Below are positions 1-64,000 of a stretch of 64,000 bases of DNA, piece by piece. Made by a program: the position numbers and the translations under genes. Each line of letters opens with the position of its first letter. Positions within the stretch are counted from its first letter, which is position 1. The notes below the pieces were generated by a model. It did not search any database, was not told the origin of the DNA, and saw nothing but the letters and a program-made list of their open reading frames with translations. The stretch is from Gilvimarinus algae (lineage in GTDB: Bacteria > Pseudomonadota > Gammaproteobacteria > Pseudomonadales > Cellvibrionaceae), in NCBI RefSeq assembly GCF_030518215.1, contig NZ_JAULRT010000062.1, positions 372,001 through 436,000 of the forward strand, given 5' to 3'.

Positions 1-59
1 GTCTAAGCTGCAGCCAACGACACAATCTTCAATTCCGGATGTAGCACCATGACAACGAA

Positions 60-131
60 ATATAACAATCGCAAGCACTCGGACCAATTTTCCGCTGCGC
101 TACAAATTGCCCGGTGTTGCGGGCGTTAGGC
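60..131 (+). other. Integron attC site (end of a preceding cassette)
   Basis: The left core ends in TATAAC (61-66) and the right core is GTTAGGC (125-131). Between them the arms CGCAAGCAC and GTGTTGCG pair with one extrahelical base, CGG pairs with CCG, and CAATTT pairs with AAATTG around a loop. This is the folded bottom-strand architecture known for integron recombination sites. It closes a cassette whose body lies left of the window. The integrase would be expected further left and is not visible. Confidence 0.75.
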
Positions 132-146
132 AAATAAGGATCGGGA

Positions 147-1067
147 ATGGTTTCAGATTCAGATAATGACAAGTGTGAAGTTTGCGCAGACCAGTTGGCC
201 CAAACCATTCCATCAGGTGGATTTGATGGGATCCATCAAAATTGTCCAAGATGCGGTGATTTCAAGATTTCTGGTACTGCATGCTCACTAATACGCCAAC
301 CTCATGGAAAAGAGCGCCGCGCTAAACTGTCGGGCTGGGTTAGAGCCCAGAACAGAAATGGAACAGTACCAATGATTACTTCTGACACTTTGCAAAGAAT
401 TGCGGACTCGCCTCTTCCGTCAGTTGTTGAAAGAGCCTACGGCATATTGCTTGAGGCAGAGTCGGGTATGAAAGGGCTTGGCGAAAGCTTTAATATTCAA
501 GAGCCGCGTTTCTTGGCTGCAACGTATTCGTCTGATAAGAATGACGTACACTTTCTGCTGAGTATGCTAAAAGATCAGCGGCTAGCTGAAGCCAAAACCT
601 TAGCAGGCGGTTGTGAGATTCTTCCAGGGGGCTACATGAGGCTTGAAGAGCTGAAGGGCAAGACGTCAAGCTCTATCAAGGGCTTTGTAGCTATGTCATT
701 TCAACCTGACCTGGACGAAATCTATTCAAATGGCTTTCAGCTTGCTCTTGTTAATTCTGGCTATGAGCCAACGAGAATGGACAAGATTGAACACATTAAC
801 CGGATCGACGATGAAATTATCAACCAAATAAATACTTCAAGATTTCTCGTAGCCGATTTTACGGGACATCGGGGCGGTGTTTATTTCGAGGCCGGTTACG
901 CGATGGGGATTGGTCTCCCAATATTCTGGACATGCAGGAAGGATGAGATGTCCGGTCTTCATTTTGATATCCGTCAGTTCAACTGTATTGACTGGGAGAC
1001 TGCAGAGGAATTAGCGCAAAGGCTTCAGTCTAGGGTTGAGTCCGTAATTGGCAAGGGGCCAAGATAA
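147..1067 (+). CDS. Cassette gene: zinc-ribbon plus nucleoside deoxyribosyltransferase/TIR-like protein
   Basis: The protein has 306 residues. An AAGGA sits six bases before the ATG. The N-terminus has two CxxC knuckles (CEVC near 10, CPRC near 34), typical of a small zinc ribbon. The middle is uncharacterised. The C-terminal part (about 180-300) begins FVAMSF and contains VADFTGHRGGVYFEAGYAMG, a pattern of nucleoside 2-deoxyribosyltransferase-like and TIR-like Rossmann domains that bind or cleave nucleotides. The glutamate in YFEAGYA is the expected catalytic-type residue. The gene lies between two attC sites, so it is a mobile integron cassette. An NAD- or nucleotide-degrading defence role is inference from fold and context; the actual substrate is unknown. 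Confidence 0.8.
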   Translation: MVSDSDNDKCEVCADQLAQTIPSGGFDGIHQNCPRCGDFKISGTACSLIRQPHGKERRAKLSGWVRAQNRNGTVPMITSDTLQRIADSPLPSVVERAYGILLEAESGMKGLGESFNIQEPRFLAATYSSDKNDVHFLLSMLKDQRLAEAKTLAGGCEILPGGYMRLEELKGKTSSSIKGFVAMSFQPDLDEIYSNGFQLALVNSGYEPTRMDKIEHINRIDDEIINQINTSRFLVADFTGHRGGVYFEAGYAMGIGLPIFWTCRKDEMSGLHFDIRQFNCIDWETAEELAQRLQSRVESVIGKGPR

Positions 1068-1073
1068 ACTTAT

Positions 1074-1174
1074 GCCTAACAAATTCTTGCAGTCGGACAA
1101 AAATGCATTGTCATGTACTTTTCTTGCGTAAAGCTGCGCCAGTGCATTTTTTTCGCAGAAGAAAAGCGTTATGT
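1074..1174 (+). other. Integron attC site
   Basis: The left core GCCTAAC (1074-1080) is the exact reverse complement of GTTAGGC at 125-131, the 5' boundary of the same cassette, as the cassette model requires. The right core is GTTATGT (1168-1174). Internal arms pair as CAAAAATGCA with TGCATTTTTT and TTCTTGC with GCAGAAGAA. At about 101 bp it is a long-form attC. It ends the zinc-ribbon/TIR-like cassette and opens the next one. Confidence 0.8.
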
Positions 1175-1199
1175 CTACAACCAGGAGTGAGTCAACCAG

Positions 1200-2141
1200 G
1201 TGGAAATCGGATCATTGATATATCAAATTGGTGACCTTGAGGCGGTGATTCGAGATCACATCAATACTCATCGTTATCAAGTCGATCTGCTCGAAGATTC
1301 GTCGAATTGGAATCAGATATGCAGCTCCCTTGATGTTATCGGTGACACGATATACGCAATAGGCTCGTATGGAGCTAGCGAATTCCCAGAGGACTCTGGG
1401 CTCCAATACATTTACACATACGGTTTGTTGCAGTCTCTTTTTTTGCAGCAAGACGCCCTGCGTCATTTGAGTGAGGCATTCAAAATTCGGCTAAACCCGT
1501 CGCCTACTCTGATGGAAATAAGAGGTATACGTAACGCGTCCATAGGGCACCCTACCAAGCAGAATCAGAAGGGCGAGCGTTACTACAACTATATATCCAG
1601 AATGTCGATGTCAAAACACGGCTTCGACCTACTGCGACATTCCGAACAAAGAAACTTCGATATGATCAATGTCAATATTCCAGTTATGGTGAAAAACCAA
1701 CTAGCTGAAGTGATCTCGGGTTACACGGTAATCGCAGATAAACTTGTAGAGGCCGATAGAATGCACAAGAAAACTTTTAAGGGGTCACTACTGCGAGATG
1801 TATTCCCGTCGGCGATGGGTTACTTCTTCGAAAAAATCGGCCAAGGCATTTGGGCCTATTCCCCCGGTGACCGGGAGTTTGGACGATCTAATCTTCGGAT
1901 GCTCAAAGAAACGTACGAAAAGTTCCAAGGCGCTCTGGAAGAAAGAAATGAGCTTAGCGAGTATACAAAATTCGATCTTGACCAATACCTACATGCAATC
2001 GAGCGACTAGAAGACTACTTTGCGGGAACCAGTGAATCAATGGGAGAGCCAGATGCTCGAATATACTGGTCATATCTTCGAAATGAGCACGCAGGCTTCG
2101 TGCAAATTGCTGAAGAAATTGACGAACAGTATCAACGATAG
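1200..2141 (+). CDS. Cassette gene: helical protein with HEPN-like R-x5-H motif
   Basis: The protein has 313 residues from a GTG start; AGGAG lies at 1183-1187, a little far upstream. It is predicted mostly helical with no membrane segment or signal peptide. The segment IRGIRNASIGHPTK places Arg111 and His117 five residues apart. R-x4-6-H within an RN..GHP context is the hallmark of HEPN-type ribonucleases and related toxins. I do not recognise a named family beyond that, and the HEPN assignment is inference from one motif. The gene occupies its own cassette between attC sites, so it is likely adaptive cargo such as a defence or toxin function. No separate antitoxin is visible in the cassette. 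Confidence 0.7.
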   Translation: MEIGSLIYQIGDLEAVIRDHINTHRYQVDLLEDSSNWNQICSSLDVIGDTIYAIGSYGASEFPEDSGLQYIYTYGLLQSLFLQQDALRHLSEAFKIRLNPSPTLMEIRGIRNASIGHPTKQNQKGERYYNYISRMSMSKHGFDLLRHSEQRNFDMINVNIPVMVKNQLAEVISGYTVIADKLVEADRMHKKTFKGSLLRDVFPSAMGYFFEKIGQGIWAYSPGDREFGRSNLRMLKETYEKFQGALEERNELSEYTKFDLDQYLHAIERLEDYFAGTSESMGEPDARIYWSYLRNEHAGFVQIAEEIDEQYQR

Positions 2142-2189
2142 ACATAACCAAGCGTTGCACCGGACAATCCGGTGAACGCGGCGCTAATA
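2142..2189 (+). other. Short integron attC site with degenerate right core
   Basis: The left core ACATAAC (2142-2148) is the exact reverse complement of GTTATGT at 1168-1174, so it closes the 1200-2141 cassette. The stem pairs GCGTT-(G)-CACCGGA (2152-2164) with TCCGGTGAACGC (2168-2179), perfect apart from one extrahelical G, with a three-base loop. The right core should read GTTRRRY but appears as GCTAATA, so recombination at this site may be impaired. Confidence 0.75.
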
Positions 2190-2199
2190 GGCATTCTCG

Positions 2200-2481
2200 A
2201 TGGGCTTTATAGTCACAATATTAGGAGCAATGATAGTCGCCGCGTCTACCTGGCCACTTTCTCGTGTCTGGGTAAGGTTGCTTGTAACGGTGGCATCCGC
2301 CTATGGCATCGCTTGTCTAGCATATTGGCTACTATTCCTATTTGGTCCCAACGATCAGGCATCCAGCTGGCAGTGGCTCCTGATAAACACCTATTTCAAA
2401 GTTGGGGTCATTTTTGGCCTATTCGTTTTGGGAGTAATGCAAGTTATTAAAAGGCTAGGTGACAAGAATTATGCCCATTAA
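2200..2481 (+). CDS. Small hypothetical membrane protein (probable cassette gene)
   Basis: The protein has 93 residues with three hydrophobic stretches (about 2-20, 25-45 and 62-82) and a short polar tail. Small integral membrane proteins of unknown function are common integron cargo. No clear ribosome binding site precedes the ATG, as expected when the start lies only a few bases from the recombination site. An overlapping frame at 2172-2450 is of similar length but lacks this hydrophobic pattern. Just downstream, GGCGC-TTC-GCGCC (about 2491-2503) can form a hairpin. No function can be assigned. Confidence 0.45.
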   Translation: MGFIVTILGAMIVAASTWPLSRVWVRLLVTVASAYGIACLAYWLLFLFGPNDQASSWQWLLINTYFKVGVIFGLFVLGVMQVIKRLGDKNYAH

Positions 2482-2550
2482 AAAGTCAAGGAAGAAATGG
2501 CGCTTCGCGCCGAGACTCGCTAACGCGGGCCCTGCTTGAGGCATTAATCC

Positions 2551-2943
2551 ATGAAGATAGAAACCGTTGCCGACATCAAAAAACTGCCATCGGTTCTTGA
2601 GGTCGCTGAGGTTAGTGCGCGACTCATTGAGCTGGTTGACGCAATCCGCAAGACCGGGGTTCCTCCAATTGAAGGGGCTCAAGCAATAAACGATCTAATC
2701 TCCTACCAAGGCTATAGCGAAGAAGTAATAAGTCTCACAGCTTCAAAATTAGTCATCGAATGGACGAAGGAGACTTACGATAGCGAAGACAATGAACTTA
2801 TCGAGTGGCATACAGCAAACGTTGTAAATATGACTCGGAGCGAGGCGGTCGAATTTTTTCGAAGACGAATGGAAGCAGACATAACGCATTTCGAGAGAAA
2901 TGAAATAGAAGGGTGTCTAGCGGATATTGGCATTGAAACATAA
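2551..2943 (+). CDS. Hypothetical soluble protein, 130 aa (probable cassette gene)
   Basis: GAGG at 2538-2541 sits nine bases before the ATG. The protein is acidic, rich in helices, and has no signal peptide or membrane segment. I do not recognise the family. Its stop codon overlaps an ACATAAC core (2938-2944), suggesting it was carried as an integron cassette whose recombination site has since decayed. The small size and acidity would also fit an immunity or antitoxin-like protein, but nothing in the sequence proves this. Confidence 0.6.
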   Translation: MKIETVADIKKLPSVLEVAEVSARLIELVDAIRKTGVPPIEGAQAINDLISYQGYSEEVISLTASKLVIEWTKETYDSEDNELIEWHTANVVNMTRSEAVEFFRRRMEADITHFERNEIEGCLADIGIET

Positions 2944-2961
2944 CCAAGCGCTGTTGTCGCC
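2938..2961 (+). other. Remnant left half of an attC site
   Basis: ACATAACCAAGCG here is identical to the first 13 bases of the attC at 2142, but the pairing right arm and GTTRRRY core do not follow. The cassette array appears to end or to have been truncated at this point. The 200 bases up to 3156 hold no other feature I can recognise. Confidence 0.45.
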
Positions 2962-3156
2962 GCTCAAAAGATTTTCCATTACCTTAGAAACTGATTATTC
3001 TTGGGCGAATCCAATGCTGGTTGTTAATCACCCCGTAGACTATCACTGGAATAATTGAACCTCGATGACTTATCAGGGGAAGAGCTTCAATAGTAGTATT
3101 TTCAGGGGACTTCGATTCGTTAACTTACAGTTTATGAGCCAATCTGGGCGCAGTGT

Positions 3157-3609
3157 ATGAACAAGGAGCTACCTGAACAACCACTTACCGAAGAAGAAAG
3201 TGACAATCTTATGTCTCTAATCTTGGAAATGGTTAACCATGAAGAGTATAAAGCCGCTCAGGTGGAGTTTCATCGCACGATTACCAAGATGCAAATGAAG
3301 CATGGGGAGCTTGCACAGCTAACAGCGATGAAAGCTGATTTTCTCGATACAGAAGATCCTATAGATCGAGTGAGGCTTTATCAGCGTTCTATAGAGCTTG
3401 CTCAGAGCCCTTTAGATATTTCAGTGCTTGTCCAGTCATCGGGTAGTATTGCAGAGATATACATAGAGGACCTGGCGGATCACCCTCAAGGCCTGAAGTG
3501 GTTAGGTATATATAAAGACTATATAAACCAATATGGTAATAAATACGCGATCGATGATCCGTCCGATTTAGAGGCGAATTTGAGACGGTTGAAGTTTTAT
3601 GTGGTGTAA
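3157..3609 (+). CDS. Hypothetical helical protein, 150 aa
   Basis: The protein is acidic at its N-terminus and looks all-helical, with paired helices around 25-110 (YKAAQVEFHRTITKMQ, then DPIDRVRLYQRSIELAQ) reminiscent of TPR-like repeats. There is no signal peptide or transmembrane segment. The family is not recognised. No strong ribosome binding site is visible before the ATG. It stands alone, with 213 bases without a gene upstream and 136 downstream, in the AT-rich accessory stretch, and was probably acquired horizontally. Confidence 0.55.
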   Translation: MNKELPEQPLTEEESDNLMSLILEMVNHEEYKAAQVEFHRTITKMQMKHGELAQLTAMKADFLDTEDPIDRVRLYQRSIELAQSPLDISVLVQSSGSIAEIYIEDLADHPQGLKWLGIYKDYINQYGNKYAIDDPSDLEANLRRLKFYVV

Positions 3610-3745
3610 GTCTGATTTCGCTTCTCTCTGGGCGGTAAAGTGCCGAATGTGACGGAAGTTAATAGAAATTTCAAGTGCGAAGTGACAGGGACAGCTTACT
3701 TGTCCAATTTTTAGAGTTATTGAATTGAGTAAACTTTTTCATTAA

Positions 3746-4591
3746 ATGTATTGTATGAATAAAAAAGAAAAGTTTCCTGCAAGGTTGCACGTCTTGATTT
3801 CGCGCGATAGCGAGCAGGCCATTATTATAAGAAGGGGGCCTTCTAAGGCAACTTGTATTCTATTGTGGAATAGGAAGAGGAACACATTTAAGGTATCCCA
3901 ATGGCTGAAAGGTCGGATTTACGAAAGAAGGTCTGATATATCTCCATCGGGAGATCATTGGATTTATTTTGCGATGAACGGTAAGTGGGGTTCTGAGGCT
4001 AAGGGAGCCTGGACCGCTGTTGCTCGAACTCCTTGGCTTAAAGCGATATCGCTTTATGCAAAAGGAGACTGTTGGAATGGCGGTGGGCTTTTTTTGAACG
4101 ATGGCTCTTTTTGGCTGAATGGCGACTGTTTCCATGAGGTACTTTTCACCTCAAATGAAGTCACGAAGGTAGACCAACATAGTCCTAAAGGACGTTATGG
4201 TGGGGAGTGCCCATCAGTGTATTACAACCGACTTCAAAGGGATGGGTGGACGCTAACAGATTTAGGTCAGAAAGCAAGTTTGGACTCCGAAACTATTTTT
4301 GAGAAATCGCTAGATCAACACTGGGTTCTACGTAAAATCTGTCATGAGCAGGTGGGCTCTGCCAAGGGTAAAGGTTGCTATTGGGACGAGCATGTACTCA
4401 ATAGCGGAAATGGTGGGATGTTCTCAAAGCCAAATTGGGAGTGGGCAGAGTGGGTGGATGGATCAATTGTATATGCAGAAAGCGGTTGTCTTTACAGAGT
4501 GGTTATAATAGATCCTAACCAGTTCGGTGAACCAAAGCTACTGCATGATTTCAATGAGTATGAATTCGAAGATGTGGAAGCACCGTACTGA
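3746..4591 (+). CDS. Conserved hypothetical protein, 281 aa
   Basis: The N-terminal region reads ARLHVLISRDSEQAIIIRRG, then WLKGRIYERRSD and FAMNGKW. I associate this pattern with a family of unknown function scattered across proteobacterial accessory DNA. The protein is rich in Trp, Gly and aromatic residues with alternating strand-like segments, consistent with a beta-propeller or all-beta fold. It has no signal peptide. A second ATG nine bases downstream (3755) is an alternative start; neither has a good Shine-Dalgarno. No operon partner is evident. Confidence 0.65.
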   Translation: MYCMNKKEKFPARLHVLISRDSEQAIIIRRGPSKATCILLWNRKRNTFKVSQWLKGRIYERRSDISPSGDHWIYFAMNGKWGSEAKGAWTAVARTPWLKAISLYAKGDCWNGGGLFLNDGSFWLNGDCFHEVLFTSNEVTKVDQHSPKGRYGGECPSVYYNRLQRDGWTLTDLGQKASLDSETIFEKSLDQHWVLRKICHEQVGSAKGKGCYWDEHVLNSGNGGMFSKPNWEWAEWVDGSIVYAESGCLYRVVIIDPNQFGEPKLLHDFNEYEFEDVEAPY

Positions 4592-4693
4592 GAACAGCGC
4601 TGGCCTGATGCTAGATGTCTGGGCTCGGTTTTTTCTAATGAATCTTTCCGTCGTTCGAGGTAAATAAGCTGTTATTCTAGATTGAGATTCTGT

Positions 4694-5203
4694 ATGACAC
4701 TAGAAAGAAAGGTAGCAAAACTCTTTCGTTTAACGGATGAAACCTGGATGAAACACGCCAACCCCTGGAGCGTGTATACCCGCTATTCCGTTCTGCCCTT
4801 TATTGTTCTCGCCTTTTGGAGCCGGGTCTGGATCGGGTGGTGGTGTTTGGTTCCGGGTTTGGTCGCTATTCTGTGGATGTTCTTTAATCCGGTTTTGTTT
4901 AGTAAGCCTAAATCCACAAAGAACTGGGCTTCTAAATCCGTGCTGGGGGAGAGGGTGTATCTTAATCGGGACAACGTCAGAATTCCGGATATTCACATAA
5001 CCCCGCTGTACACCATTCTCAACATTATTTCCTCCGTTGGGATGCTCTTATCCATTTGGGCGATTGTCTACTATTCAATCTGGGGTGCGATACTGGGAGT
5101 CGCTCTGGCCTATCTGGGCAAAAGCTGGTATCTGGATCGTATGGTGTGGCTGTACGAGTCAATGAAGTCGGAGAATGAAGACTACAAAAAATGGGAGTAC
5201 TAA
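4694..5203 (+). CDS. DUF6653-like small membrane protein
   Basis: The protein has about 169 residues from the ATG at 4694, which I prefer to an in-frame ATG four codons earlier because the reading MTLERKV starts the conserved part. The region MKHANPWSVYTRYS, the tryptophan-rich first hydrophobic pair (about 30-65) and the following WASKSVLGER fit the DUF6653 family as I recall it. A second hydrophobic pair lies near 105-140. The function is unknown. It sits in the accessory block with no operon partner except possibly the short remnant frame that follows. Confidence 0.6.
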   Translation: MTLERKVAKLFRLTDETWMKHANPWSVYTRYSVLPFIVLAFWSRVWIGWWCLVPGLVAILWMFFNPVLFSKPKSTKNWASKSVLGERVYLNRDNVRIPDIHITPLYTILNIISSVGMLLSIWAIVYYSIWGAILGVALAYLGKSWYLDRMVWLYESMKSENEDYKKWEY

Positions 5204-5206
5204 AGC

Positions 5207-5254
5207 ATGGGTGTTAAACCACTCGACGAAAGACAATTTGAGCTTGGGTTTTAG
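5207..5254 (+). pseudogene. 15-codon open frame, possible gene remnant
   Basis: ATG at 5207 opens a 15-residue frame (MGVKPLDERQFELGF) that stops at 5254, immediately before the GTG of the nuclease-like gene. It may be a leader peptide or the start of a truncated gene. It is too short to judge from one sequence. Confidence 0.2.
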
Positions 5255-5743
5255 GTGTTACCACATATGATCAACCACACCAAATTCCGCGCCCTGGTCA
5301 AACAGCTTTACGCCACAGTCAATGAGCTGGAGGCCATGTTCCCCGGGAGACACTTTACCCCGGATGGGCATATGGTCGGTAGCCTTGGGGAGTGTCTGGT
5401 GGCCGATGCTTACAACTTAGAGCTTAAAGCAGCCTCCAATAAAGGCTATGACGCTATCAGCGACAGCGGGGTGGAAGTCGAAATCAAAGCCACACAAGCC
5501 AACACCGTCGGCTTCAGAAGCCAACCCCAGCATACCATTGTGATTAAGATAGCGACCGATGGCACCTTCGAGGAAATCTACAACGGCCCCGGCGCCCTCA
5601 TCTGGGAGCAATTTAACGGCAAGCGACTACCAAGCAATGGCCAGTTTCAAATTTCATTGAATAAGCTGCGTAAGCTGAATATGGCTGCGGATCCTTCAGA
5701 CCGCGTGCCAAGAATCTCTCAGCAGGCAGAGTATATTGGCTGA
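5255..5743 (+). CDS. PD-(D/E)XK-like protein (DUF6998-like)
   Basis: The protein has 162 residues from GTG 5255, or 158 from ATG 5267; the choice is uncertain. The central part contains GSLGE, then GYDAIS, then EVEIKAT, spaced like the E...D...ExK active site of PD-(D/E)XK nucleases. This arrangement is seen in the DUF6998 family and related restriction-like proteins. It is small and has no DNA-recognition domain, so it may be a nuclease subunit or a nucleic-acid-binding relative rather than a stand-alone restriction enzyme. It precedes a membrane protein gene by 41 bases. Nuclease activity is inference from the motif only. Confidence 0.6.
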   Translation: MLPHMINHTKFRALVKQLYATVNELEAMFPGRHFTPDGHMVGSLGECLVADAYNLELKAASNKGYDAISDSGVEVEIKATQANTVGFRSQPQHTIVIKIATDGTFEEIYNGPGALIWEQFNGKRLPSNGQFQISLNKLRKLNMAADPSDRVPRISQQAEYIG

Positions 5744-5784
5744 TATGGCAATAACAGAAAACTTGAATTTATCAAGGATGAAAA

Positions 5785-6666
5785 GTGAGCGACATAACTA
5801 TCGACAATACCTTGCAGAAAGTTCTGAAGAAAATACTACTTATCATTATCGGGTCTGGTCTGGTAACCAATGCACTGTATTTATACGGCAAGGCTTATTA
5901 TGAGGGTTATATCGGAAGTCTTGGATTTGAATACATACTTTTTCCCGTTAAGTGGGAAGAAACTCTACTTTGGGCGTACTTTGCAAGTATAGATATCGGT
6001 GTAAGCACAGTAGGTTTCTGGTCGAAGTTAACGGTTCCTATTTTATGCTTGGCTCTTATTATTTTCTATCTAGTAGCTCTGGCTTTAGTGAGTATTGGGT
6101 CTCAACGCTCAAAAAAAGTAAGGCCGTATAAGAAATATACTGGTTTTTCCCGATTTCTTGTTCGCTGCAGAAGAGCGAATCCTATAATTTTTAATACTAT
6201 TTATTGGCCATTAAGCTGGCTGTTCATGAAACGTCAGTCCTTATGGGCTTTTATTTCCTCCTATGCTGTTTTAACATTCGTATCCGTTGTCGTAATGTTA
6301 ATTTTTGTTTGGATATATTTCCCAGTCGCGGGAGTGAATCACGGTAAGAGTGTTGGCGAGAAACGACTTGCGCAATATGAGACAAATCTGTGCGCAGAAC
6401 AAAATAGCTATTGGGAGAGATGTATTAGGTTAACTACGGACCATTTAGATGGTCACGATTTCCCCAAAAATATCTATGGCCGCATAGTTGCCAAAAATGA
6501 AAGCTTGGTTGGCGTAATCACTAGCGAAGGCCCCGTTACAATGACAATGCCATCATTGGTGTTCCATAGGGCTATTAAGAACGGCTGCTACAAGCGAGAT
6601 TGCAACGGCGAAACTAGCGGGAAAAGGGAAGCGGCTCTACCACGTGGTATGATGACGTCAGATTGA
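5785..6666 (+). CDS. Hypothetical membrane protein, 293 aa
   Basis: It starts at GTG 5785 with AAGGATG just upstream. Hydrophobic segments near 15-33, 75-105 and 155-182 predict about three to four membrane passes. The C-terminal about 110 residues form a soluble domain with four cysteines (LCAEQ, ERCIRL, NGCYKRDC) that would suit disulphides outside the membrane. The gene is clearly AT-richer than the core genes, which supports horizontal origin. I do not recognise the family. It closely follows the PD-(D/E)XK-like gene and could be its membrane partner, but this is only positional inference. Confidence 0.6.
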   Translation: MSDITIDNTLQKVLKKILLIIIGSGLVTNALYLYGKAYYEGYIGSLGFEYILFPVKWEETLLWAYFASIDIGVSTVGFWSKLTVPILCLALIIFYLVALALVSIGSQRSKKVRPYKKYTGFSRFLVRCRRANPIIFNTIYWPLSWLFMKRQSLWAFISSYAVLTFVSVVVMLIFVWIYFPVAGVNHGKSVGEKRLAQYETNLCAEQNSYWERCIRLTTDHLDGHDFPKNIYGRIVAKNESLVGVITSEGPVTMTMPSLVFHRAIKNGCYKRDCNGETSGKREAALPRGMMTSD

Positions 6667-6740
6667 ACTCTGTCGGCACCTTAAAGAATAGTTCTACTAA
6701 GAAGTCGCGCCCTTTTCCCCATAGATCCAGCCGAGCGGAA

Positions 6741-6829
6741 GCCTGCTTTTTGAGGGTGCGCGCACAGGAAGTGCGCACAAGCATCGTCAGGCCATGGAAG
6801 GCCTGTCGATGCGGCCCTCAAAAACAGGC
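6741..6829. repeat. Long nested palindromic intergenic element
   Basis: Outer arms GCCTGCTTTTTGAGGG (6741-6756) and CCCTCAAAAACAGGC (6815-6829) pair with a single bulge. Nested inside are GTGCGCGCAC/GTGCGCAC, GCATCG/CGATGC and CAGGCC/GGCCTG. The 300-bp gene-free gap it occupies separates the accessory block from the urt operon. The structure is typical of dispersed REP/MITE-like elements and would fold strongly in RNA. There is no coding potential. Confidence 0.6.
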
Positions 6830-6877
6830 TGGAGAGAGGGAACCCCGCAGGGGCAGGGTCTCTGGGGCGCTCTCTTG

Positions 6878-6905
6878 GTAACTTCTGTAGCGTGACAGAA
6901 GTTAC
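6878..6905. repeat. Perfect 11-bp inverted repeat
   Basis: GTAACTTCTGT (6878-6888) and ACAGAAGTTAC (6895-6905) form a perfect stem around a six-base loop. It lies 50 bases past the nested palindrome, separated by GC-rich sequence, and may be part of the same repeat element. Confidence 0.55.
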
Positions 6906-6948
6906 TCGCCCGCCCGGCGACAGAGGGCAACCAGCTAAGAAAATGGTT

Positions 6949-6965
6949 TTGCATCTCTGATGCAA
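6949..6965 (-). terminator. Stem-loop after urtE
   Basis: On the minus strand TTGCATC-AGA-GATGCAA directly follows the urtE stop codon. The stem is 7 bp with a 3-base loop. The following sequence is only weakly T-rich, so this is a possible rather than clear intrinsic terminator. Confidence 0.35.
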
Positions 6966-7661
6966 TCAAACACTCAAATACCTCTGCACCAACTCTTCAT
7001 TCAACTCCTCCATCGCCCCGGTCGCTTCTACCTTGCCGCGCTCCATGATGTAAAAATGATCCGCGACTTTGCGGGCAAAAGGCAGCTTTTGCTCGACCAG
7101 CAAAACGGTGAGGCCGAACTCTTCATTTAGCCTGCGGATGACGTTGCCGATGTCGCGCACTACATTGGGCTGGATACCCTCGGTGGGTTCGTCTAGTATC
7201 AGCAGCTTGGGATCGAGCACAAGGGCGCGGCCGATGGCCAATTGCTGTTGCTGCCCACCGGAGAGGTCGCCGCCGCGGCGGTGCTTCATTTCTTTGAGTA
7301 CGGGAAACAGCTCGTAAATCAGCGCCGGTATCTGCTTTTTGCCATCGCTGCGTGCGCCAAGGGAGATTTTCAGGTTTTCCTCTACCGTGAGCAGGGGGAA
7401 AATCTCGCGGCCCTGAGGTACATAGCCAATGCCGGTGCGGGCACGGGCCTCGGTAGAGGCTTTGCTGATGTCTTTGCCGTTAAAGACGATGCTGCCGTCT
7501 TTGATGGGCAGCAGGCCGGTCACGCATTTGAGCAGGGTGGTTTTGCCCACGCCGTTGCGACCGATCAGGCAGCCGCAGCTGCCCTCGGGCAAATCCAGCG
7601 TCAGGTTCCAGAGGATATGGCTCTGGCCGTAGTACTGATTAATGGTTTGTATGTTTAGCAC
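6966..7661 (-). CDS. urtE: Urea ABC transporter ATP-binding protein UrtE
   Basis: One of two ATPases energising high-affinity urea import at the inner membrane. The start chosen is GTG 7661 (MLNIQTINQYYG), because GGAG lies seven bases upstream and the usual UrtE N-terminus is restored (231 aa); the frame stays open 15 codons further. Walker A is GRNGVGKTT, the signature is LSGGQQQQLAIGRAL, and Walker B is LLILDEPTEG followed by the H-loop-equivalent EQ of the branched-chain/urea subfamily. It is last in urtABCDE, 49 bases after urtD, and followed by a stem-loop. Confidence 0.95.
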   Translation of the reverse strand: MLNIQTINQYYGQSHILWNLTLDLPEGSCGCLIGRNGVGKTTLLKCVTGLLPIKDGSIVFNGKDISKASTEARARTGIGYVPQGREIFPLLTVEENLKISLGARSDGKKQIPALIYELFPVLKEMKHRRGGDLSGGQQQQLAIGRALVLDPKLLILDEPTEGIQPNVVRDIGNVIRRLNEEFGLTVLLVEQKLPFARKVADHFYIMERGKVEATGAMEELNEELVQRYLSV

Positions 7662-7710
7662 GGGTTTGCTCCAATCTTGTCTGGCGAGCTGCGGCGCCTG
7701 CCGCAACGCC

Positions 7711-8535
7711 TTATTCGCCCAAATACACCTCGATCACTTTGGGATCGTTTTGTACCTGATCCATGGTGCCCTCGGCGAGCACGGACCCCTGATGCAGCAC
7801 AGTCACCTGGCGGGCAATGGAGCGGACAAAGGCCATGTCGTGCTCCACCACAATCACTGAGTGTTTGCCCGCGAGCGAGGTCAGCAGCTCGGCGGTGCGC
7901 TCGGTTTCTTCGCCGGTCATACCCGCGACTGGCTCGTCCACCAGTAGCACCCGGGGGCTTTGCATCAACAGCATGCCGATTTCCAGCCACTGCTTTTGCC
8001 CATGGGAGAGGTTGCCGGCATCGTTGCTGCGCGAGCCCGCCAGGCCAACGGTGCCCAGCACCTCGTCAATGCGGTCGCGCTGCTCCCCGGTCAGTTCGCG
8101 GGTCAGGGTTTTCCAGAAGCGTTTGTCCCCGGCAGTGGCCAACTCCAGGTTTTCGTAGACGCTGAGCGCCTCAAAGACCGTGGGTTTTTGAAACTTGCGG
8201 CCGATACCGCCGCGGGCGATTTGGTGCTCGGACAGCTCCAGCAAATTGATTTGCTGGCCAAAATAAACGCTGCCTTCATCGGGTTTGGTCTTGCCGGTAA
8301 TCACGTCCATCATGGTGGTTTTACCGGCGCCGTTGGGGCCGATAATGCAGCGCAGCTCGCCTTCATCCACATAGAGGTTGAGGTTGTTGAGCGCTTTAAA
8401 GCCATCGAAGCTGACGGTCACTCCCTCAACGTAGAGAATGGGGCCGTGACTGGTATCCAGCGGGTGCCCAAAGTTGGGGTCCTTTTGCGGCAGCGCTTTG
8501 GTGCTCCAGTTGCGTGCGTGTTTGAACGGGTTCAT
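7711..8535 (-). CDS. urtD: Urea ABC transporter ATP-binding protein UrtD
   Basis: The 274-residue ATPase partner of UrtE. Walker A is GPNGAGKTT, the signature is LSHGQKQWLEIGMLL, and Walker B is VLLVDEPVAGM followed by VEHDM. The LSHGQ signature and the roughly 25-residue N-terminal extension before GPILYVEGVTV are characteristic of UrtD. Its ATG overlaps the urtC stop by four bases (ATGA), indicating translational coupling. Confidence 0.95.
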   Translation of the reverse strand: MNPFKHARNWSTKALPQKDPNFGHPLDTSHGPILYVEGVTVSFDGFKALNNLNLYVDEGELRCIIGPNGAGKTTMMDVITGKTKPDEGSVYFGQQINLLELSEHQIARGGIGRKFQKPTVFEALSVYENLELATAGDKRFWKTLTRELTGEQRDRIDEVLGTVGLAGSRSNDAGNLSHGQKQWLEIGMLLMQSPRVLLVDEPVAGMTGEETERTAELLTSLAGKHSVIVVEHDMAFVRSIARQVTVLHQGSVLAEGTMDQVQNDPKVIEVYLGE

Positions 8536-9650
8536 GGCGTGTCCTCCTCGCTCGCTTTGCTGGCTTTGCGGCGGGTAAAACGCCCGAGCAGGCCAACCAG
8601 CCCTTTGGGCAGTACCAGGGTCACCAGCACAAACAGCAGCCCCAGAGGGAAGAGCCAGGCCTCGGGGTAAAAAGTGGTAAAGATGGTTTTGCCGTAGTTG
8701 ACACTAAAGGCACCGACAATCGCGCCGTAGAGCGTACCGCGACCGCCGGTGGCGACCCACACCACCAGCTCAATGGAGTTGAGCGGCGAGAATTCACCCG
8801 GGTTGATAATGCCCACCTGCGGCACGTAGAGCGCGCCGGCAATGCCGGCCAGCACTGCCGAGAAAACAAACAGCCAGAGCTTGTAGGACTCGACCTGATA
8901 GCCGGAAAAGCGCGTGCGCGATTCGGCATCGCGTATGGAGACAATCACCCGGCCCGCGCGGGAAGTGACAATGTAGCGGCAGGCCAGGTACGCCACCATC
9001 AGCGCTATGCCCGAGGCGAGAAACAAACCGATGCGGGTGGAGTCGGCGGTGATGGAAAAGCCGAGAATGTCTTTAAAATCGGTGAGGCCGTTGTTGCCGC
9101 CAAAGCCCATTTCATTGCGGAAAAACGCCAGCATCAACGCGTAGGTGAGCGCCTGGGTGATAATGGCAAAGTAAACACCGGTCACGCGCGAACGAAAGGC
9201 CAGCCAGCCGAACACCCAGGCCAGCAGCCCCGGCACCACGATAATCATGAGCGCGGCAAACCAGAACATATCAAAGCCGTGCCAGTACCAGGGCAGCTCC
9301 TGCCAGTTGAGAAACACCATAAAATCCGGCAGTAACGGATCGCCGTATTTGCCCCGGTCGCCAATCTGGCGCATCAGGTACATGCCCATGGCGTAACCGC
9401 CGAGCGCAAAGAAAGCGCCGTGGCCCAGCGAGAGAATACCGGCGTAGCCCCAGATGAGATCGAGCGCCAGTGCCAGCAAGGCGTAGCAGAGAAACTTGCC
9501 CAGCAGGGTGACGGTAAAGGTGGAAACGTGCAGCGGTGAGCTTTCGGGCACCGCCAGGTTTAAAATGGGCACCAGTATGCAGGTGAGGGCGAGAATCCCC
9601 AGCACCAGCATACCGCCCTTGTCACTTGTTAAGAGTCGTTGTGTCAACAT
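8532..9650 (-). CDS. urtC: Urea ABC transporter permease UrtC
   Basis: A 372-residue inner-membrane permease of the branched-chain amino acid (LivM) type with about ten hydrophobic segments. Typical features are LIWGYAGILSLGHGAFFALG and the coupling region RVIVSIRDAESRTRFSGYQ that docks on the ATPases. GEFSPLNSIELVVWVATGG and the basic C-terminal tail also match UrtC. It pairs with UrtB to form the urea channel. It lies 78 bases after urtB and overlaps urtD by four bases. Confidence 0.95.
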   Translation of the reverse strand: MLTQRLLTSDKGGMLVLGILALTCILVPILNLAVPESSPLHVSTFTVTLLGKFLCYALLALALDLIWGYAGILSLGHGAFFALGGYAMGMYLMRQIGDRGKYGDPLLPDFMVFLNWQELPWYWHGFDMFWFAALMIIVVPGLLAWVFGWLAFRSRVTGVYFAIITQALTYALMLAFFRNEMGFGGNNGLTDFKDILGFSITADSTRIGLFLASGIALMVAYLACRYIVTSRAGRVIVSIRDAESRTRFSGYQVESYKLWLFVFSAVLAGIAGALYVPQVGIINPGEFSPLNSIELVVWVATGGRGTLYGAIVGAFSVNYGKTIFTTFYPEAWLFPLGLLFVLVTLVLPKGLVGLLGRFTRRKASKASEEDTP

Positions 9651-9728
9651 AATGTTTGTCCAGATTCATACAGTCTCGTAGACGCTTCGCGCAGCGGCAT
9701 CAGGATTGAGCGGGCGACACGCAAAACA

Positions 9729-11375
9729 CTAGTCTGCCGCCGCCCGGCCTTTCTGCGGGAAGAGGCCCTTGGGTTTTTTCTGAATAAACAGAATCAGCAA
9801 CACGAGAATCAGCACCTTGGCCAGAACCGCGCCGGCGTAAGGCTCGAGAAATTTATTGACGATACCGAGGCCCATGGCGCCGACCAGCGTGCCCCAGAGG
9901 TTGCCCACACCGCCAAAGACCACCACCATAAACGAGTCGATGATGTAGGCCTGACCCAGGTTGGGGCCAACGTTGGTCAACTGCGACAGCGCCACCCCGG
10001 CAATGCCGGCAATGCCCGAGCCCAGGCCAAAGGTGAGGGCGTCTACCCAGCTGGCGCGCACACCCACGGCGCGTGCCATGGGGCGGTTTTGCGATACGGC
10101 GCGCACCTTAAGGCCGAGCGAGGTTTTCTTGAGAATGGCCAGCAGGGCAAAAAACACCATCAGGCCAAACAGCAGGATGTACAGGCGGTTAAAGGTAATG
10201 GAAAAGGCCGGGTTGATTTGCAGCGAGCCGCTCATCCACTCCGGCAAGCTTACCGCGCGGTTCAGCGGCGAGAAAATGCTGCGCGCCGCCTGCTGCAAAA
10301 TCAGGCTGATACCAAAGGTCGCCAGCAGGGTTTCCAGCGGCCGCCCGTAGAGAAACTGAATCACACCGCGCTCAATGGCAATGCCCACCAAACCAGCGAC
10401 GACAAAGGCGGCGGGTATGGCCATAAACAAACTGTATTCAATCTGGTTGGGAAACACTTGCTGTATCACCCAAGTGGTGTAGGCGCCAATCATCATCAGC
10501 TCGCCGTGGGCCATGTTGATCACGCCCATGACCCCAAAGGTAATGGCAAGGCCAATGGCCGAGAGCAAAAACACCGAGCCCAGACTCAGGCCAAAAAAGA
10601 CGTTTTCGCCCAGGCGAAACATTTTCAGCCGGCCTTCAATGGAGTCCAGCGCGCGCTGGGCCTCGATGCGTACGTCTTTATCCGAATCGTAGTCGGCCCG
10701 CTCCTGCAGGGGGCCGCGCACTTCGGGAATCAGCGAGCCACGCAACTGCTTGACGGCGGCCAGCCGCTCCGTGGCATTTTCGCTTTCTAGTTGGTAGAGG
10801 GCGATGGCGGTGTCCATGGCCTCGCGCACCCGGCTATTTTGCTCATCGCTTTTTAGCTCGTTCAGCAAGGTGGCGGTTTGCTCGTCGCCACCGTCGGTAA
10901 TCAGCCGGGTGACGGCGCTGAGGCGCACCTCGTCATTCGGGTGGCTCAGGTTCAGTTGTGCCAGCAGGGTGTGTAGCTGACTGCGCAATTTGTTGTGAAT
11001 GGGAATGCGCTTGAGGCGTCCGAGATCGGTGCCGGTGATGGGCTCGCTGGTTTGGGCGTCGAGAATCTGGTTGTCGGCGGTTTCAATCACTACGCGTTCG
11101 CTGTCGTCGCGGGTGACTTTGAGGTTGCCGTCCTGCAGGGCCTGCAGAATGTCGGCGCTGCGCTCATGCTTGAGCGCGGCAATGGCCGCTACGGTATCCA
11201 CGCGTTTGCTCAGGCTGCCCTGAGCCACTTCGTTCACCAGCTGCTCAAAGGTGGCGCTGGCGGGTTCGCTTTGGGCGAGCACTGGCGTGCTCAATGCCAC
11301 AAGCGTTGCTATGGCCAGTGCTGAGCACAGGCGCATCAATACTTGTAATCGTTCCATGGTCGTCGTCACTATCAT
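9729..11375 (-). CDS. urtB: Urea ABC transporter permease UrtB
   Basis: A 548-residue permease. It has a signal peptide (about 1-34), then a long extracytoplasmic helical region (about 35-255) with HEAT-like repeats around KHERSADILQAL and SDKDVRIEAQRAL. A LivH-type membrane domain follows, with ITFGVMGVINMAHGELMMIG and SQNRPMARAVGVRASWVDAL. This N-terminal extension is usual for proteobacterial UrtB. ATG 11357 is an alternative start; neither has a good ribosome site. It is separated from urtA by a strong hairpin at 11412-11435, which probably lowers its expression relative to the binding protein. Confidence 0.93.
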   Translation of the reverse strand: MIVTTTMERLQVLMRLCSALAIATLVALSTPVLAQSEPASATFEQLVNEVAQGSLSKRVDTVAAIAALKHERSADILQALQDGNLKVTRDDSERVVIETADNQILDAQTSEPITGTDLGRLKRIPIHNKLRSQLHTLLAQLNLSHPNDEVRLSAVTRLITDGGDEQTATLLNELKSDEQNSRVREAMDTAIALYQLESENATERLAAVKQLRGSLIPEVRGPLQERADYDSDKDVRIEAQRALDSIEGRLKMFRLGENVFFGLSLGSVFLLSAIGLAITFGVMGVINMAHGELMMIGAYTTWVIQQVFPNQIEYSLFMAIPAAFVVAGLVGIAIERGVIQFLYGRPLETLLATFGISLILQQAARSIFSPLNRAVSLPEWMSGSLQINPAFSITFNRLYILLFGLMVFFALLAILKKTSLGLKVRAVSQNRPMARAVGVRASWVDALTFGLGSGIAGIAGVALSQLTNVGPNLGQAYIIDSFMVVVFGGVGNLWGTLVGAMGLGIVNKFLEPYAGAVLAKVLILVLLILFIQKKPKGLFPQKGRAAAD

Positions 11376-11411
11376 GGTTTGAGGGTTGGGTGTTTTCCAC
11401 GCTTGGAAAAC

Positions 11412-11435
11412 AAGGGGTGGCGTAAGCCACCCCTT
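11412..11435 (-). terminator. Attenuator-like hairpin between urtA and urtB
   Basis: AAGGGGTGGC-GTAA-GCCACCCCTT is a perfect 10-bp stem with a 4-base loop. Read on the minus strand it is followed by TGTTTTCC. Its place between binding-protein and permease genes fits partial termination or protection of the upstream urtA mRNA end. Confidence 0.65.
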
Positions 11436-11459
11436 AGCTGCAGTGGTCGCGGCCGATGC

Positions 11460-12758
11460 TTACTCGGTTGCGCCAACGCATTTTTTGGTTTTGGTGTTGT
11501 AGTTACCGCACTTCAGACCGGGCCAGTCAGACTTAAGGTCTTTGGAGCCTTCCAGGTAGTCAGACCAGGCGTCGCCGGGGACCAGGCCATCGGTTTCCCA
11601 AACGGTGAGGAACTGACCGTCTTCCTGAATTTCACCAATCAGTACCGGCTTGGTGATGTGGTGGTTGGGCAGCATTTCGCTGGTGCCACCGGTCAGGTTG
11701 GGGACCTTAACGCCAACAATGGCATCGATCACGGCGTCGGCGTCGGTGGTGCCGGCTTTCTCAACCGCTTTGACCCACATGTTGAAGCCGATGTAATGCG
11801 CTTCCATCGGATCGTTGGTGACGCGCTTCTCGTCGCCGATAAACTCCAGCCACTTGTCGATAAAGGCGCTGTTCACATCGGTGTCGACGCTCATGAAGTA
11901 GTTCCAGGCGGCCATGTGACCCACCAGCGGTTTGGTGTCTATGCCCGAGAGCTCTTCTTCACCCACGGAGAAAGCGACCACTGGAATGTCTTCAGCCGAC
12001 AGGCCCTGGTTGCCCAGCTCGCGGTAGAACGGCACGTTGGCGTCGCCGTTGATGGTGGAGACCACGGCAGTTTTCTTGCCTTGGCTACCAAAGCGCTTGA
12101 TGTCGGCAACGATGTTCTGCCAATCGGAGTGACCGAAAGGCGTGTAGTTGATCATGATGTCCGCTTCGGCAACGCCTTTGGATTTGAGGTAGGCCTCAAG
12201 AATCTTGTTGGTGGTGCGCGGATAGACGTAGTCGGTACCGGCGAGTACCCAGCGCTTGACGTCCATTTCGTTCATCAGGTAATCAACGGCGGGAATCGCC
12301 TGCTGGTTGGGTGCCGCACCGGTGTAGAACACATTGCGCGAGGATTCTTCACCCTCGTACTGTACGGGGTAGAACAACAGACCGTTCAGCTCTTCCACCA
12401 CTGGCAGTACGGATTTGCGCGATACCGAGGTCCAGCAACCGAAAATGGCGTCTACTTTTTCTTGCGACAGCAGCTCGCGGGTTTTTTCAGCAAACAGCGG
12501 CCAATTGGAGGCCGGGTCGACCACAACGGGCTCCAATTTCTTGCCCAACAAGCCACCTTTTTTGTTTTGCTCTTCAATCAGCATGAGCATGGTGTCTTTC
12601 AAAGTGGTCTCTGAAATGGCCATGGTGCCGGAAAGCGAGTGCAGAACGCCCACTTTAATGGTGTCTTCTTCTTGCGCGGATGCCGTTAGACTGGCCAAAG
12701 CCAGTGTACAGGCAGAGCCCAGTACCCCTATTTTTTTTGCGATGGATTTTAGCTTCAT
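11460..12758 (-). CDS. urtA: Urea ABC transporter substrate-binding protein UrtA
   Basis: A 432-residue periplasmic urea receptor. A Sec signal peptide (about 1-28, ending TASAQ) precedes IKVGVLHSLSGTMAISETTL, and the ligand region contains CWTSVSRKSVLPVVEELNGL and VQYEGEESSRN, both diagnostic for UrtA rather than amino-acid receptors. GGAG lies eight bases before the ATG. It begins the transporter part of the regulon, downstream of the GntR gene on the same strand. I found no sigma-54 sequence directly before it, so read-through from the GntR promoter or a sigma-70 promoter is likely. Confidence 0.95.
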   Translation of the reverse strand: MKLKSIAKKIGVLGSACTLALASLTASAQEEDTIKVGVLHSLSGTMAISETTLKDTMLMLIEEQNKKGGLLGKKLEPVVVDPASNWPLFAEKTRELLSQEKVDAIFGCWTSVSRKSVLPVVEELNGLLFYPVQYEGEESSRNVFYTGAAPNQQAIPAVDYLMNEMDVKRWVLAGTDYVYPRTTNKILEAYLKSKGVAEADIMINYTPFGHSDWQNIVADIKRFGSQGKKTAVVSTINGDANVPFYRELGNQGLSAEDIPVVAFSVGEEELSGIDTKPLVGHMAAWNYFMSVDTDVNSAFIDKWLEFIGDEKRVTNDPMEAHYIGFNMWVKAVEKAGTTDADAVIDAIVGVKVPNLTGGTSEMLPNHHITKPVLIGEIQEDGQFLTVWETDGLVPGDAWSDYLEGSKDLKSDWPGLKCGNYNTKTKKCVGATE

Positions 12759-12952
12759 GGTTTAGTCTCCGTTGGTTTGAAGGTATGACTGCCTTTATGC
12801 TGACGAATCATTGTCTTAAAGAGTCCTTGTTTTTAGTCGGCCGCGCGGACAACTGTTGAGCAACCCATTTTGAGAAAACGCACCCTTGACTCACTGTTAA
12901 AGGGAAAAGTGGATCGACTCGACTTTTACCTCCTAGCGTTTCCCGGAACGTT

Positions 12953-12991
12953 TTAACGGTACTGCTTAACGGTACTGCTTAACGGTACTGC
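12953..12991. repeat. Three perfect 13-bp tandem repeats
   Basis: TTAACGGTACTGC occurs three times head-to-tail (12953-12965, 12966-12978, 12979-12991). It lies between the end of the GntR gene and urtA, 195 to 233 bases upstream of the urtA ATG. Phased direct repeats suit a regulator-binding array, but recent slippage duplication is equally possible. The rest of 12759-13048 holds no feature I can assign with confidence. Confidence 0.7.
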
Positions 12992-13048
12992 GTCGATGGT
13001 TAAACTGTCCGAACGGCCTACTGTCTTACTGCTCCCTGAATTTCTTCG

Positions 13049-13741
13049 TTAATTTATGGATGTTTTTGGAATGCCCCTGGCTTCATGAAGCATGTGTATT
13101 GTGATTTTGCGAACCTCAGCCTGACTTTCTTCAATGTGGGTTTTGATCAGCCTTTGAGCCTCGTCGGTGCGTCGTTTTATAATGCTTCGAAGGATTTTGG
13201 CGTGTTCTTGGTAAGTCGCTTCGATCCGGACAGCTTTGGTGAAGTCAATTTGCCGAATGATTCGCAGTCTTTCAGTGATGTTTTGATGAACATCCACCAT
13301 TTCCCCATTGCCGCTTGCCTTGATCAAGTCGCAGTGAAACGTCTCGTCCATTAATCTCACCTTCGCTCCGTCGGTCAGGCGATCTTTGGCTGAAACCAGC
13401 CAGAAATCTTTTAAACTCTCCAGCCCGGATTGAACCTGCATCTCACACAGCTTTCGCACCGCTGCCTGCTCTAAAATAATTCTAAGCTCATAGAGCTGAT
13501 CAAACTTGTGAAAGTCAAAAGGTTTGACCTGCCAGCCAGCCCTGAACAAAACCTCAACAAACCCTTCGCGCTGCAGGCGAGAGAGCGCCTCGCGTACGGG
13601 GGTTCTGCTCGCCTGCAAACGCTCCGCAACTTCATTTTCTGTAAACCTGTCTCCGGGCAGTAAAACAAAGTCAAAAATGTCTTGTTTCAAGGCCTGGTAG
13701 ATGCGATCTGAAACGCTCTGTCGATCGGTTGCGGTGCTCAC
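13049..13741 (-). CDS. GntR-family (FCD) transcriptional regulator of the urea genes
   Basis: The N-terminal winged helix (DRIYQALKQDIFDFVLLPG to TENEVAERLQASRTPVREAL) and C-terminal all-helical FCD ligand domain (about 85-220) place it in the FadR/VanR branch of GntR. The frame can be extended to a TTG at 13801, but that TTG lies inside the -24 element of a sigma-54 promoter, so the first transcribed start is GTG 13741 (230 aa). An 18-bp palindrome in its leader is repeated before allophanate hydrolase, which suggests autoregulation and control of the catabolic genes. A urea-pathway metabolite is the likely ligand, by inference. Confidence 0.88.
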   Translation of the reverse strand: MSTATDRQSVSDRIYQALKQDIFDFVLLPGDRFTENEVAERLQASRTPVREALSRLQREGFVEVLFRAGWQVKPFDFHKFDQLYELRIILEQAAVRKLCEMQVQSGLESLKDFWLVSAKDRLTDGAKVRLMDETFHCDLIKASGNGEMVDVHQNITERLRIIRQIDFTKAVRIEATYQEHAKILRSIIKRRTDEAQRLIKTHIEESQAEVRKITIHMLHEARGIPKTSIN

Positions 13742-13761
13742 AAATTGCTCGTCTTGAATAT

Positions 13762-13779
13762 CATCATGTATGCAAGATG
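13762..13779 (-). promoter_or_regulatory. Probable GntR operator before the GntR gene
   Basis: CATCATGTATGCAAGATG is an imperfect palindrome matching 16 of 18 bases of the perfect palindrome at 19431-19448. It begins six bases downstream of the -12 element and so overlaps the expected transcription start, a position for repression. FCD-type GntR proteins often bind TTGTATACAA-like sites. Confidence 0.6.
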
Positions 13780-13784
13780 TCTTG

Positions 13785-13800
13785 AGCAGGTTCTGTGCCA
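13785..13800 (-). promoter_or_regulatory. Sigma-54 (-24/-12) promoter of the GntR-urt genes
   Basis: Read on the minus strand, TGGCACAGAACCTGCT has GG and GC dinucleotides separated by exactly ten bases and a complete TGGCAC -24 box. RpoN dependence would tie expression to nitrogen limitation through NtrC. A possible enhancer half-site pair (GCACCC...ATGCGC, about 13897-13913) lies about 115 bases upstream but is a weak match. Confidence 0.75.
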
Positions 13801-13899
13801 AGGATTGAAAAGTGCCGTGTAAGTCGCTAAGTGGTTCATACGTTTAAAGTTTTTCCTGGGCGTTAGTGGTTGTCAGCAGGGGCCTATAGCGGGGTTGCA

Positions 13900-13939
13900 C
13901 CCAATTGATGCGCACCCCGGTGCAGTGCTTCAATTGGGG
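13900..13939 (-). terminator. Nested stem-loop after urea carboxylase
   Basis: CCCAATTGA (13900-13908) pairs with TCAATTGGG (13930-13938), enclosing an inner GCACC/GGTGC palindrome. It begins immediately after the urea carboxylase stop codon, where a terminator is expected. It lacks a T-run on the minus strand, so it may protect mRNA rather than terminate transcription. Confidence 0.45.
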
Positions 13940-16900
13940 TCAGAGAGGCTCCAGTACCATAAGAATGTCACCGGCATTGACCGGCTTTCCGGCCGTGCAA
14001 TGCACGGCGCTGATCTTCGCTTTGCGATCCGCTGCGACGGAAAACTCCATTTTCATTGCCTCCACAATCAACAGTGGTTGGTCCTGCTCGACCTCTTGCC
14101 CAGGCTCGACCAATAGCTTCCAGATGTTGCCGCTGATATCCGCGGTTATCGCATGGCCATCGATATCATCCGGGGCCGGCGCGGCTGAGGCGTTTAAGGC
14201 CGCTTCGACTTGTTTGGCTTCATCGTTTTTCCACAGCGCCACTTCTTGATCAAACGCTGTTTGTTGCTTCGCCTGGAACTCTTCAATGCTGGCGGCGTTA
14301 TCTCGCAAAAATTGCTCGTGCTCAGCGATGTCAAACCACGTGTCTTCGATCTCGATATTCAGTCGTCCCTCGCGGAAGGCTTCACGCATTTGGGTCAGCT
14401 TGTCTTCGCTGACCGGGTAGTACCGAATTTGGTCAAAGAAGCGCAAAAACCACGGTTGGCCGTTTTGGAACATGGGGTGTTTTAAGTGTTTGTTCCAAAT
14501 GGGCAAGGTGCGTCCCACCAGCTGATAACCGCCGGGTGAGTCCATGCCGTAGATGCACATATACACTCCACCAATGCCGACGGTGCCTTCGGCGGTGTAA
14601 GTGCGCGCGGGGTTGTATTTGGAGGTCAGTAGTCGGTGGCGCGGGTCAATGGGTACAGCGCAGGGCGCGCTCAGGTAAACATCCCCCAGGCCCAAAATCA
14701 TGTAACTGGCGTTAAACAGTATCTCGCGCACCTCGGCGATTGAGTCCAAGCCGTTAATGCGCCGCATAAACTCGGTGTTGCTGGGTAGCCAGGGAGCCGT
14801 GTCGCGCACCGACTGACGGTACTTAGTCACGGCCTCTAAGGTGGCGGAGTCTTCAAACGCCATGGGTAAATGAATAACCCGGCTGGGAACGCGCATCTGA
14901 TCGACCGGGGGTAAGCGGTGCTCAATGGCCAGCAGCTGCTCTACCAGATCGCGTTGGTGCAGTACGCGGCTGTCGTAATTGACCTGAAGCGAGCGCACGC
15001 CGGGAGACAGCTCAATGATGCCGTCAATGGGCTCGGCTTTTAACGCTTCCATCATGGCGTGCACGCGCAGACGAAAGCGCAGGTCCATCACCAGAGGGCC
15101 GTATTCCATCAGAAGGTATTTGTCGCCAGCCTGGCGGTATACCACTTCGGGGCGCCCCTCCGCTTCGGGCAGAGACGCGAGAATACAGGCGGACAAATCG
15201 TGATCGGGGGCGTGAATGGGAAAATCAGTGGCAGGCGCTGGTGCTGCCAATTGCTCAATTGATTTGTCCTGGGCATGTTCCAGGGCCAATGCAGAATCAA
15301 AGCTTAAGGCTTTAAAGCGCAGTTTATCGCCGGGTTTTACCTGGCCGACTTTCCACAGTTCGGCTTTTACGATGGTTACCGGGCAGACAAAGCCGCCCAG
15401 GCTGGGGCCGTCTTTGGTGAGGATAACGGGCATGTCGCCGGTAAAATTAATCGATCCCACCGCGTACTCGGTGTCGTGAATGTTGGATGGGTGCAGGCCG
15501 GCTTCGCCGCCGTCGCTGCGGGTCCAACTGGGTTTAGGACCGTTTAAGCGAATGCCCAGGCGGTTAGAGTTGTAGTGCACCTCCCAGGCAGTATCAAAGA
15601 AAGTGTCAATCGATTCCTGGGTAAAGAAGTCGGGTGCACCATGGGGGCCATAGATAACGCCGATTTCCCACTCTCGGGGGCCGTCATCGGTCTGTTGCGC
15701 GTAGGCGGGAATGAGCTCCGCCGGGCAGGGCGAGGGTGGGTGCGTGGGGGCGGCCGTAGTGCAGGCGGGCAGGCTTGGGTCTGAAATCCGCAGCATGTCG
15801 GCACCGCGTAGCACGCGACCGGCATGGCCGCCAAACTGACCCAGGGCAAATGTCGAGCGACTTCCCAGGTATTCGGGGACATCAATGCCGCCGCGCACAG
15901 CGATGTAGAGCCGGCAGCCACTGGTGGTTTTTCCGGTTTTTAGGGTTTGCCCTGCCTTCACGTTTACCGGTTGCCACTGCGCGAGTGGTTCGCCATCGAG
16001 CTCAGCCAGCACGCCGCCGCCTGTGAGGGCAATTACCGTGTCGGTGTGAAACTTTAACGTTGGGCCGACAATGGTGCACTCTATTCCTGCGGCACTGTCG
16101 TGGTTGCCGACAATCCGGTTGGCCAAGCGAAACGCGTAATCATCCATGGGGCCCGAGGGCGGTACGCCAATGCTCCAGTAGCCAGCGCGCCCCGGGTAAT
16201 CCTGCACGCTGGTGTAGGTGCCCGGTTGCATCACCTCGATCACCGGCGCTCGATAGGCGAAGCTGGCAAGCTTATTGGTGGCCACATCGGCCTTGGCAAA
16301 GAAATCGGATGCGACAATCTGGCGGAGGTAATCGATGTTTGTGGCAATGCCGGCGATGCGGGTTTCACCTAAGGCCGCGCTTAACTTAGCAATGGCATCG
16401 GCACGGTCGTTTCCTTTGACGATGATTTTGGCAATCATCGGGTCGTAGTGAGGTGATACCTCGGTGCCGGTATCGACCCAGGTGTCCACCCGAGCCCAAT
16501 CGGGGAAGTGCACATCGGTCAGGGTGCCTGGGGAGGGTTGGAAATCCCGCACGGCATCTTCGGCGTAGACCCGCACTTCAATGGCGGCGCCACTGGGTTC
16601 AATGGCTTGGCTTAAGTCCGGTGCCTGACCGGCGGCGGTGAGAATCATCCACTCGACCAGGTCCACGCCGGTGCAGGCTTCGGTAATGGGATGCTCCACT
16701 TGCAGACGGGTGTTGACCTCTAAAAAGTAAAAATCGTCGCGCGCTGGATCGTAAATGTATTCCACTGTGCCTGCCGAGCGGTATTGCACGGCTTCGCCAA
16801 GACTGACTGAGGCGGCCAGCAAGCGTTCGCGGGTGTCGGCGGGTAAGTTGGGTGCGGGGGTCTCTTCTACCACCTTTTGGTTACGCCTTTGCAGCGAGCA

Positions 16901-17581
16901 GTCGCGCTCGCCTAAAGCCAATACCTTGCCTTTGCCATCGCCAAAAATTTGTACCTCGACGTGGCGGGCGTTGTCGACAAAGCGTTCCAAAAAAACGCCG
17001 CTGTCACTAAAAAAATTTTGCCCCAAGCGTTTGACGCTTTCGTAGGCTTGTTCTAGCTCAGCCTCGCTGTCGCAACGGGTCAGTCCAATGCCGCCGCCCC
17101 CAGCGGTGCTTTTTAGCATGACCGGGTAGCCGATTTTGGCGGCCGATGTTTTTGCTTGCGCCAATGAATCCAGTAGCCCGGTGCCGGGAGTCAGTGGCAC
17201 GCCTGCGCGCTCGGCAATGTCTCGCGAGGTGTGTTTTAAGCCAAACTGACGAATCTGATCGGGTGTCGGGCCACAAAAAGCGATGCCGGCCGCCTCGCAC
17301 TGCTCGCAAAAGTCTGCGTTTTCCGAGAGAAAGCCGTAGCCCGGAATAATCGCCTGGGCACCGGTTTGTTGTGCGGCTTTGAGAATTTTGGCGGTGTCCA
17401 GATAGCTTTCTTGAGCGCTTTGCCCGCCCAGGGCGACGGCTTGGTCCGCGGCGCTGACGTGGGCGCTGTTGCGGTCCGCGTCGGAGTATACGGCTACGGA
17501 CTTGATGCCCATGGCTTTTAATGTGCGGGCAATACGAACGGCAATCTCACCGCGGTTGGCTATAAGAACGGTGGTTAACAT
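13940..17581 (-). CDS. Urea carboxylase (biotin-dependent)
   Basis: ATP- and biotin-dependent carboxylation of urea to allophanate in the cytoplasm. The ATG at 17581 is chosen, with GGAG six bases upstream, giving 1213 residues, the normal length; the frame runs 28 codons further. Domains: biotin carboxylase (1-450, with KSTAGGGGIGLT and EVNTRLQVEHPITEAC), carboxyltransferase of two KipI/KipA-like cyclophilin-fold halves (about 470-1110, with VGIGGVYMCIYGMDSPGGYQ), and a C-terminal biotinyl domain with EAMKMEF. It follows allophanate hydrolase by 47 bases. Some family members carboxylate guanidine instead. The adjacent urea transporter and the absence here of carboxyguanidine deiminase (DUF1989) genes favour urea. 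Confidence 0.94.
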   Translation of the reverse strand: MLTTVLIANRGEIAVRIARTLKAMGIKSVAVYSDADRNSAHVSAADQAVALGGQSAQESYLDTAKILKAAQQTGAQAIIPGYGFLSENADFCEQCEAAGIAFCGPTPDQIRQFGLKHTSRDIAERAGVPLTPGTGLLDSLAQAKTSAAKIGYPVMLKSTAGGGGIGLTRCDSEAELEQAYESVKRLGQNFFSDSGVFLERFVDNARHVEVQIFGDGKGKVLALGERDCSLQRRNQKVVEETPAPNLPADTRERLLAASVSLGEAVQYRSAGTVEYIYDPARDDFYFLEVNTRLQVEHPITEACTGVDLVEWMILTAAGQAPDLSQAIEPSGAAIEVRVYAEDAVRDFQPSPGTLTDVHFPDWARVDTWVDTGTEVSPHYDPMIAKIIVKGNDRADAIAKLSAALGETRIAGIATNIDYLRQIVASDFFAKADVATNKLASFAYRAPVIEVMQPGTYTSVQDYPGRAGYWSIGVPPSGPMDDYAFRLANRIVGNHDSAAGIECTIVGPTLKFHTDTVIALTGGGVLAELDGEPLAQWQPVNVKAGQTLKTGKTTSGCRLYIAVRGGIDVPEYLGSRSTFALGQFGGHAGRVLRGADMLRISDPSLPACTTAAPTHPPSPCPAELIPAYAQQTDDGPREWEIGVIYGPHGAPDFFTQESIDTFFDTAWEVHYNSNRLGIRLNGPKPSWTRSDGGEAGLHPSNIHDTEYAVGSINFTGDMPVILTKDGPSLGGFVCPVTIVKAELWKVGQVKPGDKLRFKALSFDSALALEHAQDKSIEQLAAPAPATDFPIHAPDHDLSACILASLPEAEGRPEVVYRQAGDKYLLMEYGPLVMDLRFRLRVHAMMEALKAEPIDGIIELSPGVRSLQVNYDSRVLHQRDLVEQLLAIEHRLPPVDQMRVPSRVIHLPMAFEDSATLEAVTKYRQSVRDTAPWLPSNTEFMRRINGLDSIAEVREILFNASYMILGLGDVYLSAPCAVPIDPRHRLLTSKYNPARTYTAEGTVGIGGVYMCIYGMDSPGGYQLVGRTLPIWNKHLKHPMFQNGQPWFLRFFDQIRYYPVSEDKLTQMREAFREGRLNIEIEDTWFDIAEHEQFLRDNAASIEEFQAKQQTAFDQEVALWKNDEAKQVEAALNASAAPAPDDIDGHAITADISGNIWKLLVEPGQEVEQDQPLLIVEAMKMEFSVAADRKAKISAVHCTAGKPVNAGDILMVLEPL

Positions 17582-17628
17582 TGAAAACTCCGTGTTAGTG
17601 AATTCTTTACAGTGCAATGGAAAAAGGC

Positions 17629-19410
17629 TTAGCTGGCCCGACGCGCATTGATGTAAGCGCGCCAACCGCCGAACTCGGTAATGTCTTCGGCGTCTGTTGT
17701 GGCGAGGCTTTCACAGATAAAGCCCTTGACCTGACGGCCGTCGACCAGCGTGAGTGTGCCAATGCCTAAAGGCGCGGGTATGAGTGCGACGAAGGAGCCA
17801 AACTGATCAATGGGCATATCCCACAGTTCGACAATGATGGGTTTGCCATCCTGCGCTTTTACCAAACCCGGTTTGGGTGGTGTGGTTCCGGGCAGCGCGA
17901 ACAGGCGGTAATCCCCACTGGTGTGAGTGGTCTCCACCAGGCGCGCCTGACGCTCGGTGAGCTGACTGTTCAGAGGCATGCCGGTTAAGTGAGCACCGAC
18001 CACGGCCAGGCGAATGTGACCTTGAGGCGGTGTGTCAGGCGTTGTCGCAGTGGGTAGTGCCAAGCCAGTTGCGCCGCGCGTACCTTTTAGGCTTTGCTGC
18101 CAGCGCTTGCCAAATTCCCCGAGCGAGGTGTCTTGCCAGGCAGCGCCAATCAAAGTGATACCAAAGGGCAGGCCGTCGTCGCGCATACCGGCGGGCAGTG
18201 CCAGGGCGCTGCAGTCGGCCAAATTAACGAAATTGGTCCAGGTGCCCAACTGGCTGTTGACCGCGACTGGATCGGCCTCGACTTCGGCAATGGTGGGCAA
18301 GCGTGGCGCGGTCGGTACCAGCAGAGCGTCAACGGTGGCCATTGATTGCTGAATACTGCGCACGAGCTCGGCGCGTCGGTATTCGGCGCGGTAGGCGTCG
18401 GTTGCGCTAAAATTTTGCGCCTGGTCGATAATGCCGCGCACGACCGGGTTCATTTTATCGGCGTGCTCGTGCATAAATTCACCTACGGCGGCATGGCGCT
18501 CGGCCACCCAGGGTCCGCCATACAGTAGCTGAGCGAGGGTTTGCATGGCGCTAAAGTCCATCGGCACCAGTTCTACACCTTGCTGCTGCAACTGGTTTAG
18601 GGTTTTGCGCCAGGCTTTTTCTTGCTCTGCATCATCGAAGAAGGGCAGGTCGGTGGGAATGCCAAACCGCGGTTGGGTCGGCAACAGGCGCGCCGGGTAG
18701 GGTTGCTTGCGGCTGAAGCCGTCGGCCGGGTCAAAGCCTTCGATAATCCCGGCTACCGCTTCGGCGTCTTCTACGGTCAGGGCAAACACCGAGGTACAAT
18801 CCAGACTTTTGCACGCCGGTACCACGCCGTTAATGCTAAAGCGCCCTTTGGTGGGTTTGAGACCGACAATATTGTTAAAGCCTGCCGGTACGCGGCCCGA
18901 ACCCGCGGTGTCAGTGCCAATGCTAAAAGGCACCAGACCGCGCGCAACGGCCACCGCCGACCCCGAGCTCGAGCCGCCGGACACGTACTCTGGATTAAAA
19001 CTGTTGGGGACGGCGCCGTAGGGAGAACGCGTCCCCACAAGCCCGGTGGCAAATTGATCCAGGTTTGTTTTGGCCAGCAAGATGGCTCCAGCTGCCTTGA
19101 GCCGGGCGACAAGAGTCGCATCTTTGTTGGCGGTGTAGGCAAAGGTCGGGCAGGCGGCGGTGGTGGGCAGGCCGGCCGCATCGATATTGTCTTTTAGTAC
19201 AAAGGGTATGCCGTAAAGAGGTTGCTCGTCAGCGGTGGTGAGCTCATCAATCTGTTGCTGCAGTTCATCGCTGGAGAGTATATAAATCCAGGCGGGATCG
19301 TCAGGATCGAGAGCGCCCCGTAGCGCCTGGAGTGCATCGGCTGCATTGAGTGAATCCGTGTGATAGGCGCGCTGCCATTCGCCGATGGTCCAGCCTAGAG
19401 TGTTAGCCAT
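17629..19410 (-). CDS. atzF: Allophanate hydrolase
   Basis: Hydrolyses allophanate to ammonium and CO2, completing ATP-dependent urea breakdown. The 593-residue protein has an amidase-signature domain (about 1-440) with Lys73 in VLKDNID, the cis-serine in GGSSSGS (near 148) and nucleophile Ser171 in DTAGSGRVPAGF. The C-terminal domain (about 465-590, LPGTTPPKPGL onward) matches the extra domain of AtzF/DUR1,2-type hydrolases, which acts on the carboxylated intermediate. It is first in the leftward regulon, behind a sigma-54 promoter and palindromic operator. The symbol follows the Pseudomonas enzyme; uca/dur names are also used. Confidence 0.93.
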   Translation of the reverse strand: MANTLGWTIGEWQRAYHTDSLNAADALQALRGALDPDDPAWIYILSSDELQQQIDELTTADEQPLYGIPFVLKDNIDAAGLPTTAACPTFAYTANKDATLVARLKAAGAILLAKTNLDQFATGLVGTRSPYGAVPNSFNPEYVSGGSSSGSAVAVARGLVPFSIGTDTAGSGRVPAGFNNIVGLKPTKGRFSINGVVPACKSLDCTSVFALTVEDAEAVAGIIEGFDPADGFSRKQPYPARLLPTQPRFGIPTDLPFFDDAEQEKAWRKTLNQLQQQGVELVPMDFSAMQTLAQLLYGGPWVAERHAAVGEFMHEHADKMNPVVRGIIDQAQNFSATDAYRAEYRRAELVRSIQQSMATVDALLVPTAPRLPTIAEVEADPVAVNSQLGTWTNFVNLADCSALALPAGMRDDGLPFGITLIGAAWQDTSLGEFGKRWQQSLKGTRGATGLALPTATTPDTPPQGHIRLAVVGAHLTGMPLNSQLTERQARLVETTHTSGDYRLFALPGTTPPKPGLVKAQDGKPIIVELWDMPIDQFGSFVALIPAPLGIGTLTLVDGRQVKGFICESLATTDAEDITEFGGWRAYINARRAS

Positions 19411-19425
19411 TTATGCTCCTGTAAA

Positions 19426-19453
19426 AATACCATCTTGTATTCAAGATGGTATT
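19426..19453 (-). promoter_or_regulatory. Perfect palindromic operator before allophanate hydrolase
   Basis: AATACCATCTTG (19426-19437) and CAAGATGGTATT (19442-19453) are exact inverted repeats around a 4-base centre. The inner 18 bases match the site in the GntR leader at 16 of 18 positions. It lies across the expected start of transcription from the adjacent sigma-54 promoter and 16 bases before the ATG. It is the best candidate binding site of the neighbouring GntR regulator. Confidence 0.75.
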
Positions 19454-19454
19454 C

Positions 19455-19470
19455 AGCAGGTTCTATGCCA
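19455..19470 (-). promoter_or_regulatory. Sigma-54 (-24/-12) promoter of the urea catabolic genes
   Basis: On the minus strand TGGCATAGAACCTGCT shows GG and GC ten bases apart. It differs from the promoter at 13785-13800 by one base in 16. The duplicated promoter-operator module indicates joint nitrogen control of catabolism and of regulator/uptake genes. Confidence 0.7.
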
Positions 19471-19644
19471 GCGCAGGATTATTTTCTCAGATCGCGTTGC
19501 AGGCCTTTATGGGCTGATGTTTGGCGTCGACATACGGGATAGCTCTAAAGCGTGAGTTACAACAGCTATTGCCCTAAAACGGTTCTTTGTCAGCTTGGAT
19601 GCGTTAATATTGGGCGTCGAGTTTTTCTGGTCCAGGGAGTGTTG

Positions 19645-20850
19645 ATGAGAAATTGGTGGTCTGTTTACGCCGCTATGCCGGCCAATATCTGGGTGTTATT
19701 TTTTACCTTGGCATTGGTGATGACCGCTGTGCCCTTAATGGTATTGGTCAGCGGTTTGATTGGCGCCGAGCTGGCGCCTACGCCCAACTTGGCAACCTTG
19801 CCGCTGGCGTGCGTGGTGATTGGCACGGCGCTGATGACATTGCCTGCAGCCTTTGTGGTGCGCCTCAAGGGACGCCGCTTTGGCGGCTTTCTCGGTATCG
19901 CCTGCGCGTTTGCCGGAGCCTTGGCGGGCGTGGCGTCCACCGAGTTGGCGAGCTTTGGTTTTTTGTTGCTCGGTTCAGTGTTGATGGGTGTGGGCATGGC
20001 GTTCTTTCAGCAGTTCCGCTTTGCCGCCATTGAGAGCTTGCGCAATCCGGCCGATGCGGGTCCTGCGGTTTCATTGATTATGTTCAGTGGCATTGTCTCT
20101 GCGTTGATTGGCCCGGAGCTCGGCGTCTGGGGGCTTCAATGGCCGGGGTTTGCGAACTACAGTGGCTCGTTTGTGATACTCGCGGGGCTGGTACTCACCG
20201 CTGCGGTCGTTTACAGCCGCTTTAGCAATCCGTTAGGGACGCAGGGCGACGATGGTGGCAGCGTGAGGCCGCTGGGAGAGATTGTGTGCCAGCCTGTGTT
20301 TTTGGTGGCGGTGGCCGCGGCGGCCATTGGCTACGGCGTTATGAGCTTTTTAATGACGTCAACACCCATCAGTATGCACGTGCTCCACGGTCACGCCTTG
20401 GGCGAGGCCAAGTGGGTTATCCAGAGTCATTTGCTGGCGATGTTTATGCCCTCGCTGTTTTCCGGTGTGTTATTGCGGCTCTTCGGTGCCGGCAAATTAA
20501 TGCTGGCTGGCTGCGCGTTGTATTTGGCAGTTTTGCTGATCGCCACGGCGGGGCATGAAGTGGTTCACTACTGGTGGGCGCTGGTATTGCTGGGTATCGG
20601 TTGGAATTTTCTGTTTTTGGCCGGCACCACGTTACTGCCAGCGGCCTATCGCGGTGCGGAGCGGTTTAAAACGCAGGCGGTGAATGATTTTTCCGTGTTT
20701 GCGATTCAGGCGGCGGCGTCTTTGTCGGCCGGCTGGGTGTTGTACCGCTTTGGCTGGGCGCTGCAAGTGTGGTCTTGCCTGGTGCCCGTGCTGGCGCTGC
20801 TGCTGGTGTCGGCGTTTTACGGCTGGAGCCGGTCCGGGCGCAGCGCCTGA
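19645..20850 (+). CDS. MFS transporter, substrate unknown
   Basis: The ATG at 19645 is chosen because GGGAG (19635-19639) lies five bases upstream; the open frame begins 31 codons earlier inside the divergent promoter region. The 401-residue protein has about twelve hydrophobic segments in two halves and an A-loop-like VRLKGRRFGGFLG between segments 2 and 3, typical of major facilitator carriers. It is divergent from the urea catabolic genes and shares their intergenic region (19411-19644), so co-regulation is possible. The substrate cannot be read from the sequence. Confidence 0.85.
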   Translation: MRNWWSVYAAMPANIWVLFFTLALVMTAVPLMVLVSGLIGAELAPTPNLATLPLACVVIGTALMTLPAAFVVRLKGRRFGGFLGIACAFAGALAGVASTELASFGFLLLGSVLMGVGMAFFQQFRFAAIESLRNPADAGPAVSLIMFSGIVSALIGPELGVWGLQWPGFANYSGSFVILAGLVLTAAVVYSRFSNPLGTQGDDGGSVRPLGEIVCQPVFLVAVAAAAIGYGVMSFLMTSTPISMHVLHGHALGEAKWVIQSHLLAMFMPSLFSGVLLRLFGAGKLMLAGCALYLAVLLIATAGHEVVHYWWALVLLGIGWNFLFLAGTTLLPAAYRGAERFKTQAVNDFSVFAIQAAASLSAGWVLYRFGWALQVWSCLVPVLALLLVSAFYGWSRSGRSA

Positions 20851-20862
20851 GTGCGTTGCGGT

Positions 20863-21453
20863 TTAGCGCCGCGGCAGATTGGACAATACATCCTTAACGG
20901 CTGAGTCAATCAGCCGTTGGCGGTCATCGGGCTGATCGCTGGTGATCTTTTGCTGGTAAACCCCCTGCCAGATGGCCTGATTTTTTTCGCGGTCTACCAC
21001 GTCAATATTCAGTGCGCCTGTGTAGGTGATGCGGGTGTTGCCGCCCTCGCGCTCCTGTGGCAGTGGGCCGTAGAGCGATGCCCATGAGTGGTAGTAGCCA
21101 TAGCGGTCCGGGGTGATGGGGATGGCGTTGCTAAAAGACTCCAGTTGATTGTCCACCTCGGCGCGGTAGTTGATAAACAAGTCGCCGCCGCTGGCAACAT
21201 GTTGGTAACCTTTTTTCTCTAGCGCTTCGATGATTGCCCGGTCGAATTGCTCGCGGTAACGGGCGGTAGCGTCATCGTAGAGCAAAAGTTCAGGTGTGTC
21301 GGTCAGCGAAAAGCTTTGATACTGACTAAAGTCAACGGCCTTATTGTAATGCGCCTGCACTTTGGGTGGAGGTGTGGTTTGGCAGGCGGCAAGGGCGAGC
21401 AAACCAAGAGCAGCGCAAAGCAGCGTAAAGTGGCGGCGAATGGCGAACATCAT
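20863..21453 (-). CDS. DUF4136 lipoprotein
   Basis: A 196-residue protein with a lipoprotein signal peptide whose lipobox is LAAC (Cys near 24). The mature part carries the DUF4136 pattern YNKAVDFSQYQSFSL, a central YGYYHSW segment and ALNIDVVDREKNQAIWQG near the C-terminus. Members are envelope lipoproteins of unknown role. It is a paralogue of the next gene upstream and is separated from it by 54 bases, so they probably form an operon. It converges on the MFS gene with a 12-base gap. Confidence 0.85.
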   Translation of the reverse strand: MMFAIRRHFTLLCAALGLLALAACQTTPPPKVQAHYNKAVDFSQYQSFSLTDTPELLLYDDATARYREQFDRAIIEALEKKGYQHVASGGDLFINYRAEVDNQLESFSNAIPITPDRYGYYHSWASLYGPLPQEREGGNTRITYTGALNIDVVDREKNQAIWQGVYQQKITSDQPDDRQRLIDSAVKDVLSNLPRR

Positions 21454-21507
21454 GATCTGAATCCAAAAAAGCGGGAAAGGTCAGGGCGCCAGGGCGGCGC
21501 CCGTCGG

Positions 21508-22113
21508 TTACTTGGCCTCGGCGCTAACGCGGGTGGGATAACGCTCGAAGATCTGGCGCACAGCGGTGTGAATTGCGGCGCGGGGGTTTTCCATGGCCTC
21601 TTCGCTCAACTTGCCCTCGGCAATGCCTTCCCAAATCAGCTGTTCTTCTGCGGCATCCACCACATCGATATTGAGCGTGCCGACTTTATAGTGGCGGGTT
21701 TCGGTGTCTGAGCCGTAGAGCGGAAAGCCCATGTACAGGCCCGAGCGATAGCCGTAGTAACCATAGGAGGCCGTCACTGAGGGAGTGGTGCGGACATCGG
21801 TGCGGTTTTCGGTATTGGAGAAAAAGTTCACCAGAAGGTCGGGGTTGGACTCGGAATAGGTGTAACCCAGCGCCTCCATTTCTTCACGCGCGGCGGCTTT
21901 AAAGTGCGAGGTCACCAGCGTGGAGTAACCGTTTTTATCCGTGCCTAGAGGGTCGACAAAACCAAAAGTTTGGTAGGCGCTGAAATCGGCCGAGCGGTCG
22001 TAATCACTGCGAATGGTCGGGCCGCTGGTGCAGCCTGCCAGCAGCACCAGGGCTGTAAGCAGTGCGAATAAGGGTGTTAACCGGTTGGAATTGGTCTTAC
22101 CAGTGAAAAGCAT
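21508..22113 (-). CDS. DUF4136 lipoprotein (paralogue)
   Basis: A 201-residue protein with lipobox LLAGC. It shares with its neighbour the YDRSADFSAYQTFGF start, a Tyr-rich centre (SYGYYGYRSG) and LNIDVVDAAEEQLIWEG. The two genes look like a tandem duplication that has diverged considerably. The aspartate after the acylated Cys is absent, so outer-membrane sorting is expected by the +2 rule. The function is unknown. Confidence 0.85.
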   Translation of the reverse strand: MLFTGKTNSNRLTPLFALLTALVLLAGCTSGPTIRSDYDRSADFSAYQTFGFVDPLGTDKNGYSTLVTSHFKAAAREEMEALGYTYSESNPDLLVNFFSNTENRTDVRTTPSVTASYGYYGYRSGLYMGFPLYGSDTETRHYKVGTLNIDVVDAAEEQLIWEGIAEGKLSEEAMENPRAAIHTAVRQIFERYPTRVSAEAK

Positions 22114-22217
22114 CGTTGTCTCTCCCTGCGAGAATCAGCGGATTTTGTGTCCTCAGTATAACGGCAATTAAGGCTAATAGGGTTACTTTGCATCGATCCG
22201 CGCCCCGGGAATTTTTG

Positions 22218-22234
22218 TGCGACAATCTGTCGCA
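22218..22234. promoter_or_regulatory. Inverted repeat, possible operator
   Basis: TGCGACA-ATC-TGTCGCA is a perfect 7-bp inverted repeat with a 3-base centre in the divergent region between the DUF4136 pair and the barrel gene, 64 bases before the latter's ATG. The size and spacing suit a dimeric regulator, which cannot be named from the sequence. Confidence 0.45.
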
Positions 22235-22297
22235 ACACTTTCGGCGCACGCTTGCGTACAATCACCGACTTTGTCACAAAACACTGGGAGTTTGAGT

Positions 22298-23371
22298 ATG
22301 GAAAACGCGGTAAAGCGGCTCAGCTATTTGGCAGCGGCGCTGCTGAGCACCGGCGCGGCGGCGCATGAATCATCAACTTTTTTGCCGGAGTCGCACGCGC
22401 CCGCCGGGGTGATGAGTGATCACACCCACGCCAAGGATGAGGTTATGACCGGCTACCGCTACATCTACTCAAGTTATAGCGGCCTCTACCACGGCTCGGA
22501 TGAAGTAGGCGCCCATGATCTGGCCATGGCCGGCTACAGTATGATGCCTACCAGCATGACCATGGAAATGATCATGCTGGACATTATGTACGCGCCCACC
22601 GATCACCTGACTCTGATGCTGATGCCCATGTACATGCGAATGGACATGGATATGGCCGGCACCGGCATGAGTGGCCATGGAGGACATGGCGGCCATATGG
22701 ACGGCATGATGGGCATGGACGATATGGGCGGCCATGACATGCACCACCACGGTAGTCACGGCACCTCCGGCTGGGGCGATACCAATATCAGCGCCCTGTA
22801 CAACTGGACGCCTGCCTCAAACCATCAATTTATTACCACCCTTGGCATCAATGCCCCGACGGGCAAGGTGGACAAGAAAAACCATGACGGCACCTTTGTG
22901 CATTACGGAATGCAGCTCGGCTCTGGCACTTGGGATCTGACGCCCTCTGTCACCTACACCGGCCTTGCCGGGCGTATGAGCTGGGGCGCCCAGGCCAATG
23001 CAGTGATTCGCCTGGAAGACGAAAACGACTCGGGCTTTGCTTTTGGTGATAAGTACGGCGCGACGGCCTGGGCGGCGGTGCGACTAGTAGACTGGCTGAG
23101 CCTGTCGGCCCGTGTTGAGTGGTCCGATCAGGACGCCATTAGCGGTCACTACAATGGTCCGCACAATCACTCCAGCCCCTCGGATATTCAAGCCAACTAC
23201 GGCGGCGAGTTTGTCGACGCGGGCATCGGTGTCAACACCGTGATCACCGGCGGCCAGTTTGCCGGTCTGCGCCTCGGCGCCGAATGGGTCACCCGCGTGG
23301 AAGAAGACTACAACGGTTATCAGCTGGGTTTGGATGATGGGGTGAATGTCAGTCTTTCTTACGCGTTTTAG
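22298..23371 (+). CDS. Outer-membrane beta-barrel protein with Met/His-rich metal-binding loop
   Basis: The ATG at 22298 (MENAVKRLSYL) has GGGAG seven bases upstream and opens a signal peptide cleaved near AAAHES; the frame extends 27 codons further. The 357-residue product has alternating amphipathic strands and a C-terminal aromatic (LSYAF), as in outer-membrane barrels. It resembles the phenol-degradation MetA-like transporter family. Residues about 120-165 form a loop packed with Met, His and Gly (for example MSGHGGHGGHMDGMMGMD). Such loops bind copper or silver, so a copper-handling role is plausible but unproven. Confidence 0.8.
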   Translation: MENAVKRLSYLAAALLSTGAAAHESSTFLPESHAPAGVMSDHTHAKDEVMTGYRYIYSSYSGLYHGSDEVGAHDLAMAGYSMMPTSMTMEMIMLDIMYAPTDHLTLMLMPMYMRMDMDMAGTGMSGHGGHGGHMDGMMGMDDMGGHDMHHHGSHGTSGWGDTNISALYNWTPASNHQFITTLGINAPTGKVDKKNHDGTFVHYGMQLGSGTWDLTPSVTYTGLAGRMSWGAQANAVIRLEDENDSGFAFGDKYGATAWAAVRLVDWLSLSARVEWSDQDAISGHYNGPHNHSSPSDIQANYGGEFVDAGIGVNTVITGGQFAGLRLGAEWVTRVEEDYNGYQLGLDDGVNVSLSYAF

Positions 23372-23374
23372 GCG

Positions 23375-23400
23375 TTAAGGCCCGGCTGCCCGGGCCTTAA
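23375..23400 (+). terminator. Stem-loop terminator after the barrel gene
   Basis: TTAAGGCCCGG-CTGC-CCGGGCCTTAA is a perfect 11-bp stem starting three bases past the stop codon. The tract that follows (CTTGTTAATAATTG) is only moderately T-rich. Confidence 0.65.
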
Positions 23401-23492
23401 CTTGTTAATAATTGTACCCGCGGGTTCTTTTTGAGTTCGCGGAATTTATACTGCTCACTCTCATGGATTCGTTAAAGAGGGTGATATTCGGT

Positions 23493-25354
23493 ATGGTTGC
23501 CAGACGCTTTGCGGCGGCTTGCGCCGCTTCCATCGGTTTGATCTTGTCAGCTTGCGGCGGCTCTGGTTCGAGCTCGACCCCAGAGTCGACACAGAATCTA
23601 AGCAGTTCCTCCTCCAGCGCCAGCTCGGATGTAAGTATTTCCAGTTCGTCCTCGGTAGTTTCGTCTTCTAGCTCGCAGTCAACGAGCTCCAGCGTTGCTG
23701 TTGAGCAGCGCTTTGATATTGGTGTTGATGCCAATTCTGGCGGTAGGGTTACGCCGGTCTTTGCGACGGTCCTGGAGGGCGAATCGGCGGAATTTTCACT
23801 GTTGCCCGATGAGGGCTACGAGCTGGCGAGTGTGACCGGTTGTGATGGGGTGCTGACAGGCACTACCTATACCGTCGAATCGGCAACGCGCTCATGTACG
23901 GTGCAAGCTCGCTTTGCCGCTTTACCCCCGTTGCCGGAGGCTTTTCAATACAGTTATCAGTACACTGAAGACCGAAAAATCGAGTTTGTTTCTGGCCAGT
24001 CGACCCACGCAACCACGAAAAAATTGTACAGATAGACGCCTTCGGATATCGCGAGGTAATTGAAGAATTTACCGAGGGGTCTCAGGAAAAGTCCATTTCG
24101 GTGTTCTTACTTGATGCTGTCAATAACGAGTATCTGGTGCAGGCTTGCAATAGCGCCGGTTGTACAGACGGCGATCTCCAATGGCGCGAGCAATCGGCTT
24201 TGTCGGCGGTAAAGGTGAGTCAGTTCAGCTCTTATGGTGATAATCAAGAGTTTCTCGCACTCTCCGAAAATGGTGAGTTTGCTGCATTTTATGTCGAGCG
24301 CAATGCCGATGAGTGCGATATGTCCATAGATGTAATGAGGTACACCGACGATCAGTGGGTACTGTATCACTCGATTCCTATCGATGGTCAGAACTCAGTG
24401 ATAAACGCCCACTTTAGCGCCGATAACAGCAAAATGCTGATACTGCTTGGGCCTTTGGCGTCCTGTAGTAAAGATGATGTGGAGTCGTCAATAGAAGATA
24501 CGGTTGTTGTGCGTTATTTTGACTTGGATGCTAAAGAAGAAAAAACACCGATTCTTGTGGGCGATTTAGTCGGGGTCGATTATTGGGGACTTCGCGGTCA
24601 ATCACGTTATTCGTCTGACGGTCGCTGGTTGACCATGACTTACCCCAATACAGTGGTCACTTTTCAGCTTGTTGATGATCAATGGGTGTTTGGAGGCAAT
24701 ATTCCTCCTCAAGATTCGTACACTCCCGTAGGTAATGCCGCACTCTCCCACGACGGCGAAAGACTTGTGGTTGCCTCGGCAGAGGATCTATCCGGTGGCA
24801 ACGCCTCCTTGCAAAAAAATAATGGGGCTGTCTCTCATAGTTTCCCTCCACAGACATGTGAGCTTGATTATTGTTTTGGTGCGCTTCATATCTACGAGTT
24901 TATCAATGGAAGTTGGCAGCTTGAGGCTGAGTTGGGTGCCCGGGTGGTTGACCAGATAGATGCTGTGGATGGCACTGATCTGCAAGTAGAGGTTGATGCG
25001 AATGCTGAAAAGGTTGTTCTCTCAAGCTGGTATTCTCCTTTGGTACTAACGCACACAAAGGTGGATGGCCAATGGATCAGAAACGAGGACTACTATCTGC
25101 CAGAAAGACCTGATCGCCTCGCGCTCTCTGAAAATGGAGAACGGTTGATCTATTGCAGCGGGGAGTTTCACTACTTGTATTGGATCGAGGGGGTATGGTC
25201 GGAGATGCCCGCATCCGGTGACTTGCTTAGCAGCCGTCAATGTGAGTCGTTCGTTCAGTTTGGTGAAAATGAAGCGCTATATCTTGGCAGCTACCGCACC
25301 TCATACGGTGGCCAAACTGAGTATGGCTATGTTGAATACCTATATCAGTATTAA
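23493..25354 (+). pseudogene. Frameshifted poly-Ser lipoprotein with beta-propeller-like domain
   Basis: Two frames make one gene. The first part (ATG 23493, stop at 24035) has a lipoprotein signal peptide (lipobox LSAC), a long poly-serine linker and a domain of about 80 residues (FDIGVDANSGGRVTPVF...). At an A6 run (24018-24023) the frame breaks. The -1 frame reads on as KIVQIDAFGYREVIEEF and continues without a stop to 25354, with repeated blades such as ALSENGEFAAF, YSSDGRWLTM and ALSHDGERLVVAS, as in seven-bladed propeller or FG-GAP-like proteins. The reconstructed product is about 620 residues. Serine linkers are a known trait of Cellvibrionales secreted proteins. A sequencing error, a recent mutation or phase variation would all explain the break. 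Confidence 0.7.
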
Positions 25355-25400
25355 ACTTCAGCCATGTATTGCAGTCTCAAAGGATCTGCGTGCAATTGCC

Positions 25401-26750
25401 TCATCGCAAGCTCTGCAAAAAGGTAAGAATGATTAACGCGGGGCAAATAAGGCGCACGTAAAAGGGCCAGACTTTCCAGAAAAGGGTCGCTTCAATTTCC
25501 GGGTGGCCCTTGCTCAGCTCGCCAAGCAAATGGTTGCGCTGTAAAACCCAGCCTGCGAATACGCACAGCGCAACGCCCAGCAGTGGCTGACCGTAGACGG
25601 TGCTGAGGGTGATGGCCAATTCAAACAGGGTCTCGAACTGCCAGATGATCAGCAAGCTGAGCGCGAAGATGCCGCCGCCGCACAGCCAGGCGGCCAAGGG
25701 ACGTGCAAGTTGCCAGCGCTCGACGCTGACCGACACGGGCACTTCGAGCAGGGAGATCGCCGAGGTCAGCGCGGCGATGCTCATCAGCGCAAAGAACGCC
25801 AGCGCCAGCCAATCACCGGCGCTGCCCATGGAGGCAAACAAGGCCGGCAGCACCTGAAAGATAAGCCCGGGTCCGGCAATCAGGTCGCCCTCGGGCGTAT
25901 ACACCGTAACCCCCTGGTGCTGGGCCACGTAAATGGCCGGCAGGATCAGCAGACCGGCGGTAAAAGCAAAGCCCGTATCGAGCAGCGTCACCGAGGCGCC
26001 CATCTGCGGCAGGTTATCGCTGTCGCGTAAATAGGAGCCGTAGATCAGCATGGTGCCCACGCCGAGCGACAGGGAGAAAAAGGCCTGCCCCATGGCGCTA
26101 AGAATCAGCGCCGGATCGGTGATGCGGCTCAAATCGGGGATAAGGTAGGCGCTGAGCCCTGCCTTCGAGCCCGGCTGCAGGAGGACATAGACGATCAGCC
26201 CCAGCAAAATGGCAAACAGCAGCGGCATTAAGCGCGTGGACCAGGCCTCAATGCCTTTTTCTACGCCCTGGGCGATGATGACAATGGTGAGCATCGACAT
26301 GCCGGCACACATCAAGGCATTGCGGCCAAAGCTGCCTCCCGCGAGCCATTCGCTGCTGCCAGCCTGGCCCAGCTGACGGGCGGCGGGGGCGAGAAACTCC
26401 GCCAGCATCCAGCCGGCGACTATGGCGTAGAAGCTGAGAATCACCACGGCCACACCCAGGGCACAGAGGCCGGTGATAAAACCGGCCCGGCGGGCCAGCG
26501 GCCTGTTCGACAAGCCCTCCAGCGCGGTGACGACATTGGCTCGGGCGTAACGGCCGATGGTGAGCTCCGCCATAAGCGCCGGGTAGGCGAGTAGAAAAGC
26601 CAGCAGCAGGTAGACCAGTAAAAAGGCCGCACCACCGTTGCTGGCCGCCTGAGTGGGAAAGCCCCAGATGTTGCCCAGGCCTACGGCCGAGCCGGCCGCG
26701 GCGAGCAGGAAACCGATTTTGCTGGAGAACTGTCCCCGGGGTTGCGTCAT
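25401..26750 (-). CDS. Sodium-dependent NSS-family transporter
   Basis: The ATG at 26750 (MTQPRGQF) is preferred to an open frame 13 codons longer because the family begins just before [20 protein letters not shown]. The 449-residue protein has about twelve membrane segments. [13 protein letters not shown] is the unwound helix-1 motif that binds sodium and substrate in neurotransmitter:sodium symporters. Substrates of bacterial members are usually amino acids; which one is unknown here. It is related to the NSS gene at 29479 and is divergent from the kinase gene. Confidence 0.88.
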   Translation of the reverse strand: MTQPRGQFSSKIGFLLAAAGSAVGLGNIWGFPTQAASNGGAAFLLVYLLLAFLLAYPALMAELTIGRYARANVVTALEGLSNRPLARRAGFITGLCALGVAVVILSFYAIVAGWMLAEFLAPAARQLGQAGSSEWLAGGSFGRNALMCAGMSMLTIVIIAQGVEKGIEAWSTRLMPLLFAILLGLIVYVLLQPGSKAGLSAYLIPDLSRITDPALILSAMGQAFFSLSLGVGTMLIYGSYLRDSDNLPQMGASVTLLDTGFAFTAGLLILPAIYVAQHQGVTVYTPEGDLIAGPGLIFQVLPALFASMGSAGDWLALAFFALMSIAALTSAISLLEVPVSVSVERWQLARPLAAWLCGGGIFALSLLIIWQFETLFELAITLSTVYGQPLLGVALCVFAGWVLQRNHLLGELSKGHPEIEATLFWKVWPFYVRLICPALIILTFLQSLR

Positions 26751-26864
26751 GGCATTTTTCTTATCTTGGTGTCTTGTTCCAGGTCGCATGGACCGCTCTA
26801 TTGAGTGGCTTATTAAGCGGACCCGCCTCGCTTTCGGCCAGCAGCGCCCGCTGCGCCACTATTT

Positions 26865-26888
26865 ACCCGGCAATTCTCATTGCCGGGT
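26865..26888. promoter_or_regulatory. Perfect 10-bp stem-loop in the NSS/kinase divergent region
   Basis: ACCCGGCAAT-TCTC-ATTGCCGGGT is an exact inverted repeat with a 4-base loop, 55 bases before the kinase start. It is not followed by a T-run and lies upstream of both genes, so an operator or 5' leader structure fits better than a terminator. Confidence 0.45.
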
Positions 26889-26943
26889 GTGTAGAATGGT
26901 TTAGTATAAAGCTCAAAGACTAGGCAGCAACAGGGAAACGCGT

Positions 26944-28830
26944 GTGAGCAGTGAGAAGGACAAAACCGTTATCAGCGATGGCCCGCACACGGCGGTGGGC
27001 CCGGCAACCCAGCGCATTGGCCACTACGAGGTCGTAGCCGAGCTCGGGCGCGGTGGCATGGGTACGGTGTACCGCGGGTATGAACCCTCGCTCAATCGCT
27101 ATGTGGCCATCAAAGTCCTGGCGCCGCATCTGGCCGATGACGTGTCTCTGGTGGGCCGTTTTTCCCGCGAGGCCAAGAGTGTCGCGGCCCTCAACCATCC
27201 CAATGTGGTTCACATTTACTACACCGGCGAGCATGAGGGTTTGCCGTACTTTGTGATGGAATGCATTGAGGGTGAAACCTTAGCGGATCTGGTGCGCGCC
27301 CAGGGCTCACTGACGCCGCGGGCCGCCGCAGGATTCTTACTCCAGGCCGCGCAGGGACTGGCCGCCGCTCACGACCGGGGAATTATTCACCGGGACGTTA
27401 AACCCTCCAACCTGATGGTCGACGCAGCCGGCACCCTTAAGATTACCGACTTTGGCATTGCGCTGGCGCGGGACATTGGCGACAAGCTCACCACCACTGG
27501 CCAGTTCGTGGGCACGACCGGTTACGTGAGCCCAGAGGTGTTTCAGGGGCGCACGGTGGATTCGCGCTCGGATATCTTCAGCCTGGGCGTGGTGCTGTTT
27601 GAAATGCTGGCGGGGGTTAAGCCCTTTGACGATGACAGCCCCATGGGCCTGATGCTGAAAGTGGTGGAAAAGCCAGCTCCGGATGTCTGTGAGCTCAACC
27701 CCACTGTCGATGCGCCCCTGCAGCAGATTTTGCAGCGCATGATTGAGAAGAGCCCGGATGAGCGCTATCAAACCTGCCACGAGCTGGCGGCGGATTTAAA
27801 GCGCTATCTGGCCGGCGAACCTCTGGCCGCGCAGGCCTCAACAGCGGCGCCGGCCTCTGCCGCGCCGGCGCCCGAGCGCTCCAGGCGTCTATGGCCGGTG
27901 GCTCTGGTTTTATTGCTGATCGGTGCCGGAGCCTCGGCCTACTGGTGGCGCGCTCCCTTACTGGCGCTGGCTGGTGGCGAAACTGCCGACTCTGCTCCGA
28001 GCCTAGAGGTTTCAGACACCGAGGCACCGGACATCAAGGCCCCAGATATTGAGCCCCCAGACACTGAGGCGTCAGGCGTTGAGGCCCCTGGAGCACGGCA
28101 GGAGACCACTGCGGGCGGTGACCCATCGCCCATTGCCGCCGATCCGGCGATGCCCGCGCCGTCCCAAGCGCTCTTCGCCAATGAGCCAGGCGCAGCCGCT
28201 CCCGAAGACCGGCTGCCGGTGCCCGTCGACGAGCCAGGCTCTGGCCCTCAAATACCTGAGTCCGCCGGCCCTGGCGCCACTGCCGATATCGGTACACCAA
28301 AGCCGTTGAAGGCATCGATGTCCAAGTCTCTCACGGCCGCGCCGGTACTGGCCAAAGCCACTTCGCCAGCAGCAGTGCCCGTCGCCGATGCTCCCCTGAG
28401 CGGTGCCGTGATTGCCGTGCGGGGTGACCCGGCGCTCGCCGGTGCAGTGGATCAGCTGCTCAACCAAGCGATGCGCGATGAGGCACTCACAGTGATTGAC
28501 CCGGCGTTTGTCGCCGGTGCCGGCGATGAGCTTCAGGCGCGTCAGCCGGATATCGCGCGCCTGCGCAGCGGGTTGATGCAGGCCGGGGGGCGCTATCTGG
28601 TGATTGCGACGGCCGAGCCAACCGATGCGGCGCCTTTGGATTACTTTGGCCAGCGAGACACGCTCTACACCGCCCAGCTGGAGCTGACCGGTTACGATCT
28701 GGTGCAGGGGAGTCTACTGGGGCGCTGGAGCGAACAGGTGCAGTACACCAACCTCAACGCACGCGACAAAGCCGAGCTGGCGGCCGCGCCGATGATCCGG
28801 TCTCTGATGGAGCGGTTGGCCGAGCCTTAG
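26944..28830 (+). CDS. Membrane-anchored Ser/Thr protein kinase
   Basis: The protein has 628 residues from GTG 26944. A Hanks-type kinase domain (about 25-290) has the glycine loop GRGGMGTVY, Lys57 in VAIKVL, catalytic Asp151 in HRDVKPSN and Asp169 in DFGIA, so it should be active. One membrane helix lies near 316-334. Outside is a long acidic, Pro/Ala-rich linker with EAPDI/EPPDT-type repeats and a C-terminal domain (about 480-628) that is not PASTA and that I cannot name. The kinase presumably senses an envelope signal through that domain. It converges on smpB with three bases between stop codons. Confidence 0.88.
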   Translation: MSSEKDKTVISDGPHTAVGPATQRIGHYEVVAELGRGGMGTVYRGYEPSLNRYVAIKVLAPHLADDVSLVGRFSREAKSVAALNHPNVVHIYYTGEHEGLPYFVMECIEGETLADLVRAQGSLTPRAAAGFLLQAAQGLAAAHDRGIIHRDVKPSNLMVDAAGTLKITDFGIALARDIGDKLTTTGQFVGTTGYVSPEVFQGRTVDSRSDIFSLGVVLFEMLAGVKPFDDDSPMGLMLKVVEKPAPDVCELNPTVDAPLQQILQRMIEKSPDERYQTCHELAADLKRYLAGEPLAAQASTAAPASAAPAPERSRRLWPVALVLLLIGAGASAYWWRAPLLALAGGETADSAPSLEVSDTEAPDIKAPDIEPPDTEASGVEAPGARQETTAGGDPSPIAADPAMPAPSQALFANEPGAAAPEDRLPVPVDEPGSGPQIPESAGPGATADIGTPKPLKASMSKSLTAAPVLAKATSPAAVPVADAPLSGAVIAVRGDPALAGAVDQLLNQAMRDEALTVIDPAFVAGAGDELQARQPDIARLRSGLMQAGGRYLVIATAEPTDAAPLDYFGQRDTLYTAQLELTGYDLVQGSLLGRWSEQVQYTNLNARDKAELAAAPMIRSLMERLAEP

Positions 28831-28833
28831 GCC

Positions 28834-29310
28834 TTAAGCTTGCTGAAACAACCGCTGTTTCTGGCGGTTCCAGTCGCGCTCCTTTTCGGTTTCACGCTTG
28901 TCGTGCAGCTGCTTGCCTTTACCGAGCGCCACTTCCACCTTGATCAGGTGTTGCTTCCAGTACATAGCTGTTGCTACCACGGTGTAGCCTTTTTGCTCGG
29001 CAGCTTGCTGTAAGCGGGCGAGTTCGCGGTCGTGCATCAATAGTTTGCGTGAGCGCATGGGCTCGGCGACAAAGTGGGTGGATACCGTCGGCAGGGGAGA
29101 GAACTGAGCGCCCACCAGCCAGGCCTCGCCGTTTTGGAAAATCACGTAGGTATCGGTCAGTTGGACCTTTCCGGCGCGCGCGCTTTTCACTTCCCAGCCA
29201 AGTAGGACAATACCCGCCTCCAGCTTGTCCTGCAGCTGGTAGTCGAATTTGGCTTTTTTGTTGAGGGCAATCGTGCTGCTGCCCGGTTTGCTCTTTTGCT
29301 TTTTCGCCAT
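28834..29310 (-). CDS. smpB: SsrA-binding protein SmpB
   Basis: The 158-residue trans-translation factor that delivers tmRNA to stalled ribosomes. The ATG at 29310 starts the canonical MAKKQKSK; the frame runs open about 280 codons further but that extension is unrelated. Core motifs are [21 protein letters not shown] with [10 protein letters not shown], and a basic C-terminal tail ([15 protein letters not shown]) that enters the mRNA channel. ratA and rnfH nearby match the conserved smpB-ratA-rnfH neighbourhood. No ssrA gene is visible in the window. Confidence 0.96.
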
Positions 29311-29478
29311 GGAATATCTGAATGGTCTGTCGGTTGCGCGGCCGTGCATTATAGCGGCTATAGGCCGCTGTGTCTGCGCCGCTCTTATGCTCGGGGTGCT
29401 ATCCGGGTACAATCGGCATTTTGATCCAGGGCGTTGCCGCGTGCGGGGGCGCCACAAACCAGATAACCGGAGTGATGC

Positions 29479-30849
29479 GTGAAAAGAGCACAACAACACG
29501 CGATTTGGGGGCGCCGGGGGACGTTTATCCTGGCCGCTACCGGGTCTGCGGTAGGTCTTGGCAATATCTGGAAGTTCCCCTATATCACCGGTGAAAACGG
29601 CGGCGGGGCCTTTGTGCTGATGTACCTGCTGTGCATCTGCCTGATTGGTTTGCCGGTCATGGTGGCCGAGGTCATGCTCGGGCGCCGCGGTCGCGCCAAC
29701 CCGGTGATGGCGATGGAACAGGTGGCCCGCGAGTCCGGAAATACCCGGCTCTGGTCGCTGATTGGCTGGTTTGGGGTGCTCGCCGGCTTTTTGATTTTGT
29801 CTTACTACAGTGTGATCGCCGGTTGGACTCTGGAGTACGTCACCACCGCGGCGCGTGGCGGCTTCGCCGGTTTCGACGGTGCATCGGCAAGTGCGGCCTT
29901 CAGCGAATTGCAAGGCGATGTCAGCACTCTGGTGCAGTGGCAAACGGCGTTTCTTGCCATGACCGCGCTGATCATCATGTTCGGTGTGACCCGCGGCCTG
30001 GAAACGGCGGTGCGCATTCTGATGCCGCTGCTGTTTGTGCTGTTGTTGGTCTTGCTTGGCTACGCCATCTACGCTGGGGATTTCGCCTCGGGCGCCAACT
30101 TTTTGTTCAGCTTTCGCATCAGTGACTTGTCGCTCGACGGCCTGTCGCTCGCGCTCGGACACGCGTTTTTTACGCTAAGCCTCGGCATGGGGGCCATTAT
30201 GGCCTACGGCTCGTACATGCCGCACAACACTTCGATCATCAAAACCGTCGCCACAGTGGGCTTGCTCGACACCACGGTCGCACTGCTCGCCGGTATGGCG
30301 ATTTTCCCCATTGTGTTTGCCACGCCGGGGGTGGAGCCCGAGGTAGGGCCGGGGCTGATGTTTGTCAGTCTGCCCATTGTGTTTGGCTCTATGCCGTTTG
30401 GTGCCGTCTTTGGCACTGTGTTTTTTCTGCTGGTCACCTTAGCGGCCTGGAGCTCAACGATCTCGCTGCTTGAACCGGCGGTGGCCTATCTGACTGAACG
30501 GTTTCGCTTTCACCGGGTGGCGGCCAACTTATTGATTGTGTTTTGTGCCTGGCTGTTGGGGTTGACCACGGTGTTTTCGCTCAATCGCTGGCAGGACTTT
30601 CAGCTGCTGCCAGGCATGACACCGTTTGACGTGAGCCTGTTTATGACCGAGCAGGTCTTGCTGCCGCTGGGCGCTCTGGCCATGGCCGTGTACGTCGGCT
30701 GGTTCATGAAGCGCCGGCCGCTCAGGCGTGAACTGAAGTTGGATTCTTCTCAGTGGTTCAGCCGTTGGTTCACGGTGCTGCGCTATGTGTCACCGGTGTT
30801 GATACTGGTGGTGTTTGTTTTGGGTATTGTCGGAAAGTTTGCGGGGTAA
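29479..30849 (+). CDS. Sodium-dependent NSS-family transporter (second copy)
   Basis: The protein has 456 residues from GTG 29479, with GGAG just upstream. It has about twelve membrane segments, and the helix-1 motif [14 protein letters not shown] is followed by [13 protein letters not shown], typical of bacterial neurotransmitter:sodium symporters. The C-terminal tail is basic. It is related to the NSS gene at 25401-26750, with the kinase and smpB between them. Its stop codon lies two bases before the ratA start, so the two are likely co-transcribed. The substrate is unknown, probably an amino acid. Confidence 0.88.
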
Positions 30850-30851
30850 GT

Positions 30852-31283
30852 GTGTCGCACCGAATAGAGCGCTCGGCCGAGGTCGGTTTCAGCTGTGAGC
30901 AGATGTTTGAACTGGTCAATGATATTGAGGCCTATCCTGATTATATGGATGGCTGTCAAAAGGCCGAGATTTTAAAACGCGGGGACGACTGGCTCGAGGC
31001 GCGCCTGGCGCTTGGGTTGGGGGGCATTTCCCAAAGCTTCGTCACCCGTAACCAATTGGAGCGGCCTGAGCGCATGACCATGGAACTGGTGGATGGCCCG
31101 TTTCGCCGCTTTAGCGGCGAGTGGCGCTTTGAGACACTCGCGCCGGGCTGCCGGGTCACGCTAGAGCTGGATTTCAGTTTGAAAAATCCGCTGCTGGCCA
31201 TGGCGGTGAACAAAATGTTTGAGCAGATTGCCGGCGCCCAGGTACGAGCTTTGTGCCGCCGCGCCGAGCAGGTCTATGGCTGA
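30852..31283 (+). CDS. ratA: RatA-family (START/polyketide cyclase-like) protein
   Basis: GTG 30852 (VSHRIERSAEVGFS) is chosen; the longer frame runs back into the transporter gene. The 143-residue protein has the single START-like domain of the RatA/YfjG family: RSAEVGFSCEQMFELVNDIE, PDYMDGCQKAEIL, then FRRFSGEWRFE. E. coli RatA was described as an inhibitor of 70S ribosome association, while related proteins bind ubiquinone (Coq10-like). The role here is unresolved between these. It precedes rnfH by 12 bases, the conserved pairing. Confidence 0.9.
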   Translation: MSHRIERSAEVGFSCEQMFELVNDIEAYPDYMDGCQKAEILKRGDDWLEARLALGLGGISQSFVTRNQLERPERMTMELVDGPFRRFSGEWRFETLAPGCRVTLELDFSLKNPLLAMAVNKMFEQIAGAQVRALCRRAEQVYG

Positions 31284-31295
31284 GAGTAAAGAACT

Positions 31296-31622
31296 ATGGC
31301 AGATCTGGATTTGATTACCGTTGAGGTGGCCTACGCCTTGCCGGATAAACAAAAAATCATTGAAGTGCTGGTTGAGCCCGGCACCACCGCCTATCAGGCC
31401 GCCGAGCGCTCGGGTATTGTACGGCACTTTCCCGAAATTGAGCTGGAAACGGCCAAGATGGGAATTTTCGGCCAGGCTCTCGGCACCAAGGGGCTCAAGC
31501 CACCGCGCGAGCACGAGCTGCAAAGTGGCGACCGGGTGGAAATCTACCGCCCCCTGACGTCGGACCCAAAAGAAGTTCGCCGACGCCGGGCGGAAAAGAG
31601 CAAGGCCGAAAAAGACCAATAA
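31296..31622 (+). CDS. rnfH: RnfH-family ubiquitin-fold protein
   Basis: A 108-residue member of the RnfH/RatB family with a beta-grasp fold. The conserved start ITVEVAYALPDKQKIIEVLV and the C-terminal GDRVEIYRPLTSDPKEVRRR are clear. A lysine- and arginine-rich tail follows. It is co-directional with ratA, 12 bases apart. Its cellular function is not established in general. Confidence 0.92.
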   Translation: MADLDLITVEVAYALPDKQKIIEVLVEPGTTAYQAAERSGIVRHFPEIELETAKMGIFGQALGTKGLKPPREHELQSGDRVEIYRPLTSDPKEVRRRRAEKSKAEKDQ

Positions 31623-31685
31623 GCGCTGCTGCTCGACGCCCTGCTATAGTGTTGGGATACTCTCGTTTACGGCTCTGGGATTGCT

Positions 31686-34600
31686 ATGGAAGCCTTTAGG
31701 CCCGCTCGCTGGTTTACCTTACTGCCATGGTTGGCGGCCGTGGTGCTGAGTGTCTTTGTGTTGGCCATGTGGCGCAGTGATCTTGCGCGCTTGGCGGAGA
31801 ATCGCGATCTCGCGCTGAAGCAGCAACAAGGTGAGTTGGCCGCTCGGGCTGCGCTGCTTAAAAGTGAGCTGGGCCGGCGCGCGGCAATGTTGCAGTCGCT
31901 CGTGCCGCTACTAAATGGGCCAGATTTATCGCTCGTTGCGCAATCAACCGATGTACTGCGCCCGCTGTGGCCCCAGGCGACCCTGTTAGCGGTGAGCCGC
32001 ACTCAGGTGCCCGCGCGTTGGTCCGCAAAATCTTTATTAGGTCCTTCGAGCGCGTCTGTACTCGCTGAGTTACTGGAGTCAGAGCAACCGTGCAGCGCTG
32101 ATGTGCTCGGTGCGCGTGATGAGATTTACTTGGCGCGTTCGCAGCCCGTTGATGGCGGTTGCCAGATGTGGCTTTTGCCCCTGTCGCCTCTGCTCGCTGA
32201 ACTGACGGACGATACCCTGGCCTGGTCGGTGACCGCGCCGGGTACTTCTTTGCTTGGCGGAAGCCGCCAAGCCCAGGGAGCGTTGGAGCGGGTAGATAAA
32301 CAGCCGGCAATCGGCCGGGCAAAAAGCCCAGAGCGTCTTTTTTTAACCGAGTCGCAGTCGCTCGGTGAGTACCCAGTGAAGATAGTACTGGCGCAAGAGA
32401 TATCGCCCCACTCAATTCAAAGCCATCAACGCAAGCCGGTGTTTTGGCTGCTGCTGTGGGCCCTGAGCCTATTAATTATTGCTCTGCTGTGGTTGTGGTT
32501 CCGCTCTCGTATCGACGCTATGGCAAGGACTTTTCAGAGCAGCGTTGCCCAGGAGCGCGACCACTTGGCCGAGGCTACCCGACGCTTGCAAATGGCTCTG
32601 GAGAACAGCCAGAGTGGTTACTGGGACTGGGATCTACTAAGCGATACGGTTTACTACTCCGACCACTGGAAAAAAATGCTCGGCGTCGATCCGCAAGTCT
32701 CTATTCGCGACAGTGTGACTGAATGGACCCGGCGCGTGCACCCGGATGATCGTCAGTCCTGTCTGGATCAGCTCACAGCGCATCTCAAAGGGCATACCGG
32801 GATGTTCGAAAACGAGCATCGACTGCGTGACGAAAATGGCCACTATGTCTGGTTTCTGACCCGCGGACGTGTCACTGAGCGCGACGAGCAACACCGGGCA
32901 CGGCAGATGATTGGGGTTTATACGCGCATTGATGAGCGCAAGCGAATCAATGAACTGGCACTGCGCCAGCAGCAGGCCCTGAGCCAACTCAACGAAATTG
33001 CCTCCTTGCCGGGTACCCAGGCCAATGAGATGCTTCGCCGCGGTCTGGCGCTGGGAGCGGAATATCTCGGTTTACCCTTGGCGATTATTAGTCAGATCGA
33101 GGGTGATGTGTATACGGTGCGTGTGCAGTTTTCGCCACCCGACACCTTGAGCGATGGGCAAGTTTTCAATTTGCCAGAGTGTTTCTGCGTTGAAACGCTA
33201 AAAGCCGGTGATGTGCTGGCGATTCACCATACCGCCGACTCCGAGCTGGCGACCCATCCGTGTTATCTCAGTACCAAACTGGAAACGTATATTGGCGCGC
33301 CTGTGTGGGTCAATGACGAAGTCTACGGCACGCTGAACTTTTCCTCGCCGCAGCAACGCCTTGAGCCCTTTACCGAGTCAGAGCGCAATTTCGTCAGAGT
33401 TATGGCCCGCTGGGTGGGTGCCACTCTTGAACGTTGGTATCAGGAGCGGGAAAATCGCGAGCTGACCCGAACCTTTACCAAATTGTCAGATTCCGTGCCC
33501 GGCTGCGTTTGTCAATTCCAGTTGAATCCGGATGGGTCCAGCTTTTTCCCTTACGCCAGTCAGGGAATCGTCGATGTCTATGGGGTGACGCCCGAGCAGG
33601 TGGCCGAGTCGGCGGATTTTGTGTTTAACCACATTCACCCCGATGATCTTGAGCGGGTCCGTCGGGGGATTGAAACTTCGGGCGCGCAATTGACCCTGTG
33701 GGCGGATTCATACCGGGTGAATCATCCGGATAAAGGGCTAATTTGGGTACGGGGCCAAACCAGCCCAGAGCAGCTTGCCGAGGGTGGTGTCATCTGGCAC
33801 GGCTTTATTTGGGATGTTACCGAAGAGGTACATGCAGAGCAGGAACTGCGATTCTCTAATCGCTGGCGCAAGGCCATTCTCGATGCAGCCAGTGTCTCCT
33901 TTATTGCCGCGGATTGCGACGGCATGATCCGGACGTTTAACCGCGGTGCGGAGCAATTGCTCGGGTATACGGCCGCTGAAATTATCGACAAGCAAACACC
34001 GGCTATTTTCCATCTGCCCGAAGAAGTTAACGAGCGAGCCGAAGTGCTGACCCAGGAGTTGGGACGTCCGGTAGAAGCAGGTTTTGAGGCGTTTGTGGCC
34101 AAGGCGGTCGAAGGCCATGTGGATGAAAATGAGTGGACTTATGTGCGCAAGGATGGCTCCCGGGTCAAGGTTATACTCACTGTCACGGCCGTTCGCGACG
34201 AACGCGGCCGCTTAGAAGGTTATCTCGGAGTGGCCCGGGATATTAGTTTGCTGCGGGCGCAGGAAGAAAAAATTCGCGTGGCTTCTGAGCGCACCCAGAC
34301 AATACTCGATAACGCCGCCGACGGCATTATTGCCATATCTGAAGATGGTTTAATTGAAACTTTTAATCAAGCTGCGGAGTCAATCTTCGGCTGGAAAGCG
34401 GATGACATTCTCGGTCAGTCGGTCAATGTTCTAATGCCGCCTGCTGAGGCGGCGCAGCACGATTTCTACTTGCATCGGTTTCGTACTGAGCGTGTTAATC
34501 GCATGCTGGGTGTGAGCCGTGAGCTGTACGGAGTGCGTAAAAATGGTGAGCAGTTCCCCATAGAAATTTCGCTGTCTGAAATTATTCAGGAAGGTCACTC

Positions 34601-35765
34601 CCTGTTTATTGCCATGGCCAGAGACATTACTGAGCGCAAACGGATTGATCGCATGAAAAGTGAGTTTATTGCGACGGTGAGCCATGAGTTAAGAACTCCG
34701 CTGACTGCGATCAGCGGTGCTCTGCGCCTGCTTGACAGCGGTACCCTGGGAAGTCTGCCAGAGCAGTGGGCCAAGCTTGTACACATTGCCTACGCCAATA
34801 GCAGCCGCTTGATACATTTGGTCAATGACCTGCTGGATATGGAAAAGCTGGTGGCGGGCAAGATGAATTTTGCGCTGCAATACCAACCGCTGTTGCCCCT
34901 GGTTCAGCGCTGTGTGGAAAGCAATAGATCACTGTGCAGTGAGCACAATGTTGAATTTGCTCTGGATGACAGCGCTCTAAAATTTCAGGCACAAGCGCGA
35001 CCAGTGCTTGTTCAAGTGGATGGTCATCGATTCGAACAGGTGATGGCCAATCTGTTATCCAACGCTGCCAAGTTTACGCGCCGGGATGCGGAGGTTGTGA
35101 TCAAACTTGAGTGGGAGTCCCGTTTGGCGCGCGTCACCGTCATTGACCGCGGCCCAGGTATACCGGCAGAGTTTCGCGAGCGTATCTTCCAAAAATTCTC
35201 ACAGGCCGACAGCTCTAGCACTAAAGCGCAGCGCGGCACGGGGCTGGGGTTGGCCATCAGCAAAGAAATTGTCGAGCGCCTGGGTGGGCACATTGGTTTT
35301 GACTCGCGCGAGGGTGAGGGCTCCAGCTTTTTCTTTACTCTGCCGGCTTGCCTCGGGTCCCGCTTCGCGTTCGAGGGTTTACCCAACAAACCACGCGTTT
35401 TGCACGTCGAGGACGACGAGGCTATTTCTGGGCTGGTCGCTGCGCTGTTACAGGACAGTGTCGAGCTTGTACTTGCTGGCAGTCTGGAACAGGCCCGGCA
35501 GACCCTGAGTCAAGAGAGCTTTGATATTGTAATACTCGATGTTCTTCTGCCCGACGGCAACGGACTTGAGTTGGTCGACTTGCTCAATCATTCCGGTCAT
35601 AGTCATATCGATATTCTGGCGATCTCTCAGGTGGCTTTGATGGCCGAACAGCGTCGCGGCATCAGCGCGGTTTTGGAGAAAAACGAGCATTTGCCGCAGA
35701 CTCTGGTAGCATGGATGGATAGATGGCTGGATAGCCGATTGGATCACGAACAGGAATCACCATGA
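31686..35765 (+). CDS. Hybrid sensor histidine kinase with PAS and GAF domains
   Basis: A 1359-residue inner-membrane sensor. Membrane helix 1 (about 11-30) and helix 2 (about 252-272) enclose an extracytoplasmic sensor of about 220 residues. Inside follow PAS (about 300-420), GAF (430-585), three more PAS domains (595-715, 726-855, 868-985), HisKA with the phospho-His in ATVSHELRTPL (near 999), HATPase with NLLSNAAKF and GTGLGLAISKEIV, and a C-terminal receiver (1236-1350) with acceptor Asp in VILDVLLPDG. It overlaps the next receiver gene by four bases (ATGA). Signal unknown; several stacked PAS/GAF modules suggest redox, light or small-molecule sensing. Confidence 0.93.
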   Translation: MEAFRPARWFTLLPWLAAVVLSVFVLAMWRSDLARLAENRDLALKQQQGELAARAALLKSELGRRAAMLQSLVPLLNGPDLSLVAQSTDVLRPLWPQATLLAVSRTQVPARWSAKSLLGPSSASVLAELLESEQPCSADVLGARDEIYLARSQPVDGGCQMWLLPLSPLLAELTDDTLAWSVTAPGTSLLGGSRQAQGALERVDKQPAIGRAKSPERLFLTESQSLGEYPVKIVLAQEISPHSIQSHQRKPVFWLLLWALSLLIIALLWLWFRSRIDAMARTFQSSVAQERDHLAEATRRLQMALENSQSGYWDWDLLSDTVYYSDHWKKMLGVDPQVSIRDSVTEWTRRVHPDDRQSCLDQLTAHLKGHTGMFENEHRLRDENGHYVWFLTRGRVTERDEQHRARQMIGVYTRIDERKRINELALRQQQALSQLNEIASLPGTQANEMLRRGLALGAEYLGLPLAIISQIEGDVYTVRVQFSPPDTLSDGQVFNLPECFCVETLKAGDVLAIHHTADSELATHPCYLSTKLETYIGAPVWVNDEVYGTLNFSSPQQRLEPFTESERNFVRVMARWVGATLERWYQERENRELTRTFTKLSDSVPGCVCQFQLNPDGSSFFPYASQGIVDVYGVTPEQVAESADFVFNHIHPDDLERVRRGIETSGAQLTLWADSYRVNHPDKGLIWVRGQTSPEQLAEGGVIWHGFIWDVTEEVHAEQELRFSNRWRKAILDAASVSFIAADCDGMIRTFNRGAEQLLGYTAAEIIDKQTPAIFHLPEEVNERAEVLTQELGRPVEAGFEAFVAKAVEGHVDENEWTYVRKDGSRVKVILTVTAVRDERGRLEGYLGVARDISLLRAQEEKIRVASERTQTILDNAADGIIAISEDGLIETFNQAAESIFGWKADDILGQSVNVLMPPAEAAQHDFYLHRFRTERVNRMLGVSRELYGVRKNGEQFPIEISLSEIIQEGHSLFIAMARDITERKRIDRMKSEFIATVSHELRTPLTAISGALRLLDSGTLGSLPEQWAKLVHIAYANSSRLIHLVNDLLDMEKLVAGKMNFALQYQPLLPLVQRCVESNRSLCSEHNVEFALDDSALKFQAQARPVLVQVDGHRFEQVMANLLSNAAKFTRRDAEVVIKLEWESRLARVTVIDRGPGIPAEFRERIFQKFSQADSSSTKAQRGTGLGLAISKEIVERLGGHIGFDSREGEGSSFFFTLPACLGSRFAFEGLPNKPRVLHVEDDEAISGLVAALLQDSVELVLAGSLEQARQTLSQESFDIVILDVLLPDGNGLELVDLLNHSGHSHIDILAISQVALMAEQRRGISAVLEKNEHLPQTLVAWMDRWLDSRLDHEQESP

Positions 35766-36157
35766 ACACGAGTGGCCAGTTACAGTGCATACTTTACGTA
35801 GAGGATGAGCCGGACATCCGCGCCATTGCCGAGTTGGCGCTGGAGACTGTGGGGGGCTACACGCTTGTTAGCTGCTCCGGTGGGCACGAAGCGCTAGAGG
35901 CCGCTCAACGGCAACAGCCGGATTTGTTGCTGCTCGATGTTATGATGCCAGAGATGGACGGCCCGGAAACCCTGCGCCGCCTCCGGGAAATACCGCACAT
36001 GCGGGAGGTGCCGGCTGTGTTTATGACGGCCAAGGTGCAGCCACAGGAGGTGGAGGAGTATCGCAACCTGGGGGCGGTGGATGTCATCGCCAAGCCCTTT
36101 GATCCACTGACACTGGCCGATCAGATATACCATATTTGGCAACAGGCCGGGCAGTAA
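35762..36157 (+). CDS. Single-domain response regulator
   Basis: A stand-alone receiver of 131 residues. The acidic pocket is VEDE near 14, the phospho-acceptor is Asp59 in LLLLDVMMPEMDG, and the conserved Thr/Lys are in FMTAK and AKPFD. There is no output domain, so it acts as a phosphate shuttle or by protein binding, CheY-like. It is coupled to the sensor kinase by a 4-base overlap and is 26 bases before the diguanylate cyclase gene. A relay from the hybrid kinase to the HPt of the next protein is the natural reading. Confidence 0.93.
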   Translation: MNTSGQLQCILYVEDEPDIRAIAELALETVGGYTLVSCSGGHEALEAAQRQQPDLLLLDVMMPEMDGPETLRRLREIPHMREVPAVFMTAKVQPQEVEEYRNLGAVDVIAKPFDPLTLADQIYHIWQQAGQ

Positions 36158-36183
36158 ACGATTCGAGAAGACGAGATCCAAAC

Positions 36184-37830
36184 GTGAATCCCACCAAAAA
36201 AGCCCAGGTACTGGAAAAGCTGGAAAAGCTCAAACAGGAGTATCGGGCTCATTTGCCAGGCGAGTTGGATGCGATTCGCAGTGAGACTCAGTGTTTGGGT
36301 GAGTCACCATCGCAGACAAAATTGACTTCTCTACACCGTCGTCTGCACAAACTGGCCGGTTCTGCTGGCAGCTTTGGGTTGTCTGAGCTCAGTGCCCGAG
36401 CTCGGGCGCTTGAACTGATTTTACAGGACTGGATGGATGGCAAGCCCCCCGCGTACGCTGAGCGTCAGGCGCTGGCGGAGGATCTGAACAAGTTGGGAGC
36501 CAGCTCTCTGGTTACGCCAAAGGTCCACGCTCGCGGCAGCGGCCACACGGCAGTACACCCCGGTAAGCACCGCAATTTAGTCTATTTGATTGAAGATGAT
36601 GCATCGGTGGCGCGGGAGCTGAGGCTCGCGCTGGATAACTTCGGTTATCAGGTGCGTCACTTTCCGAGACTGGACCTGGCCGAAGAGGCGATATTGGCCA
36701 AGCGCCCCGATTTTCTGATCGTCGATATCATGTTTGCTGAGGAAAACCGCCAGGGGCCTGAGAGCATCGCGCGCTTGCAGGCGCTTCACGAAGATCCACT
36801 GTCCGTCGTCTTTGTTTCCAGCCGTAATGACTTTGATGCCCATTTGGCAGCGGTGAGGGCTGGCGCGGTCGGCTATTTTGTGAAGCCCCTCGACATTCCC
36901 GAAGTGATTGATTGCCTGGAATCCCACCTGAACCTATACCAGGCCGCGCCTTACCGGGTATTGATCGTCGATGACGACGCGCTTTTGGCCGAGCGTTACA
37001 AGCTGGTGCTGGAAGGGGCGGGCATGCTGGTAGAGGCTGTCACCGATCCGCGCCTGGTGCTGGAAGCCATGAACGACTTCCATCCAGAAGTGGTCTTACT
37101 GGATTTGAATCTGCCGGGCTGTCGTGGTTATGAACTGGCGCAGCTGATTCGTCTCAACCCCGATTGGCTCAGAGTCGCTATTGCCTATTTGTCGTCCGAG
37201 CAGGATGAAATGCAACAGGTGCAGGCCATTCGCCATGGCGGCGAGGACTTTTTGACCAAGCCCATTTCCGATTTGCGCTTGGTCAGTGCCGTGAGCGTGC
37301 GGGCGGCTCGTTCGCGCCAGCTGAGCGATGCCATTGATCGGGATAGCCTCACTGGCTTACTGAAGCATGCCCGGATCAAGGAGCAAGTGAATATTGAGCT
37401 GGAGCGGGCGGCGCGCCAGGGCAAGCCAGTAAGTGTTGCGATGATCGATCTGGATCACTTCAAAGACGTTAACGACACCTACGGCCATGCGGTGGGCGAT
37501 CGGGTGATTAGAGCCCTGTCGCAGCTGATGCGCCAGAGGCTGCGGAAAACCGACAGCATTGGTCGCTACGGAGGCGAGGAATTTGTGGCGATTTTACCCG
37601 ATTGTGATCAGCAATCCGCTTGTGAACTGCTGAACGCGATTCGAGAGAGTTTCGCTGCGCTCAATTTCTCTGTGGGTGACAAGGTTTTTAGTGTCACTCT
37701 CAGTGCCGGCGTAGCAACCAGCTCGGGCGCCTGGAAAACCAATATGCTGGAAGCGGCCGACCAGGCCCTCTACCGGGCCAAAGATAGCGGCCGCAACCGG
37801 GTGGATGCGGCTGACAATAGCGCTGGCTGA
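36184..37830 (+). CDS. Diguanylate cyclase with HPt and two receiver domains
   Basis: The protein has 548 residues from GTG 36184. Order: an HPt-like four-helix domain (about 1-105, phospho-His in LHKLAGSAGSFG), receiver 1 (about 122-245, acceptor Asp in FLIVDIMF), receiver 2 (about 257-370, Asp in VLLDLNLPG), and a GGDEF domain (about 385-545) with active-site GGEEF at 463-467. The inhibitory-site RxxD (RKTD) sits five residues before it. It should make c-di-GMP and be subject to product inhibition. Carrying HPt, two receivers and GGDEF in one chain is unusual and makes it the probable end point of the upstream relay. Confidence 0.92.
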   Translation: MNPTKKAQVLEKLEKLKQEYRAHLPGELDAIRSETQCLGESPSQTKLTSLHRRLHKLAGSAGSFGLSELSARARALELILQDWMDGKPPAYAERQALAEDLNKLGASSLVTPKVHARGSGHTAVHPGKHRNLVYLIEDDASVARELRLALDNFGYQVRHFPRLDLAEEAILAKRPDFLIVDIMFAEENRQGPESIARLQALHEDPLSVVFVSSRNDFDAHLAAVRAGAVGYFVKPLDIPEVIDCLESHLNLYQAAPYRVLIVDDDALLAERYKLVLEGAGMLVEAVTDPRLVLEAMNDFHPEVVLLDLNLPGCRGYELAQLIRLNPDWLRVAIAYLSSEQDEMQQVQAIRHGGEDFLTKPISDLRLVSAVSVRAARSRQLSDAIDRDSLTGLLKHARIKEQVNIELERAARQGKPVSVAMIDLDHFKDVNDTYGHAVGDRVIRALSQLMRQRLRKTDSIGRYGGEEFVAILPDCDQQSACELLNAIRESFAALNFSVGDKVFSVTLSAGVATSSGAWKTNMLEAADQALYRAKDSGRNRVDAADNSAG

Positions 37831-37833
37831 TAC

Positions 37834-38232
37834 TCAGCTGTTGGTGGGCAGGGGCGTATCCGGTTCCTGCTCTGGATCTTCGGTTTGCTCGTCTTCGGCT
37901 TCGGGCAGGTTTTCGCCTTCAAAATGGGTAAAGGTGTCGCCGTCAAAATAAACGGTCAGCGTGCGCTTGAAAAAACGGCCATCGCCCATTTTCAGGCTGT
38001 AGTAGTAGTCCCAGCGGTCGTCGTTAAAAATGTCATTGATCAGCGGCGTGCCTAGCACAAAGCGCACCTGGCGCTTGTTCATGCCGGGCTCGAGCTGCGA
38101 AATCATCTCTTCAGTGATGATGTGGCCCTGCTGGATATTGATCTTGTGAACACCGGGGAACTGAAAATACTGACACCCCGCCAGCAAAAACAGACTGCAC
38201 AACAATACCAGGGGCGTTTTGATTATTTTCAT
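37834..38232 (-). CDS. bamE: Outer-membrane assembly lipoprotein BamE (OmlA/SmpA)
   Basis: A 132-residue lipoprotein of the beta-barrel assembly complex. The ATG at 38232 begins a lipoprotein signal peptide with lipobox LLAGC; the open frame is 47 codons longer. The core GHIITEEMISQLEPGMNKRQ, VLGTPLINDIFNDDRWDYYY and FKRTLTVYFDGD is classic BamE. The C-terminal tail is very acidic (EDEQTEDPEQEPD), longer than in E. coli. It is divergent from fur, as in pseudomonads. Confidence 0.95.
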   Translation of the reverse strand: MKIIKTPLVLLCSLFLLAGCQYFQFPGVHKINIQQGHIITEEMISQLEPGMNKRQVRFVLGTPLINDIFNDDRWDYYYSLKMGDGRFFKRTLTVYFDGDTFTHFEGENLPEAEDEQTEDPEQEPDTPLPTNS

Positions 38233-38311
38233 TACAGGGGTTCCACTTGCTAAAATGAATGGGCGATAATACCTGATCACCTTGAACACTGAGAAGAGTT
38301 TGGACGAAAAA

Positions 38312-38722
38312 ATGGCCGACGAAAACCAGGAACTGCGCAAGGCGGGCCTCAAGGTTACCTTGCCCCGAGTCAAGATTCTGCAAATGCTGGAATCTTCCGA
38401 AGATCACCACATGAGCGCCGAAGACGTGTACAAGGCGCTGATGGAGGCCGGTGACGATGTGGGCCTGGCAACGGTTTACCGGGTGTTGACCCAGTTTGAA
38501 ACCGCCGGTCTGGTCGTGCGCCACAATTTCGATGGTGGCCACTCAGTGTTTGAGATCGCGCGCGGTGAGCATCACGATCACATGGTGTGCTTGGACTCAG
38601 GCAAGGTTATTGAGTTCCACAACGAAGACATCGAAAAGCTGCAAAAGAAAATCGCCGAAGAGCATGGCTACACCCTCGAAGATCACTCGCTGGTGCTCTA
38701 CGTCAAACCCAAAAAGTCCTGA
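38312..38722 (+). CDS. fur: Ferric uptake regulator Fur
   Basis: The ATG at 38312 (MADENQELRKAGLKVTLPR) is preferred; a TTG ten codons upstream is in frame. The 136-residue iron-responsive repressor has a winged helix (VGLATVYRVLTQFETAGLV) and metal sites around FDGGHSVFE and HHDHMVCLDSGKVIEF. As in the Pseudomonas protein, the second Cys of the E. coli structural-zinc CxxC is absent. It is divergent from bamE; the 79-base gap has a GATAAT -10-like hexamer. Confidence 0.95.
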   Translation: MADENQELRKAGLKVTLPRVKILQMLESSEDHHMSAEDVYKALMEAGDDVGLATVYRVLTQFETAGLVVRHNFDGGHSVFEIARGEHHDHMVCLDSGKVIEFHNEDIEKLQKKIAEEHGYTLEDHSLVLYVKPKKS

Positions 38723-38750
38723 GAGCACTCTCAGGGCACCTCCGGCGCGC

Positions 38751-40430
38751 TTAAAGCGCGCCTGCCCGCTCCAGCATTTGTTCGGCGTGGGCTCTGGACT
38801 CGGCGGTTAATTCGGCGCCACCGAGCATTCTTGCCAACTCCTCCACTTTGTCGTCCCCTTTGAGCTCCACCAGCGACGTTTGCGCGGCCTTACTCGTACT
38901 GGTTTTGACGACTCTCAAGTGCTGATGGCCTTTACTGGCGACCTGAGCTAGGTGCGTCACACAGAGAATTTGACCGCGAGAGGCGAGTTTTCGCAGTAAT
39001 TGGCCGACGATGTCTGCGGTAGCGCCTCCGATACCCACATCCACTTCGTCGAAAACCAGACTGGCAATGGCGCTGTTCTGCGCCGCGACCACCTGAATCG
39101 CCAGGCTGACACGAGACAGCTCACCGCCCGAGGCAATCTTGCCCAGGGCGGCGGGCGGCTGGCCTGGGTTGGTGCTGATGAGCAGTTCCACGTCTTCGAG
39201 CCCCCAGGGTGCGGGGCGGGTGTCGCGCTCGGCCAGGTCCACGGTCAGGCGCGCGTGTTCCATGGCCAGCTGCTGCAAATGCTCATTCACTTGCCGGACG
39301 AGGCTTAGAGCGGCTTTTTTGCGGGCGTTGGTCAAGGTGCCGGCGAGCTTGCGATAGGCTTGCTCTAGCTCACGGACCTCCTGCTCCAGTGCGTCGAGCT
39401 GCTCATCGCCCCCGCCGAGCTCGGCAGCCTCCAGGGCAAGGCGCTGATGCAGCTCGGGCAGCTGTTCAGGGCCGATGCGGTGCTTGCGGGCAATGTCGTA
39501 GATCGCCGATAGGCGCTCGTCCACCTCGGCCAGTCGCTCCGGGTCCAGGGAAAAACTGTCGGAGAAGTGCTCGATACTGCGCAGGGCCTCGTCGATCTGG
39601 ATTTGCGCCTCGCCCAGTAGCTGTTCGGCATCGCGCAGCAGCGCCGGCTTGTTCCCCAGGTTGCGCAGCACCTGCAGGGCTCGCTGGATGCCCGCCTGCA
39701 AGCCCTGTTCGTCGTCGCTGGCCAGTTCGGTCAGTTGGCCGCTGGCGGTAAGCAGGTTTTCGGCGTCGGCCAGGGTGCGCTGCTCGGCTTCCAGTTCGTC
39801 CAGTTCACCGGGCTTCAGGTCCAGCTGGTCAAGTTCTTCCACCTGATAGGCGATCAACTGATAGCGGGCGTTGAGCTCGTCCGCGTTACTTTTGAGTGCG
39901 TGTAAACGCTCTGCCTTGCTTTTCCAACGCTTAAAAGCCTGCTTGACCTCGCTGGCAAGGGCCAGATGGCCGGCGTACTCATCCAGCAGGCGGCGGTGAT
40001 TGTCCTTGACCAGTAGCGACTGGTGCTCGTGCTGGCTGTGAATGTCCATCAGCATTTCGCCCAGAGTCTTGAGCTGGGCGAGAGTGGCGGGGTGGCCATT
40101 AATGTAGGCCTTGGAGCGGCCCTCGGCGGTGAGGGTGCGTCGCAACAGGCACTCGCTGGGCTGCTCCGGCTGTTCTAGGTCATGCTCCTCGAGCCATTCG
40201 CGGGCCTGCTCTATGAGGCTGAGATCAAAGGTGGCGCTGATATCGGCCCGCTTGGCGCCGCTGCGCACCCGCGTGGCATCGGCTCTGTCGCCCAGGGTTT
40301 GGCCGAGCGCCTCGAGCAGCACGGATTTACCGGCGCCGGTCTCGCCGGTGATCACCGTCATACCGCTTTTAAAGTCGAGATCCAGGCGTTCTACCAGGGT
40401 GAAGTTCTGAACACTCAGATGGGTCAGCAT
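38751..40430 (-). CDS. recN: DNA repair protein RecN
   Basis: An SMC-like ATPase for double-strand-break repair. ATG 40430 (MLTHLSVQNFTLVERLDLDF) gives 559 residues, the usual size. Walker A is GETGAGKS, the signature region is LGKIASGGELSRVSLAIQ, and Walker B is SLVFDEVDVGIGG. The middle (about 150-370) is coiled coil. A LexA box lies just upstream (40459-40474), so SOS induction is expected. It is divergent from grpE. Confidence 0.96.
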   Translation of the reverse strand: MLTHLSVQNFTLVERLDLDFKSGMTVITGETGAGKSVLLEALGQTLGDRADATRVRSGAKRADISATFDLSLIEQAREWLEEHDLEQPEQPSECLLRRTLTAEGRSKAYINGHPATLAQLKTLGEMLMDIHSQHEHQSLLVKDNHRRLLDEYAGHLALASEVKQAFKRWKSKAERLHALKSNADELNARYQLIAYQVEELDQLDLKPGELDELEAEQRTLADAENLLTASGQLTELASDDEQGLQAGIQRALQVLRNLGNKPALLRDAEQLLGEAQIQIDEALRSIEHFSDSFSLDPERLAEVDERLSAIYDIARKHRIGPEQLPELHQRLALEAAELGGGDEQLDALEQEVRELEQAYRKLAGTLTNARKKAALSLVRQVNEHLQQLAMEHARLTVDLAERDTRPAPWGLEDVELLISTNPGQPPAALGKIASGGELSRVSLAIQVVAAQNSAIASLVFDEVDVGIGGATADIVGQLLRKLASRGQILCVTHLAQVASKGHQHLRVVKTSTSKAAQTSLVELKGDDKVEELARMLGGAELTAESRAHAEQMLERAGAL

Positions 40431-40458
40431 AGTGCGCACGGGTCCTTGACGACATTTT

Positions 40459-40474
40459 CTGGTTATTTATACAG
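40459..40474 (-). promoter_or_regulatory. LexA (SOS) box of recN
   Basis: CTGGTTATTTATACAG has the CTG-N10-CAG frame of the gammaproteobacterial LexA operator with an AT-rich centre. It lies 29 bases upstream of the recN ATG. Confidence 0.85.
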
Positions 40475-40511
40475 TATTTTTGAGGCCTATCCAAGAGATT
40501 CTGCTTTCGCC

Positions 40512-40539
40512 CTTGAAAGCTCGCGGCCGGGCCCCATAT
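40512..40539 (+). promoter_or_regulatory. Sigma-32 heat-shock promoter of grpE
   Basis: The -35 CTTGAAA (40512-40518) and -10 CCCCATAT (40532-40539) are separated by 13 bases, an essentially perfect RpoH promoter. It is 46 bases upstream of the grpE start. Confidence 0.92.
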
Positions 40540-40584
40540 CGGCGGGAGACATTCTCCAACCCGGATAATAGAGGCAGTAATAAG

Positions 40585-41148
40585 GTGACAGAGCAAGAGC
40601 ACAACGATCAAGTGGATTCGCAAGTCAAGGAAACCGAGCAGGAGCAAGCGCCGGAGCAGGAGCCTGCTGCGGAGGTGGAGCTATCGAGCCTGCAGTCTCA
40701 GATCGAGGAGCTGACTCAGGCACTCGCCGGGGCGCGGGAGCAGACTCTGAGGGCTCAGGCCGAGACCCAGAACGCCCGCCGCCGTGCGGAGGCCGATGTG
40801 GAAAAAGCCCACAAGTTCGGTCAGGAGAAGCTGGTCGTGGATCTGCTGCCCGTGGTGGATAACCTCGAGCGGGCGCTGGTGAACATCAATGTCGAGGACG
40901 AGAGCTTTAAGGCGGTCGTCGAGGGCATTGAGCTGACGCTAAAGTCCTTCACCGATACCCTGACGCGGCATAACGTAGTGGCGGTAAACCCGGTGGGCGA
41001 GCCCTTTGATCCGCAGTTGCATCAGGCCATGACCATGGTGGAAAACCCGGATGTAGAGCCCAATACCGTGATTGACGTTTTCCAAAAGGGCTACACCTTG
41101 CACGGGCGCCTGGTGCGTCCGGCAATGGTGGTGGTTGCCAAAGGCTAA
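40585..41148 (+). CDS. grpE: Nucleotide exchange factor GrpE
   Basis: A 187-residue DnaK co-chaperone that releases ADP. GTG 40585 ([11 protein letters not shown]) is chosen because the RpoH promoter lies inside the longer open frame. It has an acidic N-terminus, a long coiled coil (about 35-100, [20 protein letters not shown]), then the beta domain with FDPQLHQAM and [16 protein letters not shown]. It is first in the grpE-dnaK-dnaJ series, with its own heat-shock promoter. Confidence 0.96.
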
Positions 41149-41184
41149 AACACCACAAAGCTTAGGGTTTTTGCGCAACAGGGC

Positions 41185-41212
41185 CTTGAAAAGCCGCAGG
41201 CGGGGCCCATAT
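41185..41212 (+). promoter_or_regulatory. Sigma-32 heat-shock promoter of dnaK
   Basis: The -35 CTTGAAA (41185-41191) and -10 GCCCATAT (41205-41212) are 13 bases apart, the same geometry as the grpE promoter. It is 137 bases before the dnaK ATG, leaving a long 5' leader. Confidence 0.88.
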
Positions 41213-41348
41213 ACGCACTAACGACTCGACACGCTGCCACGCAGCAATTCAATGAACATAGCGCTCGGCCGACGGACAGGTCGTTGCTTCGCCCCCTGGG
41301 GCTCAGGCGATGTACGGCCAGCGACAGAGAAACTTCAGGAGACTGATT

Positions 41349-43274
41349 ATGGGTAAAATTATTGGTATTGATTTGGGTACAACCAACTCATGCGTATCGG
41401 TACTCGAGGGCGATAAAGCCAAGGTGATAGAAAACTCCGAGGGCGATCGCACCACGCCGTCCATCGTTGCCTTTACCAACGACGATGAAATCCTGGTGGG
41501 CCAGAGTGCCAAGCGTCAGGCCGTCACCAACCCGCACAACACCATGTACGCGGTTAAGCGTTTGATCGGCCGCAAGTTCAAAGACGATGTTGTGCAAAAA
41601 GACATCAAGATGGTGCCTTATAAAATCGTTGAAGCCGATAACGGCGATGCCTGGGTGGAAGTGAAGGGCGACAAGAAAGCGCCGCCGCAAATCTCAGCCG
41701 AAGTGCTGAAGAAAATGAAGAAGACCGCCGAAGACTATCTCGGTGAAAAAGTCACCGAAGCGGTCATTACCGTCCCGGCTTACTTTAACGACTCTCAGCG
41801 CCAGGCCACCAAAGACGCGGGAAAAATTGCCGGTCTCGATGTAAAACGCATCATCAATGAGCCCACTGCCGCTGCGCTGGCCTATGGTATGGACCAGAAA
41901 AAAGGCGACCGTACCATTGCTGTCTACGATCTGGGCGGTGGTACTTTTGATATCTCCATCATCGAGATTGCCGATGTGGATGGCGAGCACCAGTTTGAAG
42001 TGCTTTCTACCAACGGCGATACCTTTTTGGGCGGTGAAGACTTTGACCTGCGCCTGATCGAGTATCTGGCCAGCGAATTCAAAAAAGAGCAGGGTATTGA
42101 TTTGCACAACGATCCCCTGGCTCTGCAGCGCCTGAAAGAGGCGGCCGAGAAAGCCAAGATTGAGCTGTCTTCCAGCCAGCAGACCGAGGTGAACCTGCCT
42201 TATATCACCGCCGATAACACAGGCCCCAAGCACTTGGTGGTAAAACTGTCGCGCGCCAAGCTGGAGTCGCTGGTTGAAGAGCTGGTTACCCGTTCGCTTG
42301 AGCCTGTGAAAGTGGCCATTAAAGATGCAGGCGTGTCGGTGAACGACATCAGCGATGTGATCTTGGTGGGCGGTCAGACCCGTATGCCGATGGTGCAAAA
42401 AGCCGTAGCCGATTTCTTTGGCAAAGATCCGCGCAAAGACGTCAACCCTGATGAGGCCGTTGCCATGGGCGCTGCGATTCAAGGTGCGGTTTTGTCTGGC
42501 GATGTTAAAGACGTGCTGCTGTTGGATGTTACCCCGCTGACCCTGGGTATTGAAACTATGGGCGGCGTCGCTACACCGCTGATTGAGAAAAACACCACGA
42601 TCCCGACGAAGAAATCGCAGGTCTTCTCGACCGCTGAAGATAACCAGACCGCGGTAACCATTCACGTGGTGCAGGGTGAGCGTAAGCAGGCGACGCAAAA
42701 CAAATCGCTGGGCCGTTTTGACCTTGCCGATATCCCGCCGGCGCCGCGTGGAGTGCCGCAGGTGGAAGTGACCTTTGATATTGACGCCAACGGTATTTTG
42801 AACGTGAGCGCCAAAGACAAGGCCACCGGCAAAGAGCAGTCTATCGTGATCAAGGCGTCCTCCGGTCTGTCGGACGACGAAATCGAGAAGATGGTCAAAG
42901 ACGCCGAGGCAAACGCCGAGGCCGATAAGAAATTCGAGCAACTGGTCACCACCCGCAACACGCTGGAAGGCCTGATTCACGCCACCCAGAAAACGCTGAA
43001 AGAAGCGGGCGATAAGGCCACTGATGAAGAGAAAGCGGCGATTGAATCGGCCGTGGCGGAAGCTGAAGAAGCGGTGAAGGGTGATGATGTGAGCGCGATG
43101 GAAGCTGCCACCACCAAGCTGACCGAAGCGTCGGGCTCTCTGGCGCAGAAGATGTACGCCGAGCAGCAGGCCTCTGCCGGAGCCGGTGAAAGTGCGTCTG
43201 ACAACCAGAAAGACGCCGACGACGGTGTGGTAGACGCCGAGTTTGAAGAAGTGAAAGACGACGACAAGAAGTAA
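41349..43274 (+). CDS. dnaK: Chaperone DnaK (Hsp70)
   Basis: A 641-residue ATP-driven folding chaperone. ATG 41349 follows AGGAGA and gives the canonical [15 protein letters not shown]; the open frame is 13 codons longer. Motifs include [41 protein letters not shown] and [20 protein letters not shown]. The tail ends [11 protein letters not shown], equivalent to the usual EEVKD. Confidence 0.98.
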
Positions 43275-43321
43275 GCCGTCGTTCCCGGCCGGCCTGCCCG
43301 GCTTTCAAACAGTCGACAAAT

Positions 43322-43350
43322 GCGGGCGGGGCCTTCCCTGGCCCGCTTTT
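43322..43350 (+). terminator. Hairpin between dnaK and dnaJ
   Basis: GCGGGC (43322-43327) pairs with GCCCGC (43341-43346), followed by TTTT. It is a modest terminator-like structure that could reduce dnaJ expression relative to dnaK. Confidence 0.5.
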
Positions 43351-43408
43351 GTTCATAGGGTAAACCGTAAGACCCTGGGCCGCTTTAGCTCTGAGGACAT
43401 ACAAACAC

Positions 43409-44545
43409 ATGGCAAAACGCGATTATTACGACGTACTGGGGGTGTCAAAAGACGCCTCGGCGCAGGATTTGAAAAAAGCCTACCGCCGGGTCGCCATGAA
43501 ACACCACCCGGACCGCAACCCCGGCGACAAAGAAGCAGAGGACAAGTTTAAGGAGGCAAGTGAGGCCTACGAAGTTCTCGCCGACGAGCAAAAACGCGCC
43601 GCCTATGATCAATTTGGTCACGCGGGCGTGGATGGCAGTGCCGGAATGGGCGGCGGTGCTGGCGCCGGTGGGTTTGGTAACTTCAGCGATATCTTTGGCG
43701 ATGTGTTTGGCGATATTTTCGGTGGCGCTGGCGGCCGTGGTCGTCGCGGCGGACCGGCCCGCGGTTCGGATCTGCGTTACACCCTGGATTTGTCTCTGGA
43801 AGACGCGGTACGCGGCGCACAGGTTCAGATTAAAGTGCCGACACTGGTGCACTGCGATACCTGTGACGGCTCGGGCGCCAAGCCCGGTAGCAAGCCTGTC
43901 AGCTGTTCGACCTGCGGCGGCATAGGTCAGGTGCGCATGCAGCAGGGCTTTTTCTCGGTTCAGCAAACCTGTCCCAGCTGTCACGGACGCGGCACCATTA
44001 TTTCCGATCCCTGTGGCAGTTGTCACGGCCAGGGGCGCGTAGAAGAAACCAAAACCCTGTCGGTGAAAGTGCCGCCAGGCGTGGATACCGGTGATCGCAT
44101 TCGCCTGTCCGGTGAGGGCGAGGCGGGGATGGAAGGCGGCCCGGCGGGCGATCTCTACGTGCAGATCAACGTCAAAGAACACAAGATTTTCACCCGCGAC
44201 GGACGCGACCTGTACTGCGAGGTACCCATTGATTTTGTCCAGGCCTCTTTAGGCGGTGAGATTGAAGTGCCGACCCTGGACGGGCGCGTCAAACTCAAGG
44301 TGCCTGCTGAGACGCAAACCGGCAAGCTCTTTCGCCTGCGCGGTAAGGGCGTTACTCCTGTGCGTGGCGGCGCCGCTGGCGATTTGCTTTGCCGGGTAGT
44401 GTTGGAAACCCCAGTGAATCTGACCAACAAGCAAAAAGATTTGCTCAAGCAGTTTGCTGACACCATGAAAGAGGGCAAAAACTCGCCGCGTCAGAAAAGC
44501 TGGTTTGACGGCATGAAAAACTTTTTTGGTGATATGAAAATTTAG
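43409..44545 (+). CDS. dnaJ: Chaperone DnaJ (Hsp40)
   Basis: A 378-residue co-chaperone that stimulates DnaK ATPase. It has a J domain (1-70) with HPD in [11 protein letters not shown], then a Gly/Phe region ([20 protein letters not shown]). The zinc-finger domain has four CxxCxGxG-type repeats ([33 protein letters not shown]), and the C-terminal substrate domain follows. It is 134 bases after dnaK and ends at a strong terminator. Confidence 0.97.
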
Positions 44546-44562
44546 TCGTCTGTGTAGGAATA

Positions 44563-44597
44563 AAGCCCCGGTGTCGCAAAGGCGCCGGGGCTTTTTT
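44563..44597 (+). terminator. Rho-independent terminator after dnaJ
   Basis: AAGCCCCGG and CCGGGGCTT form a 9-bp GC-rich stem followed by six T residues. It closes the chaperone series just before the convergent DUF4386 gene. Confidence 0.9.
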
Positions 44598-44608
44598 ATG
44601 CCCGGAAT

Positions 44609-45307
44609 TTATGTCCGTGTGCCTTTTATCAGCAGCCATAAGGTAAACGTCAATTCGCCGATAAAAGATAGCACCAGTACCGGGAATACCAACCCGGAGA
44701 GCGCAGGCGCAAGCAAGAGAGTTACCGAGTTGAGTAAATAGGCGCAACCGGCCAGGGCCATAAGTACGCCGATGAACTTAGGAAATTCTGCTGAGTGAAA
44801 CAGTAGCCAACCGTAGGCCAGACAGGCGAGCCCGAAGAAAATCAGGGCAATGCCAAAGCCGTAATCGTGCAGATGAATCCATTGCATGACCTCAGTCGCT
44901 ACAGCCTTGACCTCGGCAGGGCTGGCGCTATCCAGCAGCAGGAGCGGCATAATCAAGGTGAGCTTATTGGCGCCAGCAATGGCGGTTTGAATCACATTGG
45001 CAATCAAAGCCATGCAGGCTAGGGTTCTATTCACCGGGCTCAGCAGGTGAAACAGGGCTATCATGACCACTATATCTAAAGAGTGCATTAGTAAATCGCC
45101 GGCAATCGAAAGACGCCAAGCCGATTGTTCAGCGAGCAAATTCGCTGCTGTGGCCGCGGCGTTGGTGTAGTCGATCAGAGGGCCGCGTAACAACAATTGC
45201 CCGGTTACGCCAAACACGATAATCAATAAATAGCAGGCACCGGCAAGGCGAGCGAGCTGCCGACGCTCTGTTGGACTTTGGCTATGGGGGGAAGGGGCGG
45301 CTTGCAT
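44609..45307 (-). CDS. DUF4386 family membrane protein
   Basis: A 232-residue protein with about six to seven membrane helices. RRQLARLAGACYLLIIVFGV at the start, the central LHDYGFGIALIFFGLACLAYG and the closing GELTFTLWLLIKG fit the DUF4386 family of unknown function. It stands alone, convergent to dnaJ. A role cannot be inferred. Confidence 0.85.
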   Translation of the reverse strand: MQAAPSPHSQSPTERRQLARLAGACYLLIIVFGVTGQLLLRGPLIDYTNAAATAANLLAEQSAWRLSIAGDLLMHSLDIVVMIALFHLLSPVNRTLACMALIANVIQTAIAGANKLTLIMPLLLLDSASPAEVKAVATEVMQWIHLHDYGFGIALIFFGLACLAYGWLLFHSAEFPKFIGVLMALAGCAYLLNSVTLLLAPALSGLVFPVLVLSFIGELTFTLWLLIKGTRT

Positions 45308-45626
45308 CGTCTAGGTGCTCCCAAGGTTTCGAGCCAGTATGACGCTGAGAACGCTTGATAAGATGCACCGGGAAAGCCCTTGGCTGAATTCTCCGCTTGG
45401 CTCCAATCTATGTAAAGAAGTGCCAACTTCTGCCAAGTCTGATCCTTGGGGGGATGGGGTTTTCGGGGCAGCTTGCTATACTCCCGGAGTTTTCAGCGTG
45501 CTTGGCAATGCCCGCTAAACGCGTTACAGTAATTGCATATAAAAAGACAATTATATATAAAATTTATGAGAATGCCGTGCCCCTGTTATGCCATTGCGGT
45601 GCGGCCAGACCCAATGGAGACCCACA
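45308..45626. other. Intergenic region without a supported gene
   Basis: About 319 bases between the DUF4386 gene and the sugar operon. A 67-codon frame (45315-45518) lacks a ribosome site and resembles no protein I know. The right half is AT-rich and carries the promoter listed at 45533-45561. Confidence 0.6.
45533..45561 (+). promoter_or_regulatory. Putative sigma-70 promoter of the sugar operon
   Basis: TTGCAT (45533-45538) and TATAAA (45556-45561) are 17 bases apart in a strongly AT-rich stretch, 66 bases before the isomerase ATG. The flanking TTATATATAAAATTTA would help melting. Confidence 0.55.
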
Positions 45627-46688
45627 ATGAAAATGATCAAAGGCCCCGCGCTGTTTCTGGCCCAGTTCGCTGGGGACGAAGCGCCGTTTAACTCTCTGGA
45701 AAATATCGCCAAATGGGCGGGCAGTCTCGGCTTCCGCGGCATTCAGATGCCCTCCTGGGACAAGCGCCTGTTTGATCTCGAGCGCGCCGCCGAGGATCTG
45801 GATTACTGCAAAGAGGTCACCGAGACCTTGGGCAAATACGGTCTTGAGCTGACCGAGCTGTCCACTCACCTGCAGGGTCAGTTGGTCGCTGTGCACCCTG
45901 CCTACGATGAAATGTTTGATATCTTTGCCCCCGAGCATCTGCACGGCAAGCCCGACGAGCGTCAGAAGTGGGCGGTGGATCAGCTTTACCTGGCGGCCAA
46001 GGCGAGCAAAAACTTTGGCCTGAAGGCCCACGCAACTTTCTCCGGCGCGCTTTTGTGGCCCTTTGTGTACCCCTGGCCGCAGCGCCCACAAGGGCTGGTG
46101 GAGACCGGTTTTGCGGAGCTGGCCAAGCGCTGGAAGCCGATCCTGGATGCCTTTGACGAGGTGGGTGTGGACGTGTGTTACGAGCTGCACCCCGGTGAGG
46201 ACCTGCACGACGGTGTGACCTTCGAGCGCTTTTTGAAAGAAGTGGATAACCACCCGCGCGCTAACATTCTCTATGATCCCAGCCACTTTATTCTTCAGCA
46301 GCTGGATTACCTGGCGTTTATCGATCGCTATCACGATCGCATCAAAATGTTCCATGTCAAAGATGCCGAGTTCAACCCCACCGCCCAGCAGGGTGTCTAT
46401 GGCGGTTACGAGGGTTGGGTAGAGCGCGCCGGTCGCTTCCGTTCGCTGGGCGATGGACAGGTGGACTTTAAGGGCATTTTCTCCAAGCTCACCCAGTACA
46501 ACTACGACGGCTGGGCCGTGATCGAGTGGGAATGCTGCATGAAGCACCCCGAAGCCGGCGCCGAAGAGGGCTCGCGCTTTGTCTCCGAGCATATTATTCG
46601 CATCACCGAAAAAGCCTTTGATGACTTTGCCGGTGGCGAAGCCGACGAAGCCAGCAACCGCCGCATTCTCGGCTTGGGAGGCAAGTAA
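45627..46688 (+). CDS. Sugar phosphate isomerase/epimerase family protein (TIM barrel)
   Basis: The ATG at 45627 (MKMIKGPALFLAQFAG) is used; an in-frame start 13 codons earlier lacks a site. The 353-residue protein is of the xylose-isomerase-like/AP-endonuclease-2 fold. Metal-ligand positions fall in VCYELHPGED, LYDPSHFILQ, MFHVKDAE and AVIEWECC. Such enzymes isomerise or epimerise sugars or keto-sugars using a divalent metal. It is overlapped by one base by the oxidoreductase gene and followed by a sugar-type MFS carrier. The actual substrate is unknown. Confidence 0.88.
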   Translation: MKMIKGPALFLAQFAGDEAPFNSLENIAKWAGSLGFRGIQMPSWDKRLFDLERAAEDLDYCKEVTETLGKYGLELTELSTHLQGQLVAVHPAYDEMFDIFAPEHLHGKPDERQKWAVDQLYLAAKASKNFGLKAHATFSGALLWPFVYPWPQRPQGLVETGFAELAKRWKPILDAFDEVGVDVCYELHPGEDLHDGVTFERFLKEVDNHPRANILYDPSHFILQQLDYLAFIDRYHDRIKMFHVKDAEFNPTAQQGVYGGYEGWVERAGRFRSLGDGQVDFKGIFSKLTQYNYDGWAVIEWECCMKHPEAGAEEGSRFVSEHIIRITEKAFDDFAGGEADEASNRRILGLGGK

Positions 46689-47836
46689 TGGCTGCACCGC
46701 GTATTCGCTTAGGTATGGTCGGCGGGGGCCGCGGCGCGTTTATCGGCGCCGTGCACCGCATCGCCTCACGTATTGATGACAAGTACGAGCTGGTGGCTGG
46801 AGCGCTGTCGTCCAACCCGGAAAACGCCAAGCTCTCGGCCGAGGATTTACTGATCGCGCCGGATCGTGCCTACCACTCCTACGAAGAGATGTTCAAGGCC
46901 GAGGCCGCCCGCGAGGACGGTATTGAAGCAGTGGCGATTGTGACGCCCAACCACATGCACTTTCCGGTGGCCAAGGCCGCGCTTGAAGCGGGCATCAATG
47001 TGATTTGCGACAAGCCCGTGACGCGCACTCTGGAAGAGGCGCTGGAGCTTGAGCAGCTGGTGAAAAACACCGACGCCTTTTTTGCCCTGACGCACAATTA
47101 CAGTGGTTACCCGCTGGTGCGCTACGCGCGCGAAATGGTCGCGCGTGGCGATCTGGGCAATATCCGTATTGTGCAGGTGGAATACCCGCAGGAGTGGTTG
47201 ACCGAAGCTCAGGGCGATGACAATAAGCAGGCGTCCTGGCGCACTGATCCGGCGCGTTCCGGCGCCGCAGGTTGCCTGGGGGATATCGGCACTCACGCGT
47301 TTCAGCTGGCGCGCTTTATCAGTGGGCAAAAGGTGACTTCGGTGTGTGCTGATTTAACGGCGTTCGTGCCGGGCCGCCCGGTGGACGATAACGTCCACGT
47401 CATGATGCGCTTTGAAGGCGGCGCCAAGGGCATGCTCTGGACCAGCCAGGTGGCACCGGGCTGCGAAAACGGTTTGCGTATTCGCATCTACGGTGACAAA
47501 GCCGGTTTGTCCTGGGCGCAGGAAAACCCCAACGAAATGTGGTTTACCCCACTGGGTGCGCCTCAGCAGCGCATTACCCGCCGCGATGACTACTGGGACA
47601 GCGAATTTGCCGTGCGCGGTATCCGTATTCCCTTTGGCCACCCGGAGGGTTACCTCGAAGCGTTTGCCACCATCTACAAAGACGTGGCCGATGTCCTCCA
47701 GGCCAAACGTGAAGGGAAAACTGTGGATATCGAAAGCTGGATTCCCGGCATCGATACCGGGGTTGAAGGCCTCAAGTTTATTACAGCGGTCATTGCGTCG
47801 TCAGAGGCAGACAGTCGCTGGACCCCTTTGAGTTAA
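46688..47836 (+). CDS. Gfo/Idh/MocA family oxidoreductase
   Basis: A 382-residue NAD(P)-dependent sugar or inositol dehydrogenase-like enzyme. The Rossmann start is RLGMVGGGRGAFIG, the EKP-type motif appears as CDKPVTRTLEEAL, and the catalytic region contains DIGTHAFQLARF with the usual Asp and His. Its ATG shares one base with the isomerase stop codon. Together the pair suggests oxidation and isomerisation of an imported sugar, possibly through a 3-keto intermediate, which is inference from family behaviour. Confidence 0.92.
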   Translation: MAAPRIRLGMVGGGRGAFIGAVHRIASRIDDKYELVAGALSSNPENAKLSAEDLLIAPDRAYHSYEEMFKAEAAREDGIEAVAIVTPNHMHFPVAKAALEAGINVICDKPVTRTLEEALELEQLVKNTDAFFALTHNYSGYPLVRYAREMVARGDLGNIRIVQVEYPQEWLTEAQGDDNKQASWRTDPARSGAAGCLGDIGTHAFQLARFISGQKVTSVCADLTAFVPGRPVDDNVHVMMRFEGGAKGMLWTSQVAPGCENGLRIRIYGDKAGLSWAQENPNEMWFTPLGAPQQRITRRDDYWDSEFAVRGIRIPFGHPEGYLEAFATIYKDVADVLQAKREGKTVDIESWIPGIDTGVEGLKFITAVIASSEADSRWTPLS

Positions 47837-47847
47837 ACCGTAATCAA

Positions 47848-47870
47848 GCCCCGCTCTGAAAGGGCGGGGC
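47848..47870 (+). terminator. Small intra-operon hairpin
   Basis: GCCCCGC and GCGGGGC form a 7-bp stem with a 9-base loop between the oxidoreductase and MFS genes. There is no T-run, so it is more likely an mRNA-processing or stability element than a full terminator. Confidence 0.4.
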
Positions 47871-47898
47871 ACTAACAATAATTAGAGGATAACCAGCT

Positions 47899-49488
47899 AT
47901 GAATAATGCCGCACTGGATGCCAATGGGCTCCACCGTTCTCGCCTGTTTGCGGGTGCCTGTTTGGCGCTCTTTCCTACCGCTTTTTCCTTTGCCCTGGTA
48001 GGTGGGATACTGGGGCAGTTAAAGTCCGAGTTTATTCTCACTAATGCCGATGTGGGCACCATTGGTGGTGCCGTGCTCTGGGGTATGGCACTGTCGTTGA
48101 TTGCCATTGCGCCTTTTTTGGAAAAGGTGGGTCTTAAATTCGCCGCAGTCGGCGCCTTTTTCGGTCATTTGATCGGGGTGACTTTACTGCTTGCCGCCTT
48201 CTTTTACGCTGGCAGCCCCTCGGGTTACTGGGTGCTGTTTTTGGGCGCTATTTCCCTAGGTATCGGTAATGGCCTTATCGAAGCGACGGGCAACCCTATG
48301 ACGGCGGCTCTTTTCCCGGAGCGCAAAACCGTTAAGCTGAATCACTTCCACGCCTTTTTCCCCGGCGGTATGGTGGTAGGCTCTCTGCTGGGTTGGGCAA
48401 TGTTCAAAATCGGCAGTGTGGGCGGCATTGATCTGGGTCATTGGACCGCGCATATTGCCATTATCTACATCCCTATTATTGGCTACGGCATTATGTTGCT
48501 GCCGTTAAAATTCCCCAAAACCGAGACGGCCGAAGCTGGTGTGCCGGTTAAGGAAATTCTGCTTTACATCATTACCCACCCGGTGGTGTTGCTGCTGATC
48601 GTGATTAAAATGATCACCCTGTCGCTTGAGCTTGGCCCCATGCGTTGGATTCCCGATGTACTCACCAATGCCGGCATGGACGGTATGTTGGTGTTTGCCT
48701 GGCTCACGGGTTTGATGGCGGTACTGCGCTTGTTTGCCGGTCCCGTGGTGGAGCGCTTGGCGCCGACGGGTATTTTGTTCTGTGCGGCACTGTTAACCGG
48801 TTCGGGCCTGATTTTGTTCTCGTTGTTTGAAACCGGCGCTTTCAAGTTAATGTTTGCCGCTACCGTATTCGCATTTGGTGTGGCCTTCTTCTTCCCCACT
48901 ATGGTGGGTTTAATGAGCGAGCGTTTTCCCAAAGCCGGTTCTGTTGGAATTGTGTTAATGATCGGTATGGGTATGGCCGCCTCCGGTACTCTGCAGGGCC
49001 AGATGGGTGGCATCGCCGACCGCTATATGCCTGATGCCTTGGATCAGCAGCGCACAGTACAGATTCTGGAGCAGGTGGAAGATCGCTTCCCGGGCTACGT
49101 CGAGCAGGCCGAAGCAGCAGTTGGTGATCTCGATGCCATGGCGGCATTGGGGTACCGCACGCAGGATGCACAGACCGTTTATGAAAACAACGCCGCCGCT
49201 CTCGCCTATTACCGGGAAAACGGTGAATTGGATGGACCTCTGACCGGTAACGCCTTACGAGCCCTGACCTCTTCGGGTTTGCCGCAAGAGCAGGCGCTGA
49301 TTGGTGAGGCGGGTGCCATACTGAGCCCTGCCGATAACTATGGCGGTCGTATGGCATTTCGCTGGGTAGCGCCCGTTGCCTTGATTGTGGCACTGTTTTT
49401 TGGACTGATGTTCCTGCGCGATCGCAAACAAGGTGGTTATCGAGCGGTTAAGCTAGGCTCAGAAAGCTCGAACAACAGCGCGGCTTAA
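47899..49488 (+). CDS. MFS sugar transporter with inserted soluble domain
   Basis: The protein has 529 residues, longer than the usual 400-450. Eleven hydrophobic helices are followed by a soluble segment of about 110 residues (about 375-485, DRYMPDALDQQRTVQIL to AGAILSPADNYGG) and then one last helix (WVAPVALIVALFFGLMFL). GNGLIEATGNPMTAALFP and NHFHAFFPGGMVVGSLLG resemble FucP-like sugar carriers. It is last in the operon with the isomerase and oxidoreductase, so it probably imports their substrate. A bidirectional terminator follows. Confidence 0.85.
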   Translation: MNNAALDANGLHRSRLFAGACLALFPTAFSFALVGGILGQLKSEFILTNADVGTIGGAVLWGMALSLIAIAPFLEKVGLKFAAVGAFFGHLIGVTLLLAAFFYAGSPSGYWVLFLGAISLGIGNGLIEATGNPMTAALFPERKTVKLNHFHAFFPGGMVVGSLLGWAMFKIGSVGGIDLGHWTAHIAIIYIPIIGYGIMLLPLKFPKTETAEAGVPVKEILLYIITHPVVLLLIVIKMITLSLELGPMRWIPDVLTNAGMDGMLVFAWLTGLMAVLRLFAGPVVERLAPTGILFCAALLTGSGLILFSLFETGAFKLMFAATVFAFGVAFFFPTMVGLMSERFPKAGSVGIVLMIGMGMAASGTLQGQMGGIADRYMPDALDQQRTVQILEQVEDRFPGYVEQAEAAVGDLDAMAALGYRTQDAQTVYENNAAALAYYRENGELDGPLTGNALRALTSSGLPQEQALIGEAGAILSPADNYGGRMAFRWVAPVALIVALFFGLMFLRDRKQGGYRAVKLGSESSNNSAA

Positions 49489-49513
49489 CGCTATAGCCTC
49501 TGAGTAGTAAATT

Positions 49514-49545
49514 AAAAAAGGGAGTGCAATCGCACTCCCTTTTTT
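49514..49545. terminator. Bidirectional Rho-independent terminator
   Basis: AAAAAA-GGGAGTGC-AATC-GCACTCCC-TTTTTT is a perfect 8-bp stem with A and T tracts on the two sides. It ends the sugar operon from the left and can act against transcription from the right. Confidence 0.92.
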
Positions 49546-49594
49546 ATTTCAGTAAGAGATCGCGGCGACGGAGCAAGAGACTACAGAGAAGTAG

Positions 49595-49624
49595 AAAAAA
49601 GCCCCGTTTAATAAGCAGGGCTTT
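49595..49624 (-). terminator. Terminator of vfr
   Basis: AAAGCCC (49598-49604) pairs with GGGCTTT (49618-49624). Read on the minus strand the stem is followed by six T residues. It lies 22 bases beyond the vfr stop codon. Confidence 0.8.
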
Positions 49625-49646
49625 GCTGGCGACTACCTTCCTGCGC

Positions 49647-50282
49647 TTATCGCGTGCCGTAGACCACCATCGTTTTGCCTTTCACATCGACCAATCCCTG
49701 TTCTTCCAGCGTTTTCAAAACGCGCCCGACCATCTCTCGTGAGCAACCGACAATACGGCCAATCTCCTGACGTGTAATTTTGATTTGCATACCGTCGGGG
49801 TGGGTCATGGCGTCGGGCTCTTTGCACAAATCAAGAAGAGTGCGCGCGACGCGACCGGTGACATCCAGAAAAGCGAGATCGCCCACTTTGCGGGTGGTTT
49901 TGCGCAGGCGCCGTGCCATTTGCGTGCTCAGAGCAAAGAGAAATTCCGGGTGATCTTCGGCGACTTCCTGAAACTTTCCGTAGCTGATTTCCGCCACTTC
50001 ACATTCAGATTTTGCGCGAACCCAGGCGCTGCGTGAATCCTGTGTGTCGAACAGACCCATCTCGCCGAAAAAATCGCCATCGTTCAGGTAGGCAACAATC
50101 ATTTCCCGGCCTTCGTCGTCTTCAATCAGGACGGTGACAGAACCTTTGACGATGTAGTAAAGCGAATCGCTTTTATCGCCAGCGTAGATGATGGTGCTTT
50201 TGGCGGGGTAGCGGCGGCGATGACAATGACCTAAAAAATCATCGACGTTCTTAATGTGCGGTGTTAGTGAGACGGCGACCAA
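49647..50282 (-). CDS. vfr: Crp/Vfr-type cAMP receptor protein
   Basis: A global cAMP-responsive regulator very close to Pseudomonas Vfr. TTG 50282 is chosen as start: TAGGAG lies seven bases upstream and the resulting [20 protein letters not shown] aligns with the Vfr N-terminus, giving 211 residues. The cAMP pocket [10 protein letters not shown]...[16 protein letters not shown] and the helix-turn-helix [20 protein letters not shown] are intact. It is divergent from an OsmC gene, an arrangement also seen for crp-yhfA in E. coli. Confidence 0.94.
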
Positions 50283-50531
50283 AGTGCGGCTCCTACCAGT
50301 ATGTTGCGGAAAATTAAGGTGGCTCATTATGCCGTGATTTACCAAGGCTGCCAAATTACAAGCATTGAGCTTGCCATGTTTGTGACTCAGTTATTACAGT
50401 ATAACCACAAGGCCAGCCGACGCCATGAATCATTAGTTGAATTCAACGACAAGTTCTGCCGGTTGCCGGATTGTGGTAGGCTTGGCGCCGCCGGCGGTGC
50501 CGCGCGTATCACACTGAAAAGAGGCGAGACA

Positions 50532-50954
50532 ATGCAAGCGACAGTCAAGTGGGTGGATGGTGCACAGTTTCTGGGTGAATCTGGCAGCGGCCACAGCGTT
50601 GTAATGGACGGGCCAGCGGATCACGGCGGCCGTAACACCGGTATCCGGCCAATGGAAATGTTGCTCTTGGGCCTCGGCGGCTGCTCCAGCTTCGATGTGG
50701 TGAGTATTCTGCAGAAAACCCGTCAGCAGGTCACAGACTGCCGGGTAGAGATTACCGCCGAGCGCGCCGATGCTGTACCGGCTGTGTTCACCCGTATTCA
50801 TCTACACTTTGTGGTCAGCGGTACTGAGCTCAAAGACAAGCAGGTTGCCCGTGCGGTAGAGTTATCAGCGACCAAATATTGCTCGGCCTCCATTATGTTG
50901 GAAGGGGCGGGTGTAAAAATTACACACGATTATGAGATTTCCGACAAGACGTAG
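50532..50954 (+). CDS. OsmC-family peroxide reductase-like protein (YhfA type)
   Basis: A 140-residue cytoplasmic protein. ATG 50532 follows GAGG, and the longer open frame upstream is non-coding. The two redox cysteines appear in GLGGCSSFDVV and ATKYCSAS, so the thiol pair of OsmC/Ohr enzymes is intact. The substrate may be an organic hydroperoxide. The 249-base gap to vfr (50283-50531) presumably holds both promoters; TGTGACTCAGTTATTACA (from about 50381) loosely resembles a Crp site but is too weak to call. Confidence 0.88.
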   Translation: MQATVKWVDGAQFLGESGSGHSVVMDGPADHGGRNTGIRPMEMLLLGLGGCSSFDVVSILQKTRQQVTDCRVEITAERADAVPAVFTRIHLHFVVSGTELKDKQVARAVELSATKYCSASIMLEGAGVKITHDYEISDKT

Positions 50955-50999
50955 CGGCAACTGCACCACTTGCAAGACAAGCGGAGTGGTTAAGGGGCT

Positions 51000-51644
51000 T
51001 TAAAGGTAGTAACTCGCTACGGTCATGGCTTTGGAGCTTAGGGTCATGACCGCCTTGACCGGCGCTGGGAAGCGCATGCCTCCGGCTTCCAGCGCAGAAT
51101 GTGCGTGGCGGGCTTCATCTTCCAGCATTTGCATCACGATTACCCGGGATTTATTGTCGCCCGCCGGCAGGCTTTTCAGGTGCGACTCCAGGTGTTTGCA
51201 CACCTGCTCTTCCGTGGCCGCGACAAAGCCCAGGCTCACCCGGTCACTGATCAGCCCTGCGGTGGCGCCGATCGCAAAGGAGGCGCTGTACCACAGCGGG
51301 TTGAGGTAACTGCTATGACTGCCCAGCTCATCCAGGCGCGTTTGGCACCAGCGCAGGTGATCCTCTTCCTCTTCGGCCGCTTCGCGCATTTGCTCGCGCA
51401 CCTGCGGCAGCTTTGCAGTCAGTGCCTGGCCTTCATAAAGCGCCTGAGCGCAGACTTCGCCCGCGTGGTTAACTCGCATTAGGCCCGCTGCGTGGCGTCT
51501 TTCCCGGGCATCGAGCTCCGGCTCTTCGAGGTTGTCGCCAGGGGAGGGTCTGTGGCTCACCGGCCGGCTGCCAGCCATCGCCTGAAGGGTTTTATCCGCT
51601 TTGAGGATCAGCTGATCAATCAGTGAGTAGTGGCGTGTGCTCAT
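51000..51644 (-). CDS. coq7: Demethoxyubiquinone hydroxylase Coq7
   Basis: A 214-residue di-iron monooxygenase for a late step of ubiquinone synthesis. The ferritin-like iron ligands lie in [30 protein letters not shown], and [14 protein letters not shown] with EDEARHAH. The N-terminal 40 residues are typical of the bacterial long form. It is a single gene between the convergent OsmC gene and the co-directional binding-protein gene. Confidence 0.95.
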
Positions 51645-51707
51645 AACATCTCCCAGGCTCGGTTCACTCGGTTGGAGCTGTGTTGCAATCGTTGCTGACA
51701 GTATACG

Positions 51708-52454
51708 CTAGTTGGTCGCAATGGCGCCGCGCGCCTCGACAATGGCTTTGAGCTCGCGGGAAAACGGTTCGGCCAACGCCCGATGGTCTTTGTGCAGCAG
51801 CGGCTGGGCGTAGACGGTACCGAGCTTGCCGTTATCGAACACCTGCCCGCTGAGGCTGGCTTTGCGGGCTGCCGCTCTGAACAGTAGCTGCGGGCCTATG
51901 CAGTGGGTCAGCCGGCCAAAAGCCAGCATGCGCAGGGCGGTCTGCTCGCTATTGACGGTAAAGGCCGCGGGGGCCTGGTCGGGGTAGAGGGTCTTGATTT
52001 TCTCCAGCCAGAAGCGGCTGGAATAGTTGCTGTCCACGTAGCAGATAACGTGCTTACTACTGGCCAGATCTTCCAGCGTTAAGGCTTTCTCTTCGCGGCT
52101 CCATACGTTGACAGAGCTTGAGCCAACCACCACGTTGACGGGCACCAGCTCTGCGGTCTCCTGTGGCTCCAGTGTCTCCACGGCGCGGGCGCACTCACCG
52201 TCGCTAACCCCGGATACGGCCTCGGCCAGGGAGCGCTTGGCTGGTTTATGGGTCATGCTGAACTGGTAGCCCAGCGCGGCAAAGGCGTCGCGGTAGTAGC
52301 TGTGCAGGCGCTGGATTTCTGGCAGATCCTGGGGCAGGGAGCAGGTAAAGTGGATGCCCTTTTCCTTCTCATCCTGGGCCAGCACCTGGCCGGGCAACCC
52401 CAGTAGCAGCACAAGTGGCAATATCAGCGCTCGGTAGTTCACCGCGAGATCCAT
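51708..52454 (-). CDS. Periplasmic solute-binding-like protein
   Basis: ATG 52454 begins a clear signal peptide (MDLAVNYRALILPLVLLLG, cleavage near VLAQ); the open frame is 40 codons longer. The 248-residue product resembles family-3 extracellular solute-binding proteins (two-lobed type): RSLAEAVSGVSDGECARAVE, VVVGSSSVNVWSRE and LTLEDLASSKHVICYVDSN. No ABC permease genes adjoin it, so it may be an orphan sensor-type binder. It is divergent from the AAA ATPase gene by 107 bases. Confidence 0.75.
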   Translation of the reverse strand: MDLAVNYRALILPLVLLLGLPGQVLAQDEKEKGIHFTCSLPQDLPEIQRLHSYYRDAFAALGYQFSMTHKPAKRSLAEAVSGVSDGECARAVETLEPQETAELVPVNVVVGSSSVNVWSREEKALTLEDLASSKHVICYVDSNYSSRFWLEKIKTLYPDQAPAAFTVNSEQTALRMLAFGRLTHCIGPQLLFRAAARKASLSGQVFDNGKLGTVYAQPLLHKDHRALAEPFSRELKAIVEARGAIATN

Positions 52455-52561
52455 GTCCGTAAAAAGGCGAAGTGTAGCCGGTATCGGCACGGCCTCCAAG
52501 GTCAGTTGCGCCTTTGCCGCAACACTGGCAGGATTGGCCAACCCATCGCAGAGGACAGCCA

Positions 52562-54043
52562 GTGCAGGATACATCCGATATCAATCAGATTATGGATGCG
52601 AGCATTCCGCTCGTGGTCATGGAAACCTTCGAGGAAAAAAAGGCCGAGGAGATGCTGCTCAATGTGGCGCGCACGCGGTTTGCCAAACTGGCCCGCTGGA
52701 GTATCACCGACGGCTTGAGCACGCTCACCTTTGGCCCGCAGCTCGCCCCCACCGAAACCAAATTCAATGAGCCGGTGGAGCTCTTGCGTCATATCAAGGC
52801 CTCACACGAGGCCTGCATTTATCTATTGTGCGATTTTCACCCGTATTTGACCGATCAGCCGGAGATTGTCCGGCTGATTAAGGACATCGCTCTCAACCAC
52901 CTGGCGGTGCCAAACACATTGGTGTTTATCAGTCACCGTTTGCAGCTGCCCAAGGAGCTGTCGCGCTACGCCAGTGGCTTTTCCATGCCCCTGCCGAGCG
53001 ACGACCGGATTTTGGATCTGGTGCGCGACGAGGCCAAGCGCTGGTCGCAAAAACACGGCGATACCCGCATCAAGACCGACAATGTCACCCTGAAAAAGCT
53101 GGTGGCCACTTTGCAGGGGCTCAGCGTCAGTGATGTGCGCCGGCTGGTGCGCTCGGCCATTTGGGACGACGGCGCCATATCGGCCGAGGATCTGCCGCGC
53201 ATCAACCGCAGCAAGTTCCAGATGCTGGATCTTGAGGGTATTGTCAGCTTTGAAAACGAGGTGGACGATTTTGCCAATGTCGGCGGGCTGGCCAATCTCA
53301 AGCGCTGGCTCACCAATCGCCGTGAGGCGTTCGTGCAGGAGAACTCAACCCTGGACCGGCCCAAGGGCATATTGCTACTGGGGGTGCAGGGTGGTGGTAA
53401 ATCGCTCGCCGCCAAAGCCGTGGCCGGCATGTGGGGGCTGGCACTGCTGCGCCTGGATATGGCGGCGCTCTACAACAAATACATCGGCGAGACCGAGCGC
53501 AATCTGCGCGAAGCCTTGCAGCTGGCCGATGCCATGTCTCCTTGCGTACTCTGGATGGATGAAATTGAAAAGGCCATGAGTCAGGACGGCGCCGATAACG
53601 GCACGGCCCAGCGTCTGCTCGGTACTCTGCTGACCTGGATGGCCGAGCGCCCAAGCCGGGTGTTTATTGTCGCTACCAGCAACGACATCAGCCGCTTGCC
53701 GCCGGAGCTGATTCGCAAGGGCCGACTGGATGAAATCTTCTTTGTCGATCTGCCCGATGCCGCAGTGCGTCAGGACATTTTTGCCATCCATTTGCGCAAG
53801 CGCGGTTATGAGCCGGCCCAGTTTGATCTTGAGGCTTTGGCCCGTGCGAGCGAGGGCTTTAACGGGGCGGAAATTGAGCAGGCTATTATCGCGTCTGTCT
53901 ATCACGCCCAGGCCGAGGCTTTGGCCATGGACACCCCGCTCTTGTTGTCCGAGTGTTCGGCCACCAGTCCGCTGTCGGTGGTGATGGCTGAGCAAATCGC
54001 TCGCCTGCGCCAGTGGGCCAGCGAACGCACGGTGCCGGCATGA
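52562..54043 (+). CDS. Ycf46-type AAA ATPase
   Basis: GTG 52562 with GAGGA six bases upstream gives 493 residues, the typical length of this family. The N-terminal about 230 residues are the family-specific region ([20 protein letters not shown]). The C-terminal AAA domain has Walker [17 protein letters not shown], Walker [13 protein letters not shown], sensor-1 VFIVATSN and the arginine-finger region [14 protein letters not shown]. Members occur in plastids, cyanobacteria and proteobacteria, with a proposed link to CO2 use in photosynthetic organisms; the role here is unknown. It overlaps the esterase gene by four bases (ATGA). Confidence 0.88.
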
Positions 54044-54666
54044 GCCGCCTCGCTGCGTGGGCTTTTTGGTCGAGGTTTTGCTGGGCGCTGATGTTACTGA
54101 CACTGAGCGCCTGCTCCGATTCACCAAGGCTCGATTATCTGCCCGCCGATGCCCGCCTTTTGGCTTTTGGCGACAGCCTCACCCGCGGCACGGGCGCTGA
54201 GGTAGAGCAGAGCTATCCCGCGCACTTGTCCCGGCTGATTGATCGTCAGGTGATCAACGAGGGCATCCCCGGAGAAGTCTCGGCCGAGGGTTTAGCGCGC
54301 CTGCCCGGGGTGCTCGACCGGGTGCAGCCGGATTTACTGCTGCTCTGTCACGGGGGCAACGACATACTGCGCTCGCTGGACGAGGTGCAGCTTGCGCAAA
54401 ACCTCCAGGCGATGATTGATCTGGCCCTTGCCAGGGGGATCGACGTTGTCTTGATCCCCGTGCCCAAGCGTTCGCTGCTGCTTCGGGCTGAGCCGCTCTA
54501 TCGTCAACTCGCCGAGCGCAATCAGTTGCCACTGGCACCGGATATTGTCGCCGATGTGCTGGGCGAGGCCAGCTTGCGCTCGGATCGTATTCACCCCAAT
54601 GGTGAAGGTTACGGCAAAATCGCCGCGGCGCTGGCCGAGCTTTTGGCCGAGCGCGGCGCTCTGTAG
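54040..54666 (+). CDS. SGNH/GDSL-family esterase lipoprotein
   Basis: ATG 54040 overlaps the AAA stop by four bases. The 208-residue product has a lipoprotein signal with lipobox LSAC. SGNH blocks: Ser in FGDSLTRGTGAE, Gly in INEGIPGE, Asn in HGGNDILRSL, and Asp/His in SDRIHPNGEGY. It resembles TesA/arylesterase-type enzymes hydrolysing acyl esters in the envelope. Unlike TesA it carries a lipid anchor. Confidence 0.9.
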   Translation: MSRLAAWAFWSRFCWALMLLTLSACSDSPRLDYLPADARLLAFGDSLTRGTGAEVEQSYPAHLSRLIDRQVINEGIPGEVSAEGLARLPGVLDRVQPDLLLLCHGGNDILRSLDEVQLAQNLQAMIDLALARGIDVVLIPVPKRSLLLRAEPLYRQLAERNQLPLAPDIVADVLGEASLRSDRIHPNGEGYGKIAAALAELLAERGAL

Positions 54667-54802
54667 TCCTGAGCCTTTTGGCGCGCCATTCATTATTTTC
54701 GCCTATCTGTCGTACGCCAAAGGTGGGACTGTCGCACAGCAGACGTCGTAATTTGCCGCGCCAGACGCTGCAATGGGCTCGGTGACAACAGGAGAACACG
54801 GC

Positions 54803-55252
54803 ATGAACGAGCCAACAGAAAAAACCAATGAATCCGACGCCCTGGGGCTGAGCGTTAGTTTGACCGAGGGTATAGAGTGCTTTTTTGATGTGGGCGAGCA
54901 CATCATCCATGTCTGGGGCTCGGCCTGGAGCGGCCGGGAAACCGTGAGCGTGGACGGTCAGGTGGTCAGCGATACCCGCAATCTCACCCGACTCAGTGCG
55001 TGCCACAGGTTCGAGGTCGACGGTATCGCCTACCACGCCATTTTTAAAACTGAGTCCATACTGCGCGGCCATTACGCCGTCGAGCTCTATCGGGGCGAGC
55101 AGCTGATTGATACGGACAGTGGTTGCTACCCCGCTTTTAAAAGCCCTCTGCTCGCCGGACCCAAACGCTTGCTGCTGTGGCTGGTTGGCCTGTTTGCGGC
55201 GGGCTTTGTCTTTGGCATCCTCGGCGCCTGGATGGGCGGAGGTGGTGTATGA
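54803..55252 (+). CDS. Hypothetical single-pass membrane protein coupled to an HTH gene
   Basis: ATG 54803 has GGAG eight bases upstream and gives 149 residues. A soluble beta-rich N-terminal part (about 1-110; HVWGSAWSGRETVSVDGQVV) precedes one C-terminal membrane helix (about 122-145) ending in a glycine run. The family is not recognised. Its stop overlaps the start of the following HTH gene (ATGA), so the two are translationally coupled and may work together as a membrane sensor and regulator. Confidence 0.7.
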   Translation: MNEPTEKTNESDALGLSVSLTEGIECFFDVGEHIIHVWGSAWSGRETVSVDGQVVSDTRNLTRLSACHRFEVDGIAYHAIFKTESILRGHYAVELYRGEQLIDTDSGCYPAFKSPLLAGPKRLLLWLVGLFAAGFVFGILGAWMGGGGV

Positions 55253-55554
55253 ACCTGGACGGCAATTTGGTTCGCTACCAGCGCCAGGGCAGGGGATGGA
55301 CGCAGCAGCAGTTGGCCGATGTCGCCGCACTTAGCCTGCGTACTGTGCAGCGGGTAGAAAATCAGGGTATAGGGTCCCACGAGACCGTCTCTTCGCTCTG
55401 CGCTGTTCTTACGCTTGAGCGCGAGCAGCTGCTGGCACCATCGCGCCGGCTTGAGCAGCAGCAGCGCCAGCAGTGGCGGGTGCTGGCGCTGATGGCGGCG
55501 GCCCTGCTGCTCGGGGTGGGTATCGGTGTGGCGGGGACGCTCGCGCTCTTTTAA
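55249..55554 (+). CDS. Membrane-tethered XRE-family HTH regulator
   Basis: A 101-residue protein with an N-terminal Cro/CI-type helix-turn-helix (LVRYQRQGRGWTQQQLADVA, SLRTVQRVENQG), a short basic Gln/Arg linker and a C-terminal membrane helix (about 78-100, VLALMAAALLLGVGIGVAG). A DNA-binding domain anchored to the membrane, coupled to a membrane partner by a 4-base overlap, suggests signal transfer from the partner. No target is known; the inverted repeat at 55585 is one candidate. Confidence 0.78.
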   Translation: MNLDGNLVRYQRQGRGWTQQQLADVAALSLRTVQRVENQGIGSHETVSSLCAVLTLEREQLLAPSRRLEQQQRQQWRVLALMAAALLLGVGIGVAGTLALF

Positions 55555-55584
55555 TGTAATGGCAAATTCGCTTGCAGCTTCGAC

Positions 55585-55614
55585 CAATGTGTATTAGTGT
55601 ATTAATACACATTG
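55585..55614. promoter_or_regulatory. Perfect 12-bp inverted repeat, candidate YtrA/GntR operator
   Basis: CAATGTGTATTA (55585-55596) and TAATACACATTG (55603-55614) pair exactly around six bases. GTGTATTA...TAATACAC resembles operators of YtrA-type GntR regulators controlling ABC operons. It lies 74 bases before the first gene of the operon that encodes such a regulator (59074). Confidence 0.65.
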
Positions 55615-55687
55615 TGTGGGGCGGGCTGTATACCAACCCTTGAAGACCTCATTAAGCAAGAAGACACAAAAGCAACAAGGAGCACAC

Positions 55688-56458
55688 ATGCAATCCATTC
55701 CTTTGGCCGAGGGGCGGCCTGAAGAGCCCCAACAATCGCTGCCGCGAGCCGGGCGCGCTTCCGGTTGGCTGGCCGTTATGGCCCTGGTGTACCTGGTGGC
55801 CACCTTCGCCTACTTTATCTGTTTTGGTATTTACACCGCAGTGACGCAGCCGGGCTTGCCCCAGGGTGAGGTTGAAGCTTTGATCACCCAACACGGCCAG
55901 AGTCTGGATGGACTGGCCGGCATGTATATGGTGCAGTTTCTTTTCCTGATGCCGCTGATTCTGTTGATTTCCCACTTTAGCCAGCAGTCCTGGCGCGAAA
56001 CCCTGGCGCTTAAGCCCGTCGCCCTGCGCACAATCGGTTTCTGGATGGCGATTTGGGCGCTCTATCAGGCGTTTGCCATTGCCCTACACCTGTGGGTGGA
56101 TATCCCGGAAGACCCGTTTGTGCAAATGATGACCGGTTCGCGTCATTTACTGGTGTCACTGGTTGTGGTGCTACTGGCACCGGTACTGGAGGAGCTGGTG
56201 TTTCGCGGCTATCTCTTCAAAGCCTGGCGCCATAGCTGGCTCGGTTTTTCCGGTACCTTATTGCTGACCAGCCTGTTGTTTTTGCTGTTGCATGTCGGGC
56301 AGTACAACCCGCTGGTGCTGGGTCAGTTATTTGCCTTCGCGCTGATACTGGGTTTTGCCCGTGAGAAGACCGGCTCGTTGATCACCCCCTGGGTTTTGCA
56401 TTTGGCGAACAACCTGTTTGCCACAGTGATGATCACTTACCTGGGGTTAGGAGCATGA
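55688..56458 (+). CDS. CPBP (CAAX-type) intramembrane metalloprotease
   Basis: ATG 55688 follows AAGGAG and gives 256 residues. It has about six to seven membrane helices and the Abi/CPBP motifs EELVFRG (Glu-Glu and Arg), a His in LLLHVGQYN and HLANN near the C-terminus. Bacterial members often process or give immunity to peptides. It is the first gene of the operon and overlaps the ABC ATPase start by four bases, hinting at a peptide- or envelope-stress-related exporter. Confidence 0.88.
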   Translation: MQSIPLAEGRPEEPQQSLPRAGRASGWLAVMALVYLVATFAYFICFGIYTAVTQPGLPQGEVEALITQHGQSLDGLAGMYMVQFLFLMPLILLISHFSQQSWRETLALKPVALRTIGFWMAIWALYQAFAIALHLWVDIPEDPFVQMMTGSRHLLVSLVVVLLAPVLEELVFRGYLFKAWRHSWLGFSGTLLLTSLLFLLLHVGQYNPLVLGQLFAFALILGFAREKTGSLITPWVLHLANNLFATVMITYLGLGA

Positions 56459-57366
56459 CAGCGCAGCAACCGTCTTTGATGTGCCCGGTGGAAGTGTCGA
56501 ATTTGCAGCGCCAGCTCGATGGTCAGACTGTGCTCAATAACATTTCGTTAAACGTGCGCGGCGGTGATGTGGTCGGCCTGTTGGGAAAAAACGGCTCGGG
56601 TAAAACCACTTTGCTGGAAACCATGCTCGGGTTTGGTTTTCCCGCTTTTGGCGAGAGCTTGCTCTGGGGCGAAAGGGCCACCGAATTAAGCGGCGCGACC
56701 AAGCAGCGTGTCGGCTATGTACCGCAGCGCGATGAATTGCCGGGTGAGCTGACGCCCCAACAGCTGTTTAACTTGTACCGTCAGTTGCGTCCGCGCTGGA
56801 ATCAGGCATTGGTCGAGCGGCTGATGCCCGAGTGGGAGCTGTCACAGACCAAGCGCATTCGCCGAATGTCCGAAGGGCAAAAGCAAAAGTTGGCTATTGT
56901 GCTCGCTGTGGCTCACAATCCGGATTTACTGGTACTGGATGAGCCTGTTGCCTCGCTCGACCCTATTGCCCGGCGGCAATTCTTTCAGCAGTTAATGGAC
57001 TACGCCTGCCGCGACAACTGCGCGATTATTTTTTCATCGCACATTGTGTCGGACATGGAGCGCATTGTGAATCGGGTGTGGTGTCTGGAAAACGGCCAGC
57101 TTACCTGCGATAGCGAGCTTGACCAGCTCTACGAGAGTGTGGTGCGAATCGACTATTCCGGCCAGATCCCACAATCTCAGCTGGCCGAGCTTACAGGTCT
57201 TTTGCACAGCGAGACGAACCGCGCCGGCGGTCAGCTCGTATTGGCCGAGTGGACGCCGCAGCGAGCAAAAGAGCTAGAAGTACTCGGGCTTGTGGATATC
57301 CGCGTAAGTGCTCTGGGGCTCGAGGATATTTTCCTCTACTGGCACGGAGGCGCTCATGGTCGCTAA
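56455..57366 (+). CDS. ABC transporter ATP-binding protein
   Basis: A 303-residue ATPase with Walker A GKNGSGKTT, a Q-loop in VGYVPQRDELPG, signature MSEGQKQKLAIVLAV, Walker B LLVLDEPVAS and the switch His in SSHIVSDME. It resembles the YtrB/BcrA-type ATPases found beside YtrA-class regulators. It overlaps both neighbours (four bases with the CPBP gene, eleven with the permease gene), so the system is an integrated unit. The substrate is unknown. Confidence 0.92.
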   Translation: MTAQQPSLMCPVEVSNLQRQLDGQTVLNNISLNVRGGDVVGLLGKNGSGKTTLLETMLGFGFPAFGESLLWGERATELSGATKQRVGYVPQRDELPGELTPQQLFNLYRQLRPRWNQALVERLMPEWELSQTKRIRRMSEGQKQKLAIVLAVAHNPDLLVLDEPVASLDPIARRQFFQQLMDYACRDNCAIIFSSHIVSDMERIVNRVWCLENGQLTCDSELDQLYESVVRIDYSGQIPQSQLAELTGLLHSETNRAGGQLVLAEWTPQRAKELEVLGLVDIRVSALGLEDIFLYWHGGAHGR

Positions 57367-58714
57367 TGTTAACGGCTATTTGGCTCTCGCCCGCTATTTG
57401 TTTGTGCCGCTCATGGCGTGGCGCATTCTTATTGTGGTCGCCACGGTGTTGACGCTTGCCGTGAGCGTTTATTTTCAATCCCGCGGCGCGGGTAATGCGA
57501 TTCATACCGGCCTTGTGCTGATCGCTGTGAGCATCAGCCTGGGCGCCATGGTATTACCCGTTCGGATACGCGAGTTATTGGCATCGCGCGTATTTGTGTT
57601 GGCGGCGCCGAGCGCGCGTATGTTGATTGTGCTGAGTGCATTTGCCCTGGCGATGTGGGTGCTTCTGGTAACCGCCCTGGTCGTCAAGGGCGCCACCTTG
57701 GAGGGCTTGCGGATCGCGGCATTAGTGTGGGCGCTGGTCAGCATTGCAGCCGCTGCCGCCATTGTGTTTCCGGTAGCCTTTTTTATTGTCGGCTGGGCCG
57801 TTTTTTTTGCCCTGACCCGCGAACCTGTGCAGGCCGGTGTGACCATCGTTTACGCCGGCCTGCCGGATCTTGCGCTTTTTGCACTCGCTCTGACTATTGG
57901 CGCGTTGGCCTGGATCGGGTTGCATCGTGTGGCACTTGCCGGGCGTATCACGCGCAACGCCTTTTCAGTCAAAAACCTGAAAGGTCAGGGCAGTGGCCCG
58001 GCCTTTACCCTGTTTTCGCGTATTCGCTTAGGGTCGGGTGAGTTTGAGCGCTTTAGCAAAACCGCCTTGCTGTCTGCCCATCCCACGCTGGCTGTATTCT
58101 TGGCGACCTGTGCGGCCATAGTGGTATGTTTTTTAATTCTGGCGCTCTTGAGTCTAGGCGGTGATAAACCCTTTTCACCCTTGCCGAGTGACGAAAGTTT
58201 TGTCTCAAACGTGATCTATCTGTTTTTGTTTTCCTCCACCATGGTGGTGGTGATGGTTATGAATGTCGTGCGGCGGCTTCGCAGCCTGTGGTTGCTGCTC
58301 CCGGGTGACCGGAAGGCGTTGATCACGCATCTTGAGCGGGTGTTGTTGCGAATGATTCCAGTGGTGATCCTGCCTGTCTCTTTACTTTATTTGGGCCCGG
58401 TGTTTTTCGGTGAGCTGGCCTGGCAGAAAGTTGTTGAGGTGGTGGTGGTCAGCGCCGTGTTAACGGTGTTGTCAGGCTATTGGTTTTTATTCGTCTACGG
58501 CAGCGACAGTGTCTGGAGCGGCCTTGGCAGCTTGATATTGATACTGGTGTTCAGCGTGTTTGTTCTGTTTAGTGGTGCCAGCGAGGTTGCCCATCCCGCG
58601 CTATGGTGCGGGGTGATCGTGGGCTTGGCGCTCAGCCTCGTGCTGCGCCATAAAGTGCACCAGCGCTGGGCAAGGATGGATTTTACTGCCTTGCCTACCG
58701 GCTGGCCACTCTAG
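57356..58714 (+). CDS. ABC transporter permease-like membrane protein
   Basis: ATG 57356 with GGAGG just upstream gives 452 residues. There are about twelve hydrophobic segments in two halves (about 17-235 and 265-445) joined by a polar linker; no close family is recognised. Position behind the ATPase gene and length suit an ABC-2-like permease. Its TAG stop codon is part of the CTAG target duplicated by the MITE that follows, so the coding sequence was just spared. Confidence 0.8.
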   Translation: MVANVNGYLALARYLFVPLMAWRILIVVATVLTLAVSVYFQSRGAGNAIHTGLVLIAVSISLGAMVLPVRIRELLASRVFVLAAPSARMLIVLSAFALAMWVLLVTALVVKGATLEGLRIAALVWALVSIAAAAAIVFPVAFFIVGWAVFFALTREPVQAGVTIVYAGLPDLALFALALTIGALAWIGLHRVALAGRITRNAFSVKNLKGQGSGPAFTLFSRIRLGSGEFERFSKTALLSAHPTLAVFLATCAAIVVCFLILALLSLGGDKPFSPLPSDESFVSNVIYLFLFSSTMVVVMVMNVVRRLRSLWLLLPGDRKALITHLERVLLRMIPVVILPVSLLYLGPVFFGELAWQKVVEVVVVSAVLTVLSGYWFLFVYGSDSVWSGLGSLILILVFSVFVLFSGASEVAHPALWCGVIVGLALSLVLRHKVHQRWARMDFTALPTGWPL

Positions 58715-59061
58715 GGCCTGTTAACACTAATTGAGTACAGCCTGTTGCACCTAGAAATTCGCCAATTAAGGCGCGAGGAGAGAAGTTTGGTGGTTCCAAA
58801 TGAACGACAAGCAAAGCTTACCGCATCCTGCTCTCGCGCCTCACCTGCATCCATGCAGGCGACGCCCAGTGGCGGATTTTTAGGTGCAACCCGAAGGGCT
58901 GGAGCCAGTTTTGCCTCCAGCGTTGTTGCCGAGACCCAAAGCACTCGCTGCGCTCATGGGGCCAGCTTTCGCTTATTTGGAATGACCAAACTTCGCTCAC
59001 GGCGCCTAGCTGGAAACAAAACTGGCTTCCAGCAGGCGTATTCAATTAGTGTTAACAGGCC
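58715..59061. mobile_element. 347-bp MITE with 20-bp perfect terminal inverted repeats
   Basis: Left end GGCCTGTTAACACTAATTGA (58715-58734) is the exact reverse complement of the right end (59042-59061). CTAG at 58711-58714 and 59062-59065 is a 4-bp target duplication, the YTAR type used by IS5-group transposases. The inside has no transposase-like frame, so it would be mobilised in trans. Removing it and one CTAG restores the permease stop TAG, followed at once by GGAG and the GTG of the GntR gene. Confidence 0.9.
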
Positions 59062-59073
59062 CTAGGAGTTACC

Positions 59074-59457
59074 GTGTTTATTCTAAATCCCGGTTCGGGC
59101 ATTCCAATATACCGACAATTGGTGGAGCAAATCCGGCGGTTGGTGGCGGGTGGCCAATTGCAGCCCGGCGACTGCCTGCCCTCGGTGCGCGAGCTGGCCA
59201 GCACCCACGCCGTCAACCCCATGACCATCTCCAAAGCGTACAACCAATTGGAAGCGGAGGGTATACTCGTGCGCAGGCGCGGCCGCCCCATGGAGGTGGC
59301 CGCCAGACCAACTCAGGCGGATACGCCGGGGCAACTGCTGGAGCCGCAACTGGATGAACTGATACAGGCGGCCAGGCAGTTGGGGGTGGAGGTGGACACC
59401 TTGCCCGAATTACTGGATGACTACCTGCGACAATTGCGAAAGGAGAAATCGTCTTGA
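59074..59457 (+). CDS. YtrA-type GntR transcriptional regulator
   Basis: The protein has 127 residues from GTG 59074, with TAGGAG eight bases upstream at the MITE junction. The winged helix is GIPIYRQLVEQIRRLVAGGQ, PSVRELASTHAVNPMTISKA and LEAEGILVRRRG; only a short helical tail follows, as in the YtrA subfamily. These repress adjacent ABC operons. Before the MITE insertion it would have been directly coupled to the permease gene; now read-through of the element is needed. It overlaps the next gene by four bases. Confidence 0.92.
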   Translation: MFILNPGSGIPIYRQLVEQIRRLVAGGQLQPGDCLPSVRELASTHAVNPMTISKAYNQLEAEGILVRRRGRPMEVAARPTQADTPGQLLEPQLDELIQAARQLGVEVDTLPELLDDYLRQLRKEKSS

Positions 59458-60971
59458 CGCTCGCAAGAACACAGTGGCTGTACCGGGCGGGCGCGCTCGT
59501 CTGGGTGTCCGTTTTCAGCGGTTTATTGTTTACCGGTTGTGACACAGCCAACCAGAGTTCCACCACCGAAACGCGCCTGCAAGCCTGCGAGCGCGAGCCG
59601 GGCGATTCGCCACCGGCGGTTAGCGGCGCAGAATGCGGCCGCTTTTCGGTACCTCTGGATCACGCCCGCGCCGATTCTGAACATATAGACATCGCCGTTA
59701 AGCGCTGGCCGTCCATCAGCGCTGTGCCCGAGCCCGATCCGATTTTCATCATTGCCGGCGGCCCCGGGCAATCGGCCATTGAGGTCTCGGATACTCTGGT
59801 GCAGGCCTTTTTTAACTTGCGCAAAGAGCGCGACATTGTCTTTGTCGATCAGCGCGGTACGGGCCAATCGGCCCCTTTGTATTGTTTAGAAGAGCAACCG
59901 GTGTCTCTGGCCGAGCCCATGCTCGCCTCGCACGCAAAAGTGTTGGAGAGTTTACGCCAGTGCGCGAGCGAGCACGCCTCGAAGGCGCCTTTTATGACCA
60001 CGCCCTACGCGGTGGCTGACCTGGAGTTCGTGCGTGAGGCACTTGGTTATTCGCGTATCAACCTCTGGGCGGGCTCCTACGGTACTCGGGTGGCACTGGC
60101 CTACATGGGGGCGCACCCATCGGTGATCCGCAGCGCTGTGCTCGATGGCCTGGCCCCTGTGTCCCTGGCGCTGCCCAAAACCATGGGCGCCAGTGCTAAC
60201 CGTGCCTTGGCCGAGGTAGCGCAGCAGTGCACGAGCGAGCCCGCGTGTGCGAGCCGCTACGGCGATCCCGCTGACAATGCCCGGCGAGTTGCCGAGCGGT
60301 TGGCGCAGGCGCCGGTGCGCATGACCATCGACGATCCGCTCACTTCTGAGCCGCGCGAGATATTGCTGGACGCGGAAAAATTTGCCAGCCTGGTGCGTCT
60401 GACGCTCTACGACCGCATACTGTCGCGCTTGTTGCCGCACTTGTTGGCGCGTGCCGAGGCGGGCGATTTTAGCTTGTTGGCCTCGGCCGTCAGCCAATTT
60501 ATGGCCGCCGACAATCAGCCACGCATTGCCATGGGTATGCACTTTAGCGTGATCTGCAGCGAGGACATGCGCGCGGCACCCGCGCTTGAGCCAGCGTCTT
60601 TTCTCGGGGTGGATCTGGCCGACACCATGATTCAGGTGTGCGAATTCTGGCCCAGCGGCGAGCTGCCCGACCATTACTTTACGCCGGTGGCGGCCGATGC
60701 GCCCACGCTCTTGCTCTCGGGTGAGCGAGATCCGGTCACCCCGCCCGAGTGGGGCGAGCGGGTAGCAGAGCACTTATCCCAGGCGACGCATCTGGTGGCA
60801 AGCGGCGCTCACCACGGCGTGACCGTGCAGGGCTGCGCCAGCAAACTGCTGACGGAGTTTGTCCGGCATACGACACTGGAAGCGTCGCAGGCCGAATGCA
60901 TTGACACCATCATCCCCATGCAGCCCTACCTGCAGGCCCAACCGGCACAGAGCACGGAGGCCAGCGAGTGA
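59454..60971 (+). CDS. TAP-like alpha/beta hydrolase (proline iminopeptidase-type) lipoprotein
   Basis: TTG 59454 overlaps the regulator stop (TTGA). The 505-residue protein has a lipoprotein signal (lipobox FTGC). The oxyanion region is AGGPGQSAIE, followed by FVDQRGTGQS. The nucleophile elbow is AGSYGTRVAL, a late acid is in GERDPVTPP and the His in GAHHGVTVQGC. C-terminal Cys pairs match the TAP-like domain of secreted tripeptidyl aminopeptidases. It probably releases N-terminal residues from peptides in the envelope. Its place between two ABC systems links them to peptide processing. Confidence 0.88.
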   Translation: MTLARTQWLYRAGALVWVSVFSGLLFTGCDTANQSSTTETRLQACEREPGDSPPAVSGAECGRFSVPLDHARADSEHIDIAVKRWPSISAVPEPDPIFIIAGGPGQSAIEVSDTLVQAFFNLRKERDIVFVDQRGTGQSAPLYCLEEQPVSLAEPMLASHAKVLESLRQCASEHASKAPFMTTPYAVADLEFVREALGYSRINLWAGSYGTRVALAYMGAHPSVIRSAVLDGLAPVSLALPKTMGASANRALAEVAQQCTSEPACASRYGDPADNARRVAERLAQAPVRMTIDDPLTSEPREILLDAEKFASLVRLTLYDRILSRLLPHLLARAEAGDFSLLASAVSQFMAADNQPRIAMGMHFSVICSEDMRAAPALEPASFLGVDLADTMIQVCEFWPSGELPDHYFTPVAADAPTLLLSGERDPVTPPEWGERVAEHLSQATHLVASGAHHGVTVQGCASKLLTEFVRHTTLEASQAECIDTIIPMQPYLQAQPAQSTEASE

Positions 60972-61696
60972 TTGAGATAGAACAGATCAGTAAAACCTTT
61001 GGCACACTCCAGGCGCTGGACAAGGTGTCCATGACCATAGGCAACGGTGAAATTGTCGGCCTGCTCGGTTTAAACGGCGCGGGCAAATCCACGCTCATGC
61101 GTTTAATTTACGGGCTGCTGAACCCGGACAGCGGCCAGATTCATATCGATGGCGTACACGTGCAAAAGCAGCCGGAAAAGGCGCGCTCGCTGCTCGGTGT
61201 ATTACCGGATAACGCCGGCCTGTACAAACGCCTGACCGCCCGTGAAAACATTGCCTACTTTGCCCGCTTGCAAGGCATGAGCGAGTGGGATATTCAAGTC
61301 AACACCGATGAACTGATCGACATACTCGGTATGGAGTCCATTGCCGAGCGCCACGCCGATGGTTTTTCTCTCGGTGAGCGCATGAAAACCGCCCTGGCGC
61401 GCGCCATTGTCCATCGCCCTGGCCACATATTGCTGGATGAGCCCACCAACGGACTGGATGTGATTACCACCCGCGCGGTGCGCGCGCTCTTGCGCCAGCA
61501 AAAAGCCGAGGGGCGCTCGGTGCTGTTTTCCAGCCACTTGATGTACGAGGTAGAAAACCTCTGCGACCGGGTGTTGGTGATTGCAGGTGGCCGCCTGGTG
61601 GCAGGCGGCAGCGTGGAAGACGTTATTGCCGCTGCGGGCTGTGCGTCATTGGAAGACGCTTTTGTCAGCTTGTCGCAAAAGGAGGGCATCGCATGA
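60968..61696 (+). CDS. natA: NatA-like ABC transporter ATP-binding protein
   Basis: The protein has 242 residues from GTG 60968, overlapping the hydrolase stop by four bases. Walker A is GLNGAGKST, Walker B is HILLDEPTNGLD and the switch is SSHLMYEVE. The signature reads FSLGERMKTALARAI instead of LSGGQ, as is usual in the NatA/sodium-exporter group. With the following permease it forms an ABC-2 exporter, named after the Bacillus Na+ extrusion system; sodium as substrate is not proven here. Confidence 0.9.
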   Translation: MIEIEQISKTFGTLQALDKVSMTIGNGEIVGLLGLNGAGKSTLMRLIYGLLNPDSGQIHIDGVHVQKQPEKARSLLGVLPDNAGLYKRLTARENIAYFARLQGMSEWDIQVNTDELIDILGMESIAERHADGFSLGERMKTALARAIVHRPGHILLDEPTNGLDVITTRAVRALLRQQKAEGRSVLFSSHLMYEVENLCDRVLVIAGGRLVAGGSVEDVIAAAGCASLEDAFVSLSQKEGIA

Positions 61697-62856
61697 TCTG
61701 GAACAAACTCAGCGCCGTGTGGCGTAAAGAGCTGCGCGATGCCGTGCGCGATAAGCGCGCCATGAAGCTCGCGTTTTTGCCGCCGGTGTATATGGTGGTG
61801 TTTTTTGCCCTGGGCATCGGCCTTGCCATCCATTTTCAAAATCCGGAGGAGCGCGATATTGAGCTGGCCGTGGCCGGGCAGGATGAAGCATTGACGGCCT
61901 GGCTGGTGGAGAATCGCATCAGTATCAAGGAGGCGCCCAGCGACCCCTACGCCGCCATTGAGGCTGGCGAGCTGGACTACGCCCTGGTACTCGCCAGCGA
62001 GCCCGTGCCTCCAGGCAGCAAAGAGCCGCGCACCGCCACGCTGGTGTACAACGCCTCAAACCAAAAAGTGCACGGCGCCGTTGGCGAAGTGCGCAGTTTG
62101 CTTTACCGATATAACGCGGTGGAAGCGGCGGTGAATATTCTCGCCCGCGGGCTCAGTCCCAAGCTGGTGAATCCCATCGCTGTGCGCGAGGCGAATGTGG
62201 CCAGTGAGCAGCAAATGGGCGGTTTGATTCTCGGTGGTGTGCCGCTGCTGTTGCTGATGTGCGCCATGATGGGCAGTGTGGGGTTTGCTGCGGACATGAC
62301 CGCCGGTGAGCGTGAACGAAAATCCCTGGAGTCTTTGCTACTCAATCCCGTGCCCTCGTTTGTGCTGATTGTGGGTAAATGGCTGGCAGCGGTGGCTCTG
62401 ACGTTGGCGGTGATTTCGCTGTGTCAGCTTCTGTTGTTTATCGCGCTCTACTTTCTGCCGTTTAACGAAATCGGCTTGCGGGTGTCTGTGGGGCTGTACG
62501 CCATGGTGGGTATTTTTGTTGCGCTGGTACCGGTGGCTTTTATCGCAGCCGCCTTGCAACTGGCGCTCGGGATTCTCTCGCGCTCGTTTAAAGACGCACA
62601 GACCTATATGGGTTTTTTAATCATCTTGCCCATGGTGCCTTTCTTTGTGATTGTCACCAATCCCGGGCTCTATGAGTCCTGGCACCTTTGGGTGCCGTTG
62701 CTCGGCCATCAAACCGTGCTCAAAAATCTGCTGTTGGGTGAGGCCATACCGCTGATGGCCTACCCGGCATTCTGGCTCAGTGCGCTGCCGGTCAGCGCTT
62801 TGGCATTATGGTTGGCCGCGCGGCAAATTCGCCGCGCCAAGGTGATTTATGGATAA
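61693..62856 (+). CDS. natB: NatB-like ABC-2 permease
   Basis: A 387-residue permease with an N-terminal helix (about 28-46), a large extracytoplasmic loop (about 47-170) and five to six C-terminal helices. KELRDAVRDKRAMKLAFLPP at the start and DMTAGERERKSLESLLLNPV in the coupling region are typical of NatB/ABC-2 sodium-type permeases. It overlaps natA by four bases and the following hydrolase by eight. Confidence 0.9.
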   Translation: MIWNKLSAVWRKELRDAVRDKRAMKLAFLPPVYMVVFFALGIGLAIHFQNPEERDIELAVAGQDEALTAWLVENRISIKEAPSDPYAAIEAGELDYALVLASEPVPPGSKEPRTATLVYNASNQKVHGAVGEVRSLLYRYNAVEAAVNILARGLSPKLVNPIAVREANVASEQQMGGLILGGVPLLLLMCAMMGSVGFAADMTAGERERKSLESLLLNPVPSFVLIVGKWLAAVALTLAVISLCQLLLFIALYFLPFNEIGLRVSVGLYAMVGIFVALVPVAFIAAALQLALGILSRSFKDAQTYMGFLIILPMVPFFVIVTNPGLYESWHLWVPLLGHQTVLKNLLLGEAIPLMAYPAFWLSALPVSALALWLAARQIRRAKVIYG

Positions 62857-63643
62857 GCTTAAAAGACTTGTGTGGTGGCTATTGCTCGCCGCCTGCATAT
62901 CAACAGCGGGCTGCTATTACCTGCAAACGGCCGATACGCCCATGGCCACTCGCTTCTACGAGCGCGCCAGTGGTTACTCGCCGAGCACTGCGGTGCCTAG
63001 CGAGCGCGCGCAGGATTTGCTGGTGCTTTTGCCGGGCATGGGCGATGGTATCGAGCGGTTTGAAAAGGAGGGTTTGATACGCCAGTTGGCGCAGGCGGAT
63101 CTGCCGGTAGATGCCGTAGCGGTAAACGCGCACTTTGGCTATTACCGTTCGCGCCAACTGCTGGAGCGGTTGAGTGAAGATGTTTTGCAGCCGGCCAAAG
63201 CGCTGGGATATGAGCGTATCCACCTGGCCGGTGTGTCCCTGGGAGGCTTTGGCGGTCTGTTATACTGGCGCTATGGTGAGCAGCACCCGACGCTTGCTAC
63301 AGACATCAGCAGCCTGCTCTTGCTCACGCCCTATGTGGGCGAGCCTGAGTATTACCAGCATCGCCTGAACGGCGGGCCAGCCCAGGCTGTCGGCGAGGAG
63401 AAAAACCTTTGGCCCTGGCTGGAGAGTCTGCCGGCAGGCGCCGGAGCCGACTGGTACCTCGGTATGGCCGAGAGCGACAAGTTTTACACGGCCAACCAAA
63501 CCTTTGCCGCCTTTGTTCCGACAGAGCAGGTGGCCATCGTCGAGGGTGGCCACAATTGGGACTCCTGGCGCGCGCTCTGGCCACAATTACTTCAACACCT
63601 TAAACGCGAGCAATTTGCCTCGCCTGCGGAAAAGCCACGATGA
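62849..63643 (+). CDS. Alpha/beta hydrolase, probable lipoprotein
   Basis: A 264-residue protein. The N-terminal hydrophobic segment holds Cys residues at LAAC and TAGC, the latter fitting a lipobox. The nucleophile elbow is AGVSLGGFGGL, preceded by VLLPGMGDG for the oxyanion hole; a His lies in VEGGHNWDSW. Substrate unknown. It is embedded in the same operon by 8- and 4-base overlaps with its neighbours, so its role is probably tied to the exporter genes. Confidence 0.85.
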   Translation: MDKLKRLVWWLLLAACISTAGCYYLQTADTPMATRFYERASGYSPSTAVPSERAQDLLVLLPGMGDGIERFEKEGLIRQLAQADLPVDAVAVNAHFGYYRSRQLLERLSEDVLQPAKALGYERIHLAGVSLGGFGGLLYWRYGEQHPTLATDISSLLLLTPYVGEPEYYQHRLNGGPAQAVGEEKNLWPWLESLPAGAGADWYLGMAESDKFYTANQTFAAFVPTEQVAIVEGGHNWDSWRALWPQLLQHLKREQFASPAEKPR

Positions 63644-63855
63644 CAGAAAAGTTTGCACTCGAAGGCAGCGAATTTATTACCCTCAACAACCTGTTAAAAG
63701 TCGAGGGCTGGGTTGAAAGCGGCGCGGTTGCCAAGCAGGTGATCGACGCCGGCATGGTCAGCGTGGATGGCGCCATTGAAACTCGCAAGCGCTGCAAAAT
63801 CATCGCCGGGCAGACGGTGTCTTTTAACGGCAACAGCATTTTAATTGTGGAGTAA
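63640..63855 (+). CDS. S4-domain RNA-binding protein (YbcJ-like)
   Basis: A 71-residue protein that is a single S4 fold: [20 protein letters not shown], then [20 protein letters not shown]. YbcJ/YlmH-type small S4 proteins bind structured RNA, often at ribosomes. It overlaps the hydrolase stop by four bases and precedes a ribosome-assembly GTPase gene by five. Confidence 0.9.
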
Positions 63856-63859
63856 GCCT

Positions 63860-64000
63860 GTGACTTTGCAGTGGTACCCAGGGCATATGCACAAAGCGCA
63901 AAAAGAAATGCGCGAAGTGCTGCCCAAGGTCGATATTGTGATTGAGGTGCTGGACGCGCGCATCCCCTTCAGCAGTGAAAACCCGATGATCGCCAGCATC
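63860..64000 (+). CDS. RbgA/YlqF-like ribosome biogenesis GTPase (partial, cut by window end)
   Basis: GTG 63860 opens a frame that runs off the window after 47 codons. [19 protein letters not shown] and [19 protein letters not shown] are the canonical N-terminus of the circularly permuted RbgA/YlqF GTPases that mature the large ribosomal subunit. G-motifs lie beyond the edge. Confidence 0.88.

Follow-up and report, generated by a model that had tools for sequence, protein, structure and literature searches.

The question raised by this locus is why one and the same pair of elements, a sigma-54-type promoter followed by a palindrome, stands both in front of the allophanate hydrolase gene (AH) and in front of a gntR regulator gene, and which signals such a pair would obey. 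The window, the whole stretch of 64,000 nucleotides of Gilvimarinus algae that was analysed, carries on its minus strand, in this order, module 1 (promoter and palindrome), AH, the urea carboxylase gene (UC), module 2, gntR and urtA-E (Table 1). The host is a marine bacterium.

Table 1. Features of the allophanate hydrolase locus in the window
Feature	Position	Strand	Evidence or remark
Module 1	promoter 19470-19455 + palindrome 19453-19426	-	5' of AH
Sigma-54-type -24/-12 element of AH gene, TGGCATAGAACCTGCT	19455..19470	-	sequence match; conserved 5' of AH in 66/68 named loci (best 80 of 434 relatives)
AH operator (predicted), 28-bp palindrome, 13/14 pairs	19426..19453	-	covers predicted start ~19444; consensus from 66 loci
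AH, allophanate hydrolase	17629..19410	-	TIGR02713 822 bits, cut-off 511
UC, urea carboxylase	13940..17665	-	TIGR02712 1949 bits, cut-off 1304; family match from residue 31, start codon uncertain
Possible NtrC box of gntR promoter	13896..13912	-	3 mismatches; overlaps inverted repeat behind UC
Sigma-54-type -24/-12 element of gntR, TGGCACAGAACCTGCT	13785..13800	-	same place in G002, G003, G007, G026
gntR operator (predicted), 18-bp palindrome, 7/9 pairs	13762..13779	-	covers predicted start ~13774
gntR, GntR-superfamily FCD (FadR-subfamily) regulator	13049..13741	-	GTG start; PF00392 + PF07729; model pLDDT 88
urtA, urea ABC transporter binding protein	11460..12758	-	TIGR03407
urtB	9729..11375	-	TIGR03409
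urtC	8532..9650	-	TIGR03408
urtD	7711..8535	-	TIGR03411
urtE	6966..7706	-	TIGR03410

The two minus-strand sigma-54-type elements, TGGCACAGAACCTGCT (13800-13785) and TGGCATAGAACCTGCT (19470-19455), differ at one base in 16, keep the GG-N10-GC spacing intact and show 1 and 2 mismatches to TGGCACNNNNNTTGCW. Behind them lie the 18-mers CATCTTGCATACATGATG (13779-13762) and CATCTTGAATACAAGATG (19448-19431), which are identical at 16 of 18 positions. Both resemblances had been noticed in a sequence-only reading of this DNA, which also described an 18-bp palindrome 6-7 bases behind each promoter. The short spacing holds at both sites, but promoter and palindrome are separated by 5 and 6 bases, and both palindromes are present, but the one at AH extends to 28 bp with 13 of 14 possible pairs; the gntR-side palindrome (18 bp, 7/9 pairs) is less perfect than this AH-side operator. 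Counted from the C of the -12 element (19456 and 13786), transcription starts would be expected at about 19444 and 13774, within both palindromes. The proposal that a single operator family overlaps both promoters is thereby borne out, in that each sigma-54-type element is followed by a palindrome over the predicted start.

Taken by itself, the window makes a modest case against chance. The sigma-54 pattern with at most 2 mismatches occurs in it 36 times against 48 expected, and a sigma-54-like element followed by any palindrome occurs 5 times against 0.8 expected, the maximum in 30 random sequences being 3. Across the host genome, the palindrome pattern and the 16-mer, when no mismatch is allowed, are each found at the two sites only. 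The loosened patterns are not clearly above their reversed controls: with at most 3 mismatches the palindrome gives 3 matches versus 2, the third arising from the opposite strand of one of the two sites, and with at most 2 mismatches the 16-mer gives 8 versus 4. It is the comparison across genomes, rather than the counts in the window, that decides in favour of a real module, as judged from conservation.

Among 58 genomes (the host and 57 relatives), a GntR orthologue with at least 53% identity was found in 10 relatives; AH is linked to it in all ten, and promoter and operator lie 5' of AH in nine. The remaining one, Saccharophagus sp. K07 (G033, locus L093), keeps the operator, and its sigma-54 element is not recognisable. 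When named genomes were scanned with the GntR alignment, 434 relatives matched, of which the best 80 were examined, 7 of them also belonging to the 58-genome set. In these best 80 of 434, AH is present at 72 loci, 68 of which reach at least 150 bp upstream, and the module stands 5' of AH in 66 of the 68 loci that combine AH with an orthologous GntR/FCD regulator and sufficient upstream sequence; the two exceptions are L093 and L120, whose broken -12 reads TTGAT. Five of the eight loci without AH end close to gntR, and three do not (L061, L062 and L068): L062 has the module 5' of UC, L061 the operator 5' of UC with a poor -12, and L068 the operator 5' of gntR, again with a poor -12. On both strands of the same best 80 of 434 loci there are 77 modules versus 2 in reversed sequences, 66 of them 5' of AH, 4 5' of gntR, 1 5' of UC, and elsewhere 5 on the plus and 1 on the minus strand; since the named loci are related to each other, these counts are not independent events. 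GG and GC are conserved by construction, because the scan required them, and T, C and T at three further promoter positions are found in 66/66 of these loci with a variable spacer. The operator consensus from the 66 loci is roughly AATACcAwCTTGtATACAAGaTGGTATT, and its distance from the promoter ranges from 4 to 16 bases and peaks at 6, 10 and 13.

A strict joint pattern, run with a reversed control over 390 genomes of the order, gave 11 matches in 9 genomes and 0 in reversed sequence, nine of them 5' of AH and two 5' of gntR. All nine genomes encode a GntR orthologue, three known before and six others at 51-61% identity. Because the strict pattern overlooks real copies (G008 and G025 score 0 and both have the module), 9 of 390 is a lower bound. 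That the sigma-54 and operator resemblance is a coincidence, as could be argued from how common single matches of either kind are, is contradicted by this conservation at the same genes (77 versus 2 in the best 80 of 434 relatives, 11 versus 0 in 390 genomes), and a chance origin is rejected as extremely improbable.

Judging from its distribution, the module upstream of AH is the ancestral and widespread copy. The gntR copy is the lineage-specific one, a close copy being seen only in Gilvimarinus/Marinimicrobium: it lies close 5' of gntR in 4 of the 10 relatives (G002, G003, G007 and G026), and the G031 locus (L060) has a poorer copy 286 bp upstream of gntR. With an extra module 5' of gntR, the repressor would feed back on itself, and the earlier suggestion of autoregulation fits the presence of the same module at the linked GntR gene. 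No third module was found 5' of urtA in the window, and in the best 80 of 434 named loci the search 5' of urtA yielded one weak match (L063, 9/14 operator positions). An intrinsic terminator between UC and gntR was considered as an explanation for the extra promoter; the inverted repeat there is scarcely more stable in folding than its shuffles (z -1.0) and lacks a T run, and a consensus scan of 12700-14000 likewise found no minus-strand terminator.

The regulator in the window consists of a winged helix and an FCD domain, with PF00392 and PF07729 both over cut-off. The folds nearest to its model (pLDDT 88) in a Foldseek search include PmiR, VanR and TM0439, and these matches confirm the FCD-GntR fold and give no ligand identity. 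Four residues, D132, H136, H180 and H202, do not vary among the 44 orthologues compared. In an alignment with TM0439 they fall on D and H residues; that protein coordinates its metal through His134, His174 and His196 (PMC7674646). The aligned His residues of TM0439 probably are these numbered ligands, and the regulator carries the metal-site residues of the metal-binding FCD group, with metal binding as a putative property. Binding of the GntR protein to the palindromes is predicted from their co-occurrence. Some FCD-GntR proteins activate, for example CitO (PMC4746285), a precedent for regarding the protein as an activator or co-activator and not a repressor. This is very unlikely in view of the operator, whose position across the predicted start or immediately downstream of it would suit a blocking protein, and of HutC, a GntR-superfamily repressor that acts from a site overlapping a sigma-54 element: at the Pseudomonas hutU promoter, the stretch that HutC protects and the sigma-54 site overlap (PMC12977541).

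A sigma-54-type promoter calls for an enhancer-binding protein, and family model searches of the host genome found the sigma-54 gene rpoN (236 bits) and a full NtrC protein (764 bits). In relatives, no hexamer upstream of the sigma-54 element is enriched more strongly than GCACCA, which occurs in 45 of 57 non-redundant regions versus 7.7 expected and is the half-site of the Pseudomonas NtrC site GCACCA-N3-TGGTGC (PMC12977541). With redundant regions and two from the window included, the NtrC 17-mer is found in 19 of 69 regions versus 1.4 expected at up to 3 mismatches, and in 46 of 69 versus about 9 at up to 4. At the AH promoter of the window, GCACCA is absent from the adjoining 390 bp, the nearest copy being at -391, and the best NtrC box there has 5 mismatches; the gntR-side box (13912-13896) is doubtful because it overlaps the inverted repeat behind UC. 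NtrC is therefore well supported for the family, but not for this AH copy. The claim of RpoN activation under nitrogen limitation stands as far as the presence of rpoN and ntrC and the half-sites in relatives go, but finds no good NtrC box at the AH promoter of the window. From this gap, and from further AAA+ activator-like proteins of the host genome that score below the cut-off of the NtrC model, it could be argued that another enhancer-binding protein drives the sigma-54 promoters, at least in this organism. We consider this unlikely, since the hexamer ranks first in relatives, the full NtrC protein is present, and urea genes of Burkholderia cenocepacia and Pseudomonas stutzeri are under NtrC control (PMC5491218; PMC8443478).

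With NtrC as the preferred activator, each module is probably a two-input AND gate that combines nitrogen limitation with derepression. The sigma-54 RNA polymerase would sit on the -24/-12 element as a closed complex until an enhancer-binding protein acts, so that nitrogen excess would be a state of waiting. Upon nitrogen limitation, phosphorylated NtrC would most likely open the promoter, unless a dimer of the neighbouring FCD-type GntR protein occupies the palindrome at the start, where it would prevent transcription as long as its ligand is absent. As the promoter would need a nitrogen-starvation activator and carries a repressor site, the genes for urea (and probably guanidine) use would be on only when nitrogen is scarce and substrate is at hand. 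Several observations run counter to such a gate: the operator without a recognisable sigma-54 element in L093/G033, the broken -12 of L120, the poor -12 of L061 and L068, the lack of a good NtrC box at the window's AH promoter, and the operator distance of 4-16 bp in the best 80 of 434 relatives, which means that the start is not always covered equally.

Whole-genome searches for AH, carboxylase and urease covered eleven genomes that carry the regulator, and all eleven contain exactly one AH, beside the regulator (E up to 1e-100). In 10 of the 11 a second enzyme over the urea-carboxylase cut-off is encoded elsewhere, G041 being the exception. UC is absent from the AH cluster in five genomes (G002, G003, G007, G033 and G054), which have the second enzyme only; G054 retains a 48-residue remnant of the UC start between AH and gntR. 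The ten second-carboxylase loci, about 19.5 kb each, contain no AH and no operator. A Guanidine-I riboswitch is present in all seven of the ten that were scanned, accompanied in five by Guanidine-II, and the one second locus examined for proteins (L162) encodes UAAP1, UAAP2 and a carboxylase-linked binding protein. UAAP1/2 we take to be carboxyguanidine deiminase. At one alignment column all 63 cluster rows (58 distinct sequences) carry Asn and all 10 second-locus enzymes carry Asp, and this column probably is the published substrate-selecting residue, where Asp marks guanidine and Asn urea carboxylases (PMC12186494). Given its Asn at this column, the cluster enzyme of the window looks like the urea type, and its being a guanidine enzyme was rejected because guanidine-linked enzymes have Asp there. 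Control of the window's operon by a guanidine riboswitch was rejected as well, as none is present in the window; its sole Rfam match at the gathering threshold is a TwoAYGGAY RNA (6733-6837).

Guanidine carboxylase operons route guanidine via allophanate to AH (PMC12186494), and the second loci of these genomes are of that kind. Unlike the guanidine operons of that review, where AH lies behind a guanidine-II riboswitch, the ten second loci lack AH, which is found at the GntR module instead. With one AH per genome and none in the second loci, we infer that AH would have to serve the guanidine route too. The urease alpha subunit is encoded in 6 of the 11 genomes, and the cluster UC is present in 5 of 5 genomes without urease versus 1 of 6 with it (Fisher p 0.015, kinship ignored); the window's genome is alone among the 11 in having both.

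Biuret genes add a third route. L087, a Sinobacteraceae MAG, has an additional module 5' of a gene resembling biuret amidohydrolase, whose 273 bits fall short of the cut-off of 370. An extra module is also found in four loci of the Burkholderiales (L079, L096, L107 and L108), where it lies behind gntR, has C for T at its first base and is followed in L107 by ABC-permease-like genes, and AH also has the module in 3 of 3 of these loci that reach far enough upstream. None of the four contains a UC match, and their only Urt matches are ABC subunits of about 30% identity; each has two BiuH-like genes, and one of those in L107 exceeds the BiuH cut-off with 420 bits. Allophanate is what the urea, guanidine and biuret routes share. 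The original framing of the locus as a circuit for urea use is thus right in that AH together with UC, and probably the Urt transporter, would be controlled, but too narrow, as the predicted target is the shared last step, AH.

Which compound lifts the repressor can be approached from this gene content and from the pocket. Allophanate is a carboxylate, and urea is not. In FCD pockets of this kind, carboxylic acids have been argued to bind beside the metal (PMC7674646), and the best ligand candidate would be allophanate, the carboxylate where the three routes meet, an assignment to which we give not quite an even chance. Under the same AND gate, the repressor could sense urea or another substrate instead, as might be expected from clusters that usually hold UC (61/80) and urtA (61/80 in the best 80 of 434) and from the urea-type carboxylase of the window. 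This is rather unlikely, since AH and the regulator occur without UC at 16 of the best 80 of 434 loci (some cut by contig ends), the cluster UC is missing in 5 of 11 whole genomes, biuret hydrolases lie beside the regulator in the four Burkholderiales loci, and the pocket residues are of the kind that binds carboxylates beside a metal. As the module stays where UC is gone or where biuret hydrolases take its place, urea is not the obvious signal.

Read from sequence elements, conservation and gene content, the favoured scheme of sigma-54, NtrC, GntR binding and repression with allophanate as ligand would run as follows. Allophanate from any route would lift the repressor, and AH would then remove allophanate, closing the loop. 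The ancestral module copy would drive AH-UC; in most species gntR lies behind these genes and would be co-transcribed, and the extra copy of Gilvimarinus/Marinimicrobium would place gntR, and perhaps urt, under a separate and possibly looser gate. In a broader and still tentative proposal, to which we would lean slightly less than halfway, this FCD-GntR family could be a conserved, dedicated allophanate sensor that acts through one sigma-54/NtrC-plus-operator module. Nitrogen from urea, guanidine and biuret would then leave through the single AH, a shared exit under the control of the metabolite, in gamma- and betaproteobacteria, and riboswitches would gate the guanidine side further upstream.

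By analogy, the known system with the nearest logic is HutC acting on the sigma-54 promoter of hutU, and the design is not new in kind. The HutC branch presumably carries a UTRA domain; the domain search reported no HutC-branch effector domain in the window's regulator, which would act like HutC and not be a member of its branch. In both cases a GntR-superfamily repressor would stand over the sigma-54 site of an NtrC-activated nitrogen-source operon (PMC12977541), but here the regulator is of the FCD type, the genes are AH, UC and urt, and the operator core is CTTGTATACAAG rather than TGTA-N2-TACA. The same genes, next to which a GntR gene has been recorded, form the atzF-uca-gntR-urtABCDE cluster of Ectopseudomonas guguanensis (PMC13296017) and the AH-GntR-urt cluster of Pseudomonas pseudoalcaligenes (PMC6368324), for which, unlike here, the accessible text of either paper describes no promoter or operator. 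Predictions exist for NtrC control of atzF in Rhizobiales and, in other orders, of urea transporter genes (PMC5343134), as well as for sigma-54 control of genes labelled urea carboxylase (PMC12316311), and the available portions of these regulon papers do not mention a GntR operator at the promoters. The yeast DAL/DUR system, in which allophanate induces genes of the same chemistry (PMC4589623), has unrelated regulators, Dal81/Dal82. Within the accessible text of the PMC open subset, with subscription journals outside, no description was found of joint sigma-54 and GntR control of AH/UC, of the breadth of the AH module or of an allophanate-sensing GntR protein.

To conclude, an unnamed GntR family (434 relatives matched, best 80 examined) gains a testable operator, targets and ligand, and the AH module would join HutC/hut as the second example of a sigma-54 nitrogen promoter under a GntR-superfamily repressor, one in which the operator spacing varies naturally (peaks at 6, 10 and 13 bp in the best 80 of 434). 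These findings also suggest how a riboswitch-controlled guanidine pathway without its own AH may work, namely with its last enzyme kept elsewhere and gated by nitrogen starvation and the common intermediate.

Among the 11 whole genomes that carry the GntR regulator and were searched in their entirety, the cluster includes urea carboxylase (UC) in all five of those without urease, versus one of the six with urease (p 0.015, with kinship among the 11 genomes ignored). In the genome G054, a UC remnant of 48 residues lies between the allophanate hydrolase (AH) gene and gntR, and is a trace of UC loss. In Saccharophagus sp. K07, the operator before AH is retained, and a sigma-54 element is not recognisable in the same region.

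Several further features were found around the cluster in the window. The repeats between gntR and urtA are perfect and arranged head-to-tail, with 3 matches observed against 0.08 expected, and a TwoAYGGAY RNA (46.5 bits; gathering threshold 43) lies on the strand opposite to urtE, directly past the 3' end of that gene. Beyond AH, the start of a divergent MFS transporter gene and the AH promoter are some 80 bp apart, and two DUF4136 proteins are encoded as an adjacent pair. Gilvimarinus xylanilyticus encodes proteins of 196 and 197 aa past AH, a pair of similar size.

Coordinates of the features (in the window or in the named locus)
Feature	Location	Strand
TwoAYGGAY RNA (Rfam RF01731)	window 6733-6837	+
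GCAGTACCGTTAA, three copies	window 12953-12991	-
MFS transporter gene	window 19552-20850	+
DUF4136 protein 1	window 20863-21453	-
DUF4136 protein 2	window 21508-22113	-
UC remnant (G054)	L052 11023-11166	
Region before AH (Saccharophagus sp. K07)	L093 7900-8230	
Burkholderiales cluster	L107 500-18200	
Protein pair past AH (G. xylanilyticus)	L043	

The same GntR regulator as in the window would also control a Burkholderiales cluster that combines AH with two BiuH-like genes, a match to HpxZ of the oxalurate family and two ABC systems, and this cluster possibly encodes a biuret/triuret pathway.
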